64,000 nucleotides of DNA from Puniceicoccus vermicola (GTDB lineage: Bacteria > Verrucomicrobiota > Verrucomicrobiia > Opitutales > Puniceicoccaceae): assembly GCF_014230055.1 (NCBI RefSeq), contig NZ_JACHVA010000080.1:1-64000 (forward strand), in the 5' to 3' direction. The translations under genes and the position numbers were made by a program. Under the pieces are notes generated by a model, which did no database searches, was not told the origin of the DNA, and saw only the letters and a list, made by a program, of their open reading frames with translations. Shown here one piece after another: positions 1 to 64,000 of this stretch. The number at the start of each line of letters is the position of its first letter. Positions within the stretch are counted from its first letter, which is position 1.

Positions 1-69
1 GTAGATGCTATGAGCGGATCCGAGGGATCTGCTTTTCTTGGGGCCTCTTCTTTCGGATACTAAACAGGC

Positions 70-88
70 CCGGGTTAAGAGGACCCGG
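70..88 (+). other. Hairpin upstream of the IS110 transposase
   Basis: The arms ccgggt (70-75) and acccgg (83-88) pair across a 7-nt loop, about 37 nt before the transposase start. It may be part of the element's left end or a structure limiting translation. The function is inferred. Confidence 0.35.
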
Positions 89-124
89 ACCTGAAAAAAT
101 GAACCTGAAAGAAAGATTCAAAAA

Positions 125-1219
125 ATGAAGTTATACATGGCGCTGGAACTGAGCAATACTAAATGGAAGCTGGCCTTCTCGACGGGAGAGAAGATACGGC
201 TGATCACGATCGAGGCTCGTGATCAGTTGGCCTTTCAATCGGCCCTGAAGGCGACTCGGGACAAGTGGCAGCTAGGCGAAGACATTGAGGTTTTCAGTGT
301 CTACGAAGCGGGCCGGGACGGTTTCTGGATCCACCGCTGGCTGGAGGGGTTGGGGATCAACAACGTCATCGTTGATCCCGCCAGCATTGAGGTGAACCGC
401 CGCAAACGCCGAGCCAAGACTGACCGCCTGGACGCCAAGGCCTTGCTGCGTCAGCTGATTCGCTACCACGGCGGTGAGCATACGCTCTGGTCTGTCGTGC
501 GCGTGCCGAGCGTGGAGCAGGAAGACCTGCGTCGGCGCGAGCGAGAGATCAAGCGACTGAAGAAGGAGATCGGTGCGGGCACAGCCCGGATCAAAAGCCT
601 GCTTGTTTTGCATGGACTTCGCCTCGATTCACTTAGCAAGCTCGATACACGGCTCGATTCGCTGCTCGGTTGGGACAACCGCCCCCTCCCGGAACATATA
701 CGCAGCGAGATCGCCCGCGAATACGAACGCGTGGAGTTTGCCCGCACCCAACTCAAGGCTCTGGAACGTGCGCGGACTGCCCGAATCGCAAAGCCCCAAA
801 CAAAGGCCGAGCGACAGGCCCACAAGCTCACCCGGCTCAAGGCCGTTGGCGTCATCAGCGCCATGACCTTAAGCGAGGAGTTCTTCAGCTGGCGAGAGTT
901 CCGCAACGTCCGGCAAGTCGGCGCCTGCGCCGGTCTGGATGGCTCCCCCTACGACAGCGGCGACAGCAAGAACGAACAAGGCATCAGTAAAGCCGGCAAT
1001 GCCAAGGTCCGGGCCCTGATGATCGAGCTGGCCTGGTCGTGGCTGAGGAACCAACCCCAGTCGGATCTGGCCAAATGGTTCGACAACAACTTCGCCAGGG
1101 GAAAACGCAGCCGAAGAATCGGCATCGTCGCTCTGGCGCGCAAGCTACTGGTGGCTCTGTGGAAGTACTTGGAAAAAGACGAACTCCCCGCTGGGGCTCT
1201 CCTCAAAGAGACTGCCTGA
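125..1219 (+). CDS. IS110-family transposase (DEDD-type, RuvC-like N-domain plus Transposase_20)
   Basis: This 364-aa protein has the length and two-domain plan of IS110/IS1111 recombinases. The N-terminal RuvC-like half has E61 in YEAGRDG and D100/D103 in TDRLDA. The C-terminal Transposase_20 half (about 235-320) contains GISKAGN, with S288 in the position of the family's nucleophilic serine. The first acidic residue, normally Asp in a G/A-I-D-V/L-S context, is Glu here (E8 in ALELS). The frame is intact from an ATG, so the element may still be active. Known members excise and insert as circular intermediates guided by an element-encoded RNA. It is followed by about 290 bp of non-coding, hairpin-rich DNA. 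Confidence 0.93.
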   Translation: MKLYMALELSNTKWKLAFSTGEKIRLITIEARDQLAFQSALKATRDKWQLGEDIEVFSVYEAGRDGFWIHRWLEGLGINNVIVDPASIEVNRRKRRAKTDRLDAKALLRQLIRYHGGEHTLWSVVRVPSVEQEDLRRREREIKRLKKEIGAGTARIKSLLVLHGLRLDSLSKLDTRLDSLLGWDNRPLPEHIRSEIAREYERVEFARTQLKALERARTARIAKPQTKAERQAHKLTRLKAVGVISAMTLSEEFFSWREFRNVRQVGACAGLDGSPYDSGDSKNEQGISKAGNAKVRALMIELAWSWLRNQPQSDLAKWFDNNFARGKRSRRIGIVALARKLLVALWKYLEKDELPAGALLKETA

Positions 1220-1510
1220 GAACTTTTACCAATCAAACTATCTGAGCTTTATCTGACTTTGGTGGATTGATGGCCCGTTTCGATGCTGGAGATGGTAAAT
1301 CCCACTCGTTCTTGTAGATTGGCGTCATCATGAAACCGCATATTCAAGCCTGCGATCAGGCGTATTTGGCATCAGGTGACCGGCTAGACCGGCACGGATA
1401 GAAGTTGGTCCCGAGGGCTACATAGCCCCGGATACTCAAATGCGGAAACCACTAAGATCAATCGCTCAAAATAAACATAACATTATCGCGATTATGACTT
1501 GACCCATAAA
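1220..1510 (+). ncRNA. Possible IS110/IS1111 guide (bridge/seek) RNA region, non-coding right flank
   Basis: There is no plausible gene in these ~290 bases between the transposase stop and the truncated HerA-like gene. Two perfect short hairpins are visible: gcctg-cgat-caggc at 1348-1361 and gggcta-ca-tagccc at 1415-1428. IS1111-type elements encode a structured guide RNA downstream of the transposase gene, so this is the natural candidate region. The limits and strand of the RNA cannot be fixed by eye, and no covariance evidence is available. Confidence 0.35.
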
Positions 1511-3262
1511 TCACCATAGAAGCATCGACCGTATGTTGCTACCAGCTATAGCTTCTAGATAGTCTAATCCTGTTTGGTCTACACTACGGAAGCATATCAG
1601 ATTCTCGCACTGAGATAATGCGCTTTTTGCGACCACGGCAGTGCGCTGCGATATCAGTATTACAGATAGTCCATACTTCCGAATCTGCATCATCAACAAT
1701 CCAATTTTAAATGCACTATCTCGACCTGGAGCATTGAATCCTAATCCCGCTGGCTCAGGAATAAATTGGTGCGCCTCATCGATGATCACCACGCGTGAAC
1801 GAGGTGTTCCAGTTTTATATTCAGCAATAGCCTCTTTAATTAAGTATTCGAGAAAAGCCAGAGCCCTATCAGCAGCAACCTCTCCATGTTTTGGTTCGAA
1901 TACTGAGAGCCCCGGCTTCTTTAAATCCGTATTAGAGTCGTAAGGAGTTAGTCCCTTCTTGGAAACATATTCTCCAGTTTGATCAAGAATTGTTACCCAC
2001 CGATCCTGAGAGAGTTCCCTCGCTAATCGAGTCGCGAATGTCGACTTTCCCATCTTTGTCATTCCCAAGATTGCAAGATGGCCTTCAGCAGCAATTCTAC
2101 AATCCAGCGTAATGGGGATGTCAGTTCCAATTACCTTCCCAATTTCGATATTATTTTCAGGAATAGAGATTCTGCCTTCCAAGTCTATTGCACTGCTAGG
2201 CAAAACTCGAGCACCAGGAGGAGGAACCCACCTGTGCGCGCTCATTCGCATCGCATTATAATTGAAGACACCTAGTTGATTGGCCGACGCGTTCACAAGC
2301 AGATGGGACCCACCTTTAACATCTCGACGGTCAATGTAGGCTGATGACAATTGGTATAGAATCGGTGGATTCGGAGCATTTTGCGAGACGACAACCACAT
2401 CCCCTATTTCCATACTTTGCACAGAGGTAAATTTTAGAGTTTTATCTGTCGAACCTTGGTCCACGGATCCTACAGGAGTCAAAAGGCCGTCCGGGCTCTC
2501 GGAAACTGAGATAGTCTGTCCTGTAACTACTGATTCACATGCTTGGGAGTCAGGGACGTGTATTTGGCCCCAAGTATCAGCAACTCTCCGAATGCGATGA
2601 ATCATTACGCCATCGGTGTTCACTTTTGAACTTCGAATAATCACTGGCTTGCCTGTTGCGGGTAGATCAGGCGCAGAAATAAGGAGTGAAGACGGCCCAA
2701 CCATACCTTCCACGATACATAATGCCTCACCATCACGACTGACGGACCAGAGTGACTGCCAATTTACTCTGCCTAAGACGAGAATAGTAACCCAAACTGC
2801 AATGATAGCCCAAAAATCCGACTGGTTGGTGGGAAATTCTTCCATTGCTGCGAGAACAAAGACAACTGAGTAAATTATCCTCGCACTTGCTAATTGAGAT
2901 AACGAGCGAAATGAATTCGCGATTCCGCTATACTTACTGTTTCTGCGACCTGCCCCAAGAAAAAGGGCCAGAGTTGCAAGGATTGCCGCTACAGCAAAGA
3001 TTGTCCCAAATATGCTCCACCCAAATACAGTAGTCGTTTTTGGTGTATTAAGCGCTAGCAGCCCAAAGAAAATAGTATTAACAATGACGTCTGTTGGCCG
3101 TGAGTAATAGGGCTCTAACAACTGAGGATTGATAATAACCGAGAGAAGCCCTGCGATAAACCAAGTTTCCTTTGTGAATAAATCACCAGTGATGTAAAAG
3201 CAGAGGCCTACAATTATCGCGAATTGAATTAAAGAAAGGGATAGCCTCCAGCGTATATTCAT
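1511..3262 (-). CDS. Membrane-anchored HerA/DUF87-like P-loop ATPase, C-terminus probably truncated
   Basis: 583 aa. Residues about 8-165 contain several hydrophobic segments (near 10-27, 33-47, 58-72, 79-103, 128-140, 150-165), so the N-terminus is membrane-embedded. Residues 175-335 resemble a HAS-barrel-like beta domain. Residues 385-583 are a HerA-type ATPase with Walker A GMTKMGKST (400-408), Walker B VVIIDEA (491-497) and a sensor ISQR (537-540). HerA proteins are hexameric DNA translocases; here the enzyme would be membrane-tethered. The frame ends abruptly after GSNIRSMLLW, where relatives continue for several tens of residues, exactly where IS110-flank DNA begins. The gene is A/T-richer than its neighbours and reads away from the divergent integron integrase, as a gene cassette would. 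A defence role is possible but not shown. Confidence 0.7.
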   Translation of the reverse strand: MNIRWRLSLSLIQFAIIVGLCFYITGDLFTKETWFIAGLLSVIINPQLLEPYYSRPTDVIVNTIFFGLLALNTPKTTTVFGWSIFGTIFAVAAILATLALFLGAGRRNSKYSGIANSFRSLSQLASARIIYSVVFVLAAMEEFPTNQSDFWAIIAVWVTILVLGRVNWQSLWSVSRDGEALCIVEGMVGPSSLLISAPDLPATGKPVIIRSSKVNTDGVMIHRIRRVADTWGQIHVPDSQACESVVTGQTISVSESPDGLLTPVGSVDQGSTDKTLKFTSVQSMEIGDVVVVSQNAPNPPILYQLSSAYIDRRDVKGGSHLLVNASANQLGVFNYNAMRMSAHRWVPPPGARVLPSSAIDLEGRISIPENNIEIGKVIGTDIPITLDCRIAAEGHLAILGMTKMGKSTFATRLARELSQDRWVTILDQTGEYVSKKGLTPYDSNTDLKKPGLSVFEPKHGEVAADRALAFLEYLIKEAIAEYKTGTPRSRVVIIDEAHQFIPEPAGLGFNAPGRDSAFKIGLLMMQIRKYGLSVILISQRTAVVAKSALSQCENLICFRSVDQTGLDYLEAIAGSNIRSMLLW

Positions 3263-3408
3263 TTTCTTAAATTATTCACACAACGTATTAGTACTTCATT
3301 CTGAATATCCCCTCCATTCATTGACGCGTCAAGATCATTTCGGAGCAAAATGTCTTGAAACCTTATGGAATAACATTCTAGTAATTGAGATATTCATATT
3401 TCAATATC
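3263..3408. promoter_or_regulatory. Divergent intergenic region between the HerA-like gene and intI; possible attI / core site
   Basis: This 146-bp A/T-rich gap separates the divergent starts. Read toward the HerA-like gene, the minus strand has GTTGTGT at 3278-3284, one mismatch from the integron core GTTRRRY, about 15 nt before the HerA-like ATG. That is the spacing expected between a cassette junction and its first gene. Such a short motif can occur by chance, so this is a candidate only. Confidence 0.3.
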
Positions 3409-4776
3409 ATGATTCGTCTGTCCAAAGAAACTTTTCATCGGTTTCAGATCCGATTGGGGGAGCTTGGTGTCTCCGATCGTGGGAGACTCCATTATGTGAA
3501 GTGGGTGCGGTATTACCTGGACTTTGAGGCAAAGTATGGGAGTGGGGTTCCGAAGGCGGAAATATTGCCCCAATTTCTGGCCAAGCTGAGGAGCAAGGGT
3601 CAGTCGTCTCGTCTCTGTGAGCAGGCGCGTCACGCGGTGGAGGTCTATCTTGCCATGGGTGCAGGATCGGATCGGGAAGGGGCGGAAGGTATGTCGGGCG
3701 AGACGAGGGTTGTTGAAGAGCCGTCCCCCGAGGAGGTTGAAGTGGGCGGCCCGACCGACGGGCTTTCCCGATATGGTCGTTCACCGGATTCGGGGTCGGG
3801 ATCTCGCGGTGAGTGGGATCAGTTGGTGAAAATGATGGGAGGAGAGATCCAGCGGCGGAATTACTCATCAGCCACTTTGAGTAGTTATGTGGCTTGGGTG
3901 CGTCGTTTTGGTCAGTTCACGCGTTTCATGCCGACAGAGAAGGTGTCGGACGAGGAGGCCAGGGACTTTTTGACAAATTTGGCGGTGGAAGGGCGGGTGG
4001 TCGCTTCGACGCAGAATCAGGCGTTTAATGCGCTCCTGTTCCTGTTTCGCCATGTGTTGAAGCGAGACTATGAGATGGAAGACCGGGTCGTCCGCGCGAA
4101 AACCTCCAAGTATATTCCAACCGTGCTGACGAGGCCGGAGGTGGATGCAGTGCTGAGGAACCTGAAGTTCCCTTATGATTTGATCGTTTCCATGCTCTAC
4201 GGCTGCGGTCTTCGCCTATCCGAGTGTCTGGAGTTGCGGGTCGGGGATCTCGATTTTTCCGAGGATTTAGTGATCGTTCATGATGGAAAGGGGCAGAAGG
4301 ATCGATCCGTGCCGCTCCCGAAAAAACTGAGGCCCGAGATCGAAAGTCAGGTGCGGCGAGTTGAAAAATTGCTGAAAAAAGATTTGGAGCACCCTGATTT
4401 CGGAGGGGCTTTTATGCCGAAGACGATGGGGAGGCGACGAGCAGAGCGGGAGGCGAAGACCTTGCCTCGGCAATGGCTTTTCCCGGCCAAAGGGCTCACT
4501 CTGGTCCCCGATGAGGGAACGTATCGCCGCTACCACAATTTTAATCAATATTTGAGCAAGGCGATCTATGCTGCGGTAAAAAAAGCAAAGATTTCGAAAC
4601 GGGTAACCCCTCACACCTTCCGCCACAGTTTTGCGAGTCATCTCTTGGCGGCCAACGTGGATTTGCGGACGATCCAGGAGTTATTGGGACATGCCGATAT
4701 CAAGACGACGATGATCTACACCCACACGGTGAAAAGCCAAACGAAGAAAGAGAGGGTGAGCCCGCTGGATTTATAA
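3409..4776 (+). CDS. intI: Integron integrase (IntI-like tyrosine recombinase) with extra N-terminal domain
   Basis: The ATG at 3409 gives 455 aa; an upstream TTG (3385) would add 8 residues. The tyrosine-recombinase set is complete: R269 (GCGLRLSE), K297 (KDRSVPL), H402-x-x-R405 (TPHTFRHSF), H428 (LLGHAD) and Y437 (MIYTH). Residues about 327-377 form an insert absent from XerC/D that ends in FPAKGLTLVPDEGTYRRYH, matching the integron-integrase-specific patch, and the C-terminus ends SPLDL as in IntI proteins. Class 1 IntI has about 337 aa; the excess is an N-terminal SAM-like segment (about 1-82) joined by an acidic linker to the usual SAM-like domain (136-222). It recombines attC with attI. 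No attC array lies downstream; scpB follows after a repeat-rich gap. Confidence 0.9.
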   Translation: MIRLSKETFHRFQIRLGELGVSDRGRLHYVKWVRYYLDFEAKYGSGVPKAEILPQFLAKLRSKGQSSRLCEQARHAVEVYLAMGAGSDREGAEGMSGETRVVEEPSPEEVEVGGPTDGLSRYGRSPDSGSGSRGEWDQLVKMMGGEIQRRNYSSATLSSYVAWVRRFGQFTRFMPTEKVSDEEARDFLTNLAVEGRVVASTQNQAFNALLFLFRHVLKRDYEMEDRVVRAKTSKYIPTVLTRPEVDAVLRNLKFPYDLIVSMLYGCGLRLSECLELRVGDLDFSEDLVIVHDGKGQKDRSVPLPKKLRPEIESQVRRVEKLLKKDLEHPDFGGAFMPKTMGRRRAEREAKTLPRQWLFPAKGLTLVPDEGTYRRYHNFNQYLSKAIYAAVKKAKISKRVTPHTFRHSFASHLLAANVDLRTIQELLGHADIKTTMIYTHTVKSQTKKERVSPLDL

Positions 4777-5126
4777 TACCGAATTTAGGAAGGTTTGATC
4801 GTTGTGATGGCTGCGGAATGGATTTGCAGCGAATTCCGCTCAGCGTAACCCGCTCAGCGGTCCGAGCCCTTATCAGGGCAGGGCTTCTCCTCAGAAGCCC
4901 TTCCATCGGGGCGGAATGAATTCCGCGGTCCGTTAAAGATCCACTGGAGCTGTGGGGCCACCGACACAGCCCCACCGACAACCGACTCACCGACAACCGA
5001 TCACCGAGAACCGACTCACCGACAACCGACCACCGCCCCACCGCCCCTCGGTAAACCGACAAATACAGGCCGGGGTGGAAAAGTAGTTGTCGCCCAAGGG
5101 ATTCCCGTCTATCAAAAACCGCTTTT
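4777..5126. repeat. Gene-free 350-bp gap: hairpins and short tandem repeats
   Basis: The first part holds REP-like hairpins: gggcttct-cctc-agaagccc at 4881-4900 and gcggaat-ga-attccgc at 4911-4926. The second part (about 4957-5063) is a degenerate tandem repeat of a ~13-mer of the form caccgacaaccga. I see no credible gene; the reverse-strand open frame here has repeat-derived, low-complexity sequence. Confidence 0.6.
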
Positions 5127-5888
5127 ATGTCCGCTGACCTCAAAAAGACGATCGAGGCTTTACTTTTCTCTACCTCGGAGGCTTTGCCTGTGCGCGAGTT
5201 GCACCGGGTGCTTGCGGAGGCGCATGAGCAGTCGTTGGCCGACGCGGAGAATGATCAGGGGAATTCGGAGGACGATGATTTTGGCGGGGAAGCGACGATT
5301 CCGCCGCCTCCGGGAACTTCGCGGTTGCGGGAGATCATCCGGGAGCTGCGCGATGAGTGGCGGGCTGCGGATTCGGTGTATGACGTGGCGGAAACGGCCG
5401 ATGGGTTCCGGATGGTGGTGCGCCCTGTGTATGCGGATGCGGTGCGGTTGTTGCGGAAAGAGCCTCGTCCGGCGCGGCTGAGTTCGGCGGCGATGGAGAC
5501 GCTCTCGATTGTGGCCTACCGGCAGCCGGTGACCCGGTCTGACATTGAGCGGATTCGCGGGGTGTCGGCAGACAGCGCCTTATCCCGACTCACGGAGCAC
5601 GATTTGGTTGAGGCGAAGGGTCGGGCGGAATTGCCGGGCCGGCCTACGGTGTACGGAACGACGGAAAAGTTTTTGGATTTTTGTGGAATTCGCTCGGTGG
5701 AGGATTTGCCCTCGTCGGATGTTCTTTCGCCGGCGCGGCTTGATGCCTGGCTGAGCGAAGACGACGAAGAGAAGTCTCCCGACAATGCCGATATGGGCTT
5801 GCCGGAATCCGAGGCGGAAGCTCCGGCTTCTGAGGGGGAGTCGGCCGAAGAAATTCGCGTGGAGGATGAAACGGAGGAAGTGAAGTGA
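5127..5888 (+). CDS. scpB: Segregation and condensation protein B
   Basis: 253 aa. ScpB is the kleisin-associated winged-helix dimer of the Smc-ScpA-ScpB condensin-like complex that organises and segregates the chromosome. Two winged-helix domains are recognisable: an N-terminal one starting KKTIEALLFSTSEALPV and interrupted by an acidic insert (about residues 35-55), and a second with the strongly conserved ETLSIVAYRQPVTRSDIE, RGVSADSALSRL and GRPTVYGTTEKFL. The C-terminal ~60 residues are acidic and poorly conserved, as in many ScpB proteins. Its stop overlaps the GTG start of pheA by 4 nt, implying translational coupling. scpA is not in the window. Confidence 0.95.
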   Translation: MSADLKKTIEALLFSTSEALPVRELHRVLAEAHEQSLADAENDQGNSEDDDFGGEATIPPPPGTSRLREIIRELRDEWRAADSVYDVAETADGFRMVVRPVYADAVRLLRKEPRPARLSSAAMETLSIVAYRQPVTRSDIERIRGVSADSALSRLTEHDLVEAKGRAELPGRPTVYGTTEKFLDFCGIRSVEDLPSSDVLSPARLDAWLSEDDEEKSPDNADMGLPESEAEAPASEGESAEEIRVEDETEEVK

Positions 5889-6970
5889 GCGAGGCTCTCA
5901 ATGAATTGCGGAAACGGATTAACCAGATCGATCAGGATCTCGTGGCGCTTTTGGATGAGCGGGTAAATCTGGCCTCAGAGATCGGGAAAACGAAGGTTCG
6001 CGACGGGGTGCCGTTTTTCGATCCTTCCCGAGAGGAGGAAGTGCTGGAGCGGGTGTCCTCGAATAGCGATGGTTCCTTTCCCCAATCGGCCCTGCGGCGG
6101 ATTTTTCGCGAAATCATTTCGGCCTCGATCTCGCTGCAAAAGCAGTTGGTGATCGGCTTTCTGGGGCCGGAGGCGACGTTTACGCATCAGGCTGCGCGGG
6201 AGTGCTTTGGCTCGAGTGTTGAGTTTCGGGCGTTTCGGACGATTCCAGAGATCTTCCGGGCCGTGGAGCGAGGAGCGGTCGATTATGGGGTGGCTCCGGT
6301 GGAGAATTCGATCCAGGGGTCGGTCTTCGCCACGCTGGATTCCCTGGTCGATGTGGATCTGCGAATCATCGCCGAGCGCCGTTTGAGCATCGAGCACTGC
6401 TTGATCTCCAACGAGCCGTTGGACAAAATCGAACGGGTCTACTCGAAGGATCAGGCGCTCGGCCAGTGCCGGGATTGGCTGGCGAAGAATTTGCCCAAGG
6501 CTGAACTCATCGATGCGACGAGCACTGCGGGGGCGGTGAAGATTGCCGCCGAAGAGGCTGGATCCGCCGCGATCGCCAGCGCTTTGGCTGCGGCTGAATT
6601 CAATCTCCCCGTTTTGGAGCGAGGAATTCAGGATGTCCGGAATAACTATACCCGGTTTCTGGTTCTCGGGCGTCCCGAAACGGCGCCGGCGGTGCCGGTG
6701 GAGCGGGCACGGACGGCGGTGGTTCTCTCCATCTCCGACGAGCCGGGAGCCCTGCAGACGGCGCTCGATCCTTTTGCCGAGAAGGGGATTAACCTGAGCC
6801 GCATCGAATCCCGTCCCAGTCGTAAGAAGGCCTGGGACTACCTCTTTTTCATCGAATTTGCCGGCCACGAGAAGACACCGGAGGTGGCCGAAGTTCTGGA
6901 GCATTTGCGAGCTTCCTGCCCGCTCGTGAAAGTTCTTGGAAGTTTTCCGGTTGCAGACAAACTTGACTGA
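5885..6970 (+). CDS. pheA: Bifunctional chorismate mutase / prephenate dehydratase
   Basis: 361 aa from a GTG start embedded in the scpB stop (gtga overlap). This cytosolic enzyme makes phenylpyruvate from chorismate in phenylalanine synthesis. Residues about 1-85 are an AroQ-type chorismate mutase (LRKRINQIDQDLVALLDER). Residues about 93-270 are the prephenate dehydratase (GFLGPEATFTHQAA; NNYTRFLVLG carries the catalytic T-R-F). Residues 280-355 are an ACT domain with the ESRP phenylalanine-binding motif (RIESRPSRKKAWDY), so feedback inhibition by phenylalanine is expected. It is of usual length for P-proteins. The next gene starts 59 bp downstream in the same direction. Confidence 0.96.
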   Translation: MSEALNELRKRINQIDQDLVALLDERVNLASEIGKTKVRDGVPFFDPSREEEVLERVSSNSDGSFPQSALRRIFREIISASISLQKQLVIGFLGPEATFTHQAARECFGSSVEFRAFRTIPEIFRAVERGAVDYGVAPVENSIQGSVFATLDSLVDVDLRIIAERRLSIEHCLISNEPLDKIERVYSKDQALGQCRDWLAKNLPKAELIDATSTAGAVKIAAEEAGSAAIASALAAAEFNLPVLERGIQDVRNNYTRFLVLGRPETAPAVPVERARTAVVLSISDEPGALQTALDPFAEKGINLSRIESRPSRKKAWDYLFFIEFAGHEKTPEVAEVLEHLRASCPLVKVLGSFPVADKLD

Positions 6971-7029
6971 TCGCTCCTCTCACCGGAGATTGCCCCTTTA
7001 ACTGCCAGCACGCGTACAAAACCAAATTT

Positions 7030-8229
7030 ATGGCCATTTTCCCGAGTCGAAAAAATCAGAAGAGCCGGATTGCCCGGCGGTGTGAGGACGATTCCGTCAC
7101 GAAGCTCCGTCTGAAATACGCTCCGTACTACTATACCTTTGACCGGCAGGAGGGCACTCGCGTTTGGCGGGAGGGGAAGCCCTACATCATGCTTTCGAGC
7201 AATGATTACCTCGGCCTCGGCAATCACCCGAAGGTCGTCGAGGCCGGGCGGGAAGCTTTGAAGAAGTGGGGGAGCAGCACCACCGGAGCTCGCTTGGCCA
7301 ATGGTAGCCGCACCTATCACACAGAGCTGGAGGAAGAGCTCGCGGACTTTATCGGAAAGGAAGCCTGCCACGTTCATGCAGCCGGTTATCTTTCCTGCAT
7401 GTCCGCGGTGGCCACTTTTGCCGAGCGCGGCGACCTGATCGTGGTCGACAAGAATGTGCACTCCTCTCTCTGGTCGGGGATTCACCTTAGCGGGGCAACG
7501 GCTGAACGCTTTATCCACAACAATCCGGATGATCTGCGCGATGTGCTCATCCACGAGGATCCGGATCGGGCGAAGTTGCTCCTCTTTGAGGGTGTGTATT
7601 CGATGGAGGGCCACGTGGCGAAAATGCCAGAGCTCATGGAGGTCGCCCGCGAGAACGATATGTTCTCCGTCATGGACGACGCCCACGGGTTTGGAGTGAT
7701 GGGGCCGGGAGGCCGGGGAACGGCAGCTCATTTCGGGCTCGAGTCCGAGATCGACGTCATTTCCGGTAGTTTTTCGAAGGCTCTCTCTAGCACGGGTGGT
7801 TATGTCGCTGGTTCGCGGGCGATGATTGATTACCTGCGGACGCACTCGAAACAGACGATCTTCAGCGCGGCGATTTCACCTTCTCAGGCAGCTTGTGCAC
7901 TCGCTTCGCTGCGGGTGTTGAAGGAAGAGCCAGAGCACCTGGAGCGCCTCTGGAAGAATACCCGGCGCTATAAGGAAATGCTCGAGAACATGGGGCTCGA
8001 CACTTGGGGGAGTGAAACTCCGGCGATGCCGATCGTTCTCGGAACCAAGGAGAAAGTTTACTCGTTCTGGAAGGATCTTCTCTCAAAAGGGGTCTTCACT
8101 GTGATGTCAGTGGCTCCTGGGGTGCCGCCGGGCAAGGACTTGGTCCGGACCGCGATCTCCGCCCGCCACACGGATGAGGATTTGGATAAGGTGGGCGACG
8201 CGCTCGCCTACGCCGCCCGCAGTCTCTGA
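7030..8229 (+). CDS. PLP-dependent alpha-oxoamine synthase (KBL / serine palmitoyltransferase-like)
   Basis: 399 aa, fold type I PLP enzyme of the AOS family, which condenses an acyl-CoA with an amino acid. Visible features are the N-terminal SNDYLGLGNHP, the cofactor region VMDDAHGFG, and the Schiff-base lysine in GSFSKALSSTGGY. The family includes 2-amino-3-ketobutyrate CoA ligase, KAPA synthase (BioF), ALA synthase and serine palmitoyltransferase. No tdh or bio gene is adjacent, and the gene precedes bamA-skp-lpxD, so a lipid-related (SPT-like) role is plausible. The substrate cannot be assigned from sequence alone. Confidence 0.85.
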   Translation: MAIFPSRKNQKSRIARRCEDDSVTKLRLKYAPYYYTFDRQEGTRVWREGKPYIMLSSNDYLGLGNHPKVVEAGREALKKWGSSTTGARLANGSRTYHTELEEELADFIGKEACHVHAAGYLSCMSAVATFAERGDLIVVDKNVHSSLWSGIHLSGATAERFIHNNPDDLRDVLIHEDPDRAKLLLFEGVYSMEGHVAKMPELMEVARENDMFSVMDDAHGFGVMGPGGRGTAAHFGLESEIDVISGSFSKALSSTGGYVAGSRAMIDYLRTHSKQTIFSAAISPSQAACALASLRVLKEEPEHLERLWKNTRRYKEMLENMGLDTWGSETPAMPIVLGTKEKVYSFWKDLLSKGVFTVMSVAPGVPPGKDLVRTAISARHTDEDLDKVGDALAYAARSL

Positions 8230-8364
8230 TCCGCTTGCTCCTGTTATCGACTCGAAAGCCCTGACCGTCTCATGGACGGGGATTTCCGCGTCCGCCGTTT
8301 CGCTTTCGCAAAGAAATCGAGTGAGAGACAGGGATTGAGTTGATTTGACGGGGGCTGTTCGTCA

Positions 8365-10710
8365 ATGTCGCCGTTTTCCATGCGTTCGTTCCTCACTTCC
8401 ATTCTGCCGGCGCTATTGTTTTTGTCGGGTTTCGGCTTCGTTTCTGGTCTCTCCGCCCAGGAAGCACCCACTCCTACCACCGTTCGCGAAGTTCGTGTCC
8501 GCTACGATGGGTTCCCTTCGGTGAGTGAGGCGTTGATTCGGGGAAATATTCAAGTGCAGAAAGGGGAGCTTTTCGACCAAGCTGCCATCGATCGCTCGAT
8601 TCGCTCCCTGTATCGGACGGGTTTTTTCGAGTTCCTGGCCGCGGATATCGATGAGGTCGGAAATGACGAGGTCATCGTCACTTTTCGGGTGAAACCGAAA
8701 TATCGGATTTCGCAAGTGAAGTTCGAGGGGAACGACAAGCTCAGCAATAAGAGGTTAAAGAAGGAAATCTCGATCTCCGAGGGGGATTTCTTCGACGAGT
8801 ATAATGCGAAATCCGATGAGGATGCGATTTACGCTCTCTATTTGAAAAAGGGATATTCAAATGTCGATGTTGACTACGACTATGTCAGCGATGACACCAC
8901 CGGCCTCGTCGACGTCACCTTCCTCATTCAGGAGGGGACGAAGATTCACGTCGGGGATGTCAGCTTCACCGGGATCGGCGATCTCTCCGCTTCGAAACTG
9001 CGGGGAGTCATGCAGCTCAAGAAATGGAATTTTTGGACCTCCTGGCTTACTGGCAAAGGACGCTTCGACCCGGATCTTCTGGTCGATGACCGCCAGACCC
9101 TCCTTGCCTACATCCGGGACCAAGGGTATCTGGACGTAAAGATTCCGGAGACCGGGATCCGGATCTCCTACCCGGAAGAGAATGTCGTGAACGTCGCTTT
9201 TGACGTCGATCTGGGGAAACAGTATTCCGTGGGGACGGTTGCCGTGGCCGGAAATACCTTGTTCAGCAAAGAGGAAATCCTCGACGAGACCGATTTGGAG
9301 CCCGGCGATGTGTTCTCTCCCTCAAAAGTGGCAGCGGCTACTGAGGATATTCGCCTCTTCTACGGATCGGACGGCTACCTCGAGACATACGTGCGGGCGA
9401 TGCGGACACCCAACCTGGAGACTGGGGCCATCGACCTGACTTATCAGATTTCCGAAAGTCAGAAGTTTGATGTCGAATCGATCAATCTGCAGGGCAACAC
9501 CAAGACCAAGAGCATCGTCATCATCCGTGAATTGGCCTTGGCTCCGGGAGAAACCTTCGACCTGAGGCGGATGCGCAATAGCCAGATGCGTTTGGAGAAC
9601 ACCCGCTACTTCGATTCAGTCAATCTGCGTCCGGAGTCGACCAACGTTCCCGGGAAGAAGGATTTGAGCATTTCTGTCCAAGAAGGGCGCACCGGGAACC
9701 TCACTTTCGGGGCTGGATTCAGCTCCTTGGAAAGTGCGGTCTTCTTCGCCGAAATCAGCCAGGGGAACTTTGACCTCTTCAACTGGCGCTCTTACTTCCA
9801 GGGCGACGGCCAAAAGTTCCGCGTTCGTTTCCAGATCGGTTCGAAGAGTAACGAGGTCGTCATCGCCTTCGAAGAACCTTGGCTTTTCGAGCGGCAGTTG
9901 GCCCTCGGTTTTGAAATTTTCCGCCGGCAAACCGACTACAACAGTTCGGAATACAACGAATTGCGGACCGGTTTCGAAGTCTATCTCCGCAAGCGACTCT
10001 TCGAGTTGGTCGAGGGACGCCTGAGCTACAGTCTCGAGAATGTCGACATTTTCGACGTTTCTGAGGATGCCTCGAGCCAAATCAAAGAGGAAGAGGGGGG
10101 GAAGCTGATCTCGAAAGTGGGGGGCACCCTGACTCGGGATACACGCGACCGTTTGATCATCACCCGGAAAGGAAATCGCGTCGAACTGAACAGTCAGGTC
10201 GCCGGGGGAATCCTTGGTGGGGATGTTGATTACTGGAAAAATCAGATCTGGGCTTCCCAATTTATTCCAACCTTTGAAACCCTGAACCAGGGATTTGCGA
10301 TGTATGGCCGGATCGGAACCATTATCCCTTATGGGGACAGTGATGTGCCGTTCTTCGACCGCTTCTTCCTCGGTGGACCGAACACCCTCCGTGGTTTTGG
10401 TTACCGCGATGTAGGCCCGGTCGATGATACCGGTGAGCCGATCGGGGGGAACTCGTTCGGATATCTTTCCTTTGAGTATATGGTCCAGCTGGCCGATCCG
10501 CTCGAAGTCGTCCTCTTCTACGACTGGGGGTACGTGAACTCTGAGGATTGGGATTTCAACTCTTCCGCCTACAACGATGACTGGGGATTTGGGTTCCGAG
10601 TCTTTATCCTCGGGGCTCCACTGCGACTGGATTTCGGGTTCCCGATCACCTCCAGCCCGACCAATGACGACGGGATGCAGTTTAATTTTTCCTTTGGAAC
10701 TCGATTCTGA
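8365..10710 (+). CDS. bamA: Outer membrane protein assembly factor BamA
   Basis: 781 aa with an N-terminal signal peptide (cleavage near GLSAQEAP). About five POTRA repeats follow (roughly 32-375), then a C-terminal 16-stranded Omp85 barrel (about 400-781) that ends in the aromatic F typical of outer-membrane proteins (NFSFGTRF). The lid-loop VRGF motif appears as LRGFGYRD. BamA folds and inserts beta-barrel proteins into the outer membrane. The order bamA, ompH/skp, lpxD matches the conserved envelope-biogenesis cluster of many Gram-negatives. Length and domain count are standard, and the start ATG is followed directly by the signal sequence. Confidence 0.96.
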   Translation: MSPFSMRSFLTSILPALLFLSGFGFVSGLSAQEAPTPTTVREVRVRYDGFPSVSEALIRGNIQVQKGELFDQAAIDRSIRSLYRTGFFEFLAADIDEVGNDEVIVTFRVKPKYRISQVKFEGNDKLSNKRLKKEISISEGDFFDEYNAKSDEDAIYALYLKKGYSNVDVDYDYVSDDTTGLVDVTFLIQEGTKIHVGDVSFTGIGDLSASKLRGVMQLKKWNFWTSWLTGKGRFDPDLLVDDRQTLLAYIRDQGYLDVKIPETGIRISYPEENVVNVAFDVDLGKQYSVGTVAVAGNTLFSKEEILDETDLEPGDVFSPSKVAAATEDIRLFYGSDGYLETYVRAMRTPNLETGAIDLTYQISESQKFDVESINLQGNTKTKSIVIIRELALAPGETFDLRRMRNSQMRLENTRYFDSVNLRPESTNVPGKKDLSISVQEGRTGNLTFGAGFSSLESAVFFAEISQGNFDLFNWRSYFQGDGQKFRVRFQIGSKSNEVVIAFEEPWLFERQLALGFEIFRRQTDYNSSEYNELRTGFEVYLRKRLFELVEGRLSYSLENVDIFDVSEDASSQIKEEEGGKLISKVGGTLTRDTRDRLIITRKGNRVELNSQVAGGILGGDVDYWKNQIWASQFIPTFETLNQGFAMYGRIGTIIPYGDSDVPFFDRFFLGGPNTLRGFGYRDVGPVDDTGEPIGGNSFGYLSFEYMVQLADPLEVVLFYDWGYVNSEDWDFNSSAYNDDWGFGFRVFILGAPLRLDFGFPITSSPTNDDGMQFNFSFGTRF

Positions 10711-10773
10711 TACCGTGCTCCCTTCATTCGTCGAAAATTTCCCAAAAACTGTAAAATCACAAACCACATTCAT

Positions 10774-11328
10774 ATGATCAAAAAACACATCCTCCTTCTT
10801 ACCGCCCTCGTGGCCGGATCCCTCACTCTCAGCGCCCAAGAGGCTACCAAAGTGGGTGTCGTCGACCTCGACTTGGTCCTCCAGCAGTATGACCAGTTCA
10901 ACGACGCCAAAGCCAAGCTCAAGGAGCAGCAAGAGCGCGCGGATGCCGAATTGCGTCCGATGGTCGATTCCATCAACTCCCTGCGTCAGGAAATTCAAAC
11001 CGTAAACGACCGCATCAATAACCCGACCAGCAGCGAAGAATCTCAGATGGAGGCACGCAACCAAGCCCGCCAGCTGCAGGCCGAGCTCGAGCAAAAGGCG
11101 ATTGAATTCCAACGCCTCCGTGCCGAAGCCCAGCGCACCATCGGTCAGCGCGAGCAAAACATGCTCTCGATGGTTCTCGACGACGTCCGCGGTGCCACCG
11201 CAACGGTCGCGGAAGAAATGGGATTGGACCTGGTGCTCAGCAACCAGAATCAAATCGTTCTCTACTTCGGAGATTCCCTTGAGATCTCGGACGAAGTTCT
11301 TGCTCAGCTCAGCGAAGCTTCGGAGTAA
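10774..11328 (+). CDS. OmpH/Skp-family periplasmic chaperone
   Basis: 184 aa with a signal peptide (positive MIKKH, hydrophobic core, cleavage near LSAQEAT). The mature protein starts KVGVVDLDLVLQQYDQF, the typical OmpH entry strand, followed by a long charged coiled-coil region (about 45-150), the tentacles of Skp. Skp holds unfolded outer-membrane proteins in the periplasm for delivery to BamA. It lies 63 bp after bamA and before lpxD in the standard order. It is slightly longer than E. coli Skp (161 aa) and has an acidic C-terminus. Confidence 0.9.
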   Translation: MIKKHILLLTALVAGSLTLSAQEATKVGVVDLDLVLQQYDQFNDAKAKLKEQQERADAELRPMVDSINSLRQEIQTVNDRINNPTSSEESQMEARNQARQLQAELEQKAIEFQRLRAEAQRTIGQREQNMLSMVLDDVRGATATVAEEMGLDLVLSNQNQIVLYFGDSLEISDEVLAQLSEASE

Positions 11329-11458
11329 GGAGTAGAGGTATCTTCTTTTTGCGGAGCGGCAATGGCAGGACGAGTGAGTCAATCATTCCTCTCGACCGGG
11401 CTTTCTGAGGAAAGTTCCCGGGGCCGTATGTTGCCGTCTCCTTTCGTTTTTCCGATCC

Positions 11459-11491
11459 GCCGGTTGGAGGGCGTCGCTCTCCAGCCGGAAC
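11459..11491. other. Hairpin between ompH/skp and lpxD
   Basis: ccggttggag and ctccagccgg pair (one G-T wobble) across a ggcgtcgct loop. There is no T-tract, so it is not a classical terminator. It resembles the dispersed GC-rich hairpins elsewhere in the window, such as the one at 24670. Confidence 0.35.
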
Positions 11492-11528
11492 GGGTCGATT
11501 CGACCTCTGGAAATTGAGTCGCCCTTAG

Positions 11529-12575
11529 ATGAAGTTTACTTTTCCTCTAGCAGAGCTCCTCAGCAGCCTTGGTGACTGTGAGGTGGAAGGTGAATGGGAC
11601 GGAGACATTTCGGGGATCTCCACGCTGAAAGATGCGCAGCCGGGGGACCTTTCCTTTCTGGGAAACTCCCGCTACACGCAAGAGGTTCGCTCTAGTGCCG
11701 CCTCGGTCATCCTTCTTCCCAAAAGTTTCGAGGGATCTCCACCCGACGGGCAGGTCTATGTCCGCTTGAAGAATCCCTCCTTCGCCTTGGGCCAGTTTTG
11801 CGGGGTCCTCGAGCAGCGTTTCTGGCCTCGGCCCCCGGTAGGGATCCATCCAACCGCCGTCATTGATCGTGATGCCGTAGTCGACGATAAAGCGACAATC
11901 GGGCCCTATTGCCTGGTTTCCTCCGGTGCCCAAATTGGTGCGGGAGTGGTGTTGACTTCGCACGTGAGCCTCGGTGCCCATGTGGTCGTCGGGGAAGGCA
12001 GCCGGATCATGACCCACGTTACGGTGGGAGACTTTTGCGAAATCGGGAAGAATGTTTTTCTCAATCCCGGAGTGGTTATCGGAGCCGACGGTTTTGGCTA
12101 CGAGACCGTCAATGGGGTCCATGAGAAAGTGCCGCAGATTGGCAGAGTCATCATCGAAGACGACGTCGAGGTGGGGGCCAACTCGGCCATCGACCGCGCC
12201 CGCTTCAGTGAGACCCGGATCGGGCAGGGGACCAAGATCGATAACTTGGTTCAGATCGGCCACAACGTCCGCATCGGCAAAGGATGCCTGATTGTCGCCC
12301 AAGTCGGAATTAGTGGGAGTACGACCATTGAGGATTATGTCGTGATCGGCGGCCAGACGGGGATCGTCGGCCACATCACGATTGGTTCCGGTGTGCGCAT
12401 CGGAGCCCAGAGTGGAATCTCGAAGTCCATCCCTCCGGGGCATGCAGTTCAGGGCTCTCCGGCGCTGGACATTCGACTTTTCCAACGCATCACCGCCCTC
12501 CAACGGCGGCTGCCCGACTTCTTTGCTCGCTTCCAGCGTTTGGAGGATAGCGCCCGAGACCGTGTAGAATCATGA
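11529..12575 (+). CDS. lpxD: UDP-3-O-(3-hydroxyacyl)glucosamine N-acyltransferase
   Basis: 348 aa. LpxD adds the second acyl chain to UDP-acyl-glucosamine in lipid A synthesis; it is a cytosolic homotrimer. Residues 1-100 form the uridine-binding domain ([18 protein letters not shown]). Residues 105-310 are a left-handed beta-helix of hexapeptide repeats ([33 protein letters not shown]), with the catalytic histidine in the LVQIGHNV segment. A C-terminal helix binds acyl-ACP. The stop overlaps the prs start (atga). Its presence shows that the organism makes lipid A. Confidence 0.96.
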
Positions 12576-13519
12576 AAGAAACCCAGTTAAAAGTATTTTC
12601 GGGAAGCTCGAATCCAGAGCTGGTCAGAAAGATCTGTGATTACCTAGGCATCACTGCCGGCGAAGCAACGGTCACCAGTTTCCCCGATGGCGAAACTTTT
12701 GTGAAGTACAACGAAAACATCCGCGGAGATGATGTTTTCATTGTCCAGAGCACATCGGTGCCGGCAAACCATCACATCATGGAGCTCCTGATCATGATCG
12801 ATGCCGCTCGTCGCGCATCGGCCAAGCGAATCACCGCCGTTATCCCATTCTACGGCTATGCCCGTCAGGACCGCAAGGATCAGCCCCGGGTGCCGATTAC
12901 CTCCAAGCTGGTGGCTAATCTACTGACCGCTTCTGGAGCGAATCGGATTCTCGCGATGGACCTTCACGCTCAGCAGATCCAAGGCTTTTTCGATATCCCG
13001 GTCGATCATCTCTACGCCTCCCCGGTCGTATACGATTACCTCCGCAGTATGGATACGGAGAATCTGACCGTCTTCTCGCCCGACGTCGGTGGGATGAAGA
13101 TGGCCGCAGCCTATGCGGATCTCCTCGGCTGCCCGCTGGGATTCTGCGCAAAACGCCGGATGAACGCCGAAACCGTCGAGGCTTTCAACATTGTCGGAGA
13201 TGTCGAAGGCAATGACATCCTCATTGTTGACGACATGACCGAAACGGCCGGAACTTTGACAGCCGCCGCCAAGCTTCTCAAGGAATCGGGGGCTCGGCGC
13301 GTAATGGCCGCCGTGAGCCACGGAACCATCAACGAAATCGGCTACGAACGGCTGCGTCAGGGGCATATCGACAAACTTATCACCACCGATACGGTGAAAG
13401 TAGACCCCCGTGATTTGCCAATCAAGGTTCTCACCGTTTCCCCCCTCCTCGCAGAGGCCATCAAGCGGATTCACGGCAATTCCAGCGTCACCTCCCTCTT
13501 TCAAGTCAAAGGGTATTGA
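12572..13519 (+). CDS. prs: Ribose-phosphate pyrophosphokinase (PRPP synthetase)
   Basis: 315 aa, class I PRPP synthetase. It converts ribose-5-phosphate and ATP to PRPP for purine, pyrimidine, His, Trp and NAD synthesis. Visible motifs are [11 protein letters not shown] at the N-terminus, the ATP flexible loop [32 protein letters not shown], and the PRPP-binding [18 protein letters not shown]. Length equals that of the bacterial enzymes (about 315). It is translationally coupled to lpxD by a 4-nt overlap, an unusual partner for prs. Downstream lie REP-like hairpins rather than a T-tailed terminator. Confidence 0.97.
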
Positions 13520-13826
13520 GTAGGGCCGCAGCTTCAGCTGCGCCTGTGCGTTGCCTCTCGGCTCGTGTTTTCGGGCTCTACGATAGAGCTGGTCGATCGG
13601 CGTATTTGCGCTCAGGAAATTCGTTCCATTGTCGACGGTCGGCAGCCCGAGCCGCGCAGCTAAAGCTGAGCGGGTACTTGAAGTAGGGCCGCAGCTTCAG
13701 CTGCGCCTAGTGCGTTGCCTCTCCGCCTCGGTTCTCGGTTCCCGCCTCGGTTCTTGGCGTCCGAAATCCAGCCAACGGATCCACTCGAAGACTCCGAACG
13801 ATACCTTCGGTTCTATCCTGCGGACC
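13520..13826. repeat. Gene-free 307-bp gap with two copies of a GC-rich REP-like hairpin element
   Basis: A segment beginning gtagggccgcagcttcagct starts near 13520 and again near 13684. Each copy can form gcagct-tc-agctgc and continues with a shared gtgcgttgcctct tract. A related inverted version (cgcagctaaagctgagcggg) sits between them. The distal copy runs into short cctcggttc repeats. This looks like a degenerate REP/BIME-type element; I see no gene. Confidence 0.55.
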
Positions 13827-14846
13827 TTATTTTTTTCGTGCGATTTGGACTTCGCACGGAAGGGCGGGAAGAATGATCAACTCTTGCGAGCCCATGGTTG
13901 CGGCGAAAAGGAGTTCGCAGCTCCGCGGAGCCTGAATCGTGGAGTTGGGAGGAACCGTGATCTTGTCCGTAGTGAGGGCATGGATCTTGGAATAAAGGTC
14001 AGGCAACTCGCTGCTGGCAAAGGCTCTCCAACTATCGAGAGGTTTTTCGACTCCGCTGGATTCGCTGAGGCTCTCAAATTCTTCGAGGTAGGGCAGAAGT
14101 CTGGACTGAAGCCAAGCCAGAGTCGCTTGATTTTGGGCGGAAAGACCGGAGTTATTTTGCTTTGAGATGCGTTCAGCTAAATCGGAAATATCCCGTTTGA
14201 GGGTATCTTCCAGAGGAGGTAGCTGCTCGGGCAAAAGAGCCAGCTTTAGCTGATTGAAACGTGCCTTGTATTTTCGAACGTAGTAGTCCTGCACCCCTTT
14301 GGATCGAATGTCGGAGTAGTTGGTCGGGTCGGAGCTCGAGCGGTCGTAGCGGTAGTTGACTTGAACGTCGTGACTTGGGGGGAAATCGGATTTAAGCTCC
14401 TGAAGCTTTTCCGCTGGGGAGTCTTTTCCGTCCTTCCCGTTATTATTGATGATGCGAGAGAGGAGCTCATTTTGGCGCTCCAGGCCGCTGCGGAGGTCGG
14501 AGGGAAGTTCATCCAGTATCAACACCTGTTGCCCAGGCTGAATGTAGCGGTTCCATTCCCCCGTGCTGATGGAGTATTCTACCGGACCCCCCAATTTGGT
14601 TTGATATAGGTAGAAGCCGATGGCGCCGAGAGCAGCGAGGAGGAAGATCCAGACGACGGTTTGGATCAGTCGGGCTCCGACACTTCCCCGCCGGTGGCGT
14701 CGAATCAAATTTTCTGCCTGTTCTTGTGAAAGGAGGCGCGCTCGATCAGCGGGGACCAATCGATGACGAAGGATTTCCGAGACCTGCTCGCGCGTAGCTG
14801 GATTCTCGTTGCTATGAGAAGGATTGAGTCTTGGTTGCGAATTCAC
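13827..14846 (-). CDS. Unknown protein with one transmembrane segment and long charged C-terminal region
   Basis: 339 aa, not recognised. Residues about 1-58 are polar and basic and probably cytoplasmic. Residues about 60-83 (VVWIFLLAALGAIGFYLY) are one transmembrane helix, so most of the protein (85-339) would lie outside the cytoplasm. That part is charged, largely helical, with a Q/N-rich stretch, and lacks catalytic motifs I know. It is divergent from the RND efflux operon and converges with prs. A scaffold or envelope role is possible, but nothing in the sequence proves it. The open frame on the opposite strand here (13629-14165) has no recognisable features. Confidence 0.7.
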   Translation of the reverse strand: MNSQPRLNPSHSNENPATREQVSEILRHRLVPADRARLLSQEQAENLIRRHRRGSVGARLIQTVVWIFLLAALGAIGFYLYQTKLGGPVEYSISTGEWNRYIQPGQQVLILDELPSDLRSGLERQNELLSRIINNNGKDGKDSPAEKLQELKSDFPPSHDVQVNYRYDRSSSDPTNYSDIRSKGVQDYYVRKYKARFNQLKLALLPEQLPPLEDTLKRDISDLAERISKQNNSGLSAQNQATLAWLQSRLLPYLEEFESLSESSGVEKPLDSWRAFASSELPDLYSKIHALTTDKITVPPNSTIQAPRSCELLFAATMGSQELIILPALPCEVQIARKK

Positions 14847-15019
14847 TTCATTTTTTTCTCCCTATCTTTTGAACGGCAGGGACACTTCGCGGTCAAATCA
14901 GGACTGCTCAAGAGGCAGACTAATTTTAATAAATGGGTAAAATCCCCACGGTAAGTTTGAAAATAGCGGGAATTGCGATTGCGGGAAATCCGTTGAGTGA
15001 TCAGATTTTGCGGATTCTC

Positions 15020-16153
15020 ATGAAACTCTGGGTGAAGTTTGTTATTTTGTTTGTGGTCTTCCTCCTCGTGGTGGGCGGATTGGCCGTGTTGAAGACGTCG
15101 CAGATCAAAAAAGCGATCGCGATGGGAGCATCTATGGTCCCACCGCCGCCAACGGTCGGGGTGGTCGAGGCGAAGACGGAAGCATGGGAGATCATCATCC
15201 CGGCGATCGGAACGCTGACCGCGAGCGAAGGGGTCACCTTGGCTTCCGAAGTCCCCGGGCGAGTGGTTGAGATCAACTTTGAGTCGGGTCAGGACGTGAA
15301 GAAGGGCGATGTCCTCCTTGTCCAGGATCATGCAGTGGAGTCCGCTAACCTGGCGGCGGCCAAAGCCAGCCAAGACCTGGCCGAGGTTGATTTTAAGCGA
15401 TCGAAGGATCTGCTGGATCGTGACACGATCGCGCAGGCGGATTTCGACGCAGCCAATGCGCAGAAACAGAGAGCGGAAGCGGAAGCGCTTGCGATCAATG
15501 CCGCCATCGAGAAGAAGCGAATCGAGGCCCCATTTTCCGGCCAATTGGGAATCCGGCAGGTCAGTCTTGGAGAACTGCTTTCTGCAAATACCGCGATCGT
15601 CGTTCTGGAGGCATCCGATCCTCTCTATCTCGATTTTTCGTTGCCTCAACGTGAGCTCGGTCGGATTGCGGTCGAGCAGGAAGTCTCCTTTGGTGTCGAT
15701 GCTTACGAAGAGAAAACCTTTACCGGGAAAGTGGAGGCAATCAGCCCCCGGATCGATCCCCGCACTCGTAATGTGAAGGTCCGCGTGGCTGTGCCGAACC
15801 CTGATAAGGAACTGCGTTCCGGGATGTTTGCCCGCTTGCGTTTGGATCTGGGGAAGGAAAATGACTGGGTCGTGATCCCCGACACCGCTATCAGCTACAA
15901 TCCTTACGGGAATGCGGTCTATGTTGTGAAGGAACTCGAAAAGGAGGATGGAACTAAATTCAAAGGCGTGCGGCAGGTGTTCGTCGAGATCGCCGATCGT
16001 CGGGGTGATTTGGTGGCCATCAGCAAAGGAATTGAAGAAGGGGACCAGGTCGTCGTTATGGGGGCTGCGAAGCTCAATGACCGTTCTCCGGTGAAGATTG
16101 ATAATTCGAATCTTCCCGATGCCAAAGCCCATCCGACTCCCGCCGAAGGTTAA
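15020..16153 (+). CDS. RND efflux periplasmic adaptor (membrane fusion protein, AcrA/MexA family)
   Basis: 377 aa from the ATG at 15020, chosen because the N-terminal membrane anchor (KFVILFVVFLLVVGGLAVL) starts there; an in-frame ATG at 14933 would add 29 residues. The adaptor links the inner-membrane transporter to an outer-membrane channel. Order: anchor, lipoyl half-motif (GTLTASEGVTLASEVPGRV), helical hairpin (about 90-150), second lipoyl half (RIEAPFSGQLGIRQVSLGE), beta-barrel (DPLYLDFSLPQREL; ISPRIDPRTRNVKVRV) and membrane-proximal domain. The transporter gene starts 20 bp later. No TolC-like gene is nearby. Confidence 0.9.
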   Translation: MKLWVKFVILFVVFLLVVGGLAVLKTSQIKKAIAMGASMVPPPPTVGVVEAKTEAWEIIIPAIGTLTASEGVTLASEVPGRVVEINFESGQDVKKGDVLLVQDHAVESANLAAAKASQDLAEVDFKRSKDLLDRDTIAQADFDAANAQKQRAEAEALAINAAIEKKRIEAPFSGQLGIRQVSLGELLSANTAIVVLEASDPLYLDFSLPQRELGRIAVEQEVSFGVDAYEEKTFTGKVEAISPRIDPRTRNVKVRVAVPNPDKELRSGMFARLRLDLGKENDWVVIPDTAISYNPYGNAVYVVKELEKEDGTKFKGVRQVFVEIADRRGDLVAISKGIEEGDQVVVMGAAKLNDRSPVKIDNSNLPDAKAHPTPAEG

Positions 16154-16173
16154 TCCGCTCCACTGATCGAAGT

Positions 16174-19100
16174 ATGAAATTTACGGATATTTTCATCCGT
16201 CGTCCGGTTCTCGCGACCGTCGTCAGTCTTCTGGTTCTCCTGCTCGGGTTGGCCTCGATCTACCGACTGAACGTCCGACAATATCCGCAAACCGATGTCT
16301 CGGTAGTTTCGGTCAGCACGACGTATGTCGGGGCGGATGCGGAACTGGTGCAGGGGTTCATCACGACTCCCTTGGAGCGGGTCATCGCCAGCGCTGAGGG
16401 CATCGACTATATTGAGTCCACGAGTTCGGCCGGGGTGAGCATCATCTCCGCTCACCTGGTGTTGAACTACGACCCGATCAAGGCCCTGACTCAGATCAAT
16501 TCGAAGATCAATCAGGTGCGGAATGATCTCCCGCCTGAGTCCGAGGAGCCGGTTATCGATATTCAGCAGGCGGACAGCAGCATCGCCTCAATGTATTTGG
16601 GGTTCTATTCGGAGGAGCTGCAGGGGAATGAAATCACGGATTACCTGACTCGGGTTGTGCAGCCCCGCCTTTCCGCAGTGCAGGGCGTCCAGCAAGCGGA
16701 GATCCTCGGTGGGCAGACGTTTGCGATGCGAATCTGGCTCGATCCCGATAAGATGGCAGCCTACGAGTTGACGGCAGCAGAGGTGCGTCAAGCGCTGGCC
16801 GCGAACAACTTCCTTTCTGCAATCGGGCAGACCAAGAGTGAATTCATTCAGGTCTCGATTACTGCCAATACCGATCTTCAGGATGCCGAGCAGTTTCGTA
16901 AGCTGGTCGTCCGGGAACAGGACGGAACGATTATTCGCCTTGGCGATGTGGCCAATGTCGTCCTCGGTGCCGAGAACTACGATGTCGACGTACGCTTTAA
17001 CCAGAAGGGTGCCATCTTCATGGGGATTCACGTTCTTCCGACCGCGAATACTCTGGATGTGATCGCGGGGGTGCGCGAGACGCTGCCTGTGATCGAGGAG
17101 AACCTTCCGGGGAGTTTGAAGCTCGGCATTCCCTACGACTCGACGAAGTACATTGAGGATGCGATCAGCGAGATCGGATCGACCCTGACCGAAACTCTGG
17201 CGATCGTCATTGTCGTCATCTTCCTCTTCATCGGATCGGTCCGGGCGGTGACGATTCCAGTCGTGGTTATGCCGCTCTCCTTGATTGGGGCCTTCTTCCT
17301 GATGTTGGTCTTTGGCTTCACGATCAACTTGCTGACCCTCCTCGCCATTGTCCTTTCTGTCGGGCTGGTGGTTGACGATGCGATTGTTGTCTTGGAGAAC
17401 ATCGAGCGGCACATCCGCATGGGGAAGAGTCGCTTCGACGCCGCGATTGACGGGGCACGAGAGCTGGTGGGGCCGATTTTTGCCATGACCCTGACCCTTG
17501 CGGCTGTCTATGTTCCTATTGGGTTTCAGGGAGGGCTCACGGGCGCACTCTTCCGCGAATTTGCCTTCACCTTGGCGGGTGCCGTTTTCGTTTCCGGGAT
17601 CCTTTCGCTGACGCTGTCACCGATGATGTGCTCGAAGATTCTCCCCAAAGAGTTCAAGTCAACTGGCTTGGTGGCTCGGCTCGAGGCGGGGTTCGATAAG
17701 ATCCGTGGAGGATACGGTAAAGTTTTGGCGAGTTCTCTGGGCGCCCGCCCCGTGGTTATCACCATGGCCGTTCTTATCGTTTTGCTAGCCTTCCCCTTCT
17801 TCATGTTTTCGCAGAAGGAATTGGCACCGCCGGAGGACCAAGGGGTTATTTTTGGAATCATGGAAGGATCGCCGAGCGGGACTCTGGAGCAGACGCTTCT
17901 TTATTCTCCCGAGGTGGCGAAGATCTACAAGTCGGCTCCCGAGACCGAATCGACCTTTACCATTTCCTTCCCAGGCGCCGGAGTCCCTGGAAATCCGATG
18001 GCCGGTTTTGCTGGTCTGGTCACGCTCCCCTGGAGTGAGCGCACGCGGACGACTCAAGAGATGGTTCCCGAGATTCAGGCCAAACTTTCCGGTGTGGCGG
18101 GGTTGGATGTTCGGGCCGTGACCCCTTCGCCTCTTCCTGGTGGCAGTCAGTTTCCGGTCGAGTTTGTGGTTACATCCACCGCTACCCAGCGAGAAATTTT
18201 TGAGGTCACGGAAGCTCTGGTCAAGCGGGCCAATGCCAGCGGGAAATTCATGTTTGCCTTTTCGGATCTGAAGTTCGACCGCCCCCAGATCGAGGTCGAT
18301 GTCGATCGTGAATTGGCGGCGGATCTTGGCCTCAACATGAGCGATATCGGGAACAATCTCGGGTCGGCCTTCGGTGGTGCCTACGTCAATCGTTTCAGCA
18401 TCGATGGATGGAGCTACAAGGTGATCCCTCAGGTCGAGCGGATCGCGCGGTTGGTTCCCGAGCAGTTGGGAGACCTCTACTTCACCGCGGCCGATGGCTC
18501 CGTTTATCCTGCTTCAACAATCATCTCTGTTTCGCAAAAGGTGGAACCCCGCCAATTGAAACGATTCCAGCAATTGAATTCGGGGATGATTCAGGGAGCT
18601 CCCATGCCAGGAACCTCCAATGATGATGCCTTAAATTATCTCCAAGAGCAGGCCCAGGAGCTCTTTCCGAAAGGACGCGGATTTGAGGTCAATTACGCGG
18701 GAGAGTCCCGTCAGCTTCGGGAAGAGCAGAAGAGCGGTAGCTACATCCTACTCTTTTCAATCATCTTTATCTTTCTCGTTTTGGCAGCCCAGTTCGAGAG
18801 TTTCCGCGATCCTCTGATCATTCTTTTGGGGTCAGTTCCCCTCGCTCTCACCGGCTCGCTGCTCTTCACCTTTGTCGGCTTCACCAGTATCAATATCTAT
18901 TCGCAGATCGGGTTGGTCACTCTGATCGGACTGATTGCGAAAAACGGTATTCTGATGGTGGAATTCGCCAATGAACTGCAACGGCGGGGCAAGGAAAAGC
19001 TCGAAGCGATCCAGGAGGCTTCCGAAATCCGCCTTCGCCCGATTCTCATGACCACCGCGGCAACGGTCTTTGGACACATGCCCCTGGTTTTCGTCACGGG

Positions 19101-19236
19101 TGCCGGTGCCGCGGCCCGCAATAGTATCGGGATCACCCTCGTCGCCGGAATGGCGATCGGAACGCTCTTCACTCTTTTCGTCGTCCCCAGTCTCTACATG
19201 CTCATCGCCCGCGACCGCCAAGGGCAGGATGTGTAG
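16174..19236 (+). CDS. RND multidrug efflux transporter (HAE1 / AcrB-like)
   Basis: 1020 aa, matching the ~1030-aa HAE1 family. The protein begins MKFTDIFIRRPVLATVVSLL. Twelve transmembrane helices in two six-helix halves with two large periplasmic loops are readily traced. The proton-relay residues are present: paired Asp in TM4 (LVVDDAIVVLENIERH) and Lys in TM10 (LIGLIAKNGILMVEFAN). It is a proton-driven drug/amphiphile pump forming a trimer in the inner membrane. It is co-transcribed with the adaptor upstream (20-bp gap). The substrate is unknown, and no dedicated regulator gene is adjacent. Confidence 0.94.
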   Translation: MKFTDIFIRRPVLATVVSLLVLLLGLASIYRLNVRQYPQTDVSVVSVSTTYVGADAELVQGFITTPLERVIASAEGIDYIESTSSAGVSIISAHLVLNYDPIKALTQINSKINQVRNDLPPESEEPVIDIQQADSSIASMYLGFYSEELQGNEITDYLTRVVQPRLSAVQGVQQAEILGGQTFAMRIWLDPDKMAAYELTAAEVRQALAANNFLSAIGQTKSEFIQVSITANTDLQDAEQFRKLVVREQDGTIIRLGDVANVVLGAENYDVDVRFNQKGAIFMGIHVLPTANTLDVIAGVRETLPVIEENLPGSLKLGIPYDSTKYIEDAISEIGSTLTETLAIVIVVIFLFIGSVRAVTIPVVVMPLSLIGAFFLMLVFGFTINLLTLLAIVLSVGLVVDDAIVVLENIERHIRMGKSRFDAAIDGARELVGPIFAMTLTLAAVYVPIGFQGGLTGALFREFAFTLAGAVFVSGILSLTLSPMMCSKILPKEFKSTGLVARLEAGFDKIRGGYGKVLASSLGARPVVITMAVLIVLLAFPFFMFSQKELAPPEDQGVIFGIMEGSPSGTLEQTLLYSPEVAKIYKSAPETESTFTISFPGAGVPGNPMAGFAGLVTLPWSERTRTTQEMVPEIQAKLSGVAGLDVRAVTPSPLPGGSQFPVEFVVTSTATQREIFEVTEALVKRANASGKFMFAFSDLKFDRPQIEVDVDRELAADLGLNMSDIGNNLGSAFGGAYVNRFSIDGWSYKVIPQVERIARLVPEQLGDLYFTAADGSVYPASTIISVSQKVEPRQLKRFQQLNSGMIQGAPMPGTSNDDALNYLQEQAQELFPKGRGFEVNYAGESRQLREEQKSGSYILLFSIIFIFLVLAAQFESFRDPLIILLGSVPLALTGSLLFTFVGFTSINIYSQIGLVTLIGLIAKNGILMVEFANELQRRGKEKLEAIQEASEIRLRPILMTTAATVFGHMPLVFVTGAGAAARNSIGITLVAGMAIGTLFTLFVVPSLYMLIARDRQGQDV

Positions 19237-19440
19237 CGGGCGAGGCTGAAAGCCATGCGCGAAAGTAGCGAGAGCTTCCAGCTCTCGATTTGCGGCACAG
19301 GCTGGAAGCCTGTGGTCCGGGGGATTGCGTCTCTCGCCGCAATGAATCGCACGACTCAAGTCATGCGAGAACGGTGGGGCCGAAAGTAGGGAGGGCTCCC
19401 ATGCTTCTCTCGGCAACTTCAGCTGCGCCCTGCGTCTGGC
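19237..19440. repeat. REP-like element, family A (single copy of the hairpin set also found at 34.1-34.7 kb)
   Basis: Three perfect or near-perfect hairpins follow the RND gene: cgagagct-tcc-agctctcg (19269-19287), cacaggct-gga-agcctgtg (19296-19314) and cgcacgact-ca-agtcatgcg (19348-19367, one mismatch). The first and third recur, in the same sequence, in each unit of the tandem array at 34081-34720, so these are copies of one dispersed repeat family. Confidence 0.75.
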
Positions 19441-19732
19441 TCTGCGCGGGCAAGGTTGAAGCCATGCCTCACAGTGGGTAGGTCGCTTCAGCGCCTACCG
19501 CGGATGGTCTTGGAGAGGTTTTTTTGTGTGTGGTAAGCTTTAGTCCGGTCGGGTGCTTTGCTGAGCCTGCGCGGGCAAGGCTAAAGCCATGCCCCACAGT
19601 GGGCTAGGTCGCTTCAGCGCCTACCGCGAATGGTCTTGGAAGGACACTTTTGTGTGAGGTAATCCTCAGCCCGTTCGGGAGCCTTGTTGAGCCTGCGCGG
19701 GCAAGGCTGAAGCCATGCCCCACAGTGAGAGT
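19441..19732 (+). repeat. Left part of the ~125-bp tandem hairpin repeat flanking the RAYT gene (3 copies)
   Basis: The anchor caaggctaaagccatg (with variants) occurs at 19451, 19576 and 19702, a period of 125-126 bp. The third unit runs into the end of the RAYT gene. Each unit carries nested hairpins: gggca..ggct-aaa-gcc..tgccc, then ggtagg..cgc-ttca-gcg-cctacc, and ccggtcgg in a ctcag...ttgag context. Confidence 0.85.
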
Positions 19733-20377
19733 CTAGGTCTCTAGATGAAGGAAGGGATAGTCTTCACTCTTTCTGCAGAGGTTGGCTTTCACGGGGTTCT
19801 GGGCCAGATATTTTTGCCAAGATTGGTATTCCGTAGCGTTGCGAATCCATCGGTCGTACCCGTAGGTCTGCCAAAATTTACCACTTCGATTTAAATATTG
19901 ATTGAGGAAACGAGCAGAACGTCCTTTGAAGCGCATCCAGATTCGTTTGAATTCCTCAATGCTGTGGAGATGGATAGGCCGAGTGAGCAGGTGAATATGG
20001 TTAGGCATAATCACGAAGTCTGAGAGTTCCAATTGGTCTCCTTTGTATTTTCGCAACCATACGTCGAAGGCTTTGGAAACCTCGAGCCTACTAAAGGGAG
20101 TGAACCCCCATCCTCGGTCTAAGTATTCGTCCAGACAGAGAAAAACCTTTCGTCGAGCCTTCTCGGCCTCCGGACTCTTCGGTTCTACGGTCTGGAGAAA
20201 TCGTTTCTGTTCCTCGAGTTGAAGAATCGTCGTCGAGGGGAGACTGCCTGCGCATCGGAGAGTTACGGAATAGCGCCCGTGTTCGACAACCCAATGAGGA
20301 AGGTCGTCTTGGTAAATGCCTAGAAAACGAGTACTCCAATCAAAAGGGGCGCTGTCTCTGGAAATGGAGCGGCTCAT
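19733..20377 (-). CDS. REP-associated tyrosine transposase (RAYT, Y1_Tnp / IS200-like domain)
   Basis: 214 aa. The HUH nuclease motif is clear (MPNHIHLL, near residue 114-121), and the tyrosine-bearing C-terminal signature of RAYTs follows (FWQTYGYDRWIRNATEYQSWQKYLAQNPVKA-type, near 170-200). RAYTs are single-copy, domesticated relatives of IS200/IS605 transposases that cut and are thought to spread REP hairpins. Here the gene sits inside a head-to-tail array of ~125-bp hairpin repeats (3 copies on one side, 9 on the other), which is strong contextual support. The frame is intact. Confidence 0.88.
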   Translation of the reverse strand: MSRSISRDSAPFDWSTRFLGIYQDDLPHWVVEHGRYSVTLRCAGSLPSTTILQLEEQKRFLQTVEPKSPEAEKARRKVFLCLDEYLDRGWGFTPFSRLEVSKAFDVWLRKYKGDQLELSDFVIMPNHIHLLTRPIHLHSIEEFKRIWMRFKGRSARFLNQYLNRSGKFWQTYGYDRWIRNATEYQSWQKYLAQNPVKANLCRKSEDYPFLHLET

Positions 20378-20399
20378 CTTGAGATTGATGGAATGCAGT

Positions 20400-21447
20400 T
20401 CTGGCTGCAGGGCAAGCCAGAAGCCATGCCCACAGTGGGTAGGTCGCTTCAGCGACTACTGCGGATGGTCTTGGAGAGACACTTTTGTGTGAGGAAATCC
20501 TCAGCCCGGTCGGGTGCTTTGCTGAGCTCTGCGCGGGCAAGGCTAAAGCCATGTCCCACAGTGGGTGGGTCGCTTCAGCGCCTACCGCGAATGGTCTTGG
20601 AGGGACACTTTTGTGTGTGGCAATCCTCAGTCCGGTCGTGAGCTTTGCTGAGCTCTGCGCGGGCAAGGCTAAAGCCATGCCCCACAGTGGGTGGGTCGCT
20701 TCAGCGCCTACCGCGAATTGGTCTTGAGGGCCATTTTGTGTGAGGTAATTCTCAGCCCGGTCGGGAGCTTTGTTGAGCCAGCGTGGGCAAGGCTAAAGCC
20801 ATGCCCCACAGTGGGTAGGTCGCTTCAGCGCCTACCGCGAATGGTCTTGGAGGGACACTTTTGTGTGTGGCAATCCTCAGTCCGGTCGGGTGCTTTGCTG
20901 AGCTCTGCGCGGGCAAGGCTAAAGCCATGCCCCACAGTGGGTGGGTCGCTTCAGCGCCTACCGCGAATTGGTCTTGAGGGCCATTTTGTGTGAGGAAATC
21001 CTCAGCCCGGTCGGGAGCTTTGTTGAGCCAGCGTGGGCAAGGCTAAAGCCATGCCCCACAGTGGGTAGGTCGCTTCAGCGCCTACCACGAATGGTCTTGA
21101 GGGCCATTTTGTGTGAGGTAATCCTCAGCCCGGTCGGGAGCTTTGTTGAGCCAGCGTGGGCAAGGCTAAAGCCATGCCCCACAGTGGGTAGGTCGCTTCA
21201 GCGCCTACCACGAATGGTCTTGGAGAGACACTATTGTGTGAGGTAATTCTCAGCCCGGTCGGGAGCTTTGTTGAGCCTGCGTGGGCAAGGCTAAAGCCAT
21301 GCCCCACAGTGGGTAGGTCGCTTCAGCGCCTACCACGAATGGTCTCAGAGAGACACTTTTGTGTGAGGTAATCCTCAGCCCGGCCGGGAGCCTTGTTGAG
21401 CTCTGCGTGGGCAAGGCTAAAGCCATGCCCCACCGGGCTTCCTCTAT
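20400..21447 (+). repeat. Right part of the ~125-bp tandem hairpin repeat array (9 copies)
   Basis: Anchors lie at 20413, 20538, 20664, 20788, 20914, 21038, 21161, 21286 and 21412, a period of 123-126 bp, all in the same orientation as the three copies left of the RAYT gene. Units are close to identical but alternate between two variants (agctctgcgcggg and agccagcgtggg joints). Each unit can fold into three hairpins. The open frames running through this DNA on both strands are products of the repeat and not genes. Confidence 0.93.
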
Positions 21448-22890
21448 TTACCAAGTATACTCGACTGTGTAGTTGACGGTTTGGGTCTTGCCGGCGGCTA
21501 CGGTGACGGGGAATTCGATGGTCCTTGAGTCGATCTTTTTGTAGTCGATATTGGAGGAGAGGATTTCCCAGTTGTTCCAGCGGTAGAGGGGCTCCACGAC
21601 TTGAACCGTGACTTCCTCTTCGCTGCGATTGCGGATTTCGATGGAGAAGGTTTCGCGGATGAGGTCTTGGGTGCGGTGGCGGAAGAAATCGACTTGTTTG
21701 CGTTCGCCCACAAGGTCAAAGGCGTCTCCGATGTAGAGCTTGACCGTTTCGTCTTTGGGCGTGTGGTCGATGGTGTTCTCCCCGATGAACTCGATTTGGC
21801 CGTCGGTATCAGCACGGTAGAATCGGACGGTTCCGGCGGGCAGGGGGATCCCGAGATTATTCTCCTCGGAGTTTTTGAAAGAGCGGAAAATCGAGACTTT
21901 CGTCTGGTTGCCCTGGCCAAAGCCGGGATTGTCGATCGCCCCGCCGTTGTTTCGCCAGTAGTTGGGAAGGGCGGAACCGTTGTAGACATAGGTTTTCGTA
22001 GTCGCGACCGGATCCGCACGGACGAACTCCAGTTGCTTGGTTTCCTGATCCCGAAGGTCAATTTCGCCGGGGAGGGAGTAGAGGTGGAATTCGTCGAACT
22101 TCTTTTCTTCGACCGAGGGAGGAGGGGCGGCCGCGACAAACGAGCGAGAGACGATTTCGTTTTTGGCAGCGCCTCCGTCGTTTTCAATGACCTTATTCAC
22201 GTTGCCAGCGATCAGGTTGATCGTTGCCTTTTCGAAATTCTTGCCGCTGCGATTCTGGACTGAGACCCACCCGCTCATCGATACTTCGTCACCTTCTTCT
22301 TGGAGGATGAGGTTGTAATCGGACTCCCAGGACAGGCCCCCCGTTAAGTAGCTGAGGTCGGCGGTAAGAGAAACCGGATCCGCCGAATAGATTTTCCAGG
22401 AAAGGGTGGGCTGGAGGATGGACCCGTCGCCGAGGCTTGGAAAGCGGGGATCGCCGGGAAGTTGCATCAGCAATTGGCCGTCAACTTCAATAATCGGCTC
22501 GAGATAGCCGGAGGAAGAGCGGGTCGGGGCGCGGACGATCTTGCCGTCCACTGCCACTTCAGAATCTCCCAGAGTGTGGACGAATTGAATCGTCTCGCCC
22601 TCAAACATCTGGAGGAGACGTTCTTGATTCACCGGATCCCCGCGATAGCTCTGTTCCAAAACCCGGAGATTGACCTTCCCCGATTGATCGCGGAGAACCA
22701 CGGATTGCGGTTCGAGCTGACTGGTCACTCCGCTGTAGGAGACCTCCTCAGTCCCACCGGCGAGATCGAGGGAGACCTGGTCACGGATAACTGCAAAATT
22801 TTCGTTGTAGATCGTCAGGCCAGTCTGCGCGGTAAGAGGGGAGAGAGTCGCCAAGCCTGCGAGAAGAGTGGGAATGGTTTTTCGAATCAT
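21448..22890 (-). CDS. DUF4139-domain secreted protein
   Basis: 480 aa with a signal peptide ([19 protein letters not shown], cleavage near TAQTGL). The body matches the DUF4139 layout of all-beta proteins: an N-terminal region of the form [19 protein letters not shown], a central [17 protein letters not shown] motif, and a C-terminal domain ending in alternating strands ([19 protein letters not shown]). The function of this family is unknown; the protein should be periplasmic or surface-attached. It ends only ~20 bp from the tandem repeat array, and a possible 36-aa gene precedes it on the same strand. Confidence 0.85.
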
Positions 22891-22958
22891 AGGTTTTCGT
22901 TATTTCGGGTGCAGATTTTCTGGAAAGAATTGGTAGCAGATTATCCCCCTCCAATTTC

Positions 22959-23069
22959 TCAGCCAACGGAAAAGTCGTCTGGTTTTGTAAAGTCTTTGTC
23001 ATGCCGAAATTCCTCCCATTCTTCGGCCTTGCAGAGAGCGGCCATCTTTTCCGGCGAAGCTTCTTTCAT
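22959..23069 (-). CDS. Possible small protein, 36 aa
   Basis: An ATG at 23069 opens a 36-codon frame preceded by GAAGGA five bases upstream (complement of 23075-23080), a good Shine-Dalgarno. The predicted peptide is acidic and helical (KMAALCKAEEWEEFRHDKD) and ends DFSVG. There is no signal peptide or known motif. It lies in the otherwise gene-free 308-bp gap between the DUF4139 gene and uxaC, oriented with the former. It is real only if conserved in relatives. Confidence 0.4.
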   Translation of the reverse strand: MKEASPEKMAALCKAEEWEEFRHDKDFTKPDDFSVG

Positions 23070-23198
23070 TCGTGTCCTTCGGGGAGATTGGGTGAGCTCT
23101 CGGTCCTTTAAAGGTTTTAAAGATAAGGGCTTGCGAGAAAATTGCGGGAGGTGAAAATCCGGTTGGAATCAAAAACCAATTCGTGTAGGGTTTTGGGT

Positions 23199-24602
23199 AT
23201 GGAATTCTTGCACGACGACTTTTTGCTCCGGGGCCCTACGGCAAAACGCCTTTACCACGATGTGGCGAAGGACTTGCCGATCATTGATTATCACTGCCAC
23301 CTTCCCCCGAAAGATTTGGCCGAGAACCGCCGTTTTGACAATCTCTTCGAGGCTTGGCTCGAGGGGGACCACTACAAATGGCGGGCGATGCGCAGCAATG
23401 GAGTCACTGAAGATTTCTGCACGGGTGATGCCGATCCCTATGACAAGTTTCTGGCCTTTGCGAAGACGGTTCCGCACACGATTCGGAATCCCCTTTATCA
23501 TTGGACTCACCTTGAGCTGAAGCGCTATTTCGGCTTTGACGGGATTCTCAATGAGAAGAGCGCGCCAAAGGTTTGGGAGATGGCCAACGAGCAGCTGACA
23601 GGAGGAGATTTGGACGTCGCTGGAATTCTGAAAAAATTCAAGGTGGAGATAGTCTGCACGACGGACGATCCGGCGGATTCCCTCGAGTATCACCAGCAGC
23701 TGGCGGGCAAGGATTTCCCGGCGAAAGTTTTTCCGGCGTTCCGGCCAGACAAGGTACTGGCTGCGGATAAACCGGAGGTCTTCAATACGTTCGTCGATTC
23801 GCTGAGTGCGCGGGTGAACAGCCCGATCGATTCCTTGGATACACTTCTGCGAGCTCTTGGCGACCGTCATGAGTTTTTCCACTCGATGGGCTGCCGTCTC
23901 TCCGACCATGGGTTGAGCTGGTTGCCAGCGCATGACATTTCGACGGATGATGCCAAGGCGATCTTTGCAAAGGTTCGTTCGGGCGAGGCTGCGACTGCCG
24001 AAGAGGCGGAAGGATTGGCCACCTATCTAATGATTTGGATGGGAGAGAAGGACTTTGAAAAGGGTTGGACCCGTCAGTTTCACCTCGGGGCGATGCGGAA
24101 CAACAGCAGCCGCCTCTTCCGGAACCTCGGTCCGGATACCGGATTTGATTCGATTGGAGACTGGCCACAGGCAGAGCGTTTGAGTCGGCACCTCGATTTG
24201 CTCGATACTATGGGGAAGCTGCCTCGGACGATCCTCTATAATCTGAATCCGAACGATAATTACGTTTTCGGAACGATGATTGGAAACTTCCAGGATGGAA
24301 CGATCCCCGGGAAGATCCAGTTCGGCTCCGGCTGGTGGTTCAATGATCAGATTGAAGGGATGGAAGCGCAGATGAACGCCCTCTCCAATCTCGGTCTGCT
24401 CTCGCGCTTTGTGGGAATGCTGACCGATTCCCGTTCTTTCCTGTCTTTCCCCCGTCACGAGTACTTCCGCCGGATTCTTTGCAACTTGGTTGGACGCGAT
24501 GTCGACGAGGGGCTGATCCCGAACGATCCTGAGCTGATCGACGGGCTTGTTCGCCGGGTTAGTTACGAGAACGCTCGCGACTACTTCGGTTTTCCTGCCT
24601 GA
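23199..24602 (+). CDS. uxaC: Glucuronate isomerase
   Basis: 467 aa from the ATG at 23199, the start that aligns with UxaC proteins (MEFLHDDFLL); an upstream in-frame start at 23142 would add 19 unrelated residues. UxaC interconverts glucuronate and fructuronate (or galacturonate and tagaturonate), the entry step of hexuronate catabolism. It is an amidohydrolase-fold enzyme with the signature IIDYHCHLPPKDLAENRRFDN-type N-terminus, TTDDPADSLEYH, and HSMGCRLSDHGL. The rest of the pathway appears in the 41.4-47.2 kb operon. It is convergent with the SLC13 gene. Confidence 0.93.
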   Translation: MEFLHDDFLLRGPTAKRLYHDVAKDLPIIDYHCHLPPKDLAENRRFDNLFEAWLEGDHYKWRAMRSNGVTEDFCTGDADPYDKFLAFAKTVPHTIRNPLYHWTHLELKRYFGFDGILNEKSAPKVWEMANEQLTGGDLDVAGILKKFKVEIVCTTDDPADSLEYHQQLAGKDFPAKVFPAFRPDKVLAADKPEVFNTFVDSLSARVNSPIDSLDTLLRALGDRHEFFHSMGCRLSDHGLSWLPAHDISTDDAKAIFAKVRSGEAATAEEAEGLATYLMIWMGEKDFEKGWTRQFHLGAMRNNSSRLFRNLGPDTGFDSIGDWPQAERLSRHLDLLDTMGKLPRTILYNLNPNDNYVFGTMIGNFQDGTIPGKIQFGSGWWFNDQIEGMEAQMNALSNLGLLSRFVGMLTDSRSFLSFPRHEYFRRILCNLVGRDVDEGLIPNDPELIDGLVRRVSYENARDYFGFPA

Positions 24603-24669
24603 TTTTGGAGGGGAGAGTGGCGGCCTTTCCAGGTCGCCGCTCCTCGCTCAAAAAATGGTTCGCCAGCAT

Positions 24670-24689
24670 CGGAGGGCGACTGCCCTCCG
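24670..24689. terminator. Hairpin between convergent uxaC and the SLC13 gene
   Basis: cggagggc-gact-gccctccg is a perfect 8-bp stem in the 99-bp gap between two convergent genes, preceded by a second imperfect stem (about 24620-24640). There is no clear T-tract on either side, so it may act as a weak bidirectional terminator or be a REP-like hairpin. Confidence 0.45.
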
Positions 24690-24701
24690 TGGACGGACGG
24701 T

Positions 24702-26519
24702 CTAAAATCCCCAAATCAGGGGGACGAGCAGGATGGTGCCCACCGCGTAGAGAATATTGAGCGGGAGTCCGATTCGCATGAAATCGGTAAACCGGTAGGC
24801 ACCGACCCCGTAGACCAAGGTATTGGTTTGGTAACCGATCGGGGTGGCGAAACTGGCGGAGGAGCCGATACAGCAGGCGATGGCAAAGGGCCGGGGGTCG
24901 ACTCCCATGCTGATCGCGAGAGACATGGCAACCGGGACCATTAGGACCACGGTTGCGTTGTTGGAAAGGAACTCTGTAAAGATGCTGCTGATGAGGTAAA
25001 TGACGGCCAGAAGGACAAATGGTCGCCAAGAGGGCGCGACAAATCCTTCGACGAGCTGTTGGGTGAAGTTGGTAAAGAGATGGGTGGCCCCACTCGATTC
25101 CATGGCCATGCCCAAGCCCAGCATTCCATAGATGAGGATGAGGATTTTCCACTCGACCGATTGATAGCCCTCCTGCGGCTTCAAGCAGCCAGTGAGGAAA
25201 AGGACGCTGACGCCGAGGATCGTCGAAACGGCGATGGGTGCCAGATTGAGGGTGGCGAGGAGTACGACTCCGGCAAGAACTCCGATGGCGATCGGGGCTT
25301 TGCGACGTCGGGTATCGGCGGGCACGGCGGGCTGGTCGAGGAGGACAAGGTCTCCGCTGCGGCGCAGGGCTTCGAGAGACTCGTCTGGTCCGAGGAGAAG
25401 GATGGTATCCCCAGCCGAAATTACCGTTTTCTGGAAATCGGCATTGAGGTTTTTTCCGTCGCGGTGGACGGCGAGGATGAGGGTGCGGAAGCGTTGCCGG
25501 AAGTTCATCTCGGCGATGGTGCGGCCGGCTGCTGGTGAATTTGGGGCGACCATGGCTTCGACGATCGAAGCTTGGCGAGCCGAGATCGGTTCGAGGTCGG
25601 CATCCTTCTCCGCGGTGAGGATGATCCCTTCAAACTCACGGGCTTCGGCGATTCCAGAAGGGCGGCAGGCGAGGACGACGCGATCACCGCCACGGAGGAC
25701 GGTCTTGCGGAGATCACCCGGAATCGGGGTCCCGGAACGGATTAGCTCAACCAGGCGAATGCCTGCCTGTTTGAGGATTTTGGTTTCTTCGACGCGCTTC
25801 CCGACCAAGGGTGAATCTCCCCGGACGAATGCCTCTGCCAGATATTCCTTGCGGGCTTCGGCCGGAATGAGTGAGCCAAGGCTCTCGCGGTCAGGCAGCA
25901 GCCATTTTCCGAACAAGGTTAAATAGAGAGTTCCGATGATCGCAAGAGGGGCGGCGACGGCGGCGAACTCGAACATGGTGAAGGGTTCGTAGCCGGAAGA
26001 GGAGAGGAGGGAGGAGCCGAGGATATTGGTGCTCGTTCCCATCAGGGTGCAGGTCCCCCCAAAGATAGAGGCGTAGCTGAGGGGGATGAGAACCTTGGAT
26101 GCGGGGACTCCGAGGTTTGCGCTCAGACTGATGGCCACCGGTAGCAGAATCACGACCACCGGCGTGTTGTTGATGAAGGCTGAGACCAACGCCACGGGGA
26201 TGATCAGAAAAAGGAGGAAGCGTCGATACCCGAAGCGGGTGGTTTTCTGAAGCAGCACGGTGAGGGAGTTGATGACTCCGCAACGCTCGAGGCCCGCGCT
26301 GATGATGAACATGCTGGCAATGGTGATTGGGGCTGGGTTGGAAAATACGCTCAGTAGCTCCGGCACGGAGGGAAGCTTCGACTGGGGGAAGAAGGCTGCG
26401 CCGATGGCAAGAAAGGCGAATACGCTCAAAGATGTCAGGTCCGCCGGGATCTTTTCCCGAGTGAAACTGAAGATCGCACCCAAAAGGAGAGCGAGGACGA
26501 AGATGACCTCCCAATTCAT
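24702..26519 (-). CDS. SLC13-family anion permease with two RCK_C (TrkA-C) domains
   Basis: 605 aa from the ATG at 26519, where the first membrane helix starts (MNWEVIFVLALLLGAIFSF); an in-frame ATG 24 nt upstream is possible. Helices fill residues 1-185 and about 400-605. Between them lie two cytosolic RCK_C-type domains (about 205-290 and 300-380: GDRVVLACRPSG; ISAGDTILLLGPDESL). The family motif near the C-terminus is NNATVVLMVPVAMSLA. SLC13 proteins with central RCK_C pairs often carry sulfate or other divalent anions. The nearby LysR regulator and cysJI make sulfate a reasonable guess. Confidence 0.85.
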   Translation of the reverse strand: MNWEVIFVLALLLGAIFSFTREKIPADLTSLSVFAFLAIGAAFFPQSKLPSVPELLSVFSNPAPITIASMFIISAGLERCGVINSLTVLLQKTTRFGYRRFLLFLIIPVALVSAFINNTPVVVILLPVAISLSANLGVPASKVLIPLSYASIFGGTCTLMGTSTNILGSSLLSSSGYEPFTMFEFAAVAAPLAIIGTLYLTLFGKWLLPDRESLGSLIPAEARKEYLAEAFVRGDSPLVGKRVEETKILKQAGIRLVELIRSGTPIPGDLRKTVLRGGDRVVLACRPSGIAEAREFEGIILTAEKDADLEPISARQASIVEAMVAPNSPAAGRTIAEMNFRQRFRTLILAVHRDGKNLNADFQKTVISAGDTILLLGPDESLEALRRSGDLVLLDQPAVPADTRRRKAPIAIGVLAGVVLLATLNLAPIAVSTILGVSVLFLTGCLKPQEGYQSVEWKILILIYGMLGLGMAMESSGATHLFTNFTQQLVEGFVAPSWRPFVLLAVIYLISSIFTEFLSNNATVVLMVPVAMSLAISMGVDPRPFAIACCIGSSASFATPIGYQTNTLVYGVGAYRFTDFMRIGLPLNILYAVGTILLVPLIWGF

Positions 26520-26637
26520 AAGAGGCCAACCTTGAGGAGCCAAAGCATGGCTGGCAATTCTGCAAAATCGGTTTCCTCAGGGGCGTTTCGTTTTCGCCCT
26601 CCGCTCGTAAGCTGGAGCGGGCCGCCCGAGGCCGAAA

Positions 26638-27603
26638 TTATTTTTTGGAAGCGGTTTTGGCTGCTGGCTTGCGTCCGTTCGTGGAGGGGCTGGCAGCTTC
26701 TCCTTGGGAATCGCTCTTTTCGACTTCATTGCCCGTGAGCAGGGCGACGAACTGCTTCATCGCGGGAGTGAGGACTCGGCCTTTGCGATGAATGATGGCA
26801 ATCGGACGCGTAAAAGTCTTTTTGCGGAAGGGGATCGAGCAGATCAGGCCTTTCTTGCCTTCATGGGCTACGGTCGAGGCGGGGAGAATTGCGAACCCGG
26901 CGTTGATTTCCACCGCCCGCTTCACCGTTTCGATGTTGTCGAACTCCATCTTGGGCTCGAGGGAGATCTTGGCCTCACGGAAAATCTCGTCCGTTGCCTT
27001 CCGGGTAGGAATGTCTTTGTCGAATCCGACAAAATCAAAGCCTTCGAGTTCCTTGACCGCCACATCTTCACGCCCCGCGAGAGGGTGGTCGGTGCTGGCG
27101 GCGACCACCAGCTGGTCTGTTTTGAAAGGAATGACTTCGAGCTGCCGGTTTTTTAGCGGGAAGGCGACCACTCCCAAGTCCACAGCATTGTGGAGAACGT
27201 CGTCGTAGACGTGGTTCGAGCGGCGGTATTCGACATGGACGTTCACCGAGGGGAACTCCTGCATGAAGGTCTTCAGATAACTGGGCAGCTCGTGAAGACC
27301 GACGCTATAGATGGTCGAGAGCTTAATATTTCCGCTAATCACCTTCCGCATTTCCTGAATCTCGCAGTCGAGACGTTCGTAGAGATGCAGAATCTCTTTG
27401 GAGGATTCGTAGAGACGGCGCCCTTCCTGGGTCAGACGGAATTGTTTCTGACTGCGGTCGACGATCAAAACATTAAAGTGTCGCTCCATGGATCGCAGCT
27501 GTTGGCTCACTGCGGATTGGGTGATGCCATTTAACTTGGCCGCTCGAGAAAAACTCTCGCTTTCAACCAAGTCTGAAAAGATTTTGAAATTCTCGATGTG
27601 CAT
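26638..27603 (-). CDS. LysR-family transcriptional regulator (CysB/CysL-like)
   Basis: 321 aa from the ATG at 27603, the point where LysR homology begins (MHIENFKIFSDLVESESFS); upstream in-frame codons are A/T-rich intergenic DNA. The N-terminal winged HTH is clear (AAKLNGITQSAVSQQLRSME, residues about 20-40). The substrate-binding domain spans about 90-295. The last ~25 residues are a basic, low-complexity tail. It is divergent from yggS, with a palindrome at 27642-27659 as the likely operator. The SLC13 permease gene follows downstream and cysJI is about 2.7 kb away, so a sulfur regulon is plausible. Confidence 0.88.
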   Translation of the reverse strand: MHIENFKIFSDLVESESFSRAAKLNGITQSAVSQQLRSMERHFNVLIVDRSQKQFRLTQEGRRLYESSKEILHLYERLDCEIQEMRKVISGNIKLSTIYSVGLHELPSYLKTFMQEFPSVNVHVEYRRSNHVYDDVLHNAVDLGVVAFPLKNRQLEVIPFKTDQLVVAASTDHPLAGREDVAVKELEGFDFVGFDKDIPTRKATDEIFREAKISLEPKMEFDNIETVKRAVEINAGFAILPASTVAHEGKKGLICSIPFRKKTFTRPIAIIHRKGRVLTPAMKQFVALLTGNEVEKSDSQGEAASPSTNGRKPAAKTASKK

Positions 27604-27641
27604 GATCCAATTTAAAATGGGGGTGAAAAAAAGCTTCTCTA

Positions 27642-27659
27642 ATAATAGATCCGTATTAT
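27642..27659. promoter_or_regulatory. Palindrome ataata-N6-tattat, probable LysR-type operator
   Basis: A perfect 6-bp dyad with a 6-nt spacer fits the T-N11-A LysR box. It lies 38 bp before the LysR start and its last bases are the first two of the yggS ATG (27658), so binding would affect both divergent genes. Confidence 0.5.
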
Positions 27660-28353
27660 GATAAGTTACAATGAGTTTTTTAGGAATTTTTCTAATCTTC
27701 GTGATGAGGTAAATCGAGTCGCTGTCGAAAATCGTCGAGATCCGGCAGATATCCAGATTTTGCCGGTGACGAAAACTCACCCCAAGGACGCGATCGAGTA
27801 TGCAGAGCGGGCAGGGTTGCTGTCAGTGGGAGAGAATCGGGTTCAGGAGGCGGCGGAAAAGTCAGCCGAATTGCCGGATTCATCAGTTACTTGGGAGCTC
27901 ATTGGGCATCTTCAGTCAAACAAAGCGGCTCAAGCAGTGGCGACCTTTGGGCGGATTCAATCGGTCGATTCGGTGAAGCTGGCCCGCAGGCTTGATCGCT
28001 TTGCTGGAGAAGCGGACCTAATCTTGCCCTGCTTGATCCAGGTCAACACTGGAGAGGATCCTCGGAAGTTTGGCTTCGCTGCGGAAGGGTTGGAAAAGGA
28101 ATTCGAAGAAATGCTCACTTTCGAAAATCTCTCGATTGATGGGTTTATGACGGTTGCTCCTCTTGAAGGAGGGAACGAGGTGGCTCGGAAGGCATTTGCT
28201 CGGCTGCGTGAATTGGCCGAGTCTCTTCGGCAGCGTTTCGGTAAGGAATTGCCAGAGCTTTCGATGGGGATGAGTGGCGATATGGCCGAGGCCATCGCGG
28301 AGGGAGCGACCTTGATTCGCGTCGGTTCCGCTCTCTTCGGTTCAAGAACCTGA
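27658..28353 (+). CDS. YggS-family pyridoxal phosphate homeostasis protein
   Basis: 231 aa, a single-domain TIM barrel of the alanine-racemase N-terminal type. It binds PLP but is not a racemase; it controls PLP supply and amino-acid/keto-acid balance. Recognisable are the PLP lysine strand LPVTKTHP, GENRVQEAAEKS, WELIGHLQSNKA, CLIQVNTGEDPRKFGF, and the phosphate-binding LSMGMSGDMAEAIAEGATLIRVGSALFG. Length is normal. The start has no obvious Shine-Dalgarno and overlaps a palindrome, so the mRNA may be leaderless or operator-controlled. Confidence 0.93.
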   Translation: MISYNEFFRNFSNLRDEVNRVAVENRRDPADIQILPVTKTHPKDAIEYAERAGLLSVGENRVQEAAEKSAELPDSSVTWELIGHLQSNKAAQAVATFGRIQSVDSVKLARRLDRFAGEADLILPCLIQVNTGEDPRKFGFAAEGLEKEFEEMLTFENLSIDGFMTVAPLEGGNEVARKAFARLRELAESLRQRFGKELPELSMGMSGDMAEAIAEGATLIRVGSALFGSRT

Positions 28354-28471
28354 TTCGATAGCATTGCGGGTTGCTCCGTAAAAGGGTTGACTTCGCTTAT
28401 GAATGGTGAACATATGTTTACTAATTGGCTAAACGAGGCCAATTCTTGTAATCAGCAACCAAGGAGAACAA

Positions 28472-28822
28472 ATGAACCAGACAGTCATCAGCGGGAATCT
28501 TACGGCGAATATCGAAGTGAAGGAAGTCGGGGAGAAACACCTCTCGAAGTTCACGGTGGCTTGCAACCAGGGGGATGCGACGGTGTTCCTCCCGGTCGAA
28601 GCATGGAATCAGAAACACCTGCCCGAGTATCTTCGCAAGGGGTCTCGGGTCCTTTTGGCGGGAGCGCTCCGTCAAGACCAGTGGGAGACGAAGTCGGGAG
28701 AAAGGCGTTCACGCCTCGTGCTTCGGGCGCAACAGGTCGACTTCCTCGACCCACCTCGAGGGCGCGCGAAAATGGAGAATGCTCCGCGACGAGTGGGGCA
28801 GGGCTCGCGCAACGCGGCCTAG
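28472..28822 (+). CDS. Short single-stranded DNA-binding protein (SSB-like OB fold)
   Basis: 116 aa, preceded by a strong Shine-Dalgarno (aaggag, 28461-28466). Residues 1-95 are an OB fold typical of SSB (MNQTVISGNLTANIEV; VFLPVEAWNQ; LRKGSRVLLAGALRQDQW; RLVLRAQQVDFL). The C-terminus is basic (GQGSRNAA) and lacks the glycine-rich linker and the acidic DDDIPF-like tip that recruits repair proteins. It may be a paralogue or PriB-like accessory protein rather than the main SSB. Its last 4 bp overlap the end of the convergent glycosyltransferase gene. Confidence 0.8.
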   Translation: MNQTVISGNLTANIEVKEVGEKHLSKFTVACNQGDATVFLPVEAWNQKHLPEYLRKGSRVLLAGALRQDQWETKSGERRSRLVLRAQQVDFLDPPRGRAKMENAPRRVGQGSRNAA

Positions 28823-30105
28823 CGGCTGAGGAGGCCAGTCGAGCCGGACTCCGGGTCGGCGGAAAAGGCTGGCTCGGTATCCGATTTCTGCAGCCACGAT
28901 TCAACGCGCTCAATGGCCTGCGGTGCCCCTGGATAGGCACGTTGCCGGGCACCGAAGGCCTCTGCGTTCCTCGTGATCGATGGATCTTGGCGTAGGCGGT
29001 GAACCTCGCCCCAGAGCCGGCGACCCCAGCCCGCTTTGCGGATCGAGGAGCCGCACTTCAGTGATGTGACGGTTTGGCCCCAGAATTTTTGGTCCGCAAA
29101 GTGGGGGATCACGATTTGAGGGGTTCCGGCGAGAAAGGCTGAGGTCGTGGTTCCCGCCCCGCCGTGATGGATAACCACGGAGGCTTGGGGAAAGAGTTCT
29201 TCATGCGGCCCAGGGGGGATCATCCGGATTTGCTTCTCGGCCGGTGGTGCCGGTGGGGTGAACCAGCCCTGCTGAATGACGAGGGGCTGGTCAATCGGCC
29301 AATGCTGGTAAAGGTTTCGGAACTCCTCTTCCATGGAATCATTCGTAACGCTCCCGAAATTGAGGAGGGGAACCTTATCGATTGAGGAGTCCGTCTGAGA
29401 TTCACCGGAGGAAAACCCTCCCGAAACAAAACCGCTGAAAGCGATGCGGTGCGATAGGTTCTCGGTCTCGTCGAGGTGTAGTTCGGGGGGGGCCAAGACC
29501 AGGGAATAGTCTGACGGAGAGCGGAGCCAACTGCGGATTCGCTGGTCAGGCCGGGAAATGATCCGGTTGATGCGGTGCGTTACGAAACGATCTGCCAGAT
29601 GAGTCATGCGGACGTTCCACTGGATGCGAAGGGCTTTGGGCAGCCAGCTGGGCAGTTGGGGTAAGTTATCGGGGGGATGCAGGGGGGAAAAATAGGTATT
29701 GGGGCAAAAGTGAATCGAGATCGCTGGGATCTGGCGGGCGTCGGCCGCCGACTGGTAGAGGGGGAAGAGGTAGGAGTAGAGGAGGGCGTCGGCACCATCC
29801 AGGGCCTCGTCGAGAACCGGAAGAATTTCTCCCTGCCATGCATCGACATGACGATACATGGCTTCAACGAGTTTGAGGGGGTTGCGGATGGAGGAGTAGC
29901 GCTCCATGAGTCCGGAAAGCTCTTCCTGCGGACCTCCGGGAGGGATGGGGAGGAAGCGGATCCCGCGAGACTCGGTGGCGTCCTTCCAGTGATGGCTCGC
30001 CAGTAGGGTTGCGGCATGTCCGCTCCGTACGGCGGCTTCAGCCAGACGAATCACCGGAACGATATCGCCCGTAGAGCCGTGAGAGATGAAGACGAGCCGT
30101 AACAT
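28819..30105 (-). CDS. GT1-family glycosyltransferase (MGT/UGT-like)
   Basis: 428 aa. It has the GT-B fold of the UDP-glucuronosyltransferase/macrolide-glycosyltransferase superfamily. The N-terminus is LVFISHGSTGDIVPVIRLAEA (glycine-rich acceptor-domain loop). The C-terminal nucleotide-sugar site is ASVVIHHGGAGTTTSAFLAGTPQIVIP-type, followed by FADQKFWG. It likely transfers a sugar to a lipid or secondary metabolite; acceptor and donor are unknown. It is transcribed away from cysJI and converges with the SSB gene with a 4-bp overlap of the ends. Confidence 0.85.
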   Translation of the reverse strand: MLRLVFISHGSTGDIVPVIRLAEAAVRSGHAATLLASHHWKDATESRGIRFLPIPPGGPQEELSGLMERYSSIRNPLKLVEAMYRHVDAWQGEILPVLDEALDGADALLYSYLFPLYQSAADARQIPAISIHFCPNTYFSPLHPPDNLPQLPSWLPKALRIQWNVRMTHLADRFVTHRINRIISRPDQRIRSWLRSPSDYSLVLAPPELHLDETENLSHRIAFSGFVSGGFSSGESQTDSSIDKVPLLNFGSVTNDSMEEEFRNLYQHWPIDQPLVIQQGWFTPPAPPAEKQIRMIPPGPHEELFPQASVVIHHGGAGTTTSAFLAGTPQIVIPHFADQKFWGQTVTSLKCGSSIRKAGWGRRLWGEVHRLRQDPSITRNAEAFGARQRAYPGAPQAIERVESWLQKSDTEPAFSADPESGSTGLLSR

Positions 30106-30145
30106 GGATGCTTTTGAGGAGGATACTCATTATTTTCATCTTACC

Positions 30146-30173
30146 AATTCAGAACAGACAATTTCTGTGAATT
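30146..30173. promoter_or_regulatory. Imperfect dyad upstream of cysJ / the glycosyltransferase gene
   Basis: aattcagaa and ttctgtgaatt form an interrupted inverted repeat within the 235-bp divergent, A/T-rich gap. It is a candidate binding site for a regulator such as the LysR protein encoded at 26.6-27.6 kb. The assignment is inference. Confidence 0.3.
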
Positions 30174-30340
30174 AGCCTGAAAACTGCTATTAGTTGTCTG
30201 AATGACAAGTATCACAGAATCTGGAAATTATGTGTTTTTATTTGCGAGATCCTAATTCTGCCTGACGATCTCTTTTCCATTGATGAACTTTATCGGTTTC
30301 TCTAACGTAGACCGTTTGTGCCGATAAGATAGCGCCGCTT

Positions 30341-32167
30341 ATGACCAATTCGAATTCACCATCCATTCCTCAGTCGCCCTTGACTCCGGAAAACCAGCAA
30401 CTTCTCAGTTCGCTCGTTGCCTCGTCGAACCATGATCAGATTTTGTGGATGTCCGGTTATTTGGCGGGCGCCATTTCGGCGGGTAGCGCCGTTGCGGCTC
30501 CGAACGCTGGGGTTGCCCCCGCCGCGGCCTCGAAGGCAAAAGTTCCGCTGTCGATTATTTACGCTACCGAGTCGGGCAACGCAGAAGCCCTCGCCGATGA
30601 AGCGAAGAAGCAGGCATCGAAGAAGGGATTTGCGGCTAAAATGGTCGATATGGGCGAGATTGAGCCCTCCGATCTGGTCAGCATGGAGAATGTTCTGGTC
30701 ATTGCCAGCACTTGGGGAGAGGGCGATCCCCCCGATCGTGCCACTGGTTTCTTCGAAAAGTTTGAATCCGATGGAGCCCCGAAACTCGAGAAAACCCGCT
30801 TTTCGGTCCTGGCCCTCGGAGATACCAGCTATGAGCACTTCTGCAAATTTGGGAAGGACCTCGACGACCGGCTGGAAGCTCTCGGCGCACATCGGTTTTT
30901 CCCGCTCGTCGACTGCGATGTGGAATTTGAAGAGCCCTTTCAGAAGTGGTTCGATGAGGCGATCGATGTCCTCCTCCAGGACGTAGGCCAGCCCGGGCCC
31001 GTAGAGGTTGCCGTGGCGGATGGAGCCCAAATCCCACCGGTTGGGGAAGCCTATGGGAAGAAGAATCCTTTTCCTGCGCCCCTCATGGAGCGAATCAATC
31101 TCAATGGCCGGAGCTCCGCCAAGGAAACCTGGCACCTTGAGTTTTCTTTGGAAGGCTCGGGTCTATCTTACGAAGCGGGGGATGCTCTCGGAGTCTTTCC
31201 GCAAAATTGCCCGCAATACGTCGGGGAAATGCTCCGTGTAACTGGGTTGGACGGCGATGAGCTGGTTCGGGTCAATGATGAGAAAGTGGCTCTGCGAGCC
31301 TCGCTTCTCCGTAATTTGGACGTGACGAATCTCTCCAAGCCGATGCTCGAGAAGTATCAGGAGAAGGCTGAGAGTTCGAAACTGGGTTCGGTTTTGAAAG
31401 AAGGCGGCAAAGCTCTGAAGGATTTTCTCTGGGGCCGCCAGATGATCGACATCCTCGAAGAGTTCCCGATCAAGGGATTGTCTCCGCAGGACCTCGCCGA
31501 TCTTTTCCGCAAGCTTCCTCCGCGTCTATACTCGATCGCTTCGAGTATGAAACAGCATCCGGATGAGGTGCACCTGACCGTGGCAGCGGTGCGTTACAAC
31601 ACTCATGGTCGCGCTCGCAAGGGAGTCTGCTCGACCTATTTTGCCGATTTGATTGAACGGGGCGACACCTCTCCGATCTATTTCCACGCGAACAAGAATT
31701 TCCGCCTTCCCGAGAATCCGGATACACCGGTCATCATGGTCGGTCCGGGAACCGGCGTGGCTCCGTTCCGCGCGTTCATCGAAGATCGTGCCGCCACCGA
31801 AGCCAAAGGGAAGAACTGGCTCTTCTTCGGAGATCAGCATTTCCAAACCGACTTCCTCTATCAGCTCGAGTGGCAGGACTATCTGAAGGATGGCGTTCTC
31901 GATCGGATGGATGTCGCCTTTTCGCGCGACACTCCGGACAAGGTTTACGTTCAGCACAAGATGAAGCAACAGGCGAAGGAACTCTACGCCTGGCTTGAAG
32001 AAGGAGCACATTTCTATGTCTGCGGGGATGCCTCGCGGATGGCTAAAGACGTCGCGAAGGCTCTCCAGGAAGTCGTCGTGGAGCAGGGCGGAAAGTCGGA
32101 AGAAGACGCTGCGGCCTACGTCAAGCAGTTGAAGAAGGACAAGCGTTACCAGCAGGACGTTTACTGA
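30341..32167 (+). CDS. cysJ: Assimilatory sulfite reductase flavoprotein (alpha) subunit
   Basis: 608 aa, the usual CysJ length. This cytosolic diflavin reductase passes electrons from NADPH through FAD and FMN to CysI. The flavodoxin (FMN) domain spans about 68-205 (IYATESGNAEALADEA; TWGEGDPPD; ALGDTSYEHFC). The connecting and FAD domain spans about 235-450 (RLYSIASSM as the RxYS FAD motif). The NADPH domain covers about 460-608 (MVGPGTGVAPFRAF) and ends in the conserved KRYQQDVY. cysI follows 30 bp later, so the two form an operon. Confidence 0.95.
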   Translation: MTNSNSPSIPQSPLTPENQQLLSSLVASSNHDQILWMSGYLAGAISAGSAVAAPNAGVAPAAASKAKVPLSIIYATESGNAEALADEAKKQASKKGFAAKMVDMGEIEPSDLVSMENVLVIASTWGEGDPPDRATGFFEKFESDGAPKLEKTRFSVLALGDTSYEHFCKFGKDLDDRLEALGAHRFFPLVDCDVEFEEPFQKWFDEAIDVLLQDVGQPGPVEVAVADGAQIPPVGEAYGKKNPFPAPLMERINLNGRSSAKETWHLEFSLEGSGLSYEAGDALGVFPQNCPQYVGEMLRVTGLDGDELVRVNDEKVALRASLLRNLDVTNLSKPMLEKYQEKAESSKLGSVLKEGGKALKDFLWGRQMIDILEEFPIKGLSPQDLADLFRKLPPRLYSIASSMKQHPDEVHLTVAAVRYNTHGRARKGVCSTYFADLIERGDTSPIYFHANKNFRLPENPDTPVIMVGPGTGVAPFRAFIEDRAATEAKGKNWLFFGDQHFQTDFLYQLEWQDYLKDGVLDRMDVAFSRDTPDKVYVQHKMKQQAKELYAWLEEGAHFYVCGDASRMAKDVAKALQEVVVEQGGKSEEDAAAYVKQLKKDKRYQQDVY

Positions 32168-32197
32168 GGGGTATCGCGTACATAGATAGGGACAAAC

Positions 32198-33934
32198 ATG
32201 AGTAATCTTTTCGAGGGAGATAATTTCCATCAGAACGAATCCATTAAGGAATCGAGTAACTACTTACGTGGTACGATTCTAGAGGGATTGGCCGACGAGG
32301 TGACGGGCGCGATTTCAGCCGATGACACCCAGTTGACCAAGTTCCACGGCACCTACATGCAGGATGACCGCGATGTGCGTGCAGAGCGCCGTCGCAAGAA
32401 GCTGGAGAAGGCTTTCAGTTTCATGATTCGTGTCCGGGTGCCCGGAGGCCTGTGCACTCCGAAGCAGTGGTTGGAGATGGATCGTCTGGCCAATGACTAC
32501 GCCAACGGCACTCTGAAGTTGACGACTCGCCAAGCCTTCCAGTTTCACGGGGTGATCAAGAGTGTGCTCAAGCGCACGATGAAGGAGATCAACGATTCGT
32601 TGCTCGATACCATTGCTGCTTGTGGGGACGTAAACCGCAACGTGATGTGCAACCCGAACCCCTATGAGTCGAAGCACCATGAAGTGGTTCAGGATATGGC
32701 GCAGAAAATTTCTGATCACCTGACTCCCGCAACACGAGCCTACCATGAGATTTGGCTCGATGGCGAAAAGGTGGCGGATTCGGAAGAAGAAGTGGAGCCG
32801 ATCTACGGCAAGACCTACCTCCCACGTAAGTTCAAGATCGTCGTCGCGGTTCCGCCGATGAACGACGTCGATATTTACGCGCACTGCCTCGGTTTCATCG
32901 CCATCGTCGAAGACGACAAGGTCGTCGGTTACAACGTGACCGTTGGTGGCGGCATGGGCATGACCCATGGTAAGGAAGATACTTTCCCTCGTCTCGCCGA
33001 AGTCATGGGCTTCTGCACCCCGGAGCAGGCGGTCGATGTCGCCGAGAAGGTGGTTCTCGTCCAGCGCGATTACGGAGATCGTTCGAACCGGGCCCACGCT
33101 CGCCTGAAGTACACGATTGATGATCGCGGTCTCGACTGGTTCCGTGGCGAGGTCGAAAAACGTTTGGGCTATTCGCTGGAGGAAGCGCGTCCGTTCAAGT
33201 TCACCGGCACGGGCGATCGCTACGGCTGGTGTGAAGGTTCAGACGGCAACTTCCACTACGGACTCTACGTGGAAAATGGTCGGGTCAAAGACGTACCCGG
33301 CGTTCGCATGATGACCGGGTTGCGCAAGATTGCCGAAGTGCATGATGGTGATTTCCGCCTGACCGCGAATCAGAACCTCGTTATCGGAAGTGTGAAGCCC
33401 GAGAACAAGGAGAAGATCGAAGCTCTCCTTGAGGAGTACGGAATTTCGAATGATCGCATCCGTACCGGTCTGCGCTACAACTCAATGGCGTGTGTGGCCC
33501 TCCCAACCTGTGGTTTGGCACTCGCTGAGAGTGAGCGCTACCTACCAGAGCTGGTTGGCAACCTGGAGCAGATCATTGAAGCCAACGGTCTTCGCAATGA
33601 AGACATCAAGATTCGGATGACCGGTTGCCCGAATGGTTGCGGCCGTCCGTATCTTGGAGAGATCGGTTTTGTGGGTCGTGGACCCGGAGTTTACAACATT
33701 TACCTAGGTGCCGGATTTGACGGAGCTCGTCTAAACAAGCTCTATCGTCGCGATGTCCCGGAAGCCAATCTGGTGAAGGTCATCTCGCCGATCATTGAGG
33801 CCTACGCCAAGGATCGCGAAGAGGGCGAACACTTCGGTGACTTCACCATCCGCAACGGATACGTGAACGAGACCACCAAGGGATCCGAGTTCCACAACGA
33901 CCTCCCGGAAAAAGTCGATAGCGAGTCCTTCTAA
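32198..33934 (+). CDS. cysI: Assimilatory sulfite reductase hemoprotein (beta) subunit
   Basis: 578 aa, typical length. CysI reduces sulfite to sulfide with six electrons at a coupled siroheme-[4Fe-4S] centre. The four cluster ligands are present: C432 and C438 (CVALPTC) and C477 and C481 (GCPNGC). The N-terminal half contains the substrate-site motif [14 protein letters not shown]. The start is preceded by aggga. It is co-transcribed with cysJ and the operon ends at the strong hairpin terminator at 33960. With the SLC13 permease and LysR gene upstream, this forms a sulfur assimilation region. Confidence 0.96.
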
Positions 33935-33959
33935 GACTCCAGGCCACTTAAACTTTGCA

Positions 33960-33997
33960 AGAAGCCGCTTCCTTTTCGGGAGCGGCTTCTTTTTTTG
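33960..33997 (+). terminator. Rho-independent terminator of cysJI
   Basis: agaagccgcttcc pairs with gggagcggcttct across a tttt-c loop and is followed by a run of T. It is 25 bp after the cysI stop. Confidence 0.9.
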
Positions 33998-34080
33998 GGG
34001 GAGGGGGAGATAAGGGGGATTCTCCCCTCCGATTTGGACCTTCTGCGAAATCGGCGGAAAACGGAGCCCCATTCTTCGTC

Positions 34081-34720
34081 GATGAATCGCACGACTAAAG
34101 TCATGCGAGAACGGGAGAGCCAAAGTAGCGAGAGCTTCCAGCTCTCGATTTGCGTCCTGCGCAGTGCAGATCTACTTACCCAATGGGAGGCTGTCGAGAA
34201 TGTCAGCCCCCACGTCCGGTCGATGAATCGCACGACTAAAGTCATGCGACAACGGAGGAGCCAGAGTAGCGAGAGCTTCCAGCTCTCGATTTGCGTCCTG
34301 GCCGATGCAGATCTACTTACCCATGAGGATACTGTCGAGATTGTCAGTCCCCGCGTCCGTTCGATGAATCGCACGACTAAAGTCATGCGAGAACGGGAGA
34401 AGCCAAAGTAGCGAGAGCTTCCAGCTCTCGATTTGCGTCCTGGCCGATGCAGATCTACTTACCCAAGAGGATACTGTCGAGAATGTCAGTCCTCCACGTC
34501 CCGTCGATGAATCGCACGACTAAAGTCATGCGAGAACGGGAGAAGCCAAAGTAGCGAGAGCTTCCAGCTCTCGATTTGCGTCCTGGCCGATGCAGATCTA
34601 CTTACCCATGAGGATACTGTCGAGATTGTCAGTCCCCGCGTCCGTTCGATGAATCGCACGACTAAAGTCATGCGACAACGGAAGAGCCAAAGTAGCGAGA
34701 GCTTCCAGCTCTCGATCCCC
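34081..34720 (+). repeat. Tandem array of five ~142-bp repeat units (REP-like family A)
   Basis: The anchor gatgaatcgcacgact occurs at 34081, 34222, 34363, 34506 and 34648, a period of 141-143 bp. Each unit has two stems: cgcacgact-aa-agtcatgcg (one mismatch) and cgagagct-tcc-agctctcg. The ~75-bp spacer between units, containing gcagatctacttaccca, is conserved too, so the array arose by unit duplication. The same two stems occur once at 19269-19367. No RAYT gene is adjacent. The array fills the 827-bp gap between cysI and the outer-membrane protein gene; open frames through it are repeat artefacts. Confidence 0.93.
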
Positions 34721-34761
34721 GCAAAAAAAAAAAGGTTTCGTGAACGCTCTGAGCTGACCGA

Positions 34762-35346
34762 TCAGAAGTAGAAGGTCACACCGGCTTCAAAGATCTGGGC
34801 GTTGCCCGGATCGATGGTTACTGAGTAGTCGTCACCCTTATAGGTGAAGTCGTCGAACATCATGAAGCGGTAGGCCCCGTGAACCGAAAGTTGTGGGAGG
34901 ATGAAAAACTCAACCCCGGCAAAGCCTTGGGCGGTGAAGACTCCGTTGGTGCCATCTCCGTCACCGTATCTCGTTGAAATATCGACTTGGGCCACTGTTC
35001 CGCCAATGCCTGCGCCTGCGAGGAGGCGGAAGCGTTCGGTCAGGGGATAGGTGAATCGGTAGTTGACCAGGATGATGCTGAGATCGGCTTTTCCGTCCAC
35101 GCCGACGTCGGTTCCTTGGTAGGTGTAGGAGGTGTTGATCGAGCGAAGGTCGGTTTGGGTAAACTCCAACTCGATCGCATTCATTTCATCGAAGGCGTAA
35201 CCGAGGCGTGCCCCGACGCCGGTGGAGTTGTCAAAGTCCGTGTCCAGCCATTGGACAATGCCCTGTATGTAAGCACCTGCGGAAGCGCCGCAGACGGAAA
35301 AAGTAAGAGTCGAAATGACAAGTGTCGGAAGGGAGATGATTTTCAT
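34762..35346 (-). CDS. Outer-membrane beta-barrel protein (OmpA/OmpW-like 8-stranded porin-like fold)
   Basis: 194 aa with a signal peptide (MKIISLPTLVISTLTFSVCGASAGA). The mature part alternates polar and hydrophobic residues in the style of a small beta-barrel: GARLGYAFDEMNAIELEFTQ, YRFTYPLTERFRLLAGAGIGG, FAGVEFFILPQLSVHGAYRFM. It ends in an aromatic residue (VTFYF), the outer-membrane targeting signal. The function is not deducible; such proteins act as structural barrels or small channels. It is separated from the preceding gene (DoxX) by ~50 bp and may be co-transcribed with it. Confidence 0.8.
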   Translation of the reverse strand: MKIISLPTLVISTLTFSVCGASAGAYIQGIVQWLDTDFDNSTGVGARLGYAFDEMNAIELEFTQTDLRSINTSYTYQGTDVGVDGKADLSIILVNYRFTYPLTERFRLLAGAGIGGTVAQVDISTRYGDGDGTNGVFTAQGFAGVEFFILPQLSVHGAYRFMMFDDFTYKGDDYSVTIDPGNAQIFEAGVTFYF

Positions 35347-35398
35347 GAAGGCAGATCGGTGGTCCGGATGGTTGGATGATTACTGGATTGGATTTGAA

Positions 35399-35827
35399 TT
35401 AGTTTTGGCGAAAGAGCTGATCGACTCCCACTCGCCCGCAACCTGCGAGGACGAAAGGGAGAGTGGCGGCGGCATAGAGGAAAGCCTTTTCCTGATCGGC
35501 AAATCCGTCACCTCCGTGTACTCCGAAGGCGGCAACCAGCATGGTTGCGAGAATGAGAAATGCGGAGATTCGAGTCAAGAAACCGGCAGCGAGGAAAAGG
35601 CCCCCGACGAGTTCGGAGAGAGCCGCTGCCCATGCAAATACTACGGGAGCAGGGAATCCGAGATCTTCGACACCGTCAATAAATCCGCCGGAAATGGGAA
35701 ATTTTCCGACGCCATGAGCAAGGGCCAAGGCGAGCCCGGTGAAGACGCGGAGTCCGAGGAGTCCGAGTTCGGATCCAGTCGAAGCGGGTCCCGCGCCACC
35801 AAAGGCAAACTGTTTTAGCGAAGGCAT
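35399..35827 (-). CDS. DoxX-family membrane protein
   Basis: 142 aa with four hydrophobic segments (about 20-40, 62-82, 85-105, 112-130), the standard DoxX size and topology. Characteristic positions are LGLRVFTGLALALAHGVGKF near the first helix, ALSELVGGLFLAAGFLTRISAFLI in the middle, and KAFLYAAATLPFVLAGCGRVGVD at the end. DoxX proteins are linked to redox and thiol stress in several bacteria, but the exact biochemical role here is unknown. Confidence 0.85.
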   Translation of the reverse strand: MPSLKQFAFGGAGPASTGSELGLLGLRVFTGLALALAHGVGKFPISGGFIDGVEDLGFPAPVVFAWAAALSELVGGLFLAAGFLTRISAFLILATMLVAAFGVHGGDGFADQEKAFLYAAATLPFVLAGCGRVGVDQLFRQN

Positions 35828-35863
35828 AGGGGGATGTTGGGACTGCCGACTGGGAAATCAATT

Positions 35864-36412
35864 CTAATTGGGGGGTGATTCCTCAGAATTTGTTTCCTCG
35901 TAGGGAATCGGACCGGCATCCAGAATATAGGGGTCCCGGCTGATCAGCAGTTGGACGCTCTCTTCGATCGCATTCGGTTGGAAAGGGGAGATCTTGACCG
36001 TGATTACTTTGGTCAGCGGATCGAAGGTGAGGATCTCGAATTCGTTGTGCTCAAGTCCTGCGCGGAGGGCTGGCGTCTCTATACCCGGGTTCCCGTCGAC
36101 TCGAATTTCGTTGGCGCGGAGGATCTCGACTTGCTCATCGAGGCGGGAAACTCTCCAAAGATTTTTGGAATCGTCTTGGACGAGCCAGCGGGTTTCCCCG
36201 GTCTCCGGAGAGACCCAGATCGAAAAGGCTTTCTCGTGCTCGAAGGGCAAATCCGGGAGAGGGATGGCTTCTGCGGATCGCTCGAAGGTGGAAAGGGGAG
36301 CCGGATCGTTGGAGTGATCGGAGGCGCTCCGGAGAAACGCGATTCCGGCGGCAATGACGCAGCCGATGAAGAATCCTCCGGCGAATACTCGGACTCGTTG
36401 TGACTGTTTCAT
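35864..36412 (-). CDS. Unknown membrane-anchored protein
   Basis: 182 aa from the ATG at 36412, which overlaps the upstream gene's stop (atga), so it is the likely start; an in-frame upstream start at 36484 would lie inside that gene. One N-terminal transmembrane helix (VFAGGFFIGCVIAAGIAFL) is followed by an extracytoplasmic domain of ~150 residues that is acidic and strand-rich (FSIWVSPETGETRWLVQDD; FEILTFDPLTKVITVKISP). I do not recognise it. It is the last gene of a three-gene set with overlapping ends headed by the CNNM/CorC-like protein, so a role with that transporter is possible. Confidence 0.7.
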   Translation of the reverse strand: MKQSQRVRVFAGGFFIGCVIAAGIAFLRSASDHSNDPAPLSTFERSAEAIPLPDLPFEHEKAFSIWVSPETGETRWLVQDDSKNLWRVSRLDEQVEILRANEIRVDGNPGIETPALRAGLEHNEFEILTFDPLTKVITVKISPFQPNAIEESVQLLISRDPYILDAGPIPYEETNSEESPPN

Positions 36413-36693
36413 GGTTGCTTTCGCTCCTTCCGCTCCTTCGCTCCACGCATGAAACACTTCACGATGGCGACTCCGGGAGCCCAAATTCCCGAGAGGATGG
36501 TGCCCGTCTTCAGTCCGTAAAGAGCGATATTCCAGGTCGTCTCATCCTTGAGGAAGAGGGGTCCCAGAATTAGAAAGACGAGGCAACCGGTGGTCGCCCC
36601 GATGAGGACCATGCCCAGAGTGTAGTAGAGGAAGATCCCCGCCCAGCGAATGATTAGCCAGACCCAGTCTCCGAACGACTTGGCGTTACTCAT
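36409..36693 (-). CDS. Small integral membrane protein, two helices
   Basis: 94 aa with hydrophobic segments at about 18-42 (FLYYTLGMVLIGATTGCLVFLILGPLF) and 55-78 (LYGLKTGTILSGIWAPGVAIV), and a basic C-terminus (RGAKERKERKQP). No family is recognised. It overlaps the CNNM-like gene upstream by 4 bp and the next gene by 4 bp, so all three are almost certainly translated from one mRNA. Confidence 0.7.
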   Translation of the reverse strand: MSNAKSFGDWVWLIIRWAGIFLYYTLGMVLIGATTGCLVFLILGPLFLKDETTWNIALYGLKTGTILSGIWAPGVAIVKCFMRGAKERKERKQP

Positions 36694-37790
36694 TGGCCTC
36701 GAGATTGTTTCTTGGCGACGCTGTCTTTGGCTGCATCGGAAGTGCGCCGCAGTTTTCGGGCTTCGCTCTTTTTGCGGGCGAGTTCACGCATATCGATCGC
36801 GACATCGTCGTGTTCGAAGATTTCCTGGCCGAGGATGGATTCCATCACATCTTCCATGGTCAAAACTCCAGCGACCGAACCGTATTCGTCGACGACGACT
36901 CCGAGTTGCTGGTGGTTTTTGAGGAAAATCTGCAGAGCATCGGAAGCGGTGGCGTTTTCGGGGATAAAGACGGTCTCGTACATAAGGTCGCCGACGGTTG
37001 TCGATTCGCCTTCCCCGTCTGCCATTTTCGCAAGGAGATCCCGGCGCCGCACGACTCCAATCATTTCATCAATGTTGTCGTGGTAGACGGGGATTCGGGC
37101 GAAGGGGATGTTCTTGAAATCGCGAATGACTTCTTCGACCGGGGTGTCTTTTTCCAAAGCAGTGACCACCGTCCGCGGAGTCATGATTTCGCTGACGGGG
37201 ATCGTGTCGAGGCTCAGGGCATTGGAGATCATGCGTCTTTCGCTCTCGGTGAGATCACCATCTTTCGCGCTCTTCTCCGCCAGCAGAAGGATTTCCTCGT
37301 CTGGGGTTTCATTCGAGGGTTGCGGTTTGACGAAGAAGCGAACCGCAATTTTGCACAGGAATGACACCGGGAGCATAATGATGCGAATCCAGTGCAGGGG
37401 ATAAATAAGGATCGGCTGCAGGGCGGGGCGATAGAGGACGCCGATGTTTTTCGGGATGACCTCCGAGAAAATCAGGATCCCCATGACCAAGGCGGCCGAA
37501 AAGAAGACTACGTTCTCTTCTCCGAGGGCGGTCGCAGCCAGAGCCCCGCTGACGCTGGCGCCGGCAGTGTTGGCAATCGTGTTCAGACTGAGGATGGCCG
37601 AAGTGGTCTCCTCGATCTCGATCTTAAAACGCTCGAGACGGGCTCCAATGAGCGGATGGCGTTGTTTCAAGCCTTCGATCTCGGTGGTTGTGGTGCTGAG
37701 GATCATGGCCTCGAGCACGGAACAAAGGGCCGAAATGCACACGGTGAAGCCAACGGCGAGAACGAGGTAGACTAGATCGTCGCCCATCAT
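36690..37790 (-). CDS. CNNM/CorC-family (hemolysin C-like) transporter with DUF21 and CBS pair
   Basis: 366 aa. Residues about 1-150 form the DUF21 membrane domain with four hydrophobic segments (VLAVGFTVCISALCSVLEAMILST; SLNTIANTAGASVSGALAA). Residues about 195-330 carry two CBS domains (VSEIMTPRTVVTALEKDTPVEEV; MEDVMESILGQEIFEHDD). Proteins of this type move or sense Mg2+ and related divalent cations. The usual CorC_HlyC C-terminal domain is absent or replaced by a basic tail (KKSEARKLRRT). It starts an overlapping three-gene operon. An unusual set of hairpins lies in the DNA just upstream (37812-37917). Confidence 0.88.
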   Translation of the reverse strand: MMGDDLVYLVLAVGFTVCISALCSVLEAMILSTTTTEIEGLKQRHPLIGARLERFKIEIEETTSAILSLNTIANTAGASVSGALAATALGEENVVFFSAALVMGILIFSEVIPKNIGVLYRPALQPILIYPLHWIRIIMLPVSFLCKIAVRFFVKPQPSNETPDEEILLLAEKSAKDGDLTESERRMISNALSLDTIPVSEIMTPRTVVTALEKDTPVEEVIRDFKNIPFARIPVYHDNIDEMIGVVRRRDLLAKMADGEGESTTVGDLMYETVFIPENATASDALQIFLKNHQQLGVVVDEYGSVAGVLTMEDVMESILGQEIFEHDDVAIDMRELARKKSEARKLRRTSDAAKDSVAKKQSRGQ

Positions 37791-37811
37791 CGGATGCCCC
37801 CGGATTCACGA

Positions 37812-37917
37812 GGATCTCGGTCGAAGTGACTTCGACTCACGGAGATCCGTTCGGCTGATATTGTTGCATGTGAATGGAACGGAGATCGACTCTCTCGATC
37901 GCCGTCCGATTCGGACG
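37812..37917 (-). promoter_or_regulatory. Three strong hairpins upstream of the CNNM/CorC-like gene
   Basis: The first is a ~37-nt composite stem at 37812-37848: outer arms ggatctc/gagatcc, inner perfect arms gtcgaagt/acttcgac around a single g. Two further perfect stems follow: gatcga-ctctc-tcgatc (37884-37900) and cgtccg-att-cggacg (37903-37917). In the minus-strand mRNA they would lie 22-127 nt before the start codon. They could form a structured 5' leader, possibly metal-responsive, or be REP-like debris. Confidence 0.4.
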
Positions 37918-38071
37918 TACAGGAACCTTCTTTTTCCACAGGACTGGAGAATTTGCCGAAAGGAGTGCAGAAGGACAAGGCAAACCTTTCGTCGTTTGTG
38001 AAGGGGGCGTGTCGGGGATTCCGCACGGAAACTGGGGAGTTGCTTCGAAGCGCTTCCCTGCAGACACAAAA

Positions 38072-38098
38072 AAGCCCCCGGGAAGATCCCGGGGGCTT
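38072..38098 (-). terminator. Rho-independent terminator of ppdK
   Basis: Read on the minus strand, the 12-bp perfect stem aagcccccggga/tcccgggggctt with a 3-nt loop is followed by a T run (A run at 38068-38073 on the plus strand). It lies 26 bp after the ppdK stop. Confidence 0.92.
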
Positions 38099-38123
38099 GG
38101 TGCAGGAAAGAGTCTCAGGCGGA

Positions 38124-40895
<2,772 letters not shown>

Positions 40896-41395
40896 ACTGG
40901 TATGTGTTGGGTTTCTGAAAGGCTGTTTCTCCGAGGTGGGAAAAGGGTTGAGGAAATAGCTGTCTCGCAGACTGTCAATGGAATAGCGACTTGGGAGGCC
41001 GCTGGAAGCCGAATGAGGATCGGTTTTGAGTTTGTGGAAAATAAGGATCGTGGAAATTTTGAGCGGTCTCATCGGGAAGGGGAGTCGTTCGTTTTCGTTT
41101 CCGGTCCTCCACCGATGTCGGAAGTTTGATGCCGAATCGCGGCGTTCGTTTTGCCTCCGGTTCTTTCGCAGTGGTCGCATCGTCGTCCACCTGTGAACCC
41201 TTTTCGGCGTCCGCCGGTCGAAGGGAGAACTGTGTGGCGGATGGATTCCTTGTCGGTGGTTGTCCTCGAGTTTTACTGAGGTCTTGGGCGAACGCATGAG
41301 GCTGGTCAGGCGGTCGGAAACTAAGGGAAGGTAGCGGAGAGTCTGATCTTTCGGCTTGACCTAACGCGTGTTGGGTTTTGGAGTGGGAGGCACTT
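40896..41395. promoter_or_regulatory. 500-bp divergent intergenic region between ppdK and the sugar-acid operon
   Basis: There is no gene I can support. The open frames here are fragments with proline/serine-rich, non-homologous translations. The region should contain promoters for both directions. The downstream gene has a clear Shine-Dalgarno (gggagg, 41385-41390). Confidence 0.5.
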
Positions 41396-42433
41396 ATGTT
41401 GAAGATACTCCTCACGACTACCTCTTTTCAGGACACGCCCGGAGGGCACCAAGAACTCCTCGAAGCCGCTGGCTTTGAGGTTCACTGCGAGCGGGGACCG
41501 CTGCCGGAATCACGGATGCTGGAGCTCGCTGGCGAGTTCGATGCTTTTCTTTGTGGGGATGACGCCATTACGGCCGAGGTCATTGATAAGTCGCTCCCGC
41601 GTCTCCAGCTGATTTCGAAGTACGGGATCGGGATTGATAAGATCGACGTAGACCACGCTTCGGCCAAAGAGATTCCCGTCCTCTTTACGCCGGGTGTGAA
41701 TCACACCACCGTGGCTGAGCACGCTTTCGGCCTGATGCTCTGCTTGAGCAAGGACCTGCCGGAGGCGGCAACTGCGGCACGCCGCGGCGAGTGGAAACGC
41801 AAGACCGGCCATGAGCTCATGGGGAAGACGATTGGAATCCTCGGTCTCGGCCGGATTGGTAAGGAGGTGACGATTCGTGCCCGTGCTTTCGGGATGCCGG
41901 TGATCGCCTTTGACCCCTACTGGGATGAAGCCTTTGCCAACGAGCATGGCGTCACCCGTTGTGAGTCGGCGGAGGAAGTTTTGAAGAAAGCGGATGTGGT
42001 TTCTCTCCACCTCTTCCTCACCGAGGACACGCGCGACCTGATTAATGCCGACCGGATCAAGACGATGAAGCCGGGAGCTCTTTTGATTAACTGCGCCCGA
42101 GGCGAGCTGGTCGATGCCAAGGCAGTTGCCGAAGCGTTGGAGGCTGGCGAACTCGGAGGTTATGGAACGGACGTTCTCGACGAGGAGCCGCCCCCCGCAG
42201 ATCACCCGTTGCTCAGCGCCCCGAATTGCGTGGTCACCCCGCACATCGGATCGCGCACCTATGAGTCGGTTGTCCGTCAGGGGACGAAGTCGGTGGAGAA
42301 TCTCATCCTCGCTCTCGCCGGGAAGAAGCCCCGGGCCCAAGTGAACAAGGCTGCGATCAAGCCTTCGGCTGCGGCTGAAGATCTCGCGTCGAAATTTGAT
42401 TGGGTCGCCTCGGCTGAATCGGCCTCCGAATAA
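41396..42433 (+). CDS. D-2-hydroxyacid dehydrogenase (phosphoglycerate dehydrogenase-like)
   Basis: 345 aa from the ATG at 41396, preceded at 5 nt by gggagg; an earlier in-frame ATG (41378) lacks such a site. NAD-binding fold with GILGLGRIGKE and the catalytic trio: Arg in NCARGELVD, Glu in DVLDEEPP, His in TPHIGSRT. It lacks the ACT domain of long SerA proteins. In this operon, with Ldh-family, PfkB, 6PGDH and SDR genes, it more likely reduces a sugar-derived 2-keto acid than feeds serine synthesis. The physiological substrate is not settled. Confidence 0.88.
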   Translation: MLKILLTTTSFQDTPGGHQELLEAAGFEVHCERGPLPESRMLELAGEFDAFLCGDDAITAEVIDKSLPRLQLISKYGIGIDKIDVDHASAKEIPVLFTPGVNHTTVAEHAFGLMLCLSKDLPEAATAARRGEWKRKTGHELMGKTIGILGLGRIGKEVTIRARAFGMPVIAFDPYWDEAFANEHGVTRCESAEEVLKKADVVSLHLFLTEDTRDLINADRIKTMKPGALLINCARGELVDAKAVAEALEAGELGGYGTDVLDEEPPPADHPLLSAPNCVVTPHIGSRTYESVVRQGTKSVENLILALAGKKPRAQVNKAAIKPSAAAEDLASKFDWVASAESASE

Positions 42434-42474
42434 ATCATTCCAAACGAGTCACGAACTCGAACCCTATTATTTCC

Positions 42475-43575
42475 ATGAGTAATCAAGAACAGTTTTTCGT
42501 CGTCCCCGAAGAAGCGCACAACGCGCTGGTTTCGGCGGCTTATCAGCACCGCGGTTTCACCCAGGACGAAGCCGATGCGGGTGCCCGTTTTGCGGCTCTG
42601 GCTTCCCGTCACGGGATCCGCACTCACAACGCGATCAAGGCCCTGCACCTCGACCATTTGTTCGGGAGTGCGTCCGGCGGATGCGTTCCCGGTGCCGAAA
42701 TTGAAAAAATTCCTTCCCGCTTCGAAGCGACCGAGGTCTGGAATGCGAATTTGAAACTCGGTCAAGCCGTCGCTTTTGACGCCATTGATCGGGCCATTGA
42801 GTTGGCCGATAAATACGGCGTGGGTGTGGTTTCAGTCGACCGGGCCTTTCACTACCTGTGGGGTGGGGGGTATGTCATGGACGCCGCCCGTCGTGGTTAT
42901 ATCGCCTACACCAATTGTACGGCGGCTCTTGCCGAGGTCGTTCCCTTCATGGGCAAGACTCCGACTCTCGGAACGAATCCTCACTCGTGGGGATTCCCGA
43001 CCGTTGATTCCGTGGGCTTCCCGATCGTCGTTGACTGGGCAACAAGTGTTGTGGCCATGGGGCGGGTTCAGCAGTTTGCCCGCGAGGGATTGACTCTGCC
43101 GGCCAACGCCGCTGTCGATTCTGAAGGCAATCCGACGACCGATCCCAAGAAGGCGGTCGCTCTTCTTCCGTTCGGTGCTCACAAGGGCTACGGACTTTCT
43201 TTGATTAACGAGATTGTTGGCGCCTTCATCGGAGGTTCGCTGCCGACGATTCGTTCCCGCTGGTCCGAGCCGGGTGAAAAACATAGCCCGAATTTCTTCT
43301 TCCAGGTCATTCACCCCGAGGCGATTTCTTCCGGACTTTTTGCCGGCGGAAAGACTCAGAGTGAAAACGTGCGCGAAGTCCTCGGTGATATCCTCGGCAA
43401 CGGAAATGAAGGATGTCTCCTTCCGGGGCAGATCGAGGCGAACGCGGCGAACGCTTCCGAGAAGGCCGGCGGCCTTCTGTTCTCCAAGGCAGAACTGGAT
43501 GCCTTCAGTGAAATTGCCGAAGAATGTGGGGATGGTTCTTGGAATCCCGAGAGCTTTCCGCAAGCTGGAAACTAA
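42475..43575 (+). CDS. Ldh-family (malate/L-lactate dehydrogenase, YiaK-type) oxidoreductase
   Basis: 366 aa, belonging to the Ldh_2 family of NAD(P)-dependent keto-acid reductases (malate/ureidoglycolate dehydrogenase, 2,3-diketogulonate reductase). Visible are the N-terminal HALVSAAYQHRGFTQDEADAGA-type region, RHGIRTHNAIKAL, VVSVDRAFHYLWGGGY, LGTNPHSWGFP, and LPFGAHKGYGLSLINEIVGAF near the nucleotide site. It is the second gene of the operon (41 bp after the first). The context of hexuronate genes suggests a sugar-acid substrate; malate cannot be excluded. Confidence 0.87.
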   Translation: MSNQEQFFVVPEEAHNALVSAAYQHRGFTQDEADAGARFAALASRHGIRTHNAIKALHLDHLFGSASGGCVPGAEIEKIPSRFEATEVWNANLKLGQAVAFDAIDRAIELADKYGVGVVSVDRAFHYLWGGGYVMDAARRGYIAYTNCTAALAEVVPFMGKTPTLGTNPHSWGFPTVDSVGFPIVVDWATSVVAMGRVQQFAREGLTLPANAAVDSEGNPTTDPKKAVALLPFGAHKGYGLSLINEIVGAFIGGSLPTIRSRWSEPGEKHSPNFFFQVIHPEAISSGLFAGGKTQSENVREVLGDILGNGNEGCLLPGQIEANAANASEKAGGLLFSKAELDAFSEIAEECGDGSWNPESFPQAGN

Positions 43576-43646
43576 GCTCGTCGTCCCCGTTGGGGCGCAG
43601 GCCAACCTCAAATCCATCAAACCCAAATATTGTTTCAGAAAGACTT

Positions 43647-44747
43647 ATGAGTGAACTCACCCTCCGTCCCGCTTCCGAATGTAAATACGACTGCGTTTCG
43701 CTTGGCGAAATCATGCTTCGCCTCGATCCCGGCGAAGGCCGCGTGCGCACGACTCGCCAGTTCCAGGCCTGGGAGGGCGGCGGTGAGTATAATGTCACCC
43801 GCGGACTCCGTCGCTGCTTTGGCCTAAACACGGCCGTCGTCACAGCTTTTGCCGATAACGAAGTCGGTCGTCTCGTCGAGGACTTCATCCTCCAGGGGGG
43901 AGTCGATACTTCTTGGGTTCAGTGGAAAGAATACGACGGCATCGGCCGCACGGTTCGCAACGGTTTGAATTTCACCGAGCGTGGTTTCGGAATCCGCGGC
44001 GCGGTCGGGGTTCCGGATCGTGGGAACACTGCCGCTTCGCAGCTCAAAGCTGGCGATGTCGACTGGGAAAAGCTCTTCGGTGAAGAGGGTACCCGGTGGT
44101 TCCATACGGGTGGGATTTACGCTGCCCTGTCCGATTCTACGGCCGAGGTGGTGATCGAAGCGGTTAAGGCTGCGAAGAAGCACGGCACGATTGTTTCCTT
44201 TGATTTGAACTATCGCCCGTCTCTCTGGAAGTCGATCGGTGGCTTGGCCAAGGCTCAAGAAGTCAATCGCGAGATCGCCAAATACGTCGACGTGATGATC
44301 GGTAACGAGGAAGACTTCACCGCTTGTCTCGGTTTTGAGGTTGAGGGTGTGGACGAGAACATTTCCGAGATCGACGTCGGGGCCTTCGAAAAGATGATCA
44401 CCCAAGCGGTGAAGGAGTTTCCGAATTTCAAGGTGACTGCAACCACTCTGCGTGGTGTGAAGACGGCCACCGTCAACGACTGGAGTGCCATCGTCTGGTG
44501 CGACGGCAAGTTCCACCGTTCCCGCGAATATCCGGGCTTGGAAATCATGGACCGCGTCGGTGGGGGGGACAGTTTCGCTTCCGGACTCATTTACGGATTC
44601 CTTTCCGACGCCGGTGCTGATGCCGCGGTCAATTACGGTGCCGCTCACGGAGCGCTCGCCATGACCACTCCGGGGGACACTTCGATGGTCACCGTCAAGG
44701 AAGTCGAAAAGATCATGGGTGGCGGTGGAGCCCGCGTCGTCCGCTAA
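43647..44747 (+). CDS. PfkB-family sugar kinase (2-keto-3-deoxygluconate kinase-like)
   Basis: 366 aa from the ATG at 43647; the frame is open further upstream into the previous gene but without homology. Ribokinase fold: N-terminal CVSLGEIMLRLDPGEGRVRTT, substrate region GGEYNVTRGLRR, and the C-terminal anion hole and catalytic Asp in VGGGDSFASGLIYG. The N-terminus matches KDG kinases, which phosphorylate 2-keto-3-deoxygluconate to KDPG in hexuronate breakdown. This fits with uxaC (23.2 kb) and the UxuB-like SDR downstream. KDPG aldolase and mannonate dehydratase are not seen in the window. Confidence 0.85.
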   Translation: MSELTLRPASECKYDCVSLGEIMLRLDPGEGRVRTTRQFQAWEGGGEYNVTRGLRRCFGLNTAVVTAFADNEVGRLVEDFILQGGVDTSWVQWKEYDGIGRTVRNGLNFTERGFGIRGAVGVPDRGNTAASQLKAGDVDWEKLFGEEGTRWFHTGGIYAALSDSTAEVVIEAVKAAKKHGTIVSFDLNYRPSLWKSIGGLAKAQEVNREIAKYVDVMIGNEEDFTACLGFEVEGVDENISEIDVGAFEKMITQAVKEFPNFKVTATTLRGVKTATVNDWSAIVWCDGKFHRSREYPGLEIMDRVGGGDSFASGLIYGFLSDAGADAAVNYGAAHGALAMTTPGDTSMVTVKEVEKIMGGGGARVVR

Positions 44748-44914
44748 CCAATCCTATTTTGAAGAAGACTGTGCGAAGGACGAAATCTCTGTGACAGCCT
44801 TGCCACAGGGCCGAACTTGAAGGTTGAAACCTCGGGGCTCACGACGCTGAATGTCTAACATCGGTCCGCCGATTTTTCTTTCGCCAGCACTTACTTAACT
44901 CGAATCACCAAATT

Positions 44915-46417
44915 ATGTCTGAAGAACTCTCTGAAATTGGTCTGATCGGCCTCGCCGTCATGGGCCAGAATCTCGCTCTGAACATTGCCGACCACGGCTT
45001 TAAGATCTCCGTTTACAACCGGACGACCTCGAAAATGGAAGCGTTTGTTTCCAAGCACCCGGACACTCCGGGAGGTCTCGTTGGAAAAGCAGAGCTGAAG
45101 GACTTCGTCGATTCCCTCCGGAAGCCACGTAAGATCGTCATCCTCGTCAAGGCCGGTGCCGGCACCGACGCGGTGATCGACGAACTCGTCCCGCTTCTCG
45201 ATGAAGACGACATTATCATCGACGGCGGTAACGCCAAGTGGACGGACACAATCCGCCGCGAAAAGGATCTGACTGCCAAGGGACTCCGCTTCATCGGCAG
45301 TGGTGTTTCCGGTGGGGAAGAAGGCGCACGCTTTGGTCCGTCACTCATGCCCGGCGGTAAAGAAAGTGCCTACCGCGAGCTCCAACCCATCTGGGAAGCC
45401 GTGGCCGCCAAGGTCGACCACGAGACTGGCAAGCCTCTCGAGGGCGCTGCTCCGGGTAAGCCAGTTGAGGGGGGGGTGACCTGCACCACTTATATCGGGC
45501 CGAACGGTGCCGGTCACTACGTGAAGATGGTCCATAACGGTATTGAGTACGGCGATATGCAGATGATCTGCGAATCGTACGATCTCATGAAGAACATCCT
45601 CGGTATGGATGCGCCTTCGATTGGGAAGGTCTTCGAAGAGTGGAATTCGGGTGACCTCGATTCCTTCCTCGTTGAAATTACCGCTGACGTTCTTCAGCAG
45701 AAGGATCCGGCCACCGGAAAAGACTTTGTCGACATTGTCCTCGACGCCGCTGGCCAGAAAGGCACCGGGAAGTGGACGAGCATTAACGCTCTCGACATGG
45801 GCACGCCGGCTCCGACCGTTGCCGAAGCCGTCTTCGCCCGCTGCCTCAGCGCAGTGAAAGAAGAACGCGTGGCCGCTTCGGAGATTCTCCCTGGACCGGA
45901 TGCATCCGAAGCTCCTTCGGCCGACGAGCTTATTCCGGCGATTCGGGACGCGCTTTACTGCTCGAAGATTTGCTCGTATGCACAGGGCTTCCAGCTCATG
46001 CGCCACGCGCAGGAAGAATATGACTGGGAACTCGATTTCGGGAAGATCGCTCAGATCTGGCGGGGTGGCTGCATCATCCGTGCACGTTTCCTCCAGAAGA
46101 TCACCGAAGCCTACGACCGCGATCCGAAGCTCGCCAATCTCTTGCTCGATCCGTACTTCTGCGACGCGATCACCAAGGGGCAGACGGCTTGGCGTAAGGT
46201 CGTTGCCCTCGCTGCGACACACGGTGTTTCCGCTCCGACGTTTAGCTCCGCGCTCTCTTACTATGATGGCTACCGCTCGGCCCGCCTCCCGCAGAACCTT
46301 CTGCAGGCGCAGCGCGACTTCTTCGGTGCCCACACTTATGAGCGCGTCGATCAGCCACGCGGCAAATTCTACCACATCGATTGGCCTGTAGACGGTCGTC
46401 CGCAATTGGAGGCATAA
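44915..46417 (+). CDS. gnd: 6-phosphogluconate dehydrogenase, decarboxylating
   Basis: 500 aa, about 30 longer than the E. coli enzyme. It oxidises 6-phosphogluconate to ribulose-5-phosphate with NADP+. The N-terminal Rossmann domain starts [22 protein letters not shown]. The substrate signature [23 protein letters not shown] is followed by a Gly/Pro-rich insert (about 172-188), then [24 protein letters not shown]. The C-terminal all-helical domain ends in the 6PGDH tail ([15 protein letters not shown]). It links the sugar-acid operon to the pentose phosphate pathway. The SDR gene starts 4 bp after its stop. Confidence 0.95.
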
Positions 46418-46421
46418 GAGA

Positions 46422-47213
46422 GTGTCTTCTGATAAAAACCTCTACGCGGGAACTCCGTTCGATCTCTCTGGCAAGGTTGCCGTCATTATCGGCGGCACCG
46501 GCGAGCTCTGTGGAGCGATGGCCGAAGGAATCGCCACGGCAGGTGCCAAGGTGATCCTGGTCGGACGCAGTCAAGAGAAGGCGGAAAGCCGCATTCGCAA
46601 GATCGAGTCGGCGGGCGGGCAAGCGGAATTCCGGGCCTGTGACGTGGGCAGTCGGTCGTCGATCAGTCAGTTGGCCGAATCGCTCTTCGCCTCTCATGGC
46701 AAGGTCGACGTCCTGGTCAACGGTGCCGGAGTCAATTCAGCCACTCCGTTCCTCGAGATCGAAGACGAAGAATTGGATCGCATCTTTGATGTGAATTTCA
46801 AAGCGGTCTTCCGCACTTGCCAGGTTTTCGGGGCCAAGATGGTTGAGGCGGATAAACCTGCGTCGATTATTAATGTGGGCTCGATGTCCGGGGTGATTCC
46901 TCTTTCGCGGGTCTTCACTTACTCGGCGACCAAGGCGGCGGTTCACAATCTCTCGAAGAATCTCGCTCGCGAGTGGGCGCCTTCGGGAATCCGGGTGAAT
47001 ACTCTCGTGCCAGGCTTTTTCCCAGCAGAGCAGAATCGTAAGATTCTCTCCGAGGAGCGCGTCGCACAGATTATGGGTCATACGCCGATGAAGCGATTCG
47101 GGAACTCCGATGAGCTCGTTGGAGCGACTCTGCTTCTTGCATCTGCGGCCGGGTCATTCATGACCGGAACGGAAACCATCGTCGATGGCGGTTACGCATC
47201 GATGACGATCTAA
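46422..47213 (+). CDS. Short-chain dehydrogenase, D-mannonate oxidoreductase (UxuB)-like
   Basis: 263 aa from a GTG start (46422), preceded by ggagg at 46408-46412. Classical SDR: cofactor motif [14 protein letters not shown] near residue 24, NGAGV (the NAG motif) near 100, active-site S...Y-x3-K in [12 protein letters not shown], and a C-terminus ending [11 protein letters not shown]. Closest in style to SDR-type fructuronate reductases and gluconate 5-dehydrogenases, which act on the same pathway as the kinase and uxaC here. Last gene of the operon; a strong terminator follows. Confidence 0.86.
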
Positions 47214-47246
47214 GATTCTTTAGATTTTTATTGTTGAGACAATTTG

Positions 47247-47287
47247 AGCGGGGTAGCTTCAGTTTATGAAGCTTCCCCGCTTTTTTT
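47247..47287 (+). terminator. Rho-independent terminator overlapping the next gene's start codon
   Basis: agcgggg-t-agcttca pairs with tgaagct-t-ccccgct (14 bp with one T-T mismatch, loop gttta), followed by six T. The ATG of the following gene (47266) lies in the loop/3' arm, so the terminator stem is also the first six codons of that gene. Confidence 0.88.
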
Positions 47288-47937
47288 GTGTCCTCACTTT
47301 GAGTTGCCTTCTTTTCGGAATGATATCGCCGCTTTCGGCTCGGATCGGAGAATCCCGGAGTGATCTTGAGAGGAGACTCTTGCGTGAGAGCGATCGTGGT
47401 CTCGAGGTGACCGATAACGACCTTGAGGAGTTTTATCGGTCCAGATTCCCCGTTTTTGAAAAGGTTCAGATCCTTGACGAGGAGGAGGGGATTGACTACG
47501 TGATCTATTACAAGGTCAGTGGCGATCTGGTCCCGTCCAGCAATCGTCTCTGGAAAGAAGATTCCAAAGGGCGCCGCAGTGATCGCCCCGAACAGAACCC
47601 TCCCGGCTGGATGCTTCACGTTGTCTACTACAACGGAACCTCTGTCCTCGAGCTCTACAATCGTTCCAAGTCTCTTACGGAACTGGAGAAGGATGGGATT
47701 TTATTACGAAATGCGGAGGGGAAACGCTGGGTGAAGGGTAGGATTCCTACCGATGACGATTCGGTTATCGCTCCCGAGGTCTTTCCGGCAAACCATTATC
47801 GGGAAGACATGGGGGTCTATGCCAATGTCGAAGGGGATTCTGTTCTTATCTACGACCCTCGGCTGGATCAACGGATCAATGAGTTGAATCTCGAGAGAGC
47901 CAAAGAGGAAGCTCCCGATAGCCTCGACGGTTTTTAA
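47266..47937 (+). CDS. Secreted protein of unknown function
   Basis: 223 aa with a typical signal peptide (MKLPRFFCVLTLSCLLFGM, cleavage near PLSARI). The mature part is charged and probably alpha/beta (LEEFYRSRFPVFEKVQIL; WMLHVVYYNGTSVLELYNRS; GVYANVEGDSVLIYDPRLD). No family recognised. Its ATG lies within the hairpin terminator of the upstream operon, so its expression may depend on readthrough, or the hairpin may control its translation. The next gene (tsf) is convergent. The signal peptide and full-length frame argue that it is real. Confidence 0.72.
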   Translation: MKLPRFFCVLTLSCLLFGMISPLSARIGESRSDLERRLLRESDRGLEVTDNDLEEFYRSRFPVFEKVQILDEEEGIDYVIYYKVSGDLVPSSNRLWKEDSKGRRSDRPEQNPPGWMLHVVYYNGTSVLELYNRSKSLTELEKDGILLRNAEGKRWVKGRIPTDDDSVIAPEVFPANHYREDMGVYANVEGDSVLIYDPRLDQRINELNLERAKEEAPDSLDGF

Positions 47938-47964
47938 TCGACTGCGAGACCCGGGAACTTACCC

Positions 47965-47996
47965 AAAAAAAGGCCGGCTCCCAGAGGAAGCCGGCC
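47965..47996 (-). terminator. Rho-independent terminator of rpsB-tsf
   Basis: On the minus strand ggccggct pairs with agccggcc across a ~9-nt loop, followed by a run of T (A run at 47965-47971 on the plus strand). It is 20 bp after the tsf stop. Confidence 0.9.
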
Positions 47997-48015
47997 GGAA
48001 AGTTCTGTTCGAAAC

Positions 48016-48606
48016 TTATTCTCCGAGTTGGAACCGAGCGAAGCGTCCGATCACGAGGTTCTCACCCATCTTCGAAACGTTTTCGGTGAGGAGGTCGCGG
48101 ATGCTTTGGTCCGGGTTCTTGACGAATGGCTGTTCCATCAGGCAGATGGTGGAGAAGTACTTGTCGAGCTTGCCTTCCACGATCTTCTGAATGGCTTGCG
48201 GTGGCTTGCCTTCGGCTTGAGAAACGGCGATTTCGCGTTCCTTCTCAACCACTTCTTCCGGAACATCTTCCCGGTTGACGTAGAGAGGGGAGGCTGCGGC
48301 CACGTGCATGGCGAGGTCCTTGGCGATGGCCTTGAAGTCATCGTTCTTGGCCACGAAGTCGGTTTCGCACTTCAGTTCGACGAGGACGCCCACCTTACCA
48401 CCGAGGTGGATGTAGGATTCGACGATTCCTTCGCTTGCATCGCGTCCTGCCTTCTTGGCCGCAGTTGCGACGCCTTTCTTGCGAAGGATCGCGATGGCCT
48501 GTTCGGCGTCTCCGGCCGCTTCGAGGAGGGCCTTCTTGCAGTCCATTAGTCCGGCTCCGGTTTGTGCACGGAGGTCGGCAACGAGTTTTGCGCTAATCTG
48601 ACTCAT
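48016..48606 (-). CDS. tsf: Elongation factor Ts (short form)
   Basis: 196 aa. EF-Ts recycles EF-Tu by releasing GDP. The signature LVADLRAQTGAGLMDCKKAL (UBA-like N-domain, residues 7-26) and the core VELKCETDFVAKNDDFKAIAKDLAMHVAA are intact. It lacks the second core subdomain of the E. coli protein (283 aa), as in the short EF-Ts of several phyla, where two copies pair. It follows rpsB by 35 bp, the conserved bacterial order, and ends at a strong terminator. Confidence 0.97.
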   Translation of the reverse strand: MSQISAKLVADLRAQTGAGLMDCKKALLEAAGDAEQAIAILRKKGVATAAKKAGRDASEGIVESYIHLGGKVGVLVELKCETDFVAKNDDFKAIAKDLAMHVAAASPLYVNREDVPEEVVEKEREIAVSQAEGKPPQAIQKIVEGKLDKYFSTICLMEQPFVKNPDQSIRDLLTENVSKMGENLVIGRFARFQLGE

Positions 48607-48641
48607 GAGAATTGGGTTTTTAGATAAAAAAGTGGGATGGT

Positions 48642-49460
48642 TTAAGACTCCTTCGATTCTTTCGAACCTTCCTCAGAGGAGAAACCTTCCGGAAGGGTGA
48701 CTTCCCCTTCGTTCTCCACATCGGAGAAAACGTTGCGGGAGATGACCGGACCCGAGGACTTCGGCATGGAAACCGACTCGCGGCTTTCGAGGCCGTCCTG
48801 AATCGCTTCCACGATCGCTTCCACGATGATGCGGATCGACTTGGCTGCGTCGTCATTGCCCGGAATCGGGTAATCGACGAAGGATGGGTTTGAGTTGGTG
48901 TCTACGAGGGCGATCACAGGGATGCCGAGACGACGGGCTTCTTCAACAGCGATTTCTTCGTTGTTGACGTCGATGATGAAAAGAGCGGAAGGAACTTCGT
49001 TGATGTCGATGATCCCTTCGAAGTTGCGGTTCATCCGGACCATTTGGCGGCGGATTGCAGCGCCTTCCTTCTTGGGAAGGTCGTTCAGCGAACCGTCCTT
49101 TTCCATAGCGAGGAAACGACGATACTTCTGCAAGCTGGTCTTGATGGTTGCGAAATTGGTCAGCGTGCCACCCATCCAGCGGTTTACGGTGAAGGGCATG
49201 CGGGTTTCCGCAGCTGCTTCGCGAACGATTTCTTGAGCCTGGCGCTTGGTGCCGACGAAAAGGATGTTCTTCCCGGTGCGGACTGTGTCGGTCACGAACT
49301 GGCAAGCTTTCTCGAGCTGGTTGTAGGTCTTCTCCAGATCAATGATGGAGATACCATTCCGGTGGTCGAAAAGGTATGGCTTGAAGTTCGGGTTCCAGCG
49401 GCGGACTTGGTGTCCGAAGTGTACGCCTGCGTCGAGGAGATCTTTTGGTGTGATGTTCAT
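48642..49460 (-). CDS. rpsB: 30S ribosomal protein S2
   Basis: 272 aa with the S2 hallmarks: MNITPKDLLDAGVHFGHQ at the N-terminus, RWNPNFKPYLFDHRNGISIIDLEKT, ILFVGTKRQAQEIV, MPFTVNRWMGGTLTNF, and PVIALVDTNSNPSFVDYPIPGNDDA. The last ~35 residues form an acidic, serine-rich tail beyond the usual ~240-residue core. Co-transcribed with tsf. A promoter candidate lies 81-108 bp upstream. Confidence 0.97.
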   Translation of the reverse strand: MNITPKDLLDAGVHFGHQVRRWNPNFKPYLFDHRNGISIIDLEKTYNQLEKACQFVTDTVRTGKNILFVGTKRQAQEIVREAAAETRMPFTVNRWMGGTLTNFATIKTSLQKYRRFLAMEKDGSLNDLPKKEGAAIRRQMVRMNRNFEGIIDINEVPSALFIIDVNNEEIAVEEARRLGIPVIALVDTNSNPSFVDYPIPGNDDAAKSIRIIVEAIVEAIQDGLESRESVSMPKSSGPVISRNVFSDVENEGEVTLPEGFSSEEGSKESKES

Positions 49461-49540
49461 GGTTCAAAGCCCCAGAAACGGGGAGAAATCAGGTTTTCTT
49501 GGTTGTACTTCTTGATGTTAGTCTTGAAACGAAACGATAA

Positions 49541-49568
49541 AAACTAGGGGTTGGGGGTGCGGGTTCAA
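49541..49568 (-). promoter_or_regulatory. Candidate sigma-70-like promoter of rpsB-tsf
   Basis: Read on the minus strand: TTGAAC (49563-49568) and TAGTTT (49541-49546) with a 16-bp spacer, about 80 bp before the rpsB start. The -10 match is weak. Confidence 0.35.
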
Positions 49569-49706
49569 GAACAAAACCAGCGAATCTCGGGGTTTTCGGC
49601 AAGCGATAAGGTCAAAAGATACTGGGATGTAACACTTCTTCTCTTTTTTTCTTTTTGCGACACCGAGTCTCGACAGTAGGCCCGGTTCTAGCTATCCCGA
49701 GGGTAT

Positions 49707-50906
49707 ATGAAGCCTAAGAAAGTAGCCTTCCTTACCGCGGGTGGTCTCGCGCCTTGTCTCTCTTCCGCTGTGGGCGGACTGATCGAGCGATACACGGAGA
49801 TGGATCCGTCGATCGAGCTCATTTACTACCGGAGCGGATACAAGGGGCTTCTCCTCGGAGATTCCGTGGTCGTTGATGCAGAGATGCGGAAAAATGCCGG
49901 GGTTCTCCATCGTTTCGGAGGGAGCCCTATCGGCAATAGCCGGGTCAAGCTCACCAATGTGAAGGATTGTGTGAAGCGCGGCCTTGTCGCGGAAGGGGAA
50001 GATCCCCAAAAGAAGGCGGCGGATCAGCTGATCGCCGATGGCGTCGACATCCTCCACACCATCGGAGGAGATGACACCAATACCGCTGCCGCCGATCTCG
50101 CTGCTTTCCTCAAGGAAAATGATTACAGCCTCACCGTCATTGGTCTGCCGAAGACGATCGACAACGACGTCGTGCCGATCGCGCAGAGCCTGGGTGCCTG
50201 GACGGCGGCCGAAGAGGGTGCCAAGTATTTCGAAAACGTAGTGGCCGAGCACAATGCGAATCCCCGCATGCTCATCATCCACGAGGTCATGGGTCGCAAC
50301 TGCGGCTGGTTGACCGCGGCCACCGCTGCCGAGTATCGCAAGATCCTTGATCGCAAAGAGTGGGTTCCGGGTCTTGGATTGAGCCGCGAACGTCACGAGG
50401 TGCACGGGGTCTTTATCCCGGAAATGGATCTCGACCTCAAAGCCGAAGCCGCTCGCCTGAAGATGGTCATGGACGATCAGGACTGCGTGAATCTTTTCAT
50501 CAGTGAAGGGGCCGGAGTCGAAAGCATCGTTGCCCAGATGGAAGAAGCGGGTGAGGAAGTCCCTCGCGACGCCTTCGGTCACGTGAAGCTCGATGCCGTT
50601 AATCCGGGCAAATATTTCGGGGAAAAGTTCGCGGAAGCTCTCGGAGCGGAAAAGGTTCTCGTTCAAAAGAGCGGTTACTACGCCCGTGCGGCGGCCGCTA
50701 ACATCGAAGACCTTCGTCTCATCAAGAGCTGCGTCGATCTCGCCGTTGAATGCGCCTTCCGGAAAGAGGGCGGCGTGATTGGTCACGACGAGGATCAGAA
50801 CAATGTTCTGCGCGCCATCGAGTTCGACCGGATCAAGGGCGGCAAGCCTTTCGACGTCGAAGCTTCTTGGTTCAAGGAACTGCTCTCCGAAATCGGCCAA
50901 GCCTAA
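49707..50906 (+). CDS. pfp: PPi-dependent (or PPi-type) 6-phosphofructokinase
   Basis: 399 aa. It phosphorylates fructose-6-phosphate in glycolysis; the sequence has the pattern of PPi-using enzymes, with GGDD (in TIGGDDTNTAA) where ATP-PFKs have GGDGS/T, and LPKTIDNDV with the residues that accompany PPi use. Other motifs: FLTAGGLAPCLSSAVGG at the N-terminus, VMGRNCGWLTA for the sugar phosphate, and RDAFGHVKLDAVNPGKYF. A Shine-Dalgarno (gaggg) precedes the ATG. It is divergent from rpsB-tsf. With ppdK it indicates that pyrophosphate can replace ATP in central metabolism. Confidence 0.9.
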   Translation: MKPKKVAFLTAGGLAPCLSSAVGGLIERYTEMDPSIELIYYRSGYKGLLLGDSVVVDAEMRKNAGVLHRFGGSPIGNSRVKLTNVKDCVKRGLVAEGEDPQKKAADQLIADGVDILHTIGGDDTNTAAADLAAFLKENDYSLTVIGLPKTIDNDVVPIAQSLGAWTAAEEGAKYFENVVAEHNANPRMLIIHEVMGRNCGWLTAATAAEYRKILDRKEWVPGLGLSRERHEVHGVFIPEMDLDLKAEAARLKMVMDDQDCVNLFISEGAGVESIVAQMEEAGEEVPRDAFGHVKLDAVNPGKYFGEKFAEALGAEKVLVQKSGYYARAAAANIEDLRLIKSCVDLAVECAFRKEGGVIGHDEDQNNVLRAIEFDRIKGGKPFDVEASWFKELLSEIGQA

Positions 50907-51025
50907 GGCCCACTCTGAGTCAGCCCCTTCGGCTGGCGGGATTCACATTCCGTCCCGAGGGGGTGGGACGCTATCTTGCGCTGCGAAGCGCAGGTGTTCT
51001 CTCTTTGTCGGAAGATGCCCCGTGT

Positions 51026-52159
51026 TCAGGGCAGTCTCTGGTAGTAGGTGAATTCGTGCCCGGGCAGGAGCTCGGGATGGAATATCGCAATGAGGTCGGC
51101 CAGCACACGGTCGGGGTAGACGCTGCCCGATTCCCAGAAGTCGTTTGCCCCGCTCGGGCGAACGCGAAGGTTGCGGTTGTAAACTTCGCCAGCTTGGAAG
51201 ACGGGAAGGGAGCGGAAACGTTCGTCGGAGGTAGCCAATTCGTTGAGCGTGGCATAGCGCCCAGGGTTGAGCCAAAAGTCGGCCGTGAAGCCTTTGGCCA
51301 AGGCGGACTCGAAATCGATCGGGAAGCTTCCAGTCGAGGAATTGTCCTTCCAAAGCGATTGCGCTCCCGCGTCCTCCAGGAATGCTGCCGTGAAACTAGC
51401 CCCTCCCGGCATATACCAGATCCCGCCGAAGGGGGCTGAGAGCAGGACTTTCGGTTGATCCGGGGAAGCCGCGGATACGATCTCTTCGAGCTCGTGGTAG
51501 CGCTCCTGGGTTTCTTCAAAGAGGGCGAAGGCTTCCTCGCGATGCCCGGTGATGATTCCGAAGAGCTTGATCCATTCGCTGCGGCCCAATGGCTCTGTTT
51601 CTTTCCAGGAGGCGGTGACGAGAACCGGAATGCCTGCGTCTCGCAGGCGGGTCTCCAGAGCCTCTTGCCCCGAATTGATCCGGGTGAGAATGACGAGGTC
51701 GGGCTTCGCCGCGATCACTGACTCCAGATCCAGATTGTTCCCAGCACCGACTTCGATTACCTCTCCGTTGGCATGCATTTCGCCGATTCGCTCCGAGAAA
51801 ACATAGTCTACATCGTCGACTGCGATGACTTGCTCGAGAGCCCCAATCGCATTCAGGGGCCCGATGTAGGTCGTGGAGAGGGAGACGATTTTTTCCGCGG
51901 GAATCGGAATGGTCCGAGTCGCGGTGTTTTCATTTTTGGCCTCTCCTTTGGGGATGAGTTCGTATTCGAGGCTCTGCGACGGTTGGATCGGGTCGATGAT
52001 GGAAACACGGTAGGCGGCGCCGGGCAGCTCTTCAATGGAGAGGGTGGCAGATTCTTCCATTAACTCCCGCCCGCCGGACCAGAGAGGGAGAACGGACAAG
52101 CCGATGATCAACAAGTTCGACGTTTTATTACAAAGAGCCCCGAGGGTAGAAAAATTCAT
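51026..52159 (-). CDS. ABC-transporter periplasmic binding protein (BtuF/FecB-type, cobalamin or iron complex)
   Basis: 377 aa from the ATG at 52159, where a signal-like hydrophobic stretch begins (LLIIGLSVLPLWSGG); an earlier ATG at 52225 adds 22 residues. It has an N-terminal ~75-residue extension before the binding fold. The class III fold is seen in KIVSLSTTYIGPLNAIGAL, VGAGNNLDLESVIAAKPDLVIL, and the C-terminal FWESGSVYPDRVLADLIAIFHPELL. Such proteins deliver siderophores, heme or cobalamin to a permease. No permease, ATPase or TonB receptor gene is adjacent, so it is an orphan here. Confidence 0.8.
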   Translation of the reverse strand: MNFSTLGALCNKTSNLLIIGLSVLPLWSGGRELMEESATLSIEELPGAAYRVSIIDPIQPSQSLEYELIPKGEAKNENTATRTIPIPAEKIVSLSTTYIGPLNAIGALEQVIAVDDVDYVFSERIGEMHANGEVIEVGAGNNLDLESVIAAKPDLVILTRINSGQEALETRLRDAGIPVLVTASWKETEPLGRSEWIKLFGIITGHREEAFALFEETQERYHELEEIVSAASPDQPKVLLSAPFGGIWYMPGGASFTAAFLEDAGAQSLWKDNSSTGSFPIDFESALAKGFTADFWLNPGRYATLNELATSDERFRSLPVFQAGEVYNRNLRVRPSGANDFWESGSVYPDRVLADLIAIFHPELLPGHEFTYYQRLP

Positions 52160-52300
52160 TCCCTTTTCTACGGGTGATCGGCCGTCGACCGCAATCCTTC
52201 GGGTGGACCTAAGGGACCGCGGCATTGATTCCGCCCCGACGGAACCCTCGAAGCGGGCAGGGGCAAACCATGAGAGGCCTTGCCCTGTCCCCGATAATTC

Positions 52301-52972
52301 TTACCGCCTCGAAGCGGCCAAGAAGTAGAGCAGCCAGCTGAGCGACGACACAAAGGCGGCAATGTAAGTCCAGCCCGCAGCGTTCAAGGTCTTCTTTACG
52401 CCGGGTAGTTCATCGCTTTCGATGATGCCCAAGCTGTCCAATTGGACCGTTGCTCGTCGGCTCGCATCAAATTCGACCGGGAGAGTGATGAGTTGAAATA
52501 CAGTGAGGATGGCATAGACCACCACTCCGAGAAGAATGAATCCACTGAAGTGAAAGAAAAGACCGCCGAAGACAACCAGTGGCAGCATTCGCGAAGCGAT
52601 GTTTGTGATCGGTCCCAAGGCCATGCGGGTTTGTAGCATCGAATAGCCCACTTTGTGCTGAATGGCATGACCCGCTTCATGGGCGGCGACACCGAGGGCG
52701 GCGAGGCTAGTCCCCCCAAAGTTGTGCTGACTCAGGCAAAGGCGTTTTCGAGTGGGATCGTAGTGGTCTGTCAGCTCGCCCTGAATTGGCACGATTTCCA
52801 CATCATTGATCCCCGCTTGACGCATCACATAGCTCGCTGCTTCCGCGCCAGTAATTCCGCTTCGCGAACGAATTTGAGAATACTTACGGTAGGTGCTCAC
52901 CACTCGTTGCTGGGCCCAAAACGCCAGGATGAAGGTCGGAATGATGAGGAAAAGATAGAGTTGGACGTTCAT
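52301..52972 (-). CDS. YugP-family neutral zinc metallopeptidase
   Basis: 223 aa, Zn_peptidase_2 (PF04298) family. N-terminal transmembrane segment (LYLFLIIPTFILAFW), catalytic zinc motif HEAGHAIQH near residue 98, then hydrophobic segments (GPITNIASRMLPLVVFGGLFF; GVVVYAILTVFQLITLPVEFDASRRA) and a final helix. Members are membrane-bound metalloproteases whose substrates are largely unknown. The length is standard. It precedes the binding-protein gene in the same orientation with about 140 bp between. Confidence 0.9.
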   Translation of the reverse strand: MNVQLYLFLIIPTFILAFWAQQRVVSTYRKYSQIRSRSGITGAEAASYVMRQAGINDVEIVPIQGELTDHYDPTRKRLCLSQHNFGGTSLAALGVAAHEAGHAIQHKVGYSMLQTRMALGPITNIASRMLPLVVFGGLFFHFSGFILLGVVVYAILTVFQLITLPVEFDASRRATVQLDSLGIIESDELPGVKKTLNAAGWTYIAAFVSSLSWLLYFLAASRR

Positions 52973-53156
52973 AGAGTGAGATCAGTTTCTGAAGATTGTT
53001 TCGTACTCTAGCAGATTCGGTTCCCCGCTCAATAGGAGCCGGTCGAATTTTGGACGATTTCACAAGGCACTTGGAAACAGTGCCTTATAAACTGCATTCT
53101 TCTCTTTTCGCCCCTCAGGAGGAACGATCGTGCTCGCTTGAGCGGGACAGTTCGTC

Positions 53157-55250
53157 TCAATCCGTCGCAGAATTGAGCAATCCTGCCCGTCGCAGAAGGG
53201 CGTCGGGGTCGGGATCGCGTCCCATGAAGTTGGAGAAGAGTTGGGCGGGCGGTTCGCTATTCCCTTTTGCCAGAATCTTCTCGCGGAATTCCTTGCCCGT
53301 GTCGGAGTTGAGGATCCCTTCATCGAGGAAGCGGCTGAAGGCATCGGCATCGAGCATCTCGGCGTACTTGTAGCTGTAGTATCCGGCCGCGTATCCAGTC
53401 GGGGAGCCGAAGAGGTGGGTGAAGCGGGGAAGAATGCTCGGAGGCTTGGTCTGGAGAGGAATCTGGTAGTCGGCCAAGGTCTCGTTGATGAAGGCGAATA
53501 GCTCCGTTTCATCGGCGAAACTGCGATTGTTGTGCAGCTCGAGGTCCATTTTCGCAAAGGAAAGCTGGCGCATCGTCTGAATCGCGCTCTGGAAATTACG
53601 GGCGCGCCGCATCTTCTGATAAAGATCCTCAGGAAGAGTCTCGCCGGTTTCGTAATGCAGGGCAAAGAGATCGAGGCTCTCGCGTTCCCAACACCAGTTT
53701 TCCATGATCTGCGAAGGCAGTTCGACAAAGTCCCAAGCGACACTGGTCCCCGAAAGCCCGCGGACTTTCACTTTGCTGCAAAGGTGGTGCAGGAGATGGC
53801 CAAACTCGTGGAAAATGGTTTCGACCTCACGGTGGGTCAGGAGCGCCGGGCGGTCGCCGGAAGGAGGCGTGAGGTTTCCGCAGATGACTCCGTAGTGGGG
53901 TGAGGGCTGGTCCGGATCAAAAGGCGAGCCGGTAAAGAGGGGATTCATCCAGGCCCCGTCGCGTTTGCCCTTGCGGGGATACCAGTCGGCGTAGAAGGAC
54001 CCCAGCGTGTGGCCGCTGGAATCCTCAAGATCGTAGAATTCGACGTCGGGATGCCAGACCAACTCCGAGGTGGGCGCTTCTTTGGGAACGATACGGACGG
54101 CGAAGACTTTCTCTGCGAGAGCGAAAAGGCCGTTTTGCACGGAGCGAATCGGGAACCATTGGCGGAGTTCTTCCTCATCAAAATCGAAGAGCTTCTTACG
54201 CATCCGCTCGCCCCAATAGGAAACCTCCCAAGGTTCGAGCTTACGAATGTCGGAATCCGTTTCATCCGCGCGGAATTTTTCCAGTTCCTCGATCTCCTTC
54301 TTGAAGTAGGGGAGCACTTTCTCGTGCATCTCCTCGACAAACTCAATCGCGGCAGAGCCCTTTTTCACCATCCGGCGGCTGGTGGTGTAGTCGGCAAAGC
54401 TTGGGAAATTGAGAAGATTCACTTTCTCATTCCGGAGTTTCAAAATCTCGAGAACGCGGGATGGATTGTCGAATTTACCGTCATTGCCAATCTGGCTGGC
54501 AGCTTCCCAAATTTCTTTGCGGAGATCGTCCGAGTGGGCGTATTGCAAAATCGGGAGGTAAGAAGGCGCTTGCAGAGAGAAACGCCAGGCCGGCGTTCCC
54601 CCGGAGCCGTGGCCATGATTCTTGGCATCGTGCTCAGCGGCTTGCAGAGCCGATTCCGGAATCCCGTCGAGACGCGAACGGTCGGTCACGATGAGTTCCC
54701 AATTCTCGGTAGAGTCCAATACGTTCTCAGTAAATTTTTGGGTCACCGCCGCGAGTTTGGACTCCAAGGAGCGAAGTTTTTCTTTCCCCTCCTCATCGAG
54801 TTGTGCCCCCGCTTCCTCAAAATCACGTCGGGTTTCCTGCAAATGGCGCAGCTCGACGGCATCCTCCGGCAACGGCCCGGACTCGGCGACTTTGCGCACC
54901 CGTTCCCAGAGCTTTTCGCGGAGACAGAGCCCTGCAAAGAAATGACTCACGGTAGGAAGCACCTCGTTATAGGCTTCCCGAAACTCGGGACTCGTGCGAA
55001 CGCTGCTCAAGTGACCGGCAAGACTCCAACTGTCCGAAAGATCACGGAGAGCCCGATCAATCCCGGCGATCACAGATTCATAAGTAGAATCTTCCAATGA
55101 GAGGTTCTCGATAGCAGCAAGTTTCTCTTCAGCGATCTGAATCGCTTCCTGTATGTCCGCGACTAGACAGTTGGGCGTAAGAGTCGACCAATCGACAGGG
55201 CGCTCGCGGTTGAGAAAAGGACGTTCGTTGACGGTCAGCATTGCAGGCAC
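53157..55250 (-). CDS. M3-family oligopeptidase (oligopeptidase A-like)
   Basis: 697 aa, typical of the thimet oligopeptidase / PrlC family. The zinc site is HEFGH (in VETIFHEFGHLLHHLCSKV) with the downstream glutamate in the FVELPSQIMENWCWE segment. The region GSFYADWYPRKGKRDGAW and the C-terminal SPTGYAAGYYSYKYAEMLDADAFSRF match the family. It degrades short peptides in the cytosol; no signal peptide is present (MPAMLTVNERPFLN). It stands alone, with a divergent transglutaminase gene beyond its start. Confidence 0.95.
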   Translation of the reverse strand: MPAMLTVNERPFLNRERPVDWSTLTPNCLVADIQEAIQIAEEKLAAIENLSLEDSTYESVIAGIDRALRDLSDSWSLAGHLSSVRTSPEFREAYNEVLPTVSHFFAGLCLREKLWERVRKVAESGPLPEDAVELRHLQETRRDFEEAGAQLDEEGKEKLRSLESKLAAVTQKFTENVLDSTENWELIVTDRSRLDGIPESALQAAEHDAKNHGHGSGGTPAWRFSLQAPSYLPILQYAHSDDLRKEIWEAASQIGNDGKFDNPSRVLEILKLRNEKVNLLNFPSFADYTTSRRMVKKGSAAIEFVEEMHEKVLPYFKKEIEELEKFRADETDSDIRKLEPWEVSYWGERMRKKLFDFDEEELRQWFPIRSVQNGLFALAEKVFAVRIVPKEAPTSELVWHPDVEFYDLEDSSGHTLGSFYADWYPRKGKRDGAWMNPLFTGSPFDPDQPSPHYGVICGNLTPPSGDRPALLTHREVETIFHEFGHLLHHLCSKVKVRGLSGTSVAWDFVELPSQIMENWCWERESLDLFALHYETGETLPEDLYQKMRRARNFQSAIQTMRQLSFAKMDLELHNNRSFADETELFAFINETLADYQIPLQTKPPSILPRFTHLFGSPTGYAAGYYSYKYAEMLDADAFSRFLDEGILNSDTGKEFREKILAKGNSEPPAQLFSNFMGRDPDPDALLRRAGLLNSATD

Positions 55251-55420
55251 CTTTGGCGGGCATGCCTAAAGTGGCAAGACGTCAGTGCAGATTTCTTTGC
55301 AGATTATCAATCAGACCTATAATCAATTGACGAATCGAGGGGGAATCTTCGAAGCACAGAAAAGGACAGCGGAATCAGGAACTCGTGTGAAATCGCGTTG
55401 ATTCGTGTTGCCAACTGGAG

Positions 55421-56305
55421 ATGCCTAATTCCACTCTTCCACCAGTGAGATTCTCGGTGTCCCACAAGACCTTTTATAAGTATGCGCAGCCCGCTTCAGA
55501 GTCCGTGGCTGAACTACGTTTGTGTCCCATGTCCGGGCCCTGCCAGATCGTTCAATCGCGAAAGCTCTTGGTCGAGCCGGAGGTGCCTGTTGGATCGTTC
55601 GAGGATTATTGGGGAAATTCCGTGGAATATTTCGCGATCCCTTTTCGCCACACGACCTTGAAAATAGCCTCCTCGTCGATGGTGGAAACCTCTCCGCAGG
55701 AATCCGTCGAATACTGTGAAGACGTCACCGTAGCCGAGGCCCGGCAAATCATTGCCCGCTCGTCTTTGAAAGCGATCGACTACCGCCGCCCAACCAGGCT
55801 GGTTCCAGTAGGAAAGGTGCTCCGCTGCCTCAATCGTCGATTTATCTCGTCAAATGCCTACATCATCGAAACAGCGCTCTCTCTAAACGAGTGGATCTAT
55901 AAAAACTTTGAATACGTCCCGGGGGCGACGGATGTTAGCACTCCCCTGGAGAAGGTTTTGGAGATGAGAAAAGGGGTCTGCCAGGATTTTGCGCACGTCA
56001 TGCTCTCCATTCTTCGGACAGGAGGAATTCCCGCTCGGTATGTCAGCGGATACATCGAGCACGTCGATCCCACCCAGCCCAACTCCGAACTAGTCGGCGC
56101 CGCTGCCAGCCACGCCTGGGTAGAAATCAATCTCCCAGGAGACCGATGGTGGGGCCTGGATCCGACCAACAATCAAGTCGTCGGTGAGCGGCACATCAAG
56201 GTAGCTGCTGGGAGAGATTACCACGACGTAGCTCCTTTTCGGGGAACATTTCGAGGAGTGACCCAGCAGAACCTCGACGTAGCTGTCGAAATTAAGAGGA
56301 AATAG
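55421..56305 (+). CDS. Transglutaminase-like protease-fold protein
   Basis: 294 aa. The N-terminal beta region (about 1-100; VRFSVSHKTFYKYAQPASES) is of the bacterial transglutaminase N-domain type. The papain-like core has the catalytic triad: Cys in RKGVCQDFAHVMLSILR, His in ASHAWVEINLPGDRWWG, Asp in GLDPTNNQ. Such proteins act as peptidases or protein cross-linkers; in bacteria they often sit with alpha-E and circularly permuted ATP-grasp genes, which are not next to it here. No signal peptide is evident, so it is probably cytosolic. Confidence 0.9.
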   Translation: MPNSTLPPVRFSVSHKTFYKYAQPASESVAELRLCPMSGPCQIVQSRKLLVEPEVPVGSFEDYWGNSVEYFAIPFRHTTLKIASSSMVETSPQESVEYCEDVTVAEARQIIARSSLKAIDYRRPTRLVPVGKVLRCLNRRFISSNAYIIETALSLNEWIYKNFEYVPGATDVSTPLEKVLEMRKGVCQDFAHVMLSILRTGGIPARYVSGYIEHVDPTQPNSELVGAAASHAWVEINLPGDRWWGLDPTNNQVVGERHIKVAAGRDYHDVAPFRGTFRGVTQQNLDVAVEIKRK

Positions 56306-56399
56306 TGAATCCAATCAGTTATATAGGGTCTCAAACTAATTTTATAAACCAGACCCATTAATGTTTGACCGAAATAATATATATCTATCTACTTTGAGC

Positions 56400-57356
56400 A
56401 TGAGACGGAAACGGATGATTATCAAGGGGCAGACGAGTTACTACCATGTAATGAGTCGGACGGTGAATGGGGAGGCTCTCTTTGGAGATTGGGAGAGGGA
56501 GGTTTTGCGGAAGATGATTTGGCAGGTGGCTGATTTCTCGGGGATCCGGGTGGTTACTTATGCGGTGATGAAGAACCACTTTCATGTTTTGGTGGAGGTG
56601 CCGGCGGAGGTTAGTATTTCGGATGAGGAGTTGGTGCGAAGGTATCGTCGGCTTTACCCTCAGCCTACTCCTTGGAATCCGATGCCGGCAGAGGTGTTAG
56701 AGGGGCATCTTCGGGAGAATACTTCGGAAGGGAGGGATTTGCGGAAGAGTCTTTTGCGTCGGATGGGGGATGTTTCCTGGATGATGAAGACTCTTAAGCA
56801 GCGTTTTGCAATGTGGTTTAACCGGTCGCGGGATCGTTTTGGGCATCTGTGGGCGGAGCGATTTAAGAGTGTCCTTGTGGAAGGGGATCGTTGGGCTTTG
56901 CGGACGGTGGCTGCCTATATTGACCTGAATGCGGTTCGGGCGGGGCTGGTTGAGGATCCTAAGGATTATCGGTTTTGTGGGTATGCCGAGGCACTGGGAG
57001 GGAGTCGGATGGCTCGGGTTGGGCTTTCTGTGGTCGATAAGGATTTGGCTGTGTATCGTCAGACTTTGTATGGCGCGGGTGCTGGGGAGAAGGATGAGAA
57101 GAAGTCGATCTCTCGGGAAGAAGCGGTGCGGGTGTTGGAAGAGGAGAAGGGGAAATTGCCTCTGTCTGTGGTTTTGCGGTGCCGGGTGCGGTATTTTACG
57201 GACGGGATGGTGCTGGGATCGGCTGCTTTTGTGGAAGAGCATGTTCAGACCGAGAGTTCTGGAGGCAAGCGTCCCAAGCGGGCGCATGCGATGAGTGGGG
57301 CTGACTGGGGTGGTTTGGCTGTCGGGACTGGGTTGCGGAAGGGGTTGTTCCGCTGA
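56400..57356 (+). CDS. Y1_Tnp (IS200-like HUH nuclease) domain protein
   Basis: 318 aa from the ATG at 56400, where family homology begins (MRRKRMIIKGQTSYYHVMSR); 13 upstream in-frame residues are A/T-rich. HUH motif: KNHFHVLVEV near residue 60. Further on FNRSRDRFGHLWAERFKSVLVEGD and AAYIDLNAVRAGLVEDPKDY match Y1 proteins of the large-transposase type. The C-terminal third is extra and basic. Its codon use (many ggg, ttt, ttg) differs from most neighbours, suggesting different ancestry. No clear ends or repeats flank it within ~100 bp, so it may be domesticated. Confidence 0.85.
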   Translation: MRRKRMIIKGQTSYYHVMSRTVNGEALFGDWEREVLRKMIWQVADFSGIRVVTYAVMKNHFHVLVEVPAEVSISDEELVRRYRRLYPQPTPWNPMPAEVLEGHLRENTSEGRDLRKSLLRRMGDVSWMMKTLKQRFAMWFNRSRDRFGHLWAERFKSVLVEGDRWALRTVAAYIDLNAVRAGLVEDPKDYRFCGYAEALGGSRMARVGLSVVDKDLAVYRQTLYGAGAGEKDEKKSISREEAVRVLEEEKGKLPLSVVLRCRVRYFTDGMVLGSAAFVEEHVQTESSGGKRPKRAHAMSGADWGGLAVGTGLRKGLFR

Positions 57357-57358
57357 CC

Positions 57359-58888
57359 TTAAGCTTTTGGTTTTTTGCGGAGTAACTCCGAGAATGGCAT
57401 CTTTAGACTGTCTTCGACTAAGAGTCCCTTTTGAAATTTGCCGATAGCGGGTTCTACTTCAGTGAGAATTTCGGCTCCCTGATTGTTTCCGTCTGAGATG
57501 AAAGCGTTGTGGAAATCCTCCATGGAGCGGTTCTCGAGCGGGAAGGAAGGTTGGAAGCGGATTTCTTCCTGGCTGTCGGTTTCATCAGGCTCGAGCCCTC
57601 GAATCCATCCTCCGACCGAGAGCCGGGTCAGACAGTTGTTCATGAGTTGTCCCGGAGCCCGTAGGTGATTGGCAATTTCTGTCGTCGTGGGCGGGCTTTC
57701 GCAGTTGTTGAAACGCCGCGCGATGAAGAGGAAGCAGGCGAGCGCGAGGGATTCACGGGTTTGGGGGCTGATATCGCTCCAGGCCGTTTCGTTGGTCAGG
57801 TTGTCAACGTTTTGAACGGCGTAGGTCACCTCGCAAGAAACCAAAACAATGAGCCAGAAAAGGTAGAGCCCAAACATGAGGACGGGGATGATGCCAACGG
57901 ACCCGTAGAGGCTTTGATCTCGAATTACCTTGTGGACATACAGGAAGGAAAGCGAGTGGTTGAGCACCATGAGGAAGGCTCCGATAAATCCTCCGACGAG
58001 GGAAGCTTTCCAGTGGACGGAGGTGTGGGGGAAGAACCGGTTGAATACTGCCAGGACCAATGTCAGCAAGGTAAATGAGATGATCGGTCCAGCCCACCAA
58101 TTGATGTCCTCGTATTCGAGTCCGGGAATGAGCTGGTTGAAGCGGTTGATCACCGTCGAGGCCGAGAGAACGGTTACCGCGGTGATACTCAAGACCGCCC
58201 CGAGGCTGGTGATCGTCCAGTAGGAGATGATTCTCTGCGCCCACGATCGCCCTCGTCGCACTCCCCAAATGCCATTGAAGGCTTTTTCGATCGAGGTGAT
58301 GAGCTGAATCACGATAACGATCAATGCAATTGAGCCGATGACTCCAACCGCACCCGAGCGCGCACTTTTGACAATTTGATCAATGAACTGAACGACGGCT
58401 GGGTTGAGGGCCTCCGTGGCTTCTTCGGCTTTTCTGGCCGTTGATTTCGGTTCTGCTTCTTCATCGGGGTCAATTGCGTCGACCTCAGACTTCTCGACTG
58501 CGGGTGGATCGGAATCTTCCTGGTCCCATTCGGATACGGGGGGGGCGACAAAGACCAGAGCCTGTCCCAGCTTATCGACGATGACGTTGTCGCGATCATC
58601 TCCTTGCAGAAGAAAGCTCGAGATCATGATCCCAATTGCGAGTAGGGGACCCAGTCCGATGAGAGAATAGTAGCTCAGCGCCGCAGCCTGACTGAACAGC
58701 TTGTTTCCGTTAATTCCCCGAGAGACGATCGTGAGAATCCGCAGCAAGGCGAAGGAACGGGCTCGCCGACCGGTTTCCTCCAGAGCTCCGCGTGACCAGA
58801 TTTCCCGCTCCAACAAAGACGTTACCGATTTGATGAGCTTCTTAGCCTTTTGGATGATTCCGTCTTGGTCTGGATCTTTTTTTGACAA
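57359..58888 (-). CDS. YihY/BrkB-family membrane protein with inserted acidic segment
   Basis: 509 aa. The YihY_BrkB core has six transmembrane helices (about 60-85, 175-200, 220-245, 270-295, 300-330, 335-360), including FSQAAALSYYSLIGLGPLLAIGI and the second-half FFPHTSVHWKASLVGGFIGAFLMV. A hydrophilic, Asp/Glu/Lys-rich insert of about 50 residues (about 118-168) lies between the first two helices, which relatives usually lack. The C-terminal ~120 residues look like a winged-helix plus tail (NNCESPPTTTEIANHLRAPGQLMNN). Once annotated as tRNA-processing ribonuclease BN, the family's function is unsettled. Confidence 0.88.
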   Translation of the reverse strand: MSKKDPDQDGIIQKAKKLIKSVTSLLEREIWSRGALEETGRRARSFALLRILTIVSRGINGNKLFSQAAALSYYSLIGLGPLLAIGIMISSFLLQGDDRDNVIVDKLGQALVFVAPPVSEWDQEDSDPPAVEKSEVDAIDPDEEAEPKSTARKAEEATEALNPAVVQFIDQIVKSARSGAVGVIGSIALIVIVIQLITSIEKAFNGIWGVRRGRSWAQRIISYWTITSLGAVLSITAVTVLSASTVINRFNQLIPGLEYEDINWWAGPIISFTLLTLVLAVFNRFFPHTSVHWKASLVGGFIGAFLMVLNHSLSFLYVHKVIRDQSLYGSVGIIPVLMFGLYLFWLIVLVSCEVTYAVQNVDNLTNETAWSDISPQTRESLALACFLFIARRFNNCESPPTTTEIANHLRAPGQLMNNCLTRLSVGGWIRGLEPDETDSQEEIRFQPSFPLENRSMEDFHNAFISDGNNQGAEILTEVEPAIGKFQKGLLVEDSLKMPFSELLRKKPKA

Positions 58889-58935
58889 TCTCTTGGTGGT
58901 TCAGGTGGGTGAAACGTCGGTGGCTTGGATTATTC

Positions 58936-60117
58936 TTAAAACGCGATTCCTTGGAACCAAGCTAGCCAGATCATTACTCCGGCTCCTCCGAGTGCAAGTA
59001 GAGAGAAGAAGGCCGTGGTGGAAAAACGGGCACAGAGAGTCGCCCCCAATAGCCCGATTTGTAGAGCGGACATCGCACCCATCGCTTCCCATTCCATCCG
59101 AGAGTAAAAGAGATAGAAAAAGAAGCCGAGGCCAATTCCTGCTCGGAGTCGCAGGAGGGGGAAAAGACCCGTTTGGCCGAGACCTATTCCGATGGCGAGA
59201 AATAGGTCGACGATGGCAAAGAAGAAAATCCAATTCTCGAGGAGGAAGTCCAGAGAGTAGTCCCCGCTCTGGAACATTCCATAAATGGTTTCCCAGTAGG
59301 GTTGGACAATGACGGAAATGCCCATCAAGAGGGAGAGAACGATGCCGGGGAGCAGTACAGCGACCGCGCGCTCGCGAGATTTTTTGAGGCGTTGGACGTG
59401 ACGGGTTTGCTCGGTCTTTCCTTCGGCGGCAGCCAACATCCGATCCACGTCTCCAGATTCGTCATAGGGAGAGGCCTGCGGCTCGGCGGCCTCGGATTTG
59501 GAGGGGACTTTCTCCCTCTTCCTCTTTCCGGATTCCACTGAAGTTTCTTCGGAGGCAACCGTGTCCTCAGGAGGGGGTGCTTTCGGTTTATTGGCAGAGC
59601 GAAGCTTCAGAGCTGGTTTGGCCGCGGGTTTAATCTCTCCCCAAAGGGCCGGATTGCTCTCGATTGGGGCAAAGTCCTCCATCCCTTCGTAGAAATAGAG
59701 GGTGCTGTCGGTGATCACTTTGGAATCGGCCAGCTCTCGTAATTGGCCTAAGGAGAAAGGCCCATCGGCGGTTTCGGACTCGGGGGCTCGGACAAAATAT
59801 TGATGCGCGGCGGGTGGGGGCTCCTCGGGGGCTGCGGGAGTTGTTTCTTCCGAGGGCGCGGAAGTTGGGGGAGGCTCGGGGCTAGCGGGTTGGCTGGATC
59901 TTAATTTGAGGGCCTTGGGCTTTTCTGCAGAGGTGCTGGAAACCTGATTCCAAAGTTCAGGGTTCTCCGAGAAGGGGGCGAAATCGTCCATCCCTTCCAC
60001 ATAGTAAAGGGTTTCGGATTGGATGATCTCCGAACTGGCCAGCTCTCGGAGTTGTTCGATCGTAAAGGGGCCATCAGCTTGTTCCGCTTGTGGGGCGCGT
60101 ACGTAGTATTCGTCCAT
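58936..60117 (-). CDS. Tandem GYF_2-domain membrane protein
   Basis: 393 aa. Two GYF_2-type repeats of ~53 residues (YYVRAPQAEQADGPFTIEQL at about 4-57; YFVRAPESETADGPFSLGQL at about 106-160) are separated by a Pro/Ser/Glu-rich linker. A basic linker (KRKREKVPSKSEA) leads to the C-terminal membrane part with about five helices (VAVLLPGIVLSLLMGISVIV; IFFFAIVDLFLAIGIGLGQ; AGIGLGFFFYLFY; MSALQIGLLGATLCA; FFSLLALGGAGVMIWLAW). GYF_2 modules probably bind proline-rich peptides. The gene overlaps nothing but is 13 bp from nadK, so co-transcription is likely. Confidence 0.85.
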   Translation of the reverse strand: MDEYYVRAPQAEQADGPFTIEQLRELASSEIIQSETLYYVEGMDDFAPFSENPELWNQVSSTSAEKPKALKLRSSQPASPEPPPTSAPSEETTPAAPEEPPPAAHQYFVRAPESETADGPFSLGQLRELADSKVITDSTLYFYEGMEDFAPIESNPALWGEIKPAAKPALKLRSANKPKAPPPEDTVASEETSVESGKRKREKVPSKSEAAEPQASPYDESGDVDRMLAAAEGKTEQTRHVQRLKKSRERAVAVLLPGIVLSLLMGISVIVQPYWETIYGMFQSGDYSLDFLLENWIFFFAIVDLFLAIGIGLGQTGLFPLLRLRAGIGLGFFFYLFYSRMEWEAMGAMSALQIGLLGATLCARFSTTAFFSLLALGGAGVMIWLAWFQGIAF

Positions 60118-60130
60118 GATTGGGGGTGAA

Positions 60131-60979
60131 TTAGAGGGTGTTTTCCCGCCAGTGCAGTTTCGTTCTCACGGTAAGGAAGTGAGAGTAGTCCTTGCCGTGG
60201 ATGAGAGTGACGGTTGTGGAGGGGACGCGAATCCTTAGGGGGAAGGCGATGGATTCGGTGAAACGGAGATGCCCATCCAAAGTGACTTGGGGCGAGCAGG
60301 CTTCGAGATCCGTGCGGACCTCAATCTCGGTGCCCATCGAAAAAATGACGCTACGGTTACTCAGTGTGTGAGGGCAAATCGGGGTGAGGGTGATGCCCTG
60401 CACATCCGGGTGGACGATCGGTCCTCCCGCGGACAGGTTGTAAGCCGTCGAGCCAGTCGGGGTAGAGTAGATGAGCCCATCGCAGGCGAACTCGTTGACA
60501 AAGTCTCCGTTCGCAAAGACCTCGAGCATCATCATCCGCGAAGAGGCGGTTTGCTTCACGACGACATCGTTTAGACAGATACGGCGTTCGCCCTCCGGGT
60601 CGCAGGCTTCGAGAAGGGTACGGTCCTCGATCTCGTAATCACCGTCGAGGATCCGGCCAAACTCCCGGGCGATGCCATCGGGCGAAAAGGTGACGAGGAA
60701 GCCGAGTTTACCGAGATTTACTCCGAGAACTTTGACGCCATACTCGACGGCCTGCGGGACGACCCCGAGAAAGGTGCCGTCGCCCCCGATCGCGCAAACC
60801 GCGTCGCAACCTTGGAGATAGCCGTTCGGCAAAGGGTGCTCTTCGGTGATTCGCATCTCCACGCCGCGGTCTTGTCCAAGTTGTTTCAGCTGGTCTCCGA
60901 TCTCTCGGGCGCCCGATTTTTGTCGGTTCACAACCAGCGCGACTGTGCGTAAGGGCTTCACGTTCGGCGAACCTATCAT
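60131..60979 (-). CDS. nadK: NAD kinase
   Basis: 282 aa, the usual size. It makes NADP+ from NAD+. Motifs: the GGDGT kinase signature (CAIGGDGTFLGVVP, near residue 64), NE/D region in CLNDVVVKQT, and the conserved ACDGLIYSTPTGSTAYNLSAGG. The C-terminal domain (LEACSPQVTLDGHLRF) is normal. The next gene in the same direction (GYF_2 protein) starts only 13 bp later, and the divergent xerD starts ~150 bp upstream. Confidence 0.96.
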   Translation of the reverse strand: MIGSPNVKPLRTVALVVNRQKSGAREIGDQLKQLGQDRGVEMRITEEHPLPNGYLQGCDAVCAIGGDGTFLGVVPQAVEYGVKVLGVNLGKLGFLVTFSPDGIAREFGRILDGDYEIEDRTLLEACDPEGERRICLNDVVVKQTASSRMMMLEVFANGDFVNEFACDGLIYSTPTGSTAYNLSAGGPIVHPDVQGITLTPICPHTLSNRSVIFSMGTEIEVRTDLEACSPQVTLDGHLRFTESIAFPLRIRVPSTTVTLIHGKDYSHFLTVRTKLHWRENTL

Positions 60980-61126
60980 TGGCGATGAGAGAGAGAAAGG
61001 AAATTTAGGGAGGATTGAAGGATGAGCGAAAGGGCCGACTGCTCAGGTTTCAAGCTCGCATATCAGTGCGGGGGCGGAAAGATTCGACTTCGGGATCATC
61101 GATGGCGATACCCTGAGATCAAATCC

Positions 61127-62053
61127 ATGGGAACGACGAAGACAGATACGGCATTCTGGCGGGACGATGTAGACGAGTTTCTCGCCTGGGTCCAGTTGGA
61201 GCGTGGACTTTCTCTGAACACGGTGGCGAGCTATGAAAACGACCTGTCACAGTTCGGCGACTTTCTCGTGAAGAGCTCATGTCGTTCGTGGTCGGATGTG
61301 GACGAAAGTGCCACCGGGAAATTTTTGGAGCTGTTGACCGAGGAGCAGTATGAGACGGCGACATTGGCGCGCAAACTATCGGCGTTGCGGGGGTTCTCCG
61401 CTTTTCGGGAGCGTGAGCAGGGGGCGGCCAGTCTCACGGAAATCGTTCGCGGTCCGCGTTCCGGGAGGAAAGTTCCCACAAGTCTGACGATCGACGAGAC
61501 GCTCCGGCTCCTGGAGGCTCCCTCTCAGGCCACTCCTCATGGTTTGCGCGATCGCGCGATTCTTGAGCTTCTCTACGGATCAGGCCTGCGTGTCAGCGAG
61601 TTGACGGGGCTGCTTTTGCAGTCGGTAGATCTGGACAATCGGTTTGTCCGCGTTTTTGGGAAAGGTTCGAAAGAGCGTCTAGTGCCAGTCGGTGGCAGCG
61701 CCTTGAAAGCTTTTCGGGATTATCTCAATGCGGGGCGCCCGGCGCTGGTCAAGGCGAAGACAGGAAGTGAAGTTTTCCTCAGCCAAAGAGGTGTCTCGAT
61801 TTCGCGAAAGACGGTCTGGCATCTGGTGAAATCTCACGCGGAACGTGCGGGTCTCCCGAAGGCGGTCAAACCTCACATGTTGCGGCATTCATTTGCCACG
61901 CATCTCCTGGAGGGAGGGGCCGATTTGCGGACGATCCAGGAAATGCTCGGACATGCGGACATCGCGACGACCCAGATCTACACCAAGGTGGAGGGCGAGC
62001 GGTTGCTCGACGAGCATGCTCGTTTTCATCCGAGGAATCGCAGCGGAGACTGA
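61127..62053 (+). CDS. xerD: Tyrosine recombinase XerD-like
   Basis: 308 aa from the ATG at 61127, which gives the usual XerC/D length; an ATG at 61022 would add 35 residues without homology. N-terminal SAM-like domain: FLAWVQLERGLSLNTVASYENDL. Catalytic residues: R (YGSGLRVSELTG), K (VFGKGSKERLVP), H-x-x-R (KPHMLRHSFATHLLEGG), H (MLGHADIATT) and Y (QIYTKV). It resolves chromosome dimers at dif with a XerC partner not seen in the window. Unlike the integrase at 3.4 kb it lacks the integron-specific insert, so the two enzymes are distinct. Confidence 0.92.
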   Translation: MGTTKTDTAFWRDDVDEFLAWVQLERGLSLNTVASYENDLSQFGDFLVKSSCRSWSDVDESATGKFLELLTEEQYETATLARKLSALRGFSAFREREQGAASLTEIVRGPRSGRKVPTSLTIDETLRLLEAPSQATPHGLRDRAILELLYGSGLRVSELTGLLLQSVDLDNRFVRVFGKGSKERLVPVGGSALKAFRDYLNAGRPALVKAKTGSEVFLSQRGVSISRKTVWHLVKSHAERAGLPKAVKPHMLRHSFATHLLEGGADLRTIQEMLGHADIATTQIYTKVEGERLLDEHARFHPRNRSGD

Positions 62054-62069
62054 ATCGCCCTGTTGTGCC

Positions 62070-63035
62070 CTAAAGGTGAAACAGGTCGGCGGCGTTCCCT
62101 GCAAAAATTTGATTTTCCTGTTCACTGCCGAGGTTCTGGTCCCGGATCTCCTGAAGAAAGCGTAGCCATCCGGGAGTTTGATCCTTGCGGGGGTAGAGCC
62201 GCAGGGGGAAGTCCGAGCCGAAAAGGATTTTATGGGGGCCGACGACTTCGCAGGCAGTGGCAAAGATTTTTGAGTCGTAGAGAAGGGGGCTGGCGGAACA
62301 GTCGTAATAGACGTTGCGGAACAGTTTGCGGACGTAGGGATTGAGTTCGTGGAGGAAGAGTCCGCCTCCCCAGTGCGAGAGAATGATCTTTAAATCAGGG
62401 TTCTGGGCAATAAATTGCTCAAAATCCTCGAGCGGAGTGGGAGTCCTGCCCGGATGAGGTCTACCAACTGGTTCCGTTACGTGAAAGTTAAAGAGGAGCC
62501 CCGCCTCAGAGGATAGCTTGGCGAGCTCACTCCAAAACGGCTCGGAGAGCCGGGAATTCTGGATCGAGGGGAGAAGTTCTCCAAAACCGGAGAATTGATT
62601 CTTCACGGCCCACTCGACCAACTCCGAGGGAGACGGGCCTTCGGGGTGAACGGAGGCCATTGCCCGGAAGCGGTTGGGGAAGTCGCGGAGCCACTGGGCC
62701 ATTTCTTCGTTGTGGATCTGGCACGATTCAGGGTTCTCCCAATACCATCCGAGGAGTACGGCCTGGTTGATGCCATCGCGCTCCATCGTTTCGAGAAAGG
62801 CGTCTTGGTCGACCCATCCCTGCAGAGAGGGGCGTCCTTTCTCGGGGACCACCAGCTTCTGCCAGTGAGGTTCGCATTGTTTGGCCGCCCAACCAGCGGG
62901 GTCGGCGACGGCTGTTTTGGGGAATGCGTGGGTGTGGGCGTCGATTATGAGTGGAGCTGGAGTCAGTGCGGACAATCTATGGGCAAATTTACAGGGTTGC
63001 GCTGCCTGTGTCCATGGGTTTTCACTTTTCGCCAT
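62070..63035 (-). CDS. Amidohydrolase (Amidohydro_2, TIM-barrel metal-dependent hydrolase)
   Basis: 321 aa from the ATG at 63035, or about 301 aa from a TTG at 62975 nearer the first conserved block. The metal-binding DAHTH (in PLIIDAHTHAFP), the second metal site region LLFNFHVTEPVGRPHPG, and LKIILSHWGGGLF match the Amidohydro_2 family (2-pyrone dicarboxylate hydrolases, fuconolactonases, decarboxylases). The start overlaps the aldolase start on the other strand, so the real start is uncertain. The neighbouring AraD-like and LacI genes suggest a sugar or lactone substrate; this is inference. Confidence 0.82.
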   Translation of the reverse strand: MAKSENPWTQAAQPCKFAHRLSALTPAPLIIDAHTHAFPKTAVADPAGWAAKQCEPHWQKLVVPEKGRPSLQGWVDQDAFLETMERDGINQAVLLGWYWENPESCQIHNEEMAQWLRDFPNRFRAMASVHPEGPSPSELVEWAVKNQFSGFGELLPSIQNSRLSEPFWSELAKLSSEAGLLFNFHVTEPVGRPHPGRTPTPLEDFEQFIAQNPDLKIILSHWGGGLFLHELNPYVRKLFRNVYYDCSASPLLYDSKIFATACEVVGPHKILFGSDFPLRLYPRKDQTPGWLRFLQEIRDQNLGSEQENQIFAGNAADLFHL

Positions 63036-63759
63036 GCTTGAAAATTTACGGTTCGAGGTCCACGAAGCGACCACTCAGTTGGTCGAAAACGGTTTGGTGG
63101 ACTACTTCCGTGGAAACATCAGTGCTTTTGATCCCCGCCGAGGACTCGTAGTGATCAAGCCCCGGGGGATCGATTATGGAAAACTCACTCCGGAGAGTTA
63201 TCTGGTGGTTTCAGCTCGCACCGGGCAGGTTGTCGAAGGGCTTGGAATGCCTGCTACGGGCATCGATGCGCATCTCACGCTATACCGGGACCTGCCGGAC
63301 ATTCGCTCGATTGTCGGCACGCACTCCAAGTATGCGACTATGTGGGCACAGGCGGGCCGCCGGATTCCTTGCCTGGGTGTCGCTCATGCCGATTTCTTTC
63401 AGGGTGAGATTCCGATTACGGCTCCCAACAGCGATGGAATTGACGAAAGCAGTTATTACGAGCGGGTCGGTGAGCAGATCGTAAATCACTATGAGCGGAC
63501 CAAAGAGGATCCGAGCTTGGTGCCGGCGATTTTGGTTGATCGCCTTGGCCCAGTGACTTGGGGAGCATCTCCAATGGATGCGGCCCGCAATGCCGTTTAT
63601 GTGGAATTGCTCGCCGAATTGGCCTACGGGACACTCGTTCTTAACCCCACTCGCGAGCCCTTGCGCGATGGCGATATTCAGCGCCACTTCACCATCATGA
63701 GAAAACGTGGCGTCATTCCCTCGAATCGGATTCGGGGCCGCCAGATCGAGAAACGGTAG
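63034..63759 (+). CDS. Class II aldolase / L-ribulose-5-phosphate 4-epimerase family (AraD-like)
   Basis: 241 aa from the ATG at 63034, the start matching family proteins (MLENLRFEVHEATTQL). Motifs: GNISAFDPRRGLVVIKPRGIDY near residue 25-45, the zinc-binding HSKYATMWAQ and the second histidine region GVAHADFF, then YGTLVLNPTREPL. It resembles AraD and related sugar-phosphate epimerases/aldolases (ribulose- or fuculose-phosphate). The start codon overlaps that of the divergent amidohydrolase (shared catg). A LacI-type regulator begins 23 bp downstream. Confidence 0.87.
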   Translation: MLENLRFEVHEATTQLVENGLVDYFRGNISAFDPRRGLVVIKPRGIDYGKLTPESYLVVSARTGQVVEGLGMPATGIDAHLTLYRDLPDIRSIVGTHSKYATMWAQAGRRIPCLGVAHADFFQGEIPITAPNSDGIDESSYYERVGEQIVNHYERTKEDPSLVPAILVDRLGPVTWGASPMDAARNAVYVELLAELAYGTLVLNPTREPLRDGDIQRHFTIMRKRGVIPSNRIRGRQIEKR

Positions 63760-63781
63760 CCCCCCCTAAATCAGTGAGCAC

Positions 63782-64000
63782 GTGGCCAAGCCGGAATCAT
63801 TAGATCCGAACTCATCGGACTCCCGGGAAATCCGGAACATTGATTCCACCGCGGCTCTCGCGAAGCACTTAGGGCTTTCCCGGTGGACCGTCTCCCGGGT
63901 CCTGAATGGGCACGGTGGGGTGAGCGAAAAGACCGTCGAGCGGGTTCGCGAGGCGATGCAGAAGAGCGGTTTCGAGCCGAACCTTTACGCCCGGTCTTTG
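63782..64000 (+). CDS. LacI-family transcriptional regulator, N-terminal part only
   Basis: 73 codons are visible from a GTG at 63782 to the window edge; the ligand-binding domain is outside. Residues about 22-45 form the LacI helix-turn-helix (STAALAKHLGLSRWTVSRVL), followed by the hinge region NGHGGVSEKTVERVREAM and GFEPNLYARSL. An N-terminal extension of about 20 polar residues precedes the helix-turn-helix. Its place after the AraD-like gene suggests control of that sugar operon. Confidence 0.85.
   Translation, partial: MAKPESLDPNSSDSREIRNIDSTAALAKHLGLSRWTVSRVLNGHGGVSEKTVERVREAMQKSGFEPNLYARSL

Follow-up and report, generated by a model that had tools for sequence, protein, structure and literature searches.

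The first 4,776 bases of contig NZ_JACHVA010000080.1 (C80) of Puniceicoccus vermicola raise the question of whether a HerA-like ATPase gene that reads away from an integron integrase is a captured gene cassette or an ordinary chromosomal neighbour. A preliminary description of the window (here, the whole 64,000-nucleotide stretch of DNA that was analysed) had favoured a first cassette at attI and had proposed that the gene might be a novel cassette-borne defence gene. As set out below, a chromosomal integron very probably has its proximal end at C80 1-4776, with the HerA-like gene as its captured first cassette, later split by an insertion sequence (IS).

The integrase and its divergent neighbour

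The gene at 3409-4776 (+), within a longest frame from 3385, encodes a 455-aa integron integrase (IntI) that matches the TIGR02249 profile with 335.8 bits (cut-off 265). Structure comparison gave 2a3v, the VchIntIA of Vibrio cholerae, as its best fold match, and residues 147-442 align to this protein; through the integron-specific insert only one residue is gapped. The catalytic residues R269, H402, R405, H428 and Y437 are all present and are invariant in the 9 IntI of the genus that were compared (9/9). The insert and the SPLDL end, both read earlier from the DNA alone, are thus where they were said to be, and 3409-4776 is a true IntI, one of five full copies in this genome. At its N-terminus, residues 2-93 are predicted to form an extra helical domain of four helices, with a disordered linker behind it. 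An N-terminal extension ahead of the usual core-binding domain is visible in the window (3409-3800) and in the IntI of loci L045-L052.

Divergent from intI lies a HerA-like ORF at 1511-3262 (-), whose product matches DUF87 (PF01935) with 46 bits (cut-off 23.2), carries Walker A (GMTKMGKST), Walker B (IIDEAHQF) and SQR motifs, and begins with several hydrophobic helices that are predicted to lie in the membrane. The divergent layout given in the preliminary description stood up, but 1511 is not the native end of the gene: the last residues of the frame (LLW*) are encoded by an IS at 3-1522, which truncates it. The native part, 1521-3262 (-), makes up the 5' 95% of the gene (580 of 608 codons); the rest is on contig C77. 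At 45% G+C this native part falls below all 573 windows of equal length sampled elsewhere in the 64 kb, so that the earlier remark on a gene richer in A/T than its surroundings was well founded.

The insertion sequence at the 3' end of the HerA-like gene

The element at 3-1522 (+) is of the IS110/IS1111 type and sits in the HerA-like gene at GT-AG-CATCGA, with its transposase encoded at 125-1219 (+; NF033542, 160.7 bits, cut-off 140). Bases 1-1500 of the window recur identically at eight contig ends of the 143-contig assembly, and these ends sort as flanks of one element, four to its left and four to its right, which gives four IS copies. Among the four left flanks, the C-terminus of the HerA-like protein is found on C77 only (tblastn E 1e-13); C18 had initially been suspected of carrying this tail, and tblastn favoured C77. 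Rejoining the flanks by script yields a 608-aa protein that is colinear, without a gap, with an Acidobacteriota homologue (locus L042) to which it is 79% identical. We infer that C80 and C77 are physically adjacent via the collapsed IS repeat. The gene loses its last 28 codons through the insertion, and because these residues are gone the copy in the present genome is probably inactive.

Joining the IS flanks gives the target as GTAGCATCGA, and all four copies sit at GTAG/CATCGA. Downstream of the transposase gene is a 303-nt non-coding region (1220-1522) with the small hairpins GGGCTACATAGCCCC and GCCTGCGATCAGGC, which might be part of a target-finding RNA. A DEDD transposase and a long downstream non-coding region are features shared with the IS1111 family, including ISPa11 and ISKpn4, the latter of which targets attC. 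ISPa11 uses REP sequences as its target (PMC11187229), and a palindromic REP-like repeat, CATCGAGCCTTGCTCGATG, likewise lies on the right flank of two other IS copies of the present genome, whereas the window copy landed inside a cassette gene, in neither a REP nor an attC. We had considered an element aimed at attC, as some IS1111 members are; this was ruled out by the insertion within coding sequence.

Cassette boundaries and attC sites

A model-free scan for attC of the window alone returned no site, because the 3' end of the HerA-like gene is off the contig. On C77 an attC lies just after the HerA stop codon (1635-1707 of locus L053). It was detected first by a model-free scan and then by a covariance model, built from four sites and in part from the HerA attC itself, under which it scores 83 bits (E about 1e-21). 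The covariance check proposed in the preliminary description therefore does find an attC at the 3' end of the gene, on C77, beyond the window. The R'' box of this site, CACACAAC, is the exact complement (8/8) of GTTGTGTG, the core that stands at 3284-3277 (-) 14 nt ahead of the HerA ATG, where a near-core GTTGTGT had been noted about 15 nt before the start. This core, G^TTGTGTG (3277-3284, -), marks the 5' boundary of the cassette and the attI x attC junction.

Complementarity between the two ends of a cassette is a general rule in these integrons. Over 24 cassettes, R'' matched the 5' core of its own cassette at a mean of 5.9 of 7 positions, compared with a match of 4.2 of 7 between the boxes within one attC site, which come from different cassettes. 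After the HerA attC the array on C77 goes on with a 148-aa cassette with an attC of its own (77 bits) and then a DUF4279 gene. The genome as a whole holds 30 attC sites at E<=0.001, clustered in arrays, and none was found in five genomes of the order that have no close IntI match.

The attC stem itself is maintained by compensatory change. Over 60 distinct sites, 15 of its 18 pairs are changed on both sides, with a covariation score of 0.497 versus 0.139 in shuffles, and compensatory cells number 203, versus 69 in shuffles and between 19 and 41 with the partner slid; the sites had been aligned by fitting to the model, a procedure that favours the structure, and the difference is nevertheless large. 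An Rfam search gave no match. In the Acidobacteriota locus L042 (1020-1200) a CACACAAC R'' box follows the stop codon of the HerA homologue at nearly the same distance as in C77. No complete attC was recognised there with the R1 model, and L042 lends support, no more, to the idea that the two loci have a cassette boundary in common.

attI, candidate promoter and first cassettes in related integrons

Orthologous intI genes (61-70% identity) were found in five genomes from other families of the same order (G089, G071, G057, G174 and G024). Upstream of each, just before the first cassette, is a conserved block that ends in TGAYCTAATAACTTG, with small variants, and with which the proximal attI block of the window, TGAAGTACTAATACG (3284-3298, -), can be aligned. 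The intI-proximal DNA of the window scored above 300 of 300 shuffles against four of these relatives and above 289 against the fifth, the window attI being the most diverged of the six. The alignment across relatives that had been suggested earlier thus reveals a block ahead of the junction, conserved in six orthologous integrons, which we regard as the putative recombination site. Beside it, a consensus scan placed a candidate cassette promoter Pc (TTGACG-17-GATATT) at 3304-3332 (-), reading into the HerA-like gene. A CTTGA or TTTGA box occupies the same position in all six relatives, and to judge from its sequence this element would act as Pc.

The first genes behind the orthologous intI are all different, and in G174 none was seen in the short stretch available. 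The preliminary description had allowed for the same HerA gene standing beside intI in all relatives, with no turnover of cassettes; what was seen is the opposite, with other first genes, or none, in the five genomes and the HerA-like gene in its own genome only. No homologue was found in the 176 other genomes of the order (1/177). A search of the phylum that started from a Chloroflexi homologue likewise found none in 386 other genomes (1/387), and plasmid, phage and viral collections contained no close relative. The HerA cassette is acquired from outside. On the cassette side of intI in the G071 integron (L114), the first cassette is followed by an ORF that by eye resembles a TIR domain.

Proposed history of the locus

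We propose that IntI would have inserted the single-gene HerA cassette at attI through an attI x attC recombination event, which would have placed it first in the array, behind the Pc-like promoter, and would imply past IntI activity at the present site. An IS1111-like element would later have inserted at a chance match to GTAGCATCGA close to the gene's 3' end, cutting off its last codons and separating intI from the remaining array (HerA attC, 148-aa cassette and DUF4279 gene), which would now be represented by C77. If so, an insertion sequence can both silence a first-position cassette and sever an array from its integrase. The locus also presents a large membrane ATPase gene (about 1.9 kb) carried as an integron cassette, with its close relative in another phylum.

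Two other accounts of the locus were weighed against this one. The HerA-like gene could be an ordinary, laterally acquired chromosomal gene beside intI, with the core and the attC unrelated to it or belonging to other cassettes; the window on its own, with no attC, would suit such a gene, and by itself a GTTGTGT close to a start codon is weak evidence of a cassette. Against this are the attC directly after the HerA stop on C77, the perfect complementarity of the two ends, the conserved attI immediately upstream and the variable first genes of the relatives, and we hold this account to be very improbable. It is also improbable, if a little less remote, that the break in the gene is an assembly artefact, in which collapse of the IS repeat would conceal an intact HerA or other flank joins in the cell. 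The four IS copies are indeed collapsed, with contig ends falling inside them, and such an assembly could contain a mixture of strains; yet a single left flank encodes the HerA C-terminus, an uninterrupted HerA contig was not found, and the insertion matches the target core seen for the other copies. The first-cassette reading of the preliminary description is therefore the one we retain, on the strength of an attC at the true 3' end, a conserved attI and varied first genes.

As in the Vibrio chromosomal integrons (VchIntIA, 2a3v), this integron combines a tyrosine recombinase bearing the integron-specific insert with divergent cassettes, an attI, and folded attC sites in which the R and L boxes are paired and one base is extrahelical. 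It differs from them in that a single genome harbours five intI genes along with several short arrays, in the extra N-terminal helical domain of the window IntI, and in that about a third of the cores are GAT/ATC and not GTT/AAC.

Possible roles of the HerA-like protein

The nearest folds to a model of the protein are HerA-NurA, DUF4297-HerA and SIR2-HerA (Foldseek E 1e-12 to 1e-8), the model being of modest confidence (mean pLDDT 66), and there is weak similarity to the PADLOC HerA and Mad8 families. The protein is a divergent relative of the anti-phage HerA proteins (SIR2-HerA and DUF4297-HerA): it has the HerA-type ATPase core in common with them, and differs in an identity of about 15%, in its predicted N-terminal membrane helices and in being a single gene without a partner enzyme. 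Our guess is that the intact protein would form a membrane-tethered ring ATPase and move DNA, or hold on to it, at the membrane.

Work by Darracq et al. (2025) and by Getz et al. (2025), cited here through PMC12444791 and PMC12409362, describes Vibrio integron cassettes as rich in anti-phage genes and often phage-protective. Because Vibrio cassettes often protect against phages, a defence role is plausible here too, and the intact protein might be a single-gene, membrane-anchored anti-phage protein, a tentative reading with which the similarity to PADLOC HerA and Mad8 and the SIR2-HerA and DUF4297-HerA folds agree. It is opposed by the modest confidence of the model and by the neighbourhood: no SIR2, DUF4297 or NurA partner was seen beside the window gene or its L043 and L044 homologues, no defence-island context was found for the window gene, and none of the neighbours of the L043 and L044 homologues is a defence gene from a known system. 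The earlier suggestion of a novel defence gene is accordingly not upheld by what was found at the locus. A membrane-tethered DNA translocase with a role in repair, in replication conflict or in DNA transfer is, like a defence role, less likely than not, by a slightly wider margin. Such a role would fit the SSB-tip-like ends of two relatives and a UvrD-type helicase 28 bp downstream of the Chloroflexi homologue (L043), the sole suggestive neighbour, but the tip is absent from the window/C77 and L042 proteins, and a neighbour conserved across the homologues was looked for and not found. The two tip-like ends read EDEIPF (L043:11850-11902) and EDDIPF (L044:11860-11917).

Two possible core classes of attC

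According to a published description (PMC2727003), no sequence of attC is conserved other than the AAC and GTT triplets. Among 60 attC sites of the order, all found with one model, ATC stands in R'' in 22 and GAT in R' in 16, and in other families GAT or ATC sites make up 14 of 42 per box. In 19 of 22 cases a cassette has the same core class at both of its ends (Fisher p 0.001), whereas the two boxes within one attC site are independent in class (p 0.76). These counts suggest two interchangeable classes of attC core. We consider it an evenly balanced proposition that G^TT and G^AT cassettes in the same arrays both serve the integrases of this order as substrates for recombination, with no requirement for the AAC/GTT triplet, and the extra N-terminal helical, core-binding-like domain of IntI could be linked to a relaxed core specificity. 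Cores of two classes offer a direct way to test what IntI reads in attC. GAT/ATC cores occur in many attC arrays, L118, L121, L069 and L113 among them, and in several families of the order.

Follow-up and report, generated by a model that had tools for sequence, protein, structure and literature searches.

A RAYT-like transposase gene between tandem arrays of two-hairpin repeats in Puniceicoccus vermicola: a probable REPtron with linkers of nearly constant length

REP elements, RAYT genes and the tandem structures called modular BIMEs or REPIN clusters have been described in several bacterial groups. Between them, the accessible parts of four papers already cover RAYTs with modular BIMEs on one or both sides, REPIN clusters repeated in tandem together with DNA that flanks them, REPs headed by GTGG, verrucomicrobial REPs and the growth of BIMEs by a rolling-circle model (PMC2817692, PMC3116915, PMC3733652, PMC8266576). 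As far as the accessible text of Nunvar et al. 2010 goes (PMC2817692), a RAYT stands next to head-to-tail modules of two inverted REPs with a GT(A/G)G head, which is also the head of the REPs flanking RAYTs in Stenotrophomonas. One third of the RAYTs examined there are BIME-associated, the E. coli rayt carries BIME-2 on both sides, and rolling-circle amplification was proposed by these authors as the model. In P. fluorescens SBW25, REPINs are found in tandem with flanking sequence and REPIN clusters lie beside each RAYT, and a second mechanism was inferred for the formation of clusters (Bertels and Rainey 2011, PMC3116915, accessible part). For a verrucomicrobial genome, the available text of Di Nocera et al. 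2013 (PMC3733652) gives the GTAG-20 REPs of Opitutus terrae a head that is mostly GTGG, and states that REPs in general form dimers reiterated in tandem along with flanking DNA.

The window, which is the whole stretch of 64,000 nucleotides analysed here, holds a system of this kind: it is probably a REPtron with modular BIMEs, or tandem REPINs, as described since 2010-2011. A sequence-only reading of the same DNA had taken as its premise that REPs occur singly or as pairs, and had suggested that the system could be unusual. The premise is incomplete, since tandem REP clusters (BIMEs and REPIN clusters) are described in the texts available, and the word unusual has little support for a RAYT flanked by modular BIMEs, which was already published, on both sides of the gene in E. 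coli (PMC2817692, accessible part). The length of the linkers between the hairpins is the sole unusual trait. In the literature searched, which consisted largely of papers outside subscription, we found none on this genus or on a constant linker length in RAYT arrays.

Two arrays far above chance were detected around a gene for a 214-aa protein by Tandem Repeats Finder (TRF), one on the left (19442-19727; period 126, 2.3 copies, score 435) and one on the right (20410-21433; period 125, 8.2 copies, score 1623). A profile of the conserved 52-nt core, with the units of the window as seed, counted 12 copies of the unit of about 125 bp, 3 on the left and 9 on the right of the gene. The third copy on the left (core 1-33) and the last one on the right (core 1-27) are cut, and the other ten are whole or nearly so. 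The array around the gene, as first read from the letters, is thus real (Table 1). Its right terminus is CCAC, 12 bp short of a DUF4139 gene. The alternation of two variants, which had also been claimed, was found for five units, which run A B A B B, and does not extend outside them: the A type (20535 and 20785) is 97% identical between its copies and the B type (20661, 20911 and 21035) 97-98%, while A and B share 89-90%. Array ends fall at differing points of the unit, so that a single fixed cleavage point at these ends is unsupported.

Table 1. Coordinates of the features around the RAYT-like gene (positions of the window)
Feature	Position	Strand	Evidence
RAYT-like HUH/Y1 transposase gene, 214 aa	19733..20377	-	PF01797, NF047646, PDB 4er8
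Left array: two units in full and a third that is cut (H1 plus CACAGTG)	19442..19731	+	TRF, core profile
Right array: eight units and a terminal H1	20410..21435	+	TRF, core profile
Higher-order A-B dimer, two occurrences, about 250 bp each	20535..21034	+	
Representative unit, 126 bp	20785..20910	+	
Hairpin H1, REP in inverted orientation; GTGG and hairpin on minus strand	20785..20806	+	core fold z -4.1; core alignment
Hairpin H2, forward REP with GTGG before it	20814..20836	+	three base pairs changed on both sides
Linker specific to the array, 74 nt, folding at chance level	20837..20910	+	

The core of the unit consists of H1 (GGGCA.GGC....GCC.TGCCC), a short junction and H2 (GGTAGG.CGC....GCGCCTACC). 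In the alignment of 24 cores the two hairpins are mutually inverted, each is GTGG-headed on its own strand, and they abut as CCAC-A-GTGG. None of 200 shuffles folded as well as the two-hairpin core did as DNA (z -4.1), the whole unit is weakly above shuffles (z -1.3, 23 of 200 as good), and the linker folds no better than they do (z +0.3, 111 of 200 as good). The three hairpins of the earlier reading are therefore reduced to two, H2 and H1. Compensatory changes in H2 involve three pairs and 9 cells, a cell count that none of 500 shuffles attained (shuffle mean 1.7), and base pairing in H2 is under constraint; the same covariation test revealed in H1 no pair with changes on both sides. As definition of a REP element we applied a hairpin of 20-50 nt after a GTAG-like head, with GTRG allowed, and the repeats conform to it by their hairpins, the covariation of H2 and the GTGG head before H2 and, on the other strand, H1. 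The order H1 (reverse), H2 (forward) and linker, repeated head-to-tail, is that of a modular BIME or tandem REPIN. The hairpins are imperfect, with a mismatch or bulge, like those of group 2 REPs. The likeness to the GTAG-20 REPs of O. terrae is one of the GTGG head as described in print (PMC3733652, accessible part).

The 214-aa protein just passes the cut-off of PF01797 (23.7 bits against 23), and its only NCBIfam match, NF047646 (REP_Tyr_transpos), scores 68.2 bits, under the curated cut-off of 80. A sequence search of PDB returned 4er8 (E 0.0005). The same entry, E. coli TnpA-REP with a REP hairpin, is the top fold match of an AlphaFold2 model (pLDDT 88.9, pTM 0.82, 25 sequences), with E 1.8e-6 and TM by target 0.60, and IS608, ISDra2 and other IS200-type enzymes rank below it. 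H127-x-H129 and Y190 do not vary in either of two alignments, of 12 and of 25 sequences, and we take Y190 to be the catalytic tyrosine of Y1 transposases. Judged by the model, the gene is RAYT-like, with intact HUH and tyrosine residues and a predicted fold nearest TnpA-REP. The protein resembles TnpA-REP in fold and in these residues, a likeness drawn from sequence and model, but the identity in the structural alignment is 13% and the head is GTGG, not GTAG. That the gene between the arrays is RAYT-like is borne out by the family matches and by 4er8 in both sequence and fold, with the NCBIfam score under its cut-off; the wider REP/RAYT reading also holds, on the two inverted GTGG-headed REPs, their abundance across the genome and TnpA-REP as the nearest structure. 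REPs lie within 35 bp of the gene on both sides. Published RAYTs are flanked by inverted REPs, whereas the nearest intact REPs here are H1 in the same orientation on both sides. The stop codon of the transposase is located 2 bp beyond the cut left unit, and a degenerate H2-like stretch at this codon would restore the inverted flanking.

A second tandem array of the window, at 34079-34716 (141/285 bp), belongs to another REP-like family (GAGAGCTTCCAGCTCTCG) with 125 matches in the genome, including an array beside a RAYT at G000:C16:514-1065, which is probably the cognate enzyme of that family. Degenerate copies of its repeat occupy 19249-19401, between an RND pump gene and the left array, and two REP families are therefore present in one gap.

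Linker length is nearly constant while linker sequence is not. Among all 81 linkers measured, 67 are 70-77 nt long, and the others are 79 nt (one), 86 nt (eight), 122, 144, 187, 188 and 189 nt. We also compared 17 distinct linkers, one medoid per array, with six of 23 arrays merged with near-identical ones and with linkers above 90 nt (L079_11055, L082, L088) and arrays that have no measurable linker set aside. Sixteen of the 17 are 72-76 nt and one is 86 nt, and their sequences are largely diverged. Pairs that align better than dinucleotide shuffles (p < 0.05) make up 27 of 78 in the window's own genome (G000; 5.2 Mb, 143 contigs), 6 of 6 in a genome of the same genus (G002) and 18 of 52 between the two. 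With this weak but above-chance similarity between arrays, the linkers seem to descend, with divergence, from a single unit and to have been homogenised array by array, and an origin by independent captures of unique DNA was rejected in part. In Stenotrophomonas, another phylum than the Verrucomicrobiota of the window, the inter-REP segments are non-homologous and of variable length in the accessible account (PMC2817692), whereas those of the window's family are partly homologous. For SBW25 the largest REPIN cluster given in the available text has four REPINs and one REP (over 700 bp), apart from separate 12-REP arrays (PMC3116915), against up to about ten units here. In two arrays of G002, L159 and L161, the distance from H2 to H1 is held at 73-79 nt and the stretch from H1 to the next H2 is different and longer, which argues that H2-linker-H1, a REPIN, is the coherent unit.

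Some arrays depart from the common form. The 187-189-nt linkers of L079 (11055-11591) and L082 (6400-6692) contain, by eye, a second REP-like stretch that resembles the repeats beside the RAYT at C127:8083, and these units are probable hybrid BIMEs. Among the large arrays, L081 (5469-6795) alone has an 86-nt linker; its period is 138 bp and it contains one 58-bp internal duplication.

The repeat is abundant in G000. A search with the unit gave 95 matches at E <= 1 (40 of 51 first-look candidates scored), so that the absence of other copies, named beforehand as grounds for dismissal, does not apply. The core profile found 103 matches in the loci examined, most of them within tandem arrays; single copies, often half ones, are also present. 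Groups of two or more cores number 19 outside the window, on many contigs, besides the two halves in the window. Near-identical linkers are shared by arrays at the start of C136 and the end of C139, and by those at the ends of C76 and C19, and each pair is probably one array. Arrays with at least two cores number about twenty in G000. A second locus with the linker type of the window is C134:66134-66627 (90-92% identical). Between called ORFs, 22 arrays fall into 13 tandem, 7 convergent and 2 divergent gaps (background 183, 37 and 34); these ORF calls are crude, and any ORF whose overlap with an array exceeded 30% had been removed beforehand, so the intergenic placement is not independent.

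For the association with RAYT genes we summarized 25 RAYT-like loci from G000 and related genomes, namely 22 at E <= 1e-20 and, from G000, three that score lower; G000 has ten matches at E <= 1e-8, of which the weakest, on C52, was omitted. An array was called adjacent if TRF reported it with a period of 40 or more within 200 bp, a limit set after the distances had been seen. By this rule 9 of the 25 loci have an adjacent array, on both sides in 5, and 16 have none; at three further RAYT-like loci outside the 25, G002:C41, G001:C15 and G001:C5, no adjacent array was found either. The five loci are the window, G000:C127 (8083), G000:C16, G002:C39 and G024:C123, and both their periods (126, 108, 107-108, 110 and 89-90 bp) and their repeats differ. 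Near RAYTs, 14 arrays were observed against 0.18 expected, where the expectation comes from 7 arrays in a 400 kb control (twenty stretches at round coordinates on eight contigs) and the p-values are exploratory. Eight of 80 named RAYT loci from many phyla have a near array (one of them, L205, is the same record as G002:C39), with 9 arrays in 58 kb near the genes against 2 in 197 kb far from them. Tandem arrays are enriched beside RAYT loci compared with elsewhere.

In L162 (G002:C39, 5709-7646, 110 bp) and L169 (G024:C123, 3968-5936, 89-90 bp), a RAYT is situated between two arrays whose repeats are quite unlike those of the window and whose architecture is alike. Y1 transposase ORFs of about 320 aa form a distinct family in high copy number, with members at 56436-56624 (+) of the window and at about 40 more places in G000.

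In 52 genomes searched with the unit, the core occurs in two, G000 and G002, and the unit is absent from G001 of the same genus. The two RAYT-like genes of G002 are 39% and 28% identical to that of the window, and no copy of the window's core was found near either; the 39% one bears different repeats. From these sequences G002 appears to keep the repeat family, in tandem arrays, while lacking a closely related RAYT, unless the gene was missed by the draft; ongoing dependence of the family on the window's RAYT is therefore at most a possibility. At the site of the window, G002 has the same convergent pair of genes (RND pump, 83%; DUF4139 protein, 71%) with a gap of about 265 bp, in which neither core nor array was detected, an empty site. 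The condition that the repeat have no link with RAYT presence in relatives thus gets a mixed answer: the core accompanies the RAYT in G000, but in G002 it exists without a close one, and for RAYT genes in general, arrays are far more often beside RAYT loci than elsewhere.

In one gap downstream of a conserved gene there is a single core in G000 (L086, about 5213) and a four-core array in opposite orientation in G002 (L152, 5611-6004), which suggests independent insertions into one gap. A proposed synteny of the paired arrays G000:C134 and G002:C4 was rejected, for the arrays alone align.

We consider it probable that the gene and its arrays make up a REPtron, in which a HUH/Y1 transposase gene of RAYT type is embedded in a modular BIME, here an array of REPINs in head-to-tail order. 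This reading is supported by the empty gap in G002, the covariation of H2, the hairpin folds, the many matches and arrays across the genome, the 4er8 fold with its invariant catalytic residues, the constant H2-H1 distance in L159 and L161, the enrichment beside RAYTs and the published anatomy; the arrays of G002 with no close RAYT, the sub-cut-off NCBIfam score, the 16 of 25 loci and three further ones that have no array, the same-orientation nearest REPs and the variable array ends count against it. The REPIN would be GTGG-H2, a linker of about 74 nt and H1-CCAC, with neighbours abutting and one base between CCAC and GTGG. By analogy with E. coli TnpA-REP, the protein would recognise a single-stranded hairpin with its GTGG head, cut beside it and join the ends, and whole REPINs would thereby be copied to new intergenic sites. 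In the least certain step, cleavage by the RAYT may start or favour local tandem amplification, by rolling-circle or strand transfer on the REPIN, and recombination or slippage between identical units may then homogenise each array, so that each would come to have linkers of its own and, in the window, unit types that run A-B-A-B-B. It is likely that the RAYT is what spreads the REPINs, and plausible that it also makes the arrays.

The main competitor, which we rate a little below an even chance, confines the RAYT to spreading single REPINs and lets the arrays grow only by RecA-dependent unequal crossing-over or replication slippage, acting on repeats rich in hairpins. Unequal exchange is expected to produce just such a unit order and homogeneity within arrays, the array ends are variable, and G002 has arrays of the family that lack a close RAYT; on the other side, slippage by itself would not be expected to yield the strong concentration of arrays around RAYT genes, except if that is simply where REPs are densest. 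Maintenance of the arrays for a host role of the kind attributed to E. coli BIMEs (binding of gyrase, IHF or Pol I, transcription termination, protection of mRNA 3' ends) seems unlikely. BIME-2 does bind gyrase in E. coli (PMC2817692, accessible part), and convergent gaps hold 7 of 22 arrays against 37 of 254 in the background (one-sided p 0.04, exploratory), but this excess is weak and comes from the crude ORF calls, the orthologous gene pair in G002 has no array, and linker sequence differs between arrays. The regular period with direct repeats could also have no connection with the gene and mark a CRISPR-like locus, an attachment site for a phage or DNA that encodes a structured RNA. We hold this to be very improbable: the window has no Rfam match at gathering thresholds, the RNA fold of the unit is unremarkable (z -0.9), and many copies exist genome-wide. 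CRISPR itself was rejected, as the units include their linkers, which are near-identical within an array, unlike spacers.

Within the preferred reading of a RAYT inside a REPIN array, the linkers allow a more specific proposal, which we put forward as speculative. In this lineage the RAYT might act on a REPIN of fixed length, with either the complex that cleaves or a circular single-stranded intermediate gauging the H2-H1 spacing of about 74 nt. Units of that length alone would then be copied and amplified into head-to-tail arrays, the linker sequence would drift while its length is held, and the arrays adjacent to the RAYT would be the donor stock of the genomic family.

The arrays bear on the question of how REPs spread and why they come to stand in tandem next to RAYTs. 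Arrays lie at several contig ends, which are points of assembly breakage, and their annotation is useful even if they are ordinary. The near-constant linker length across diverged arrays is a specific and testable constraint, and the several RAYTs of G000, each enclosed by arrays with a repeat of their own (126, 108 and 107-108 bp, with 110 bp in the congener), make up a compact natural test set for RAYT-driven amplification.
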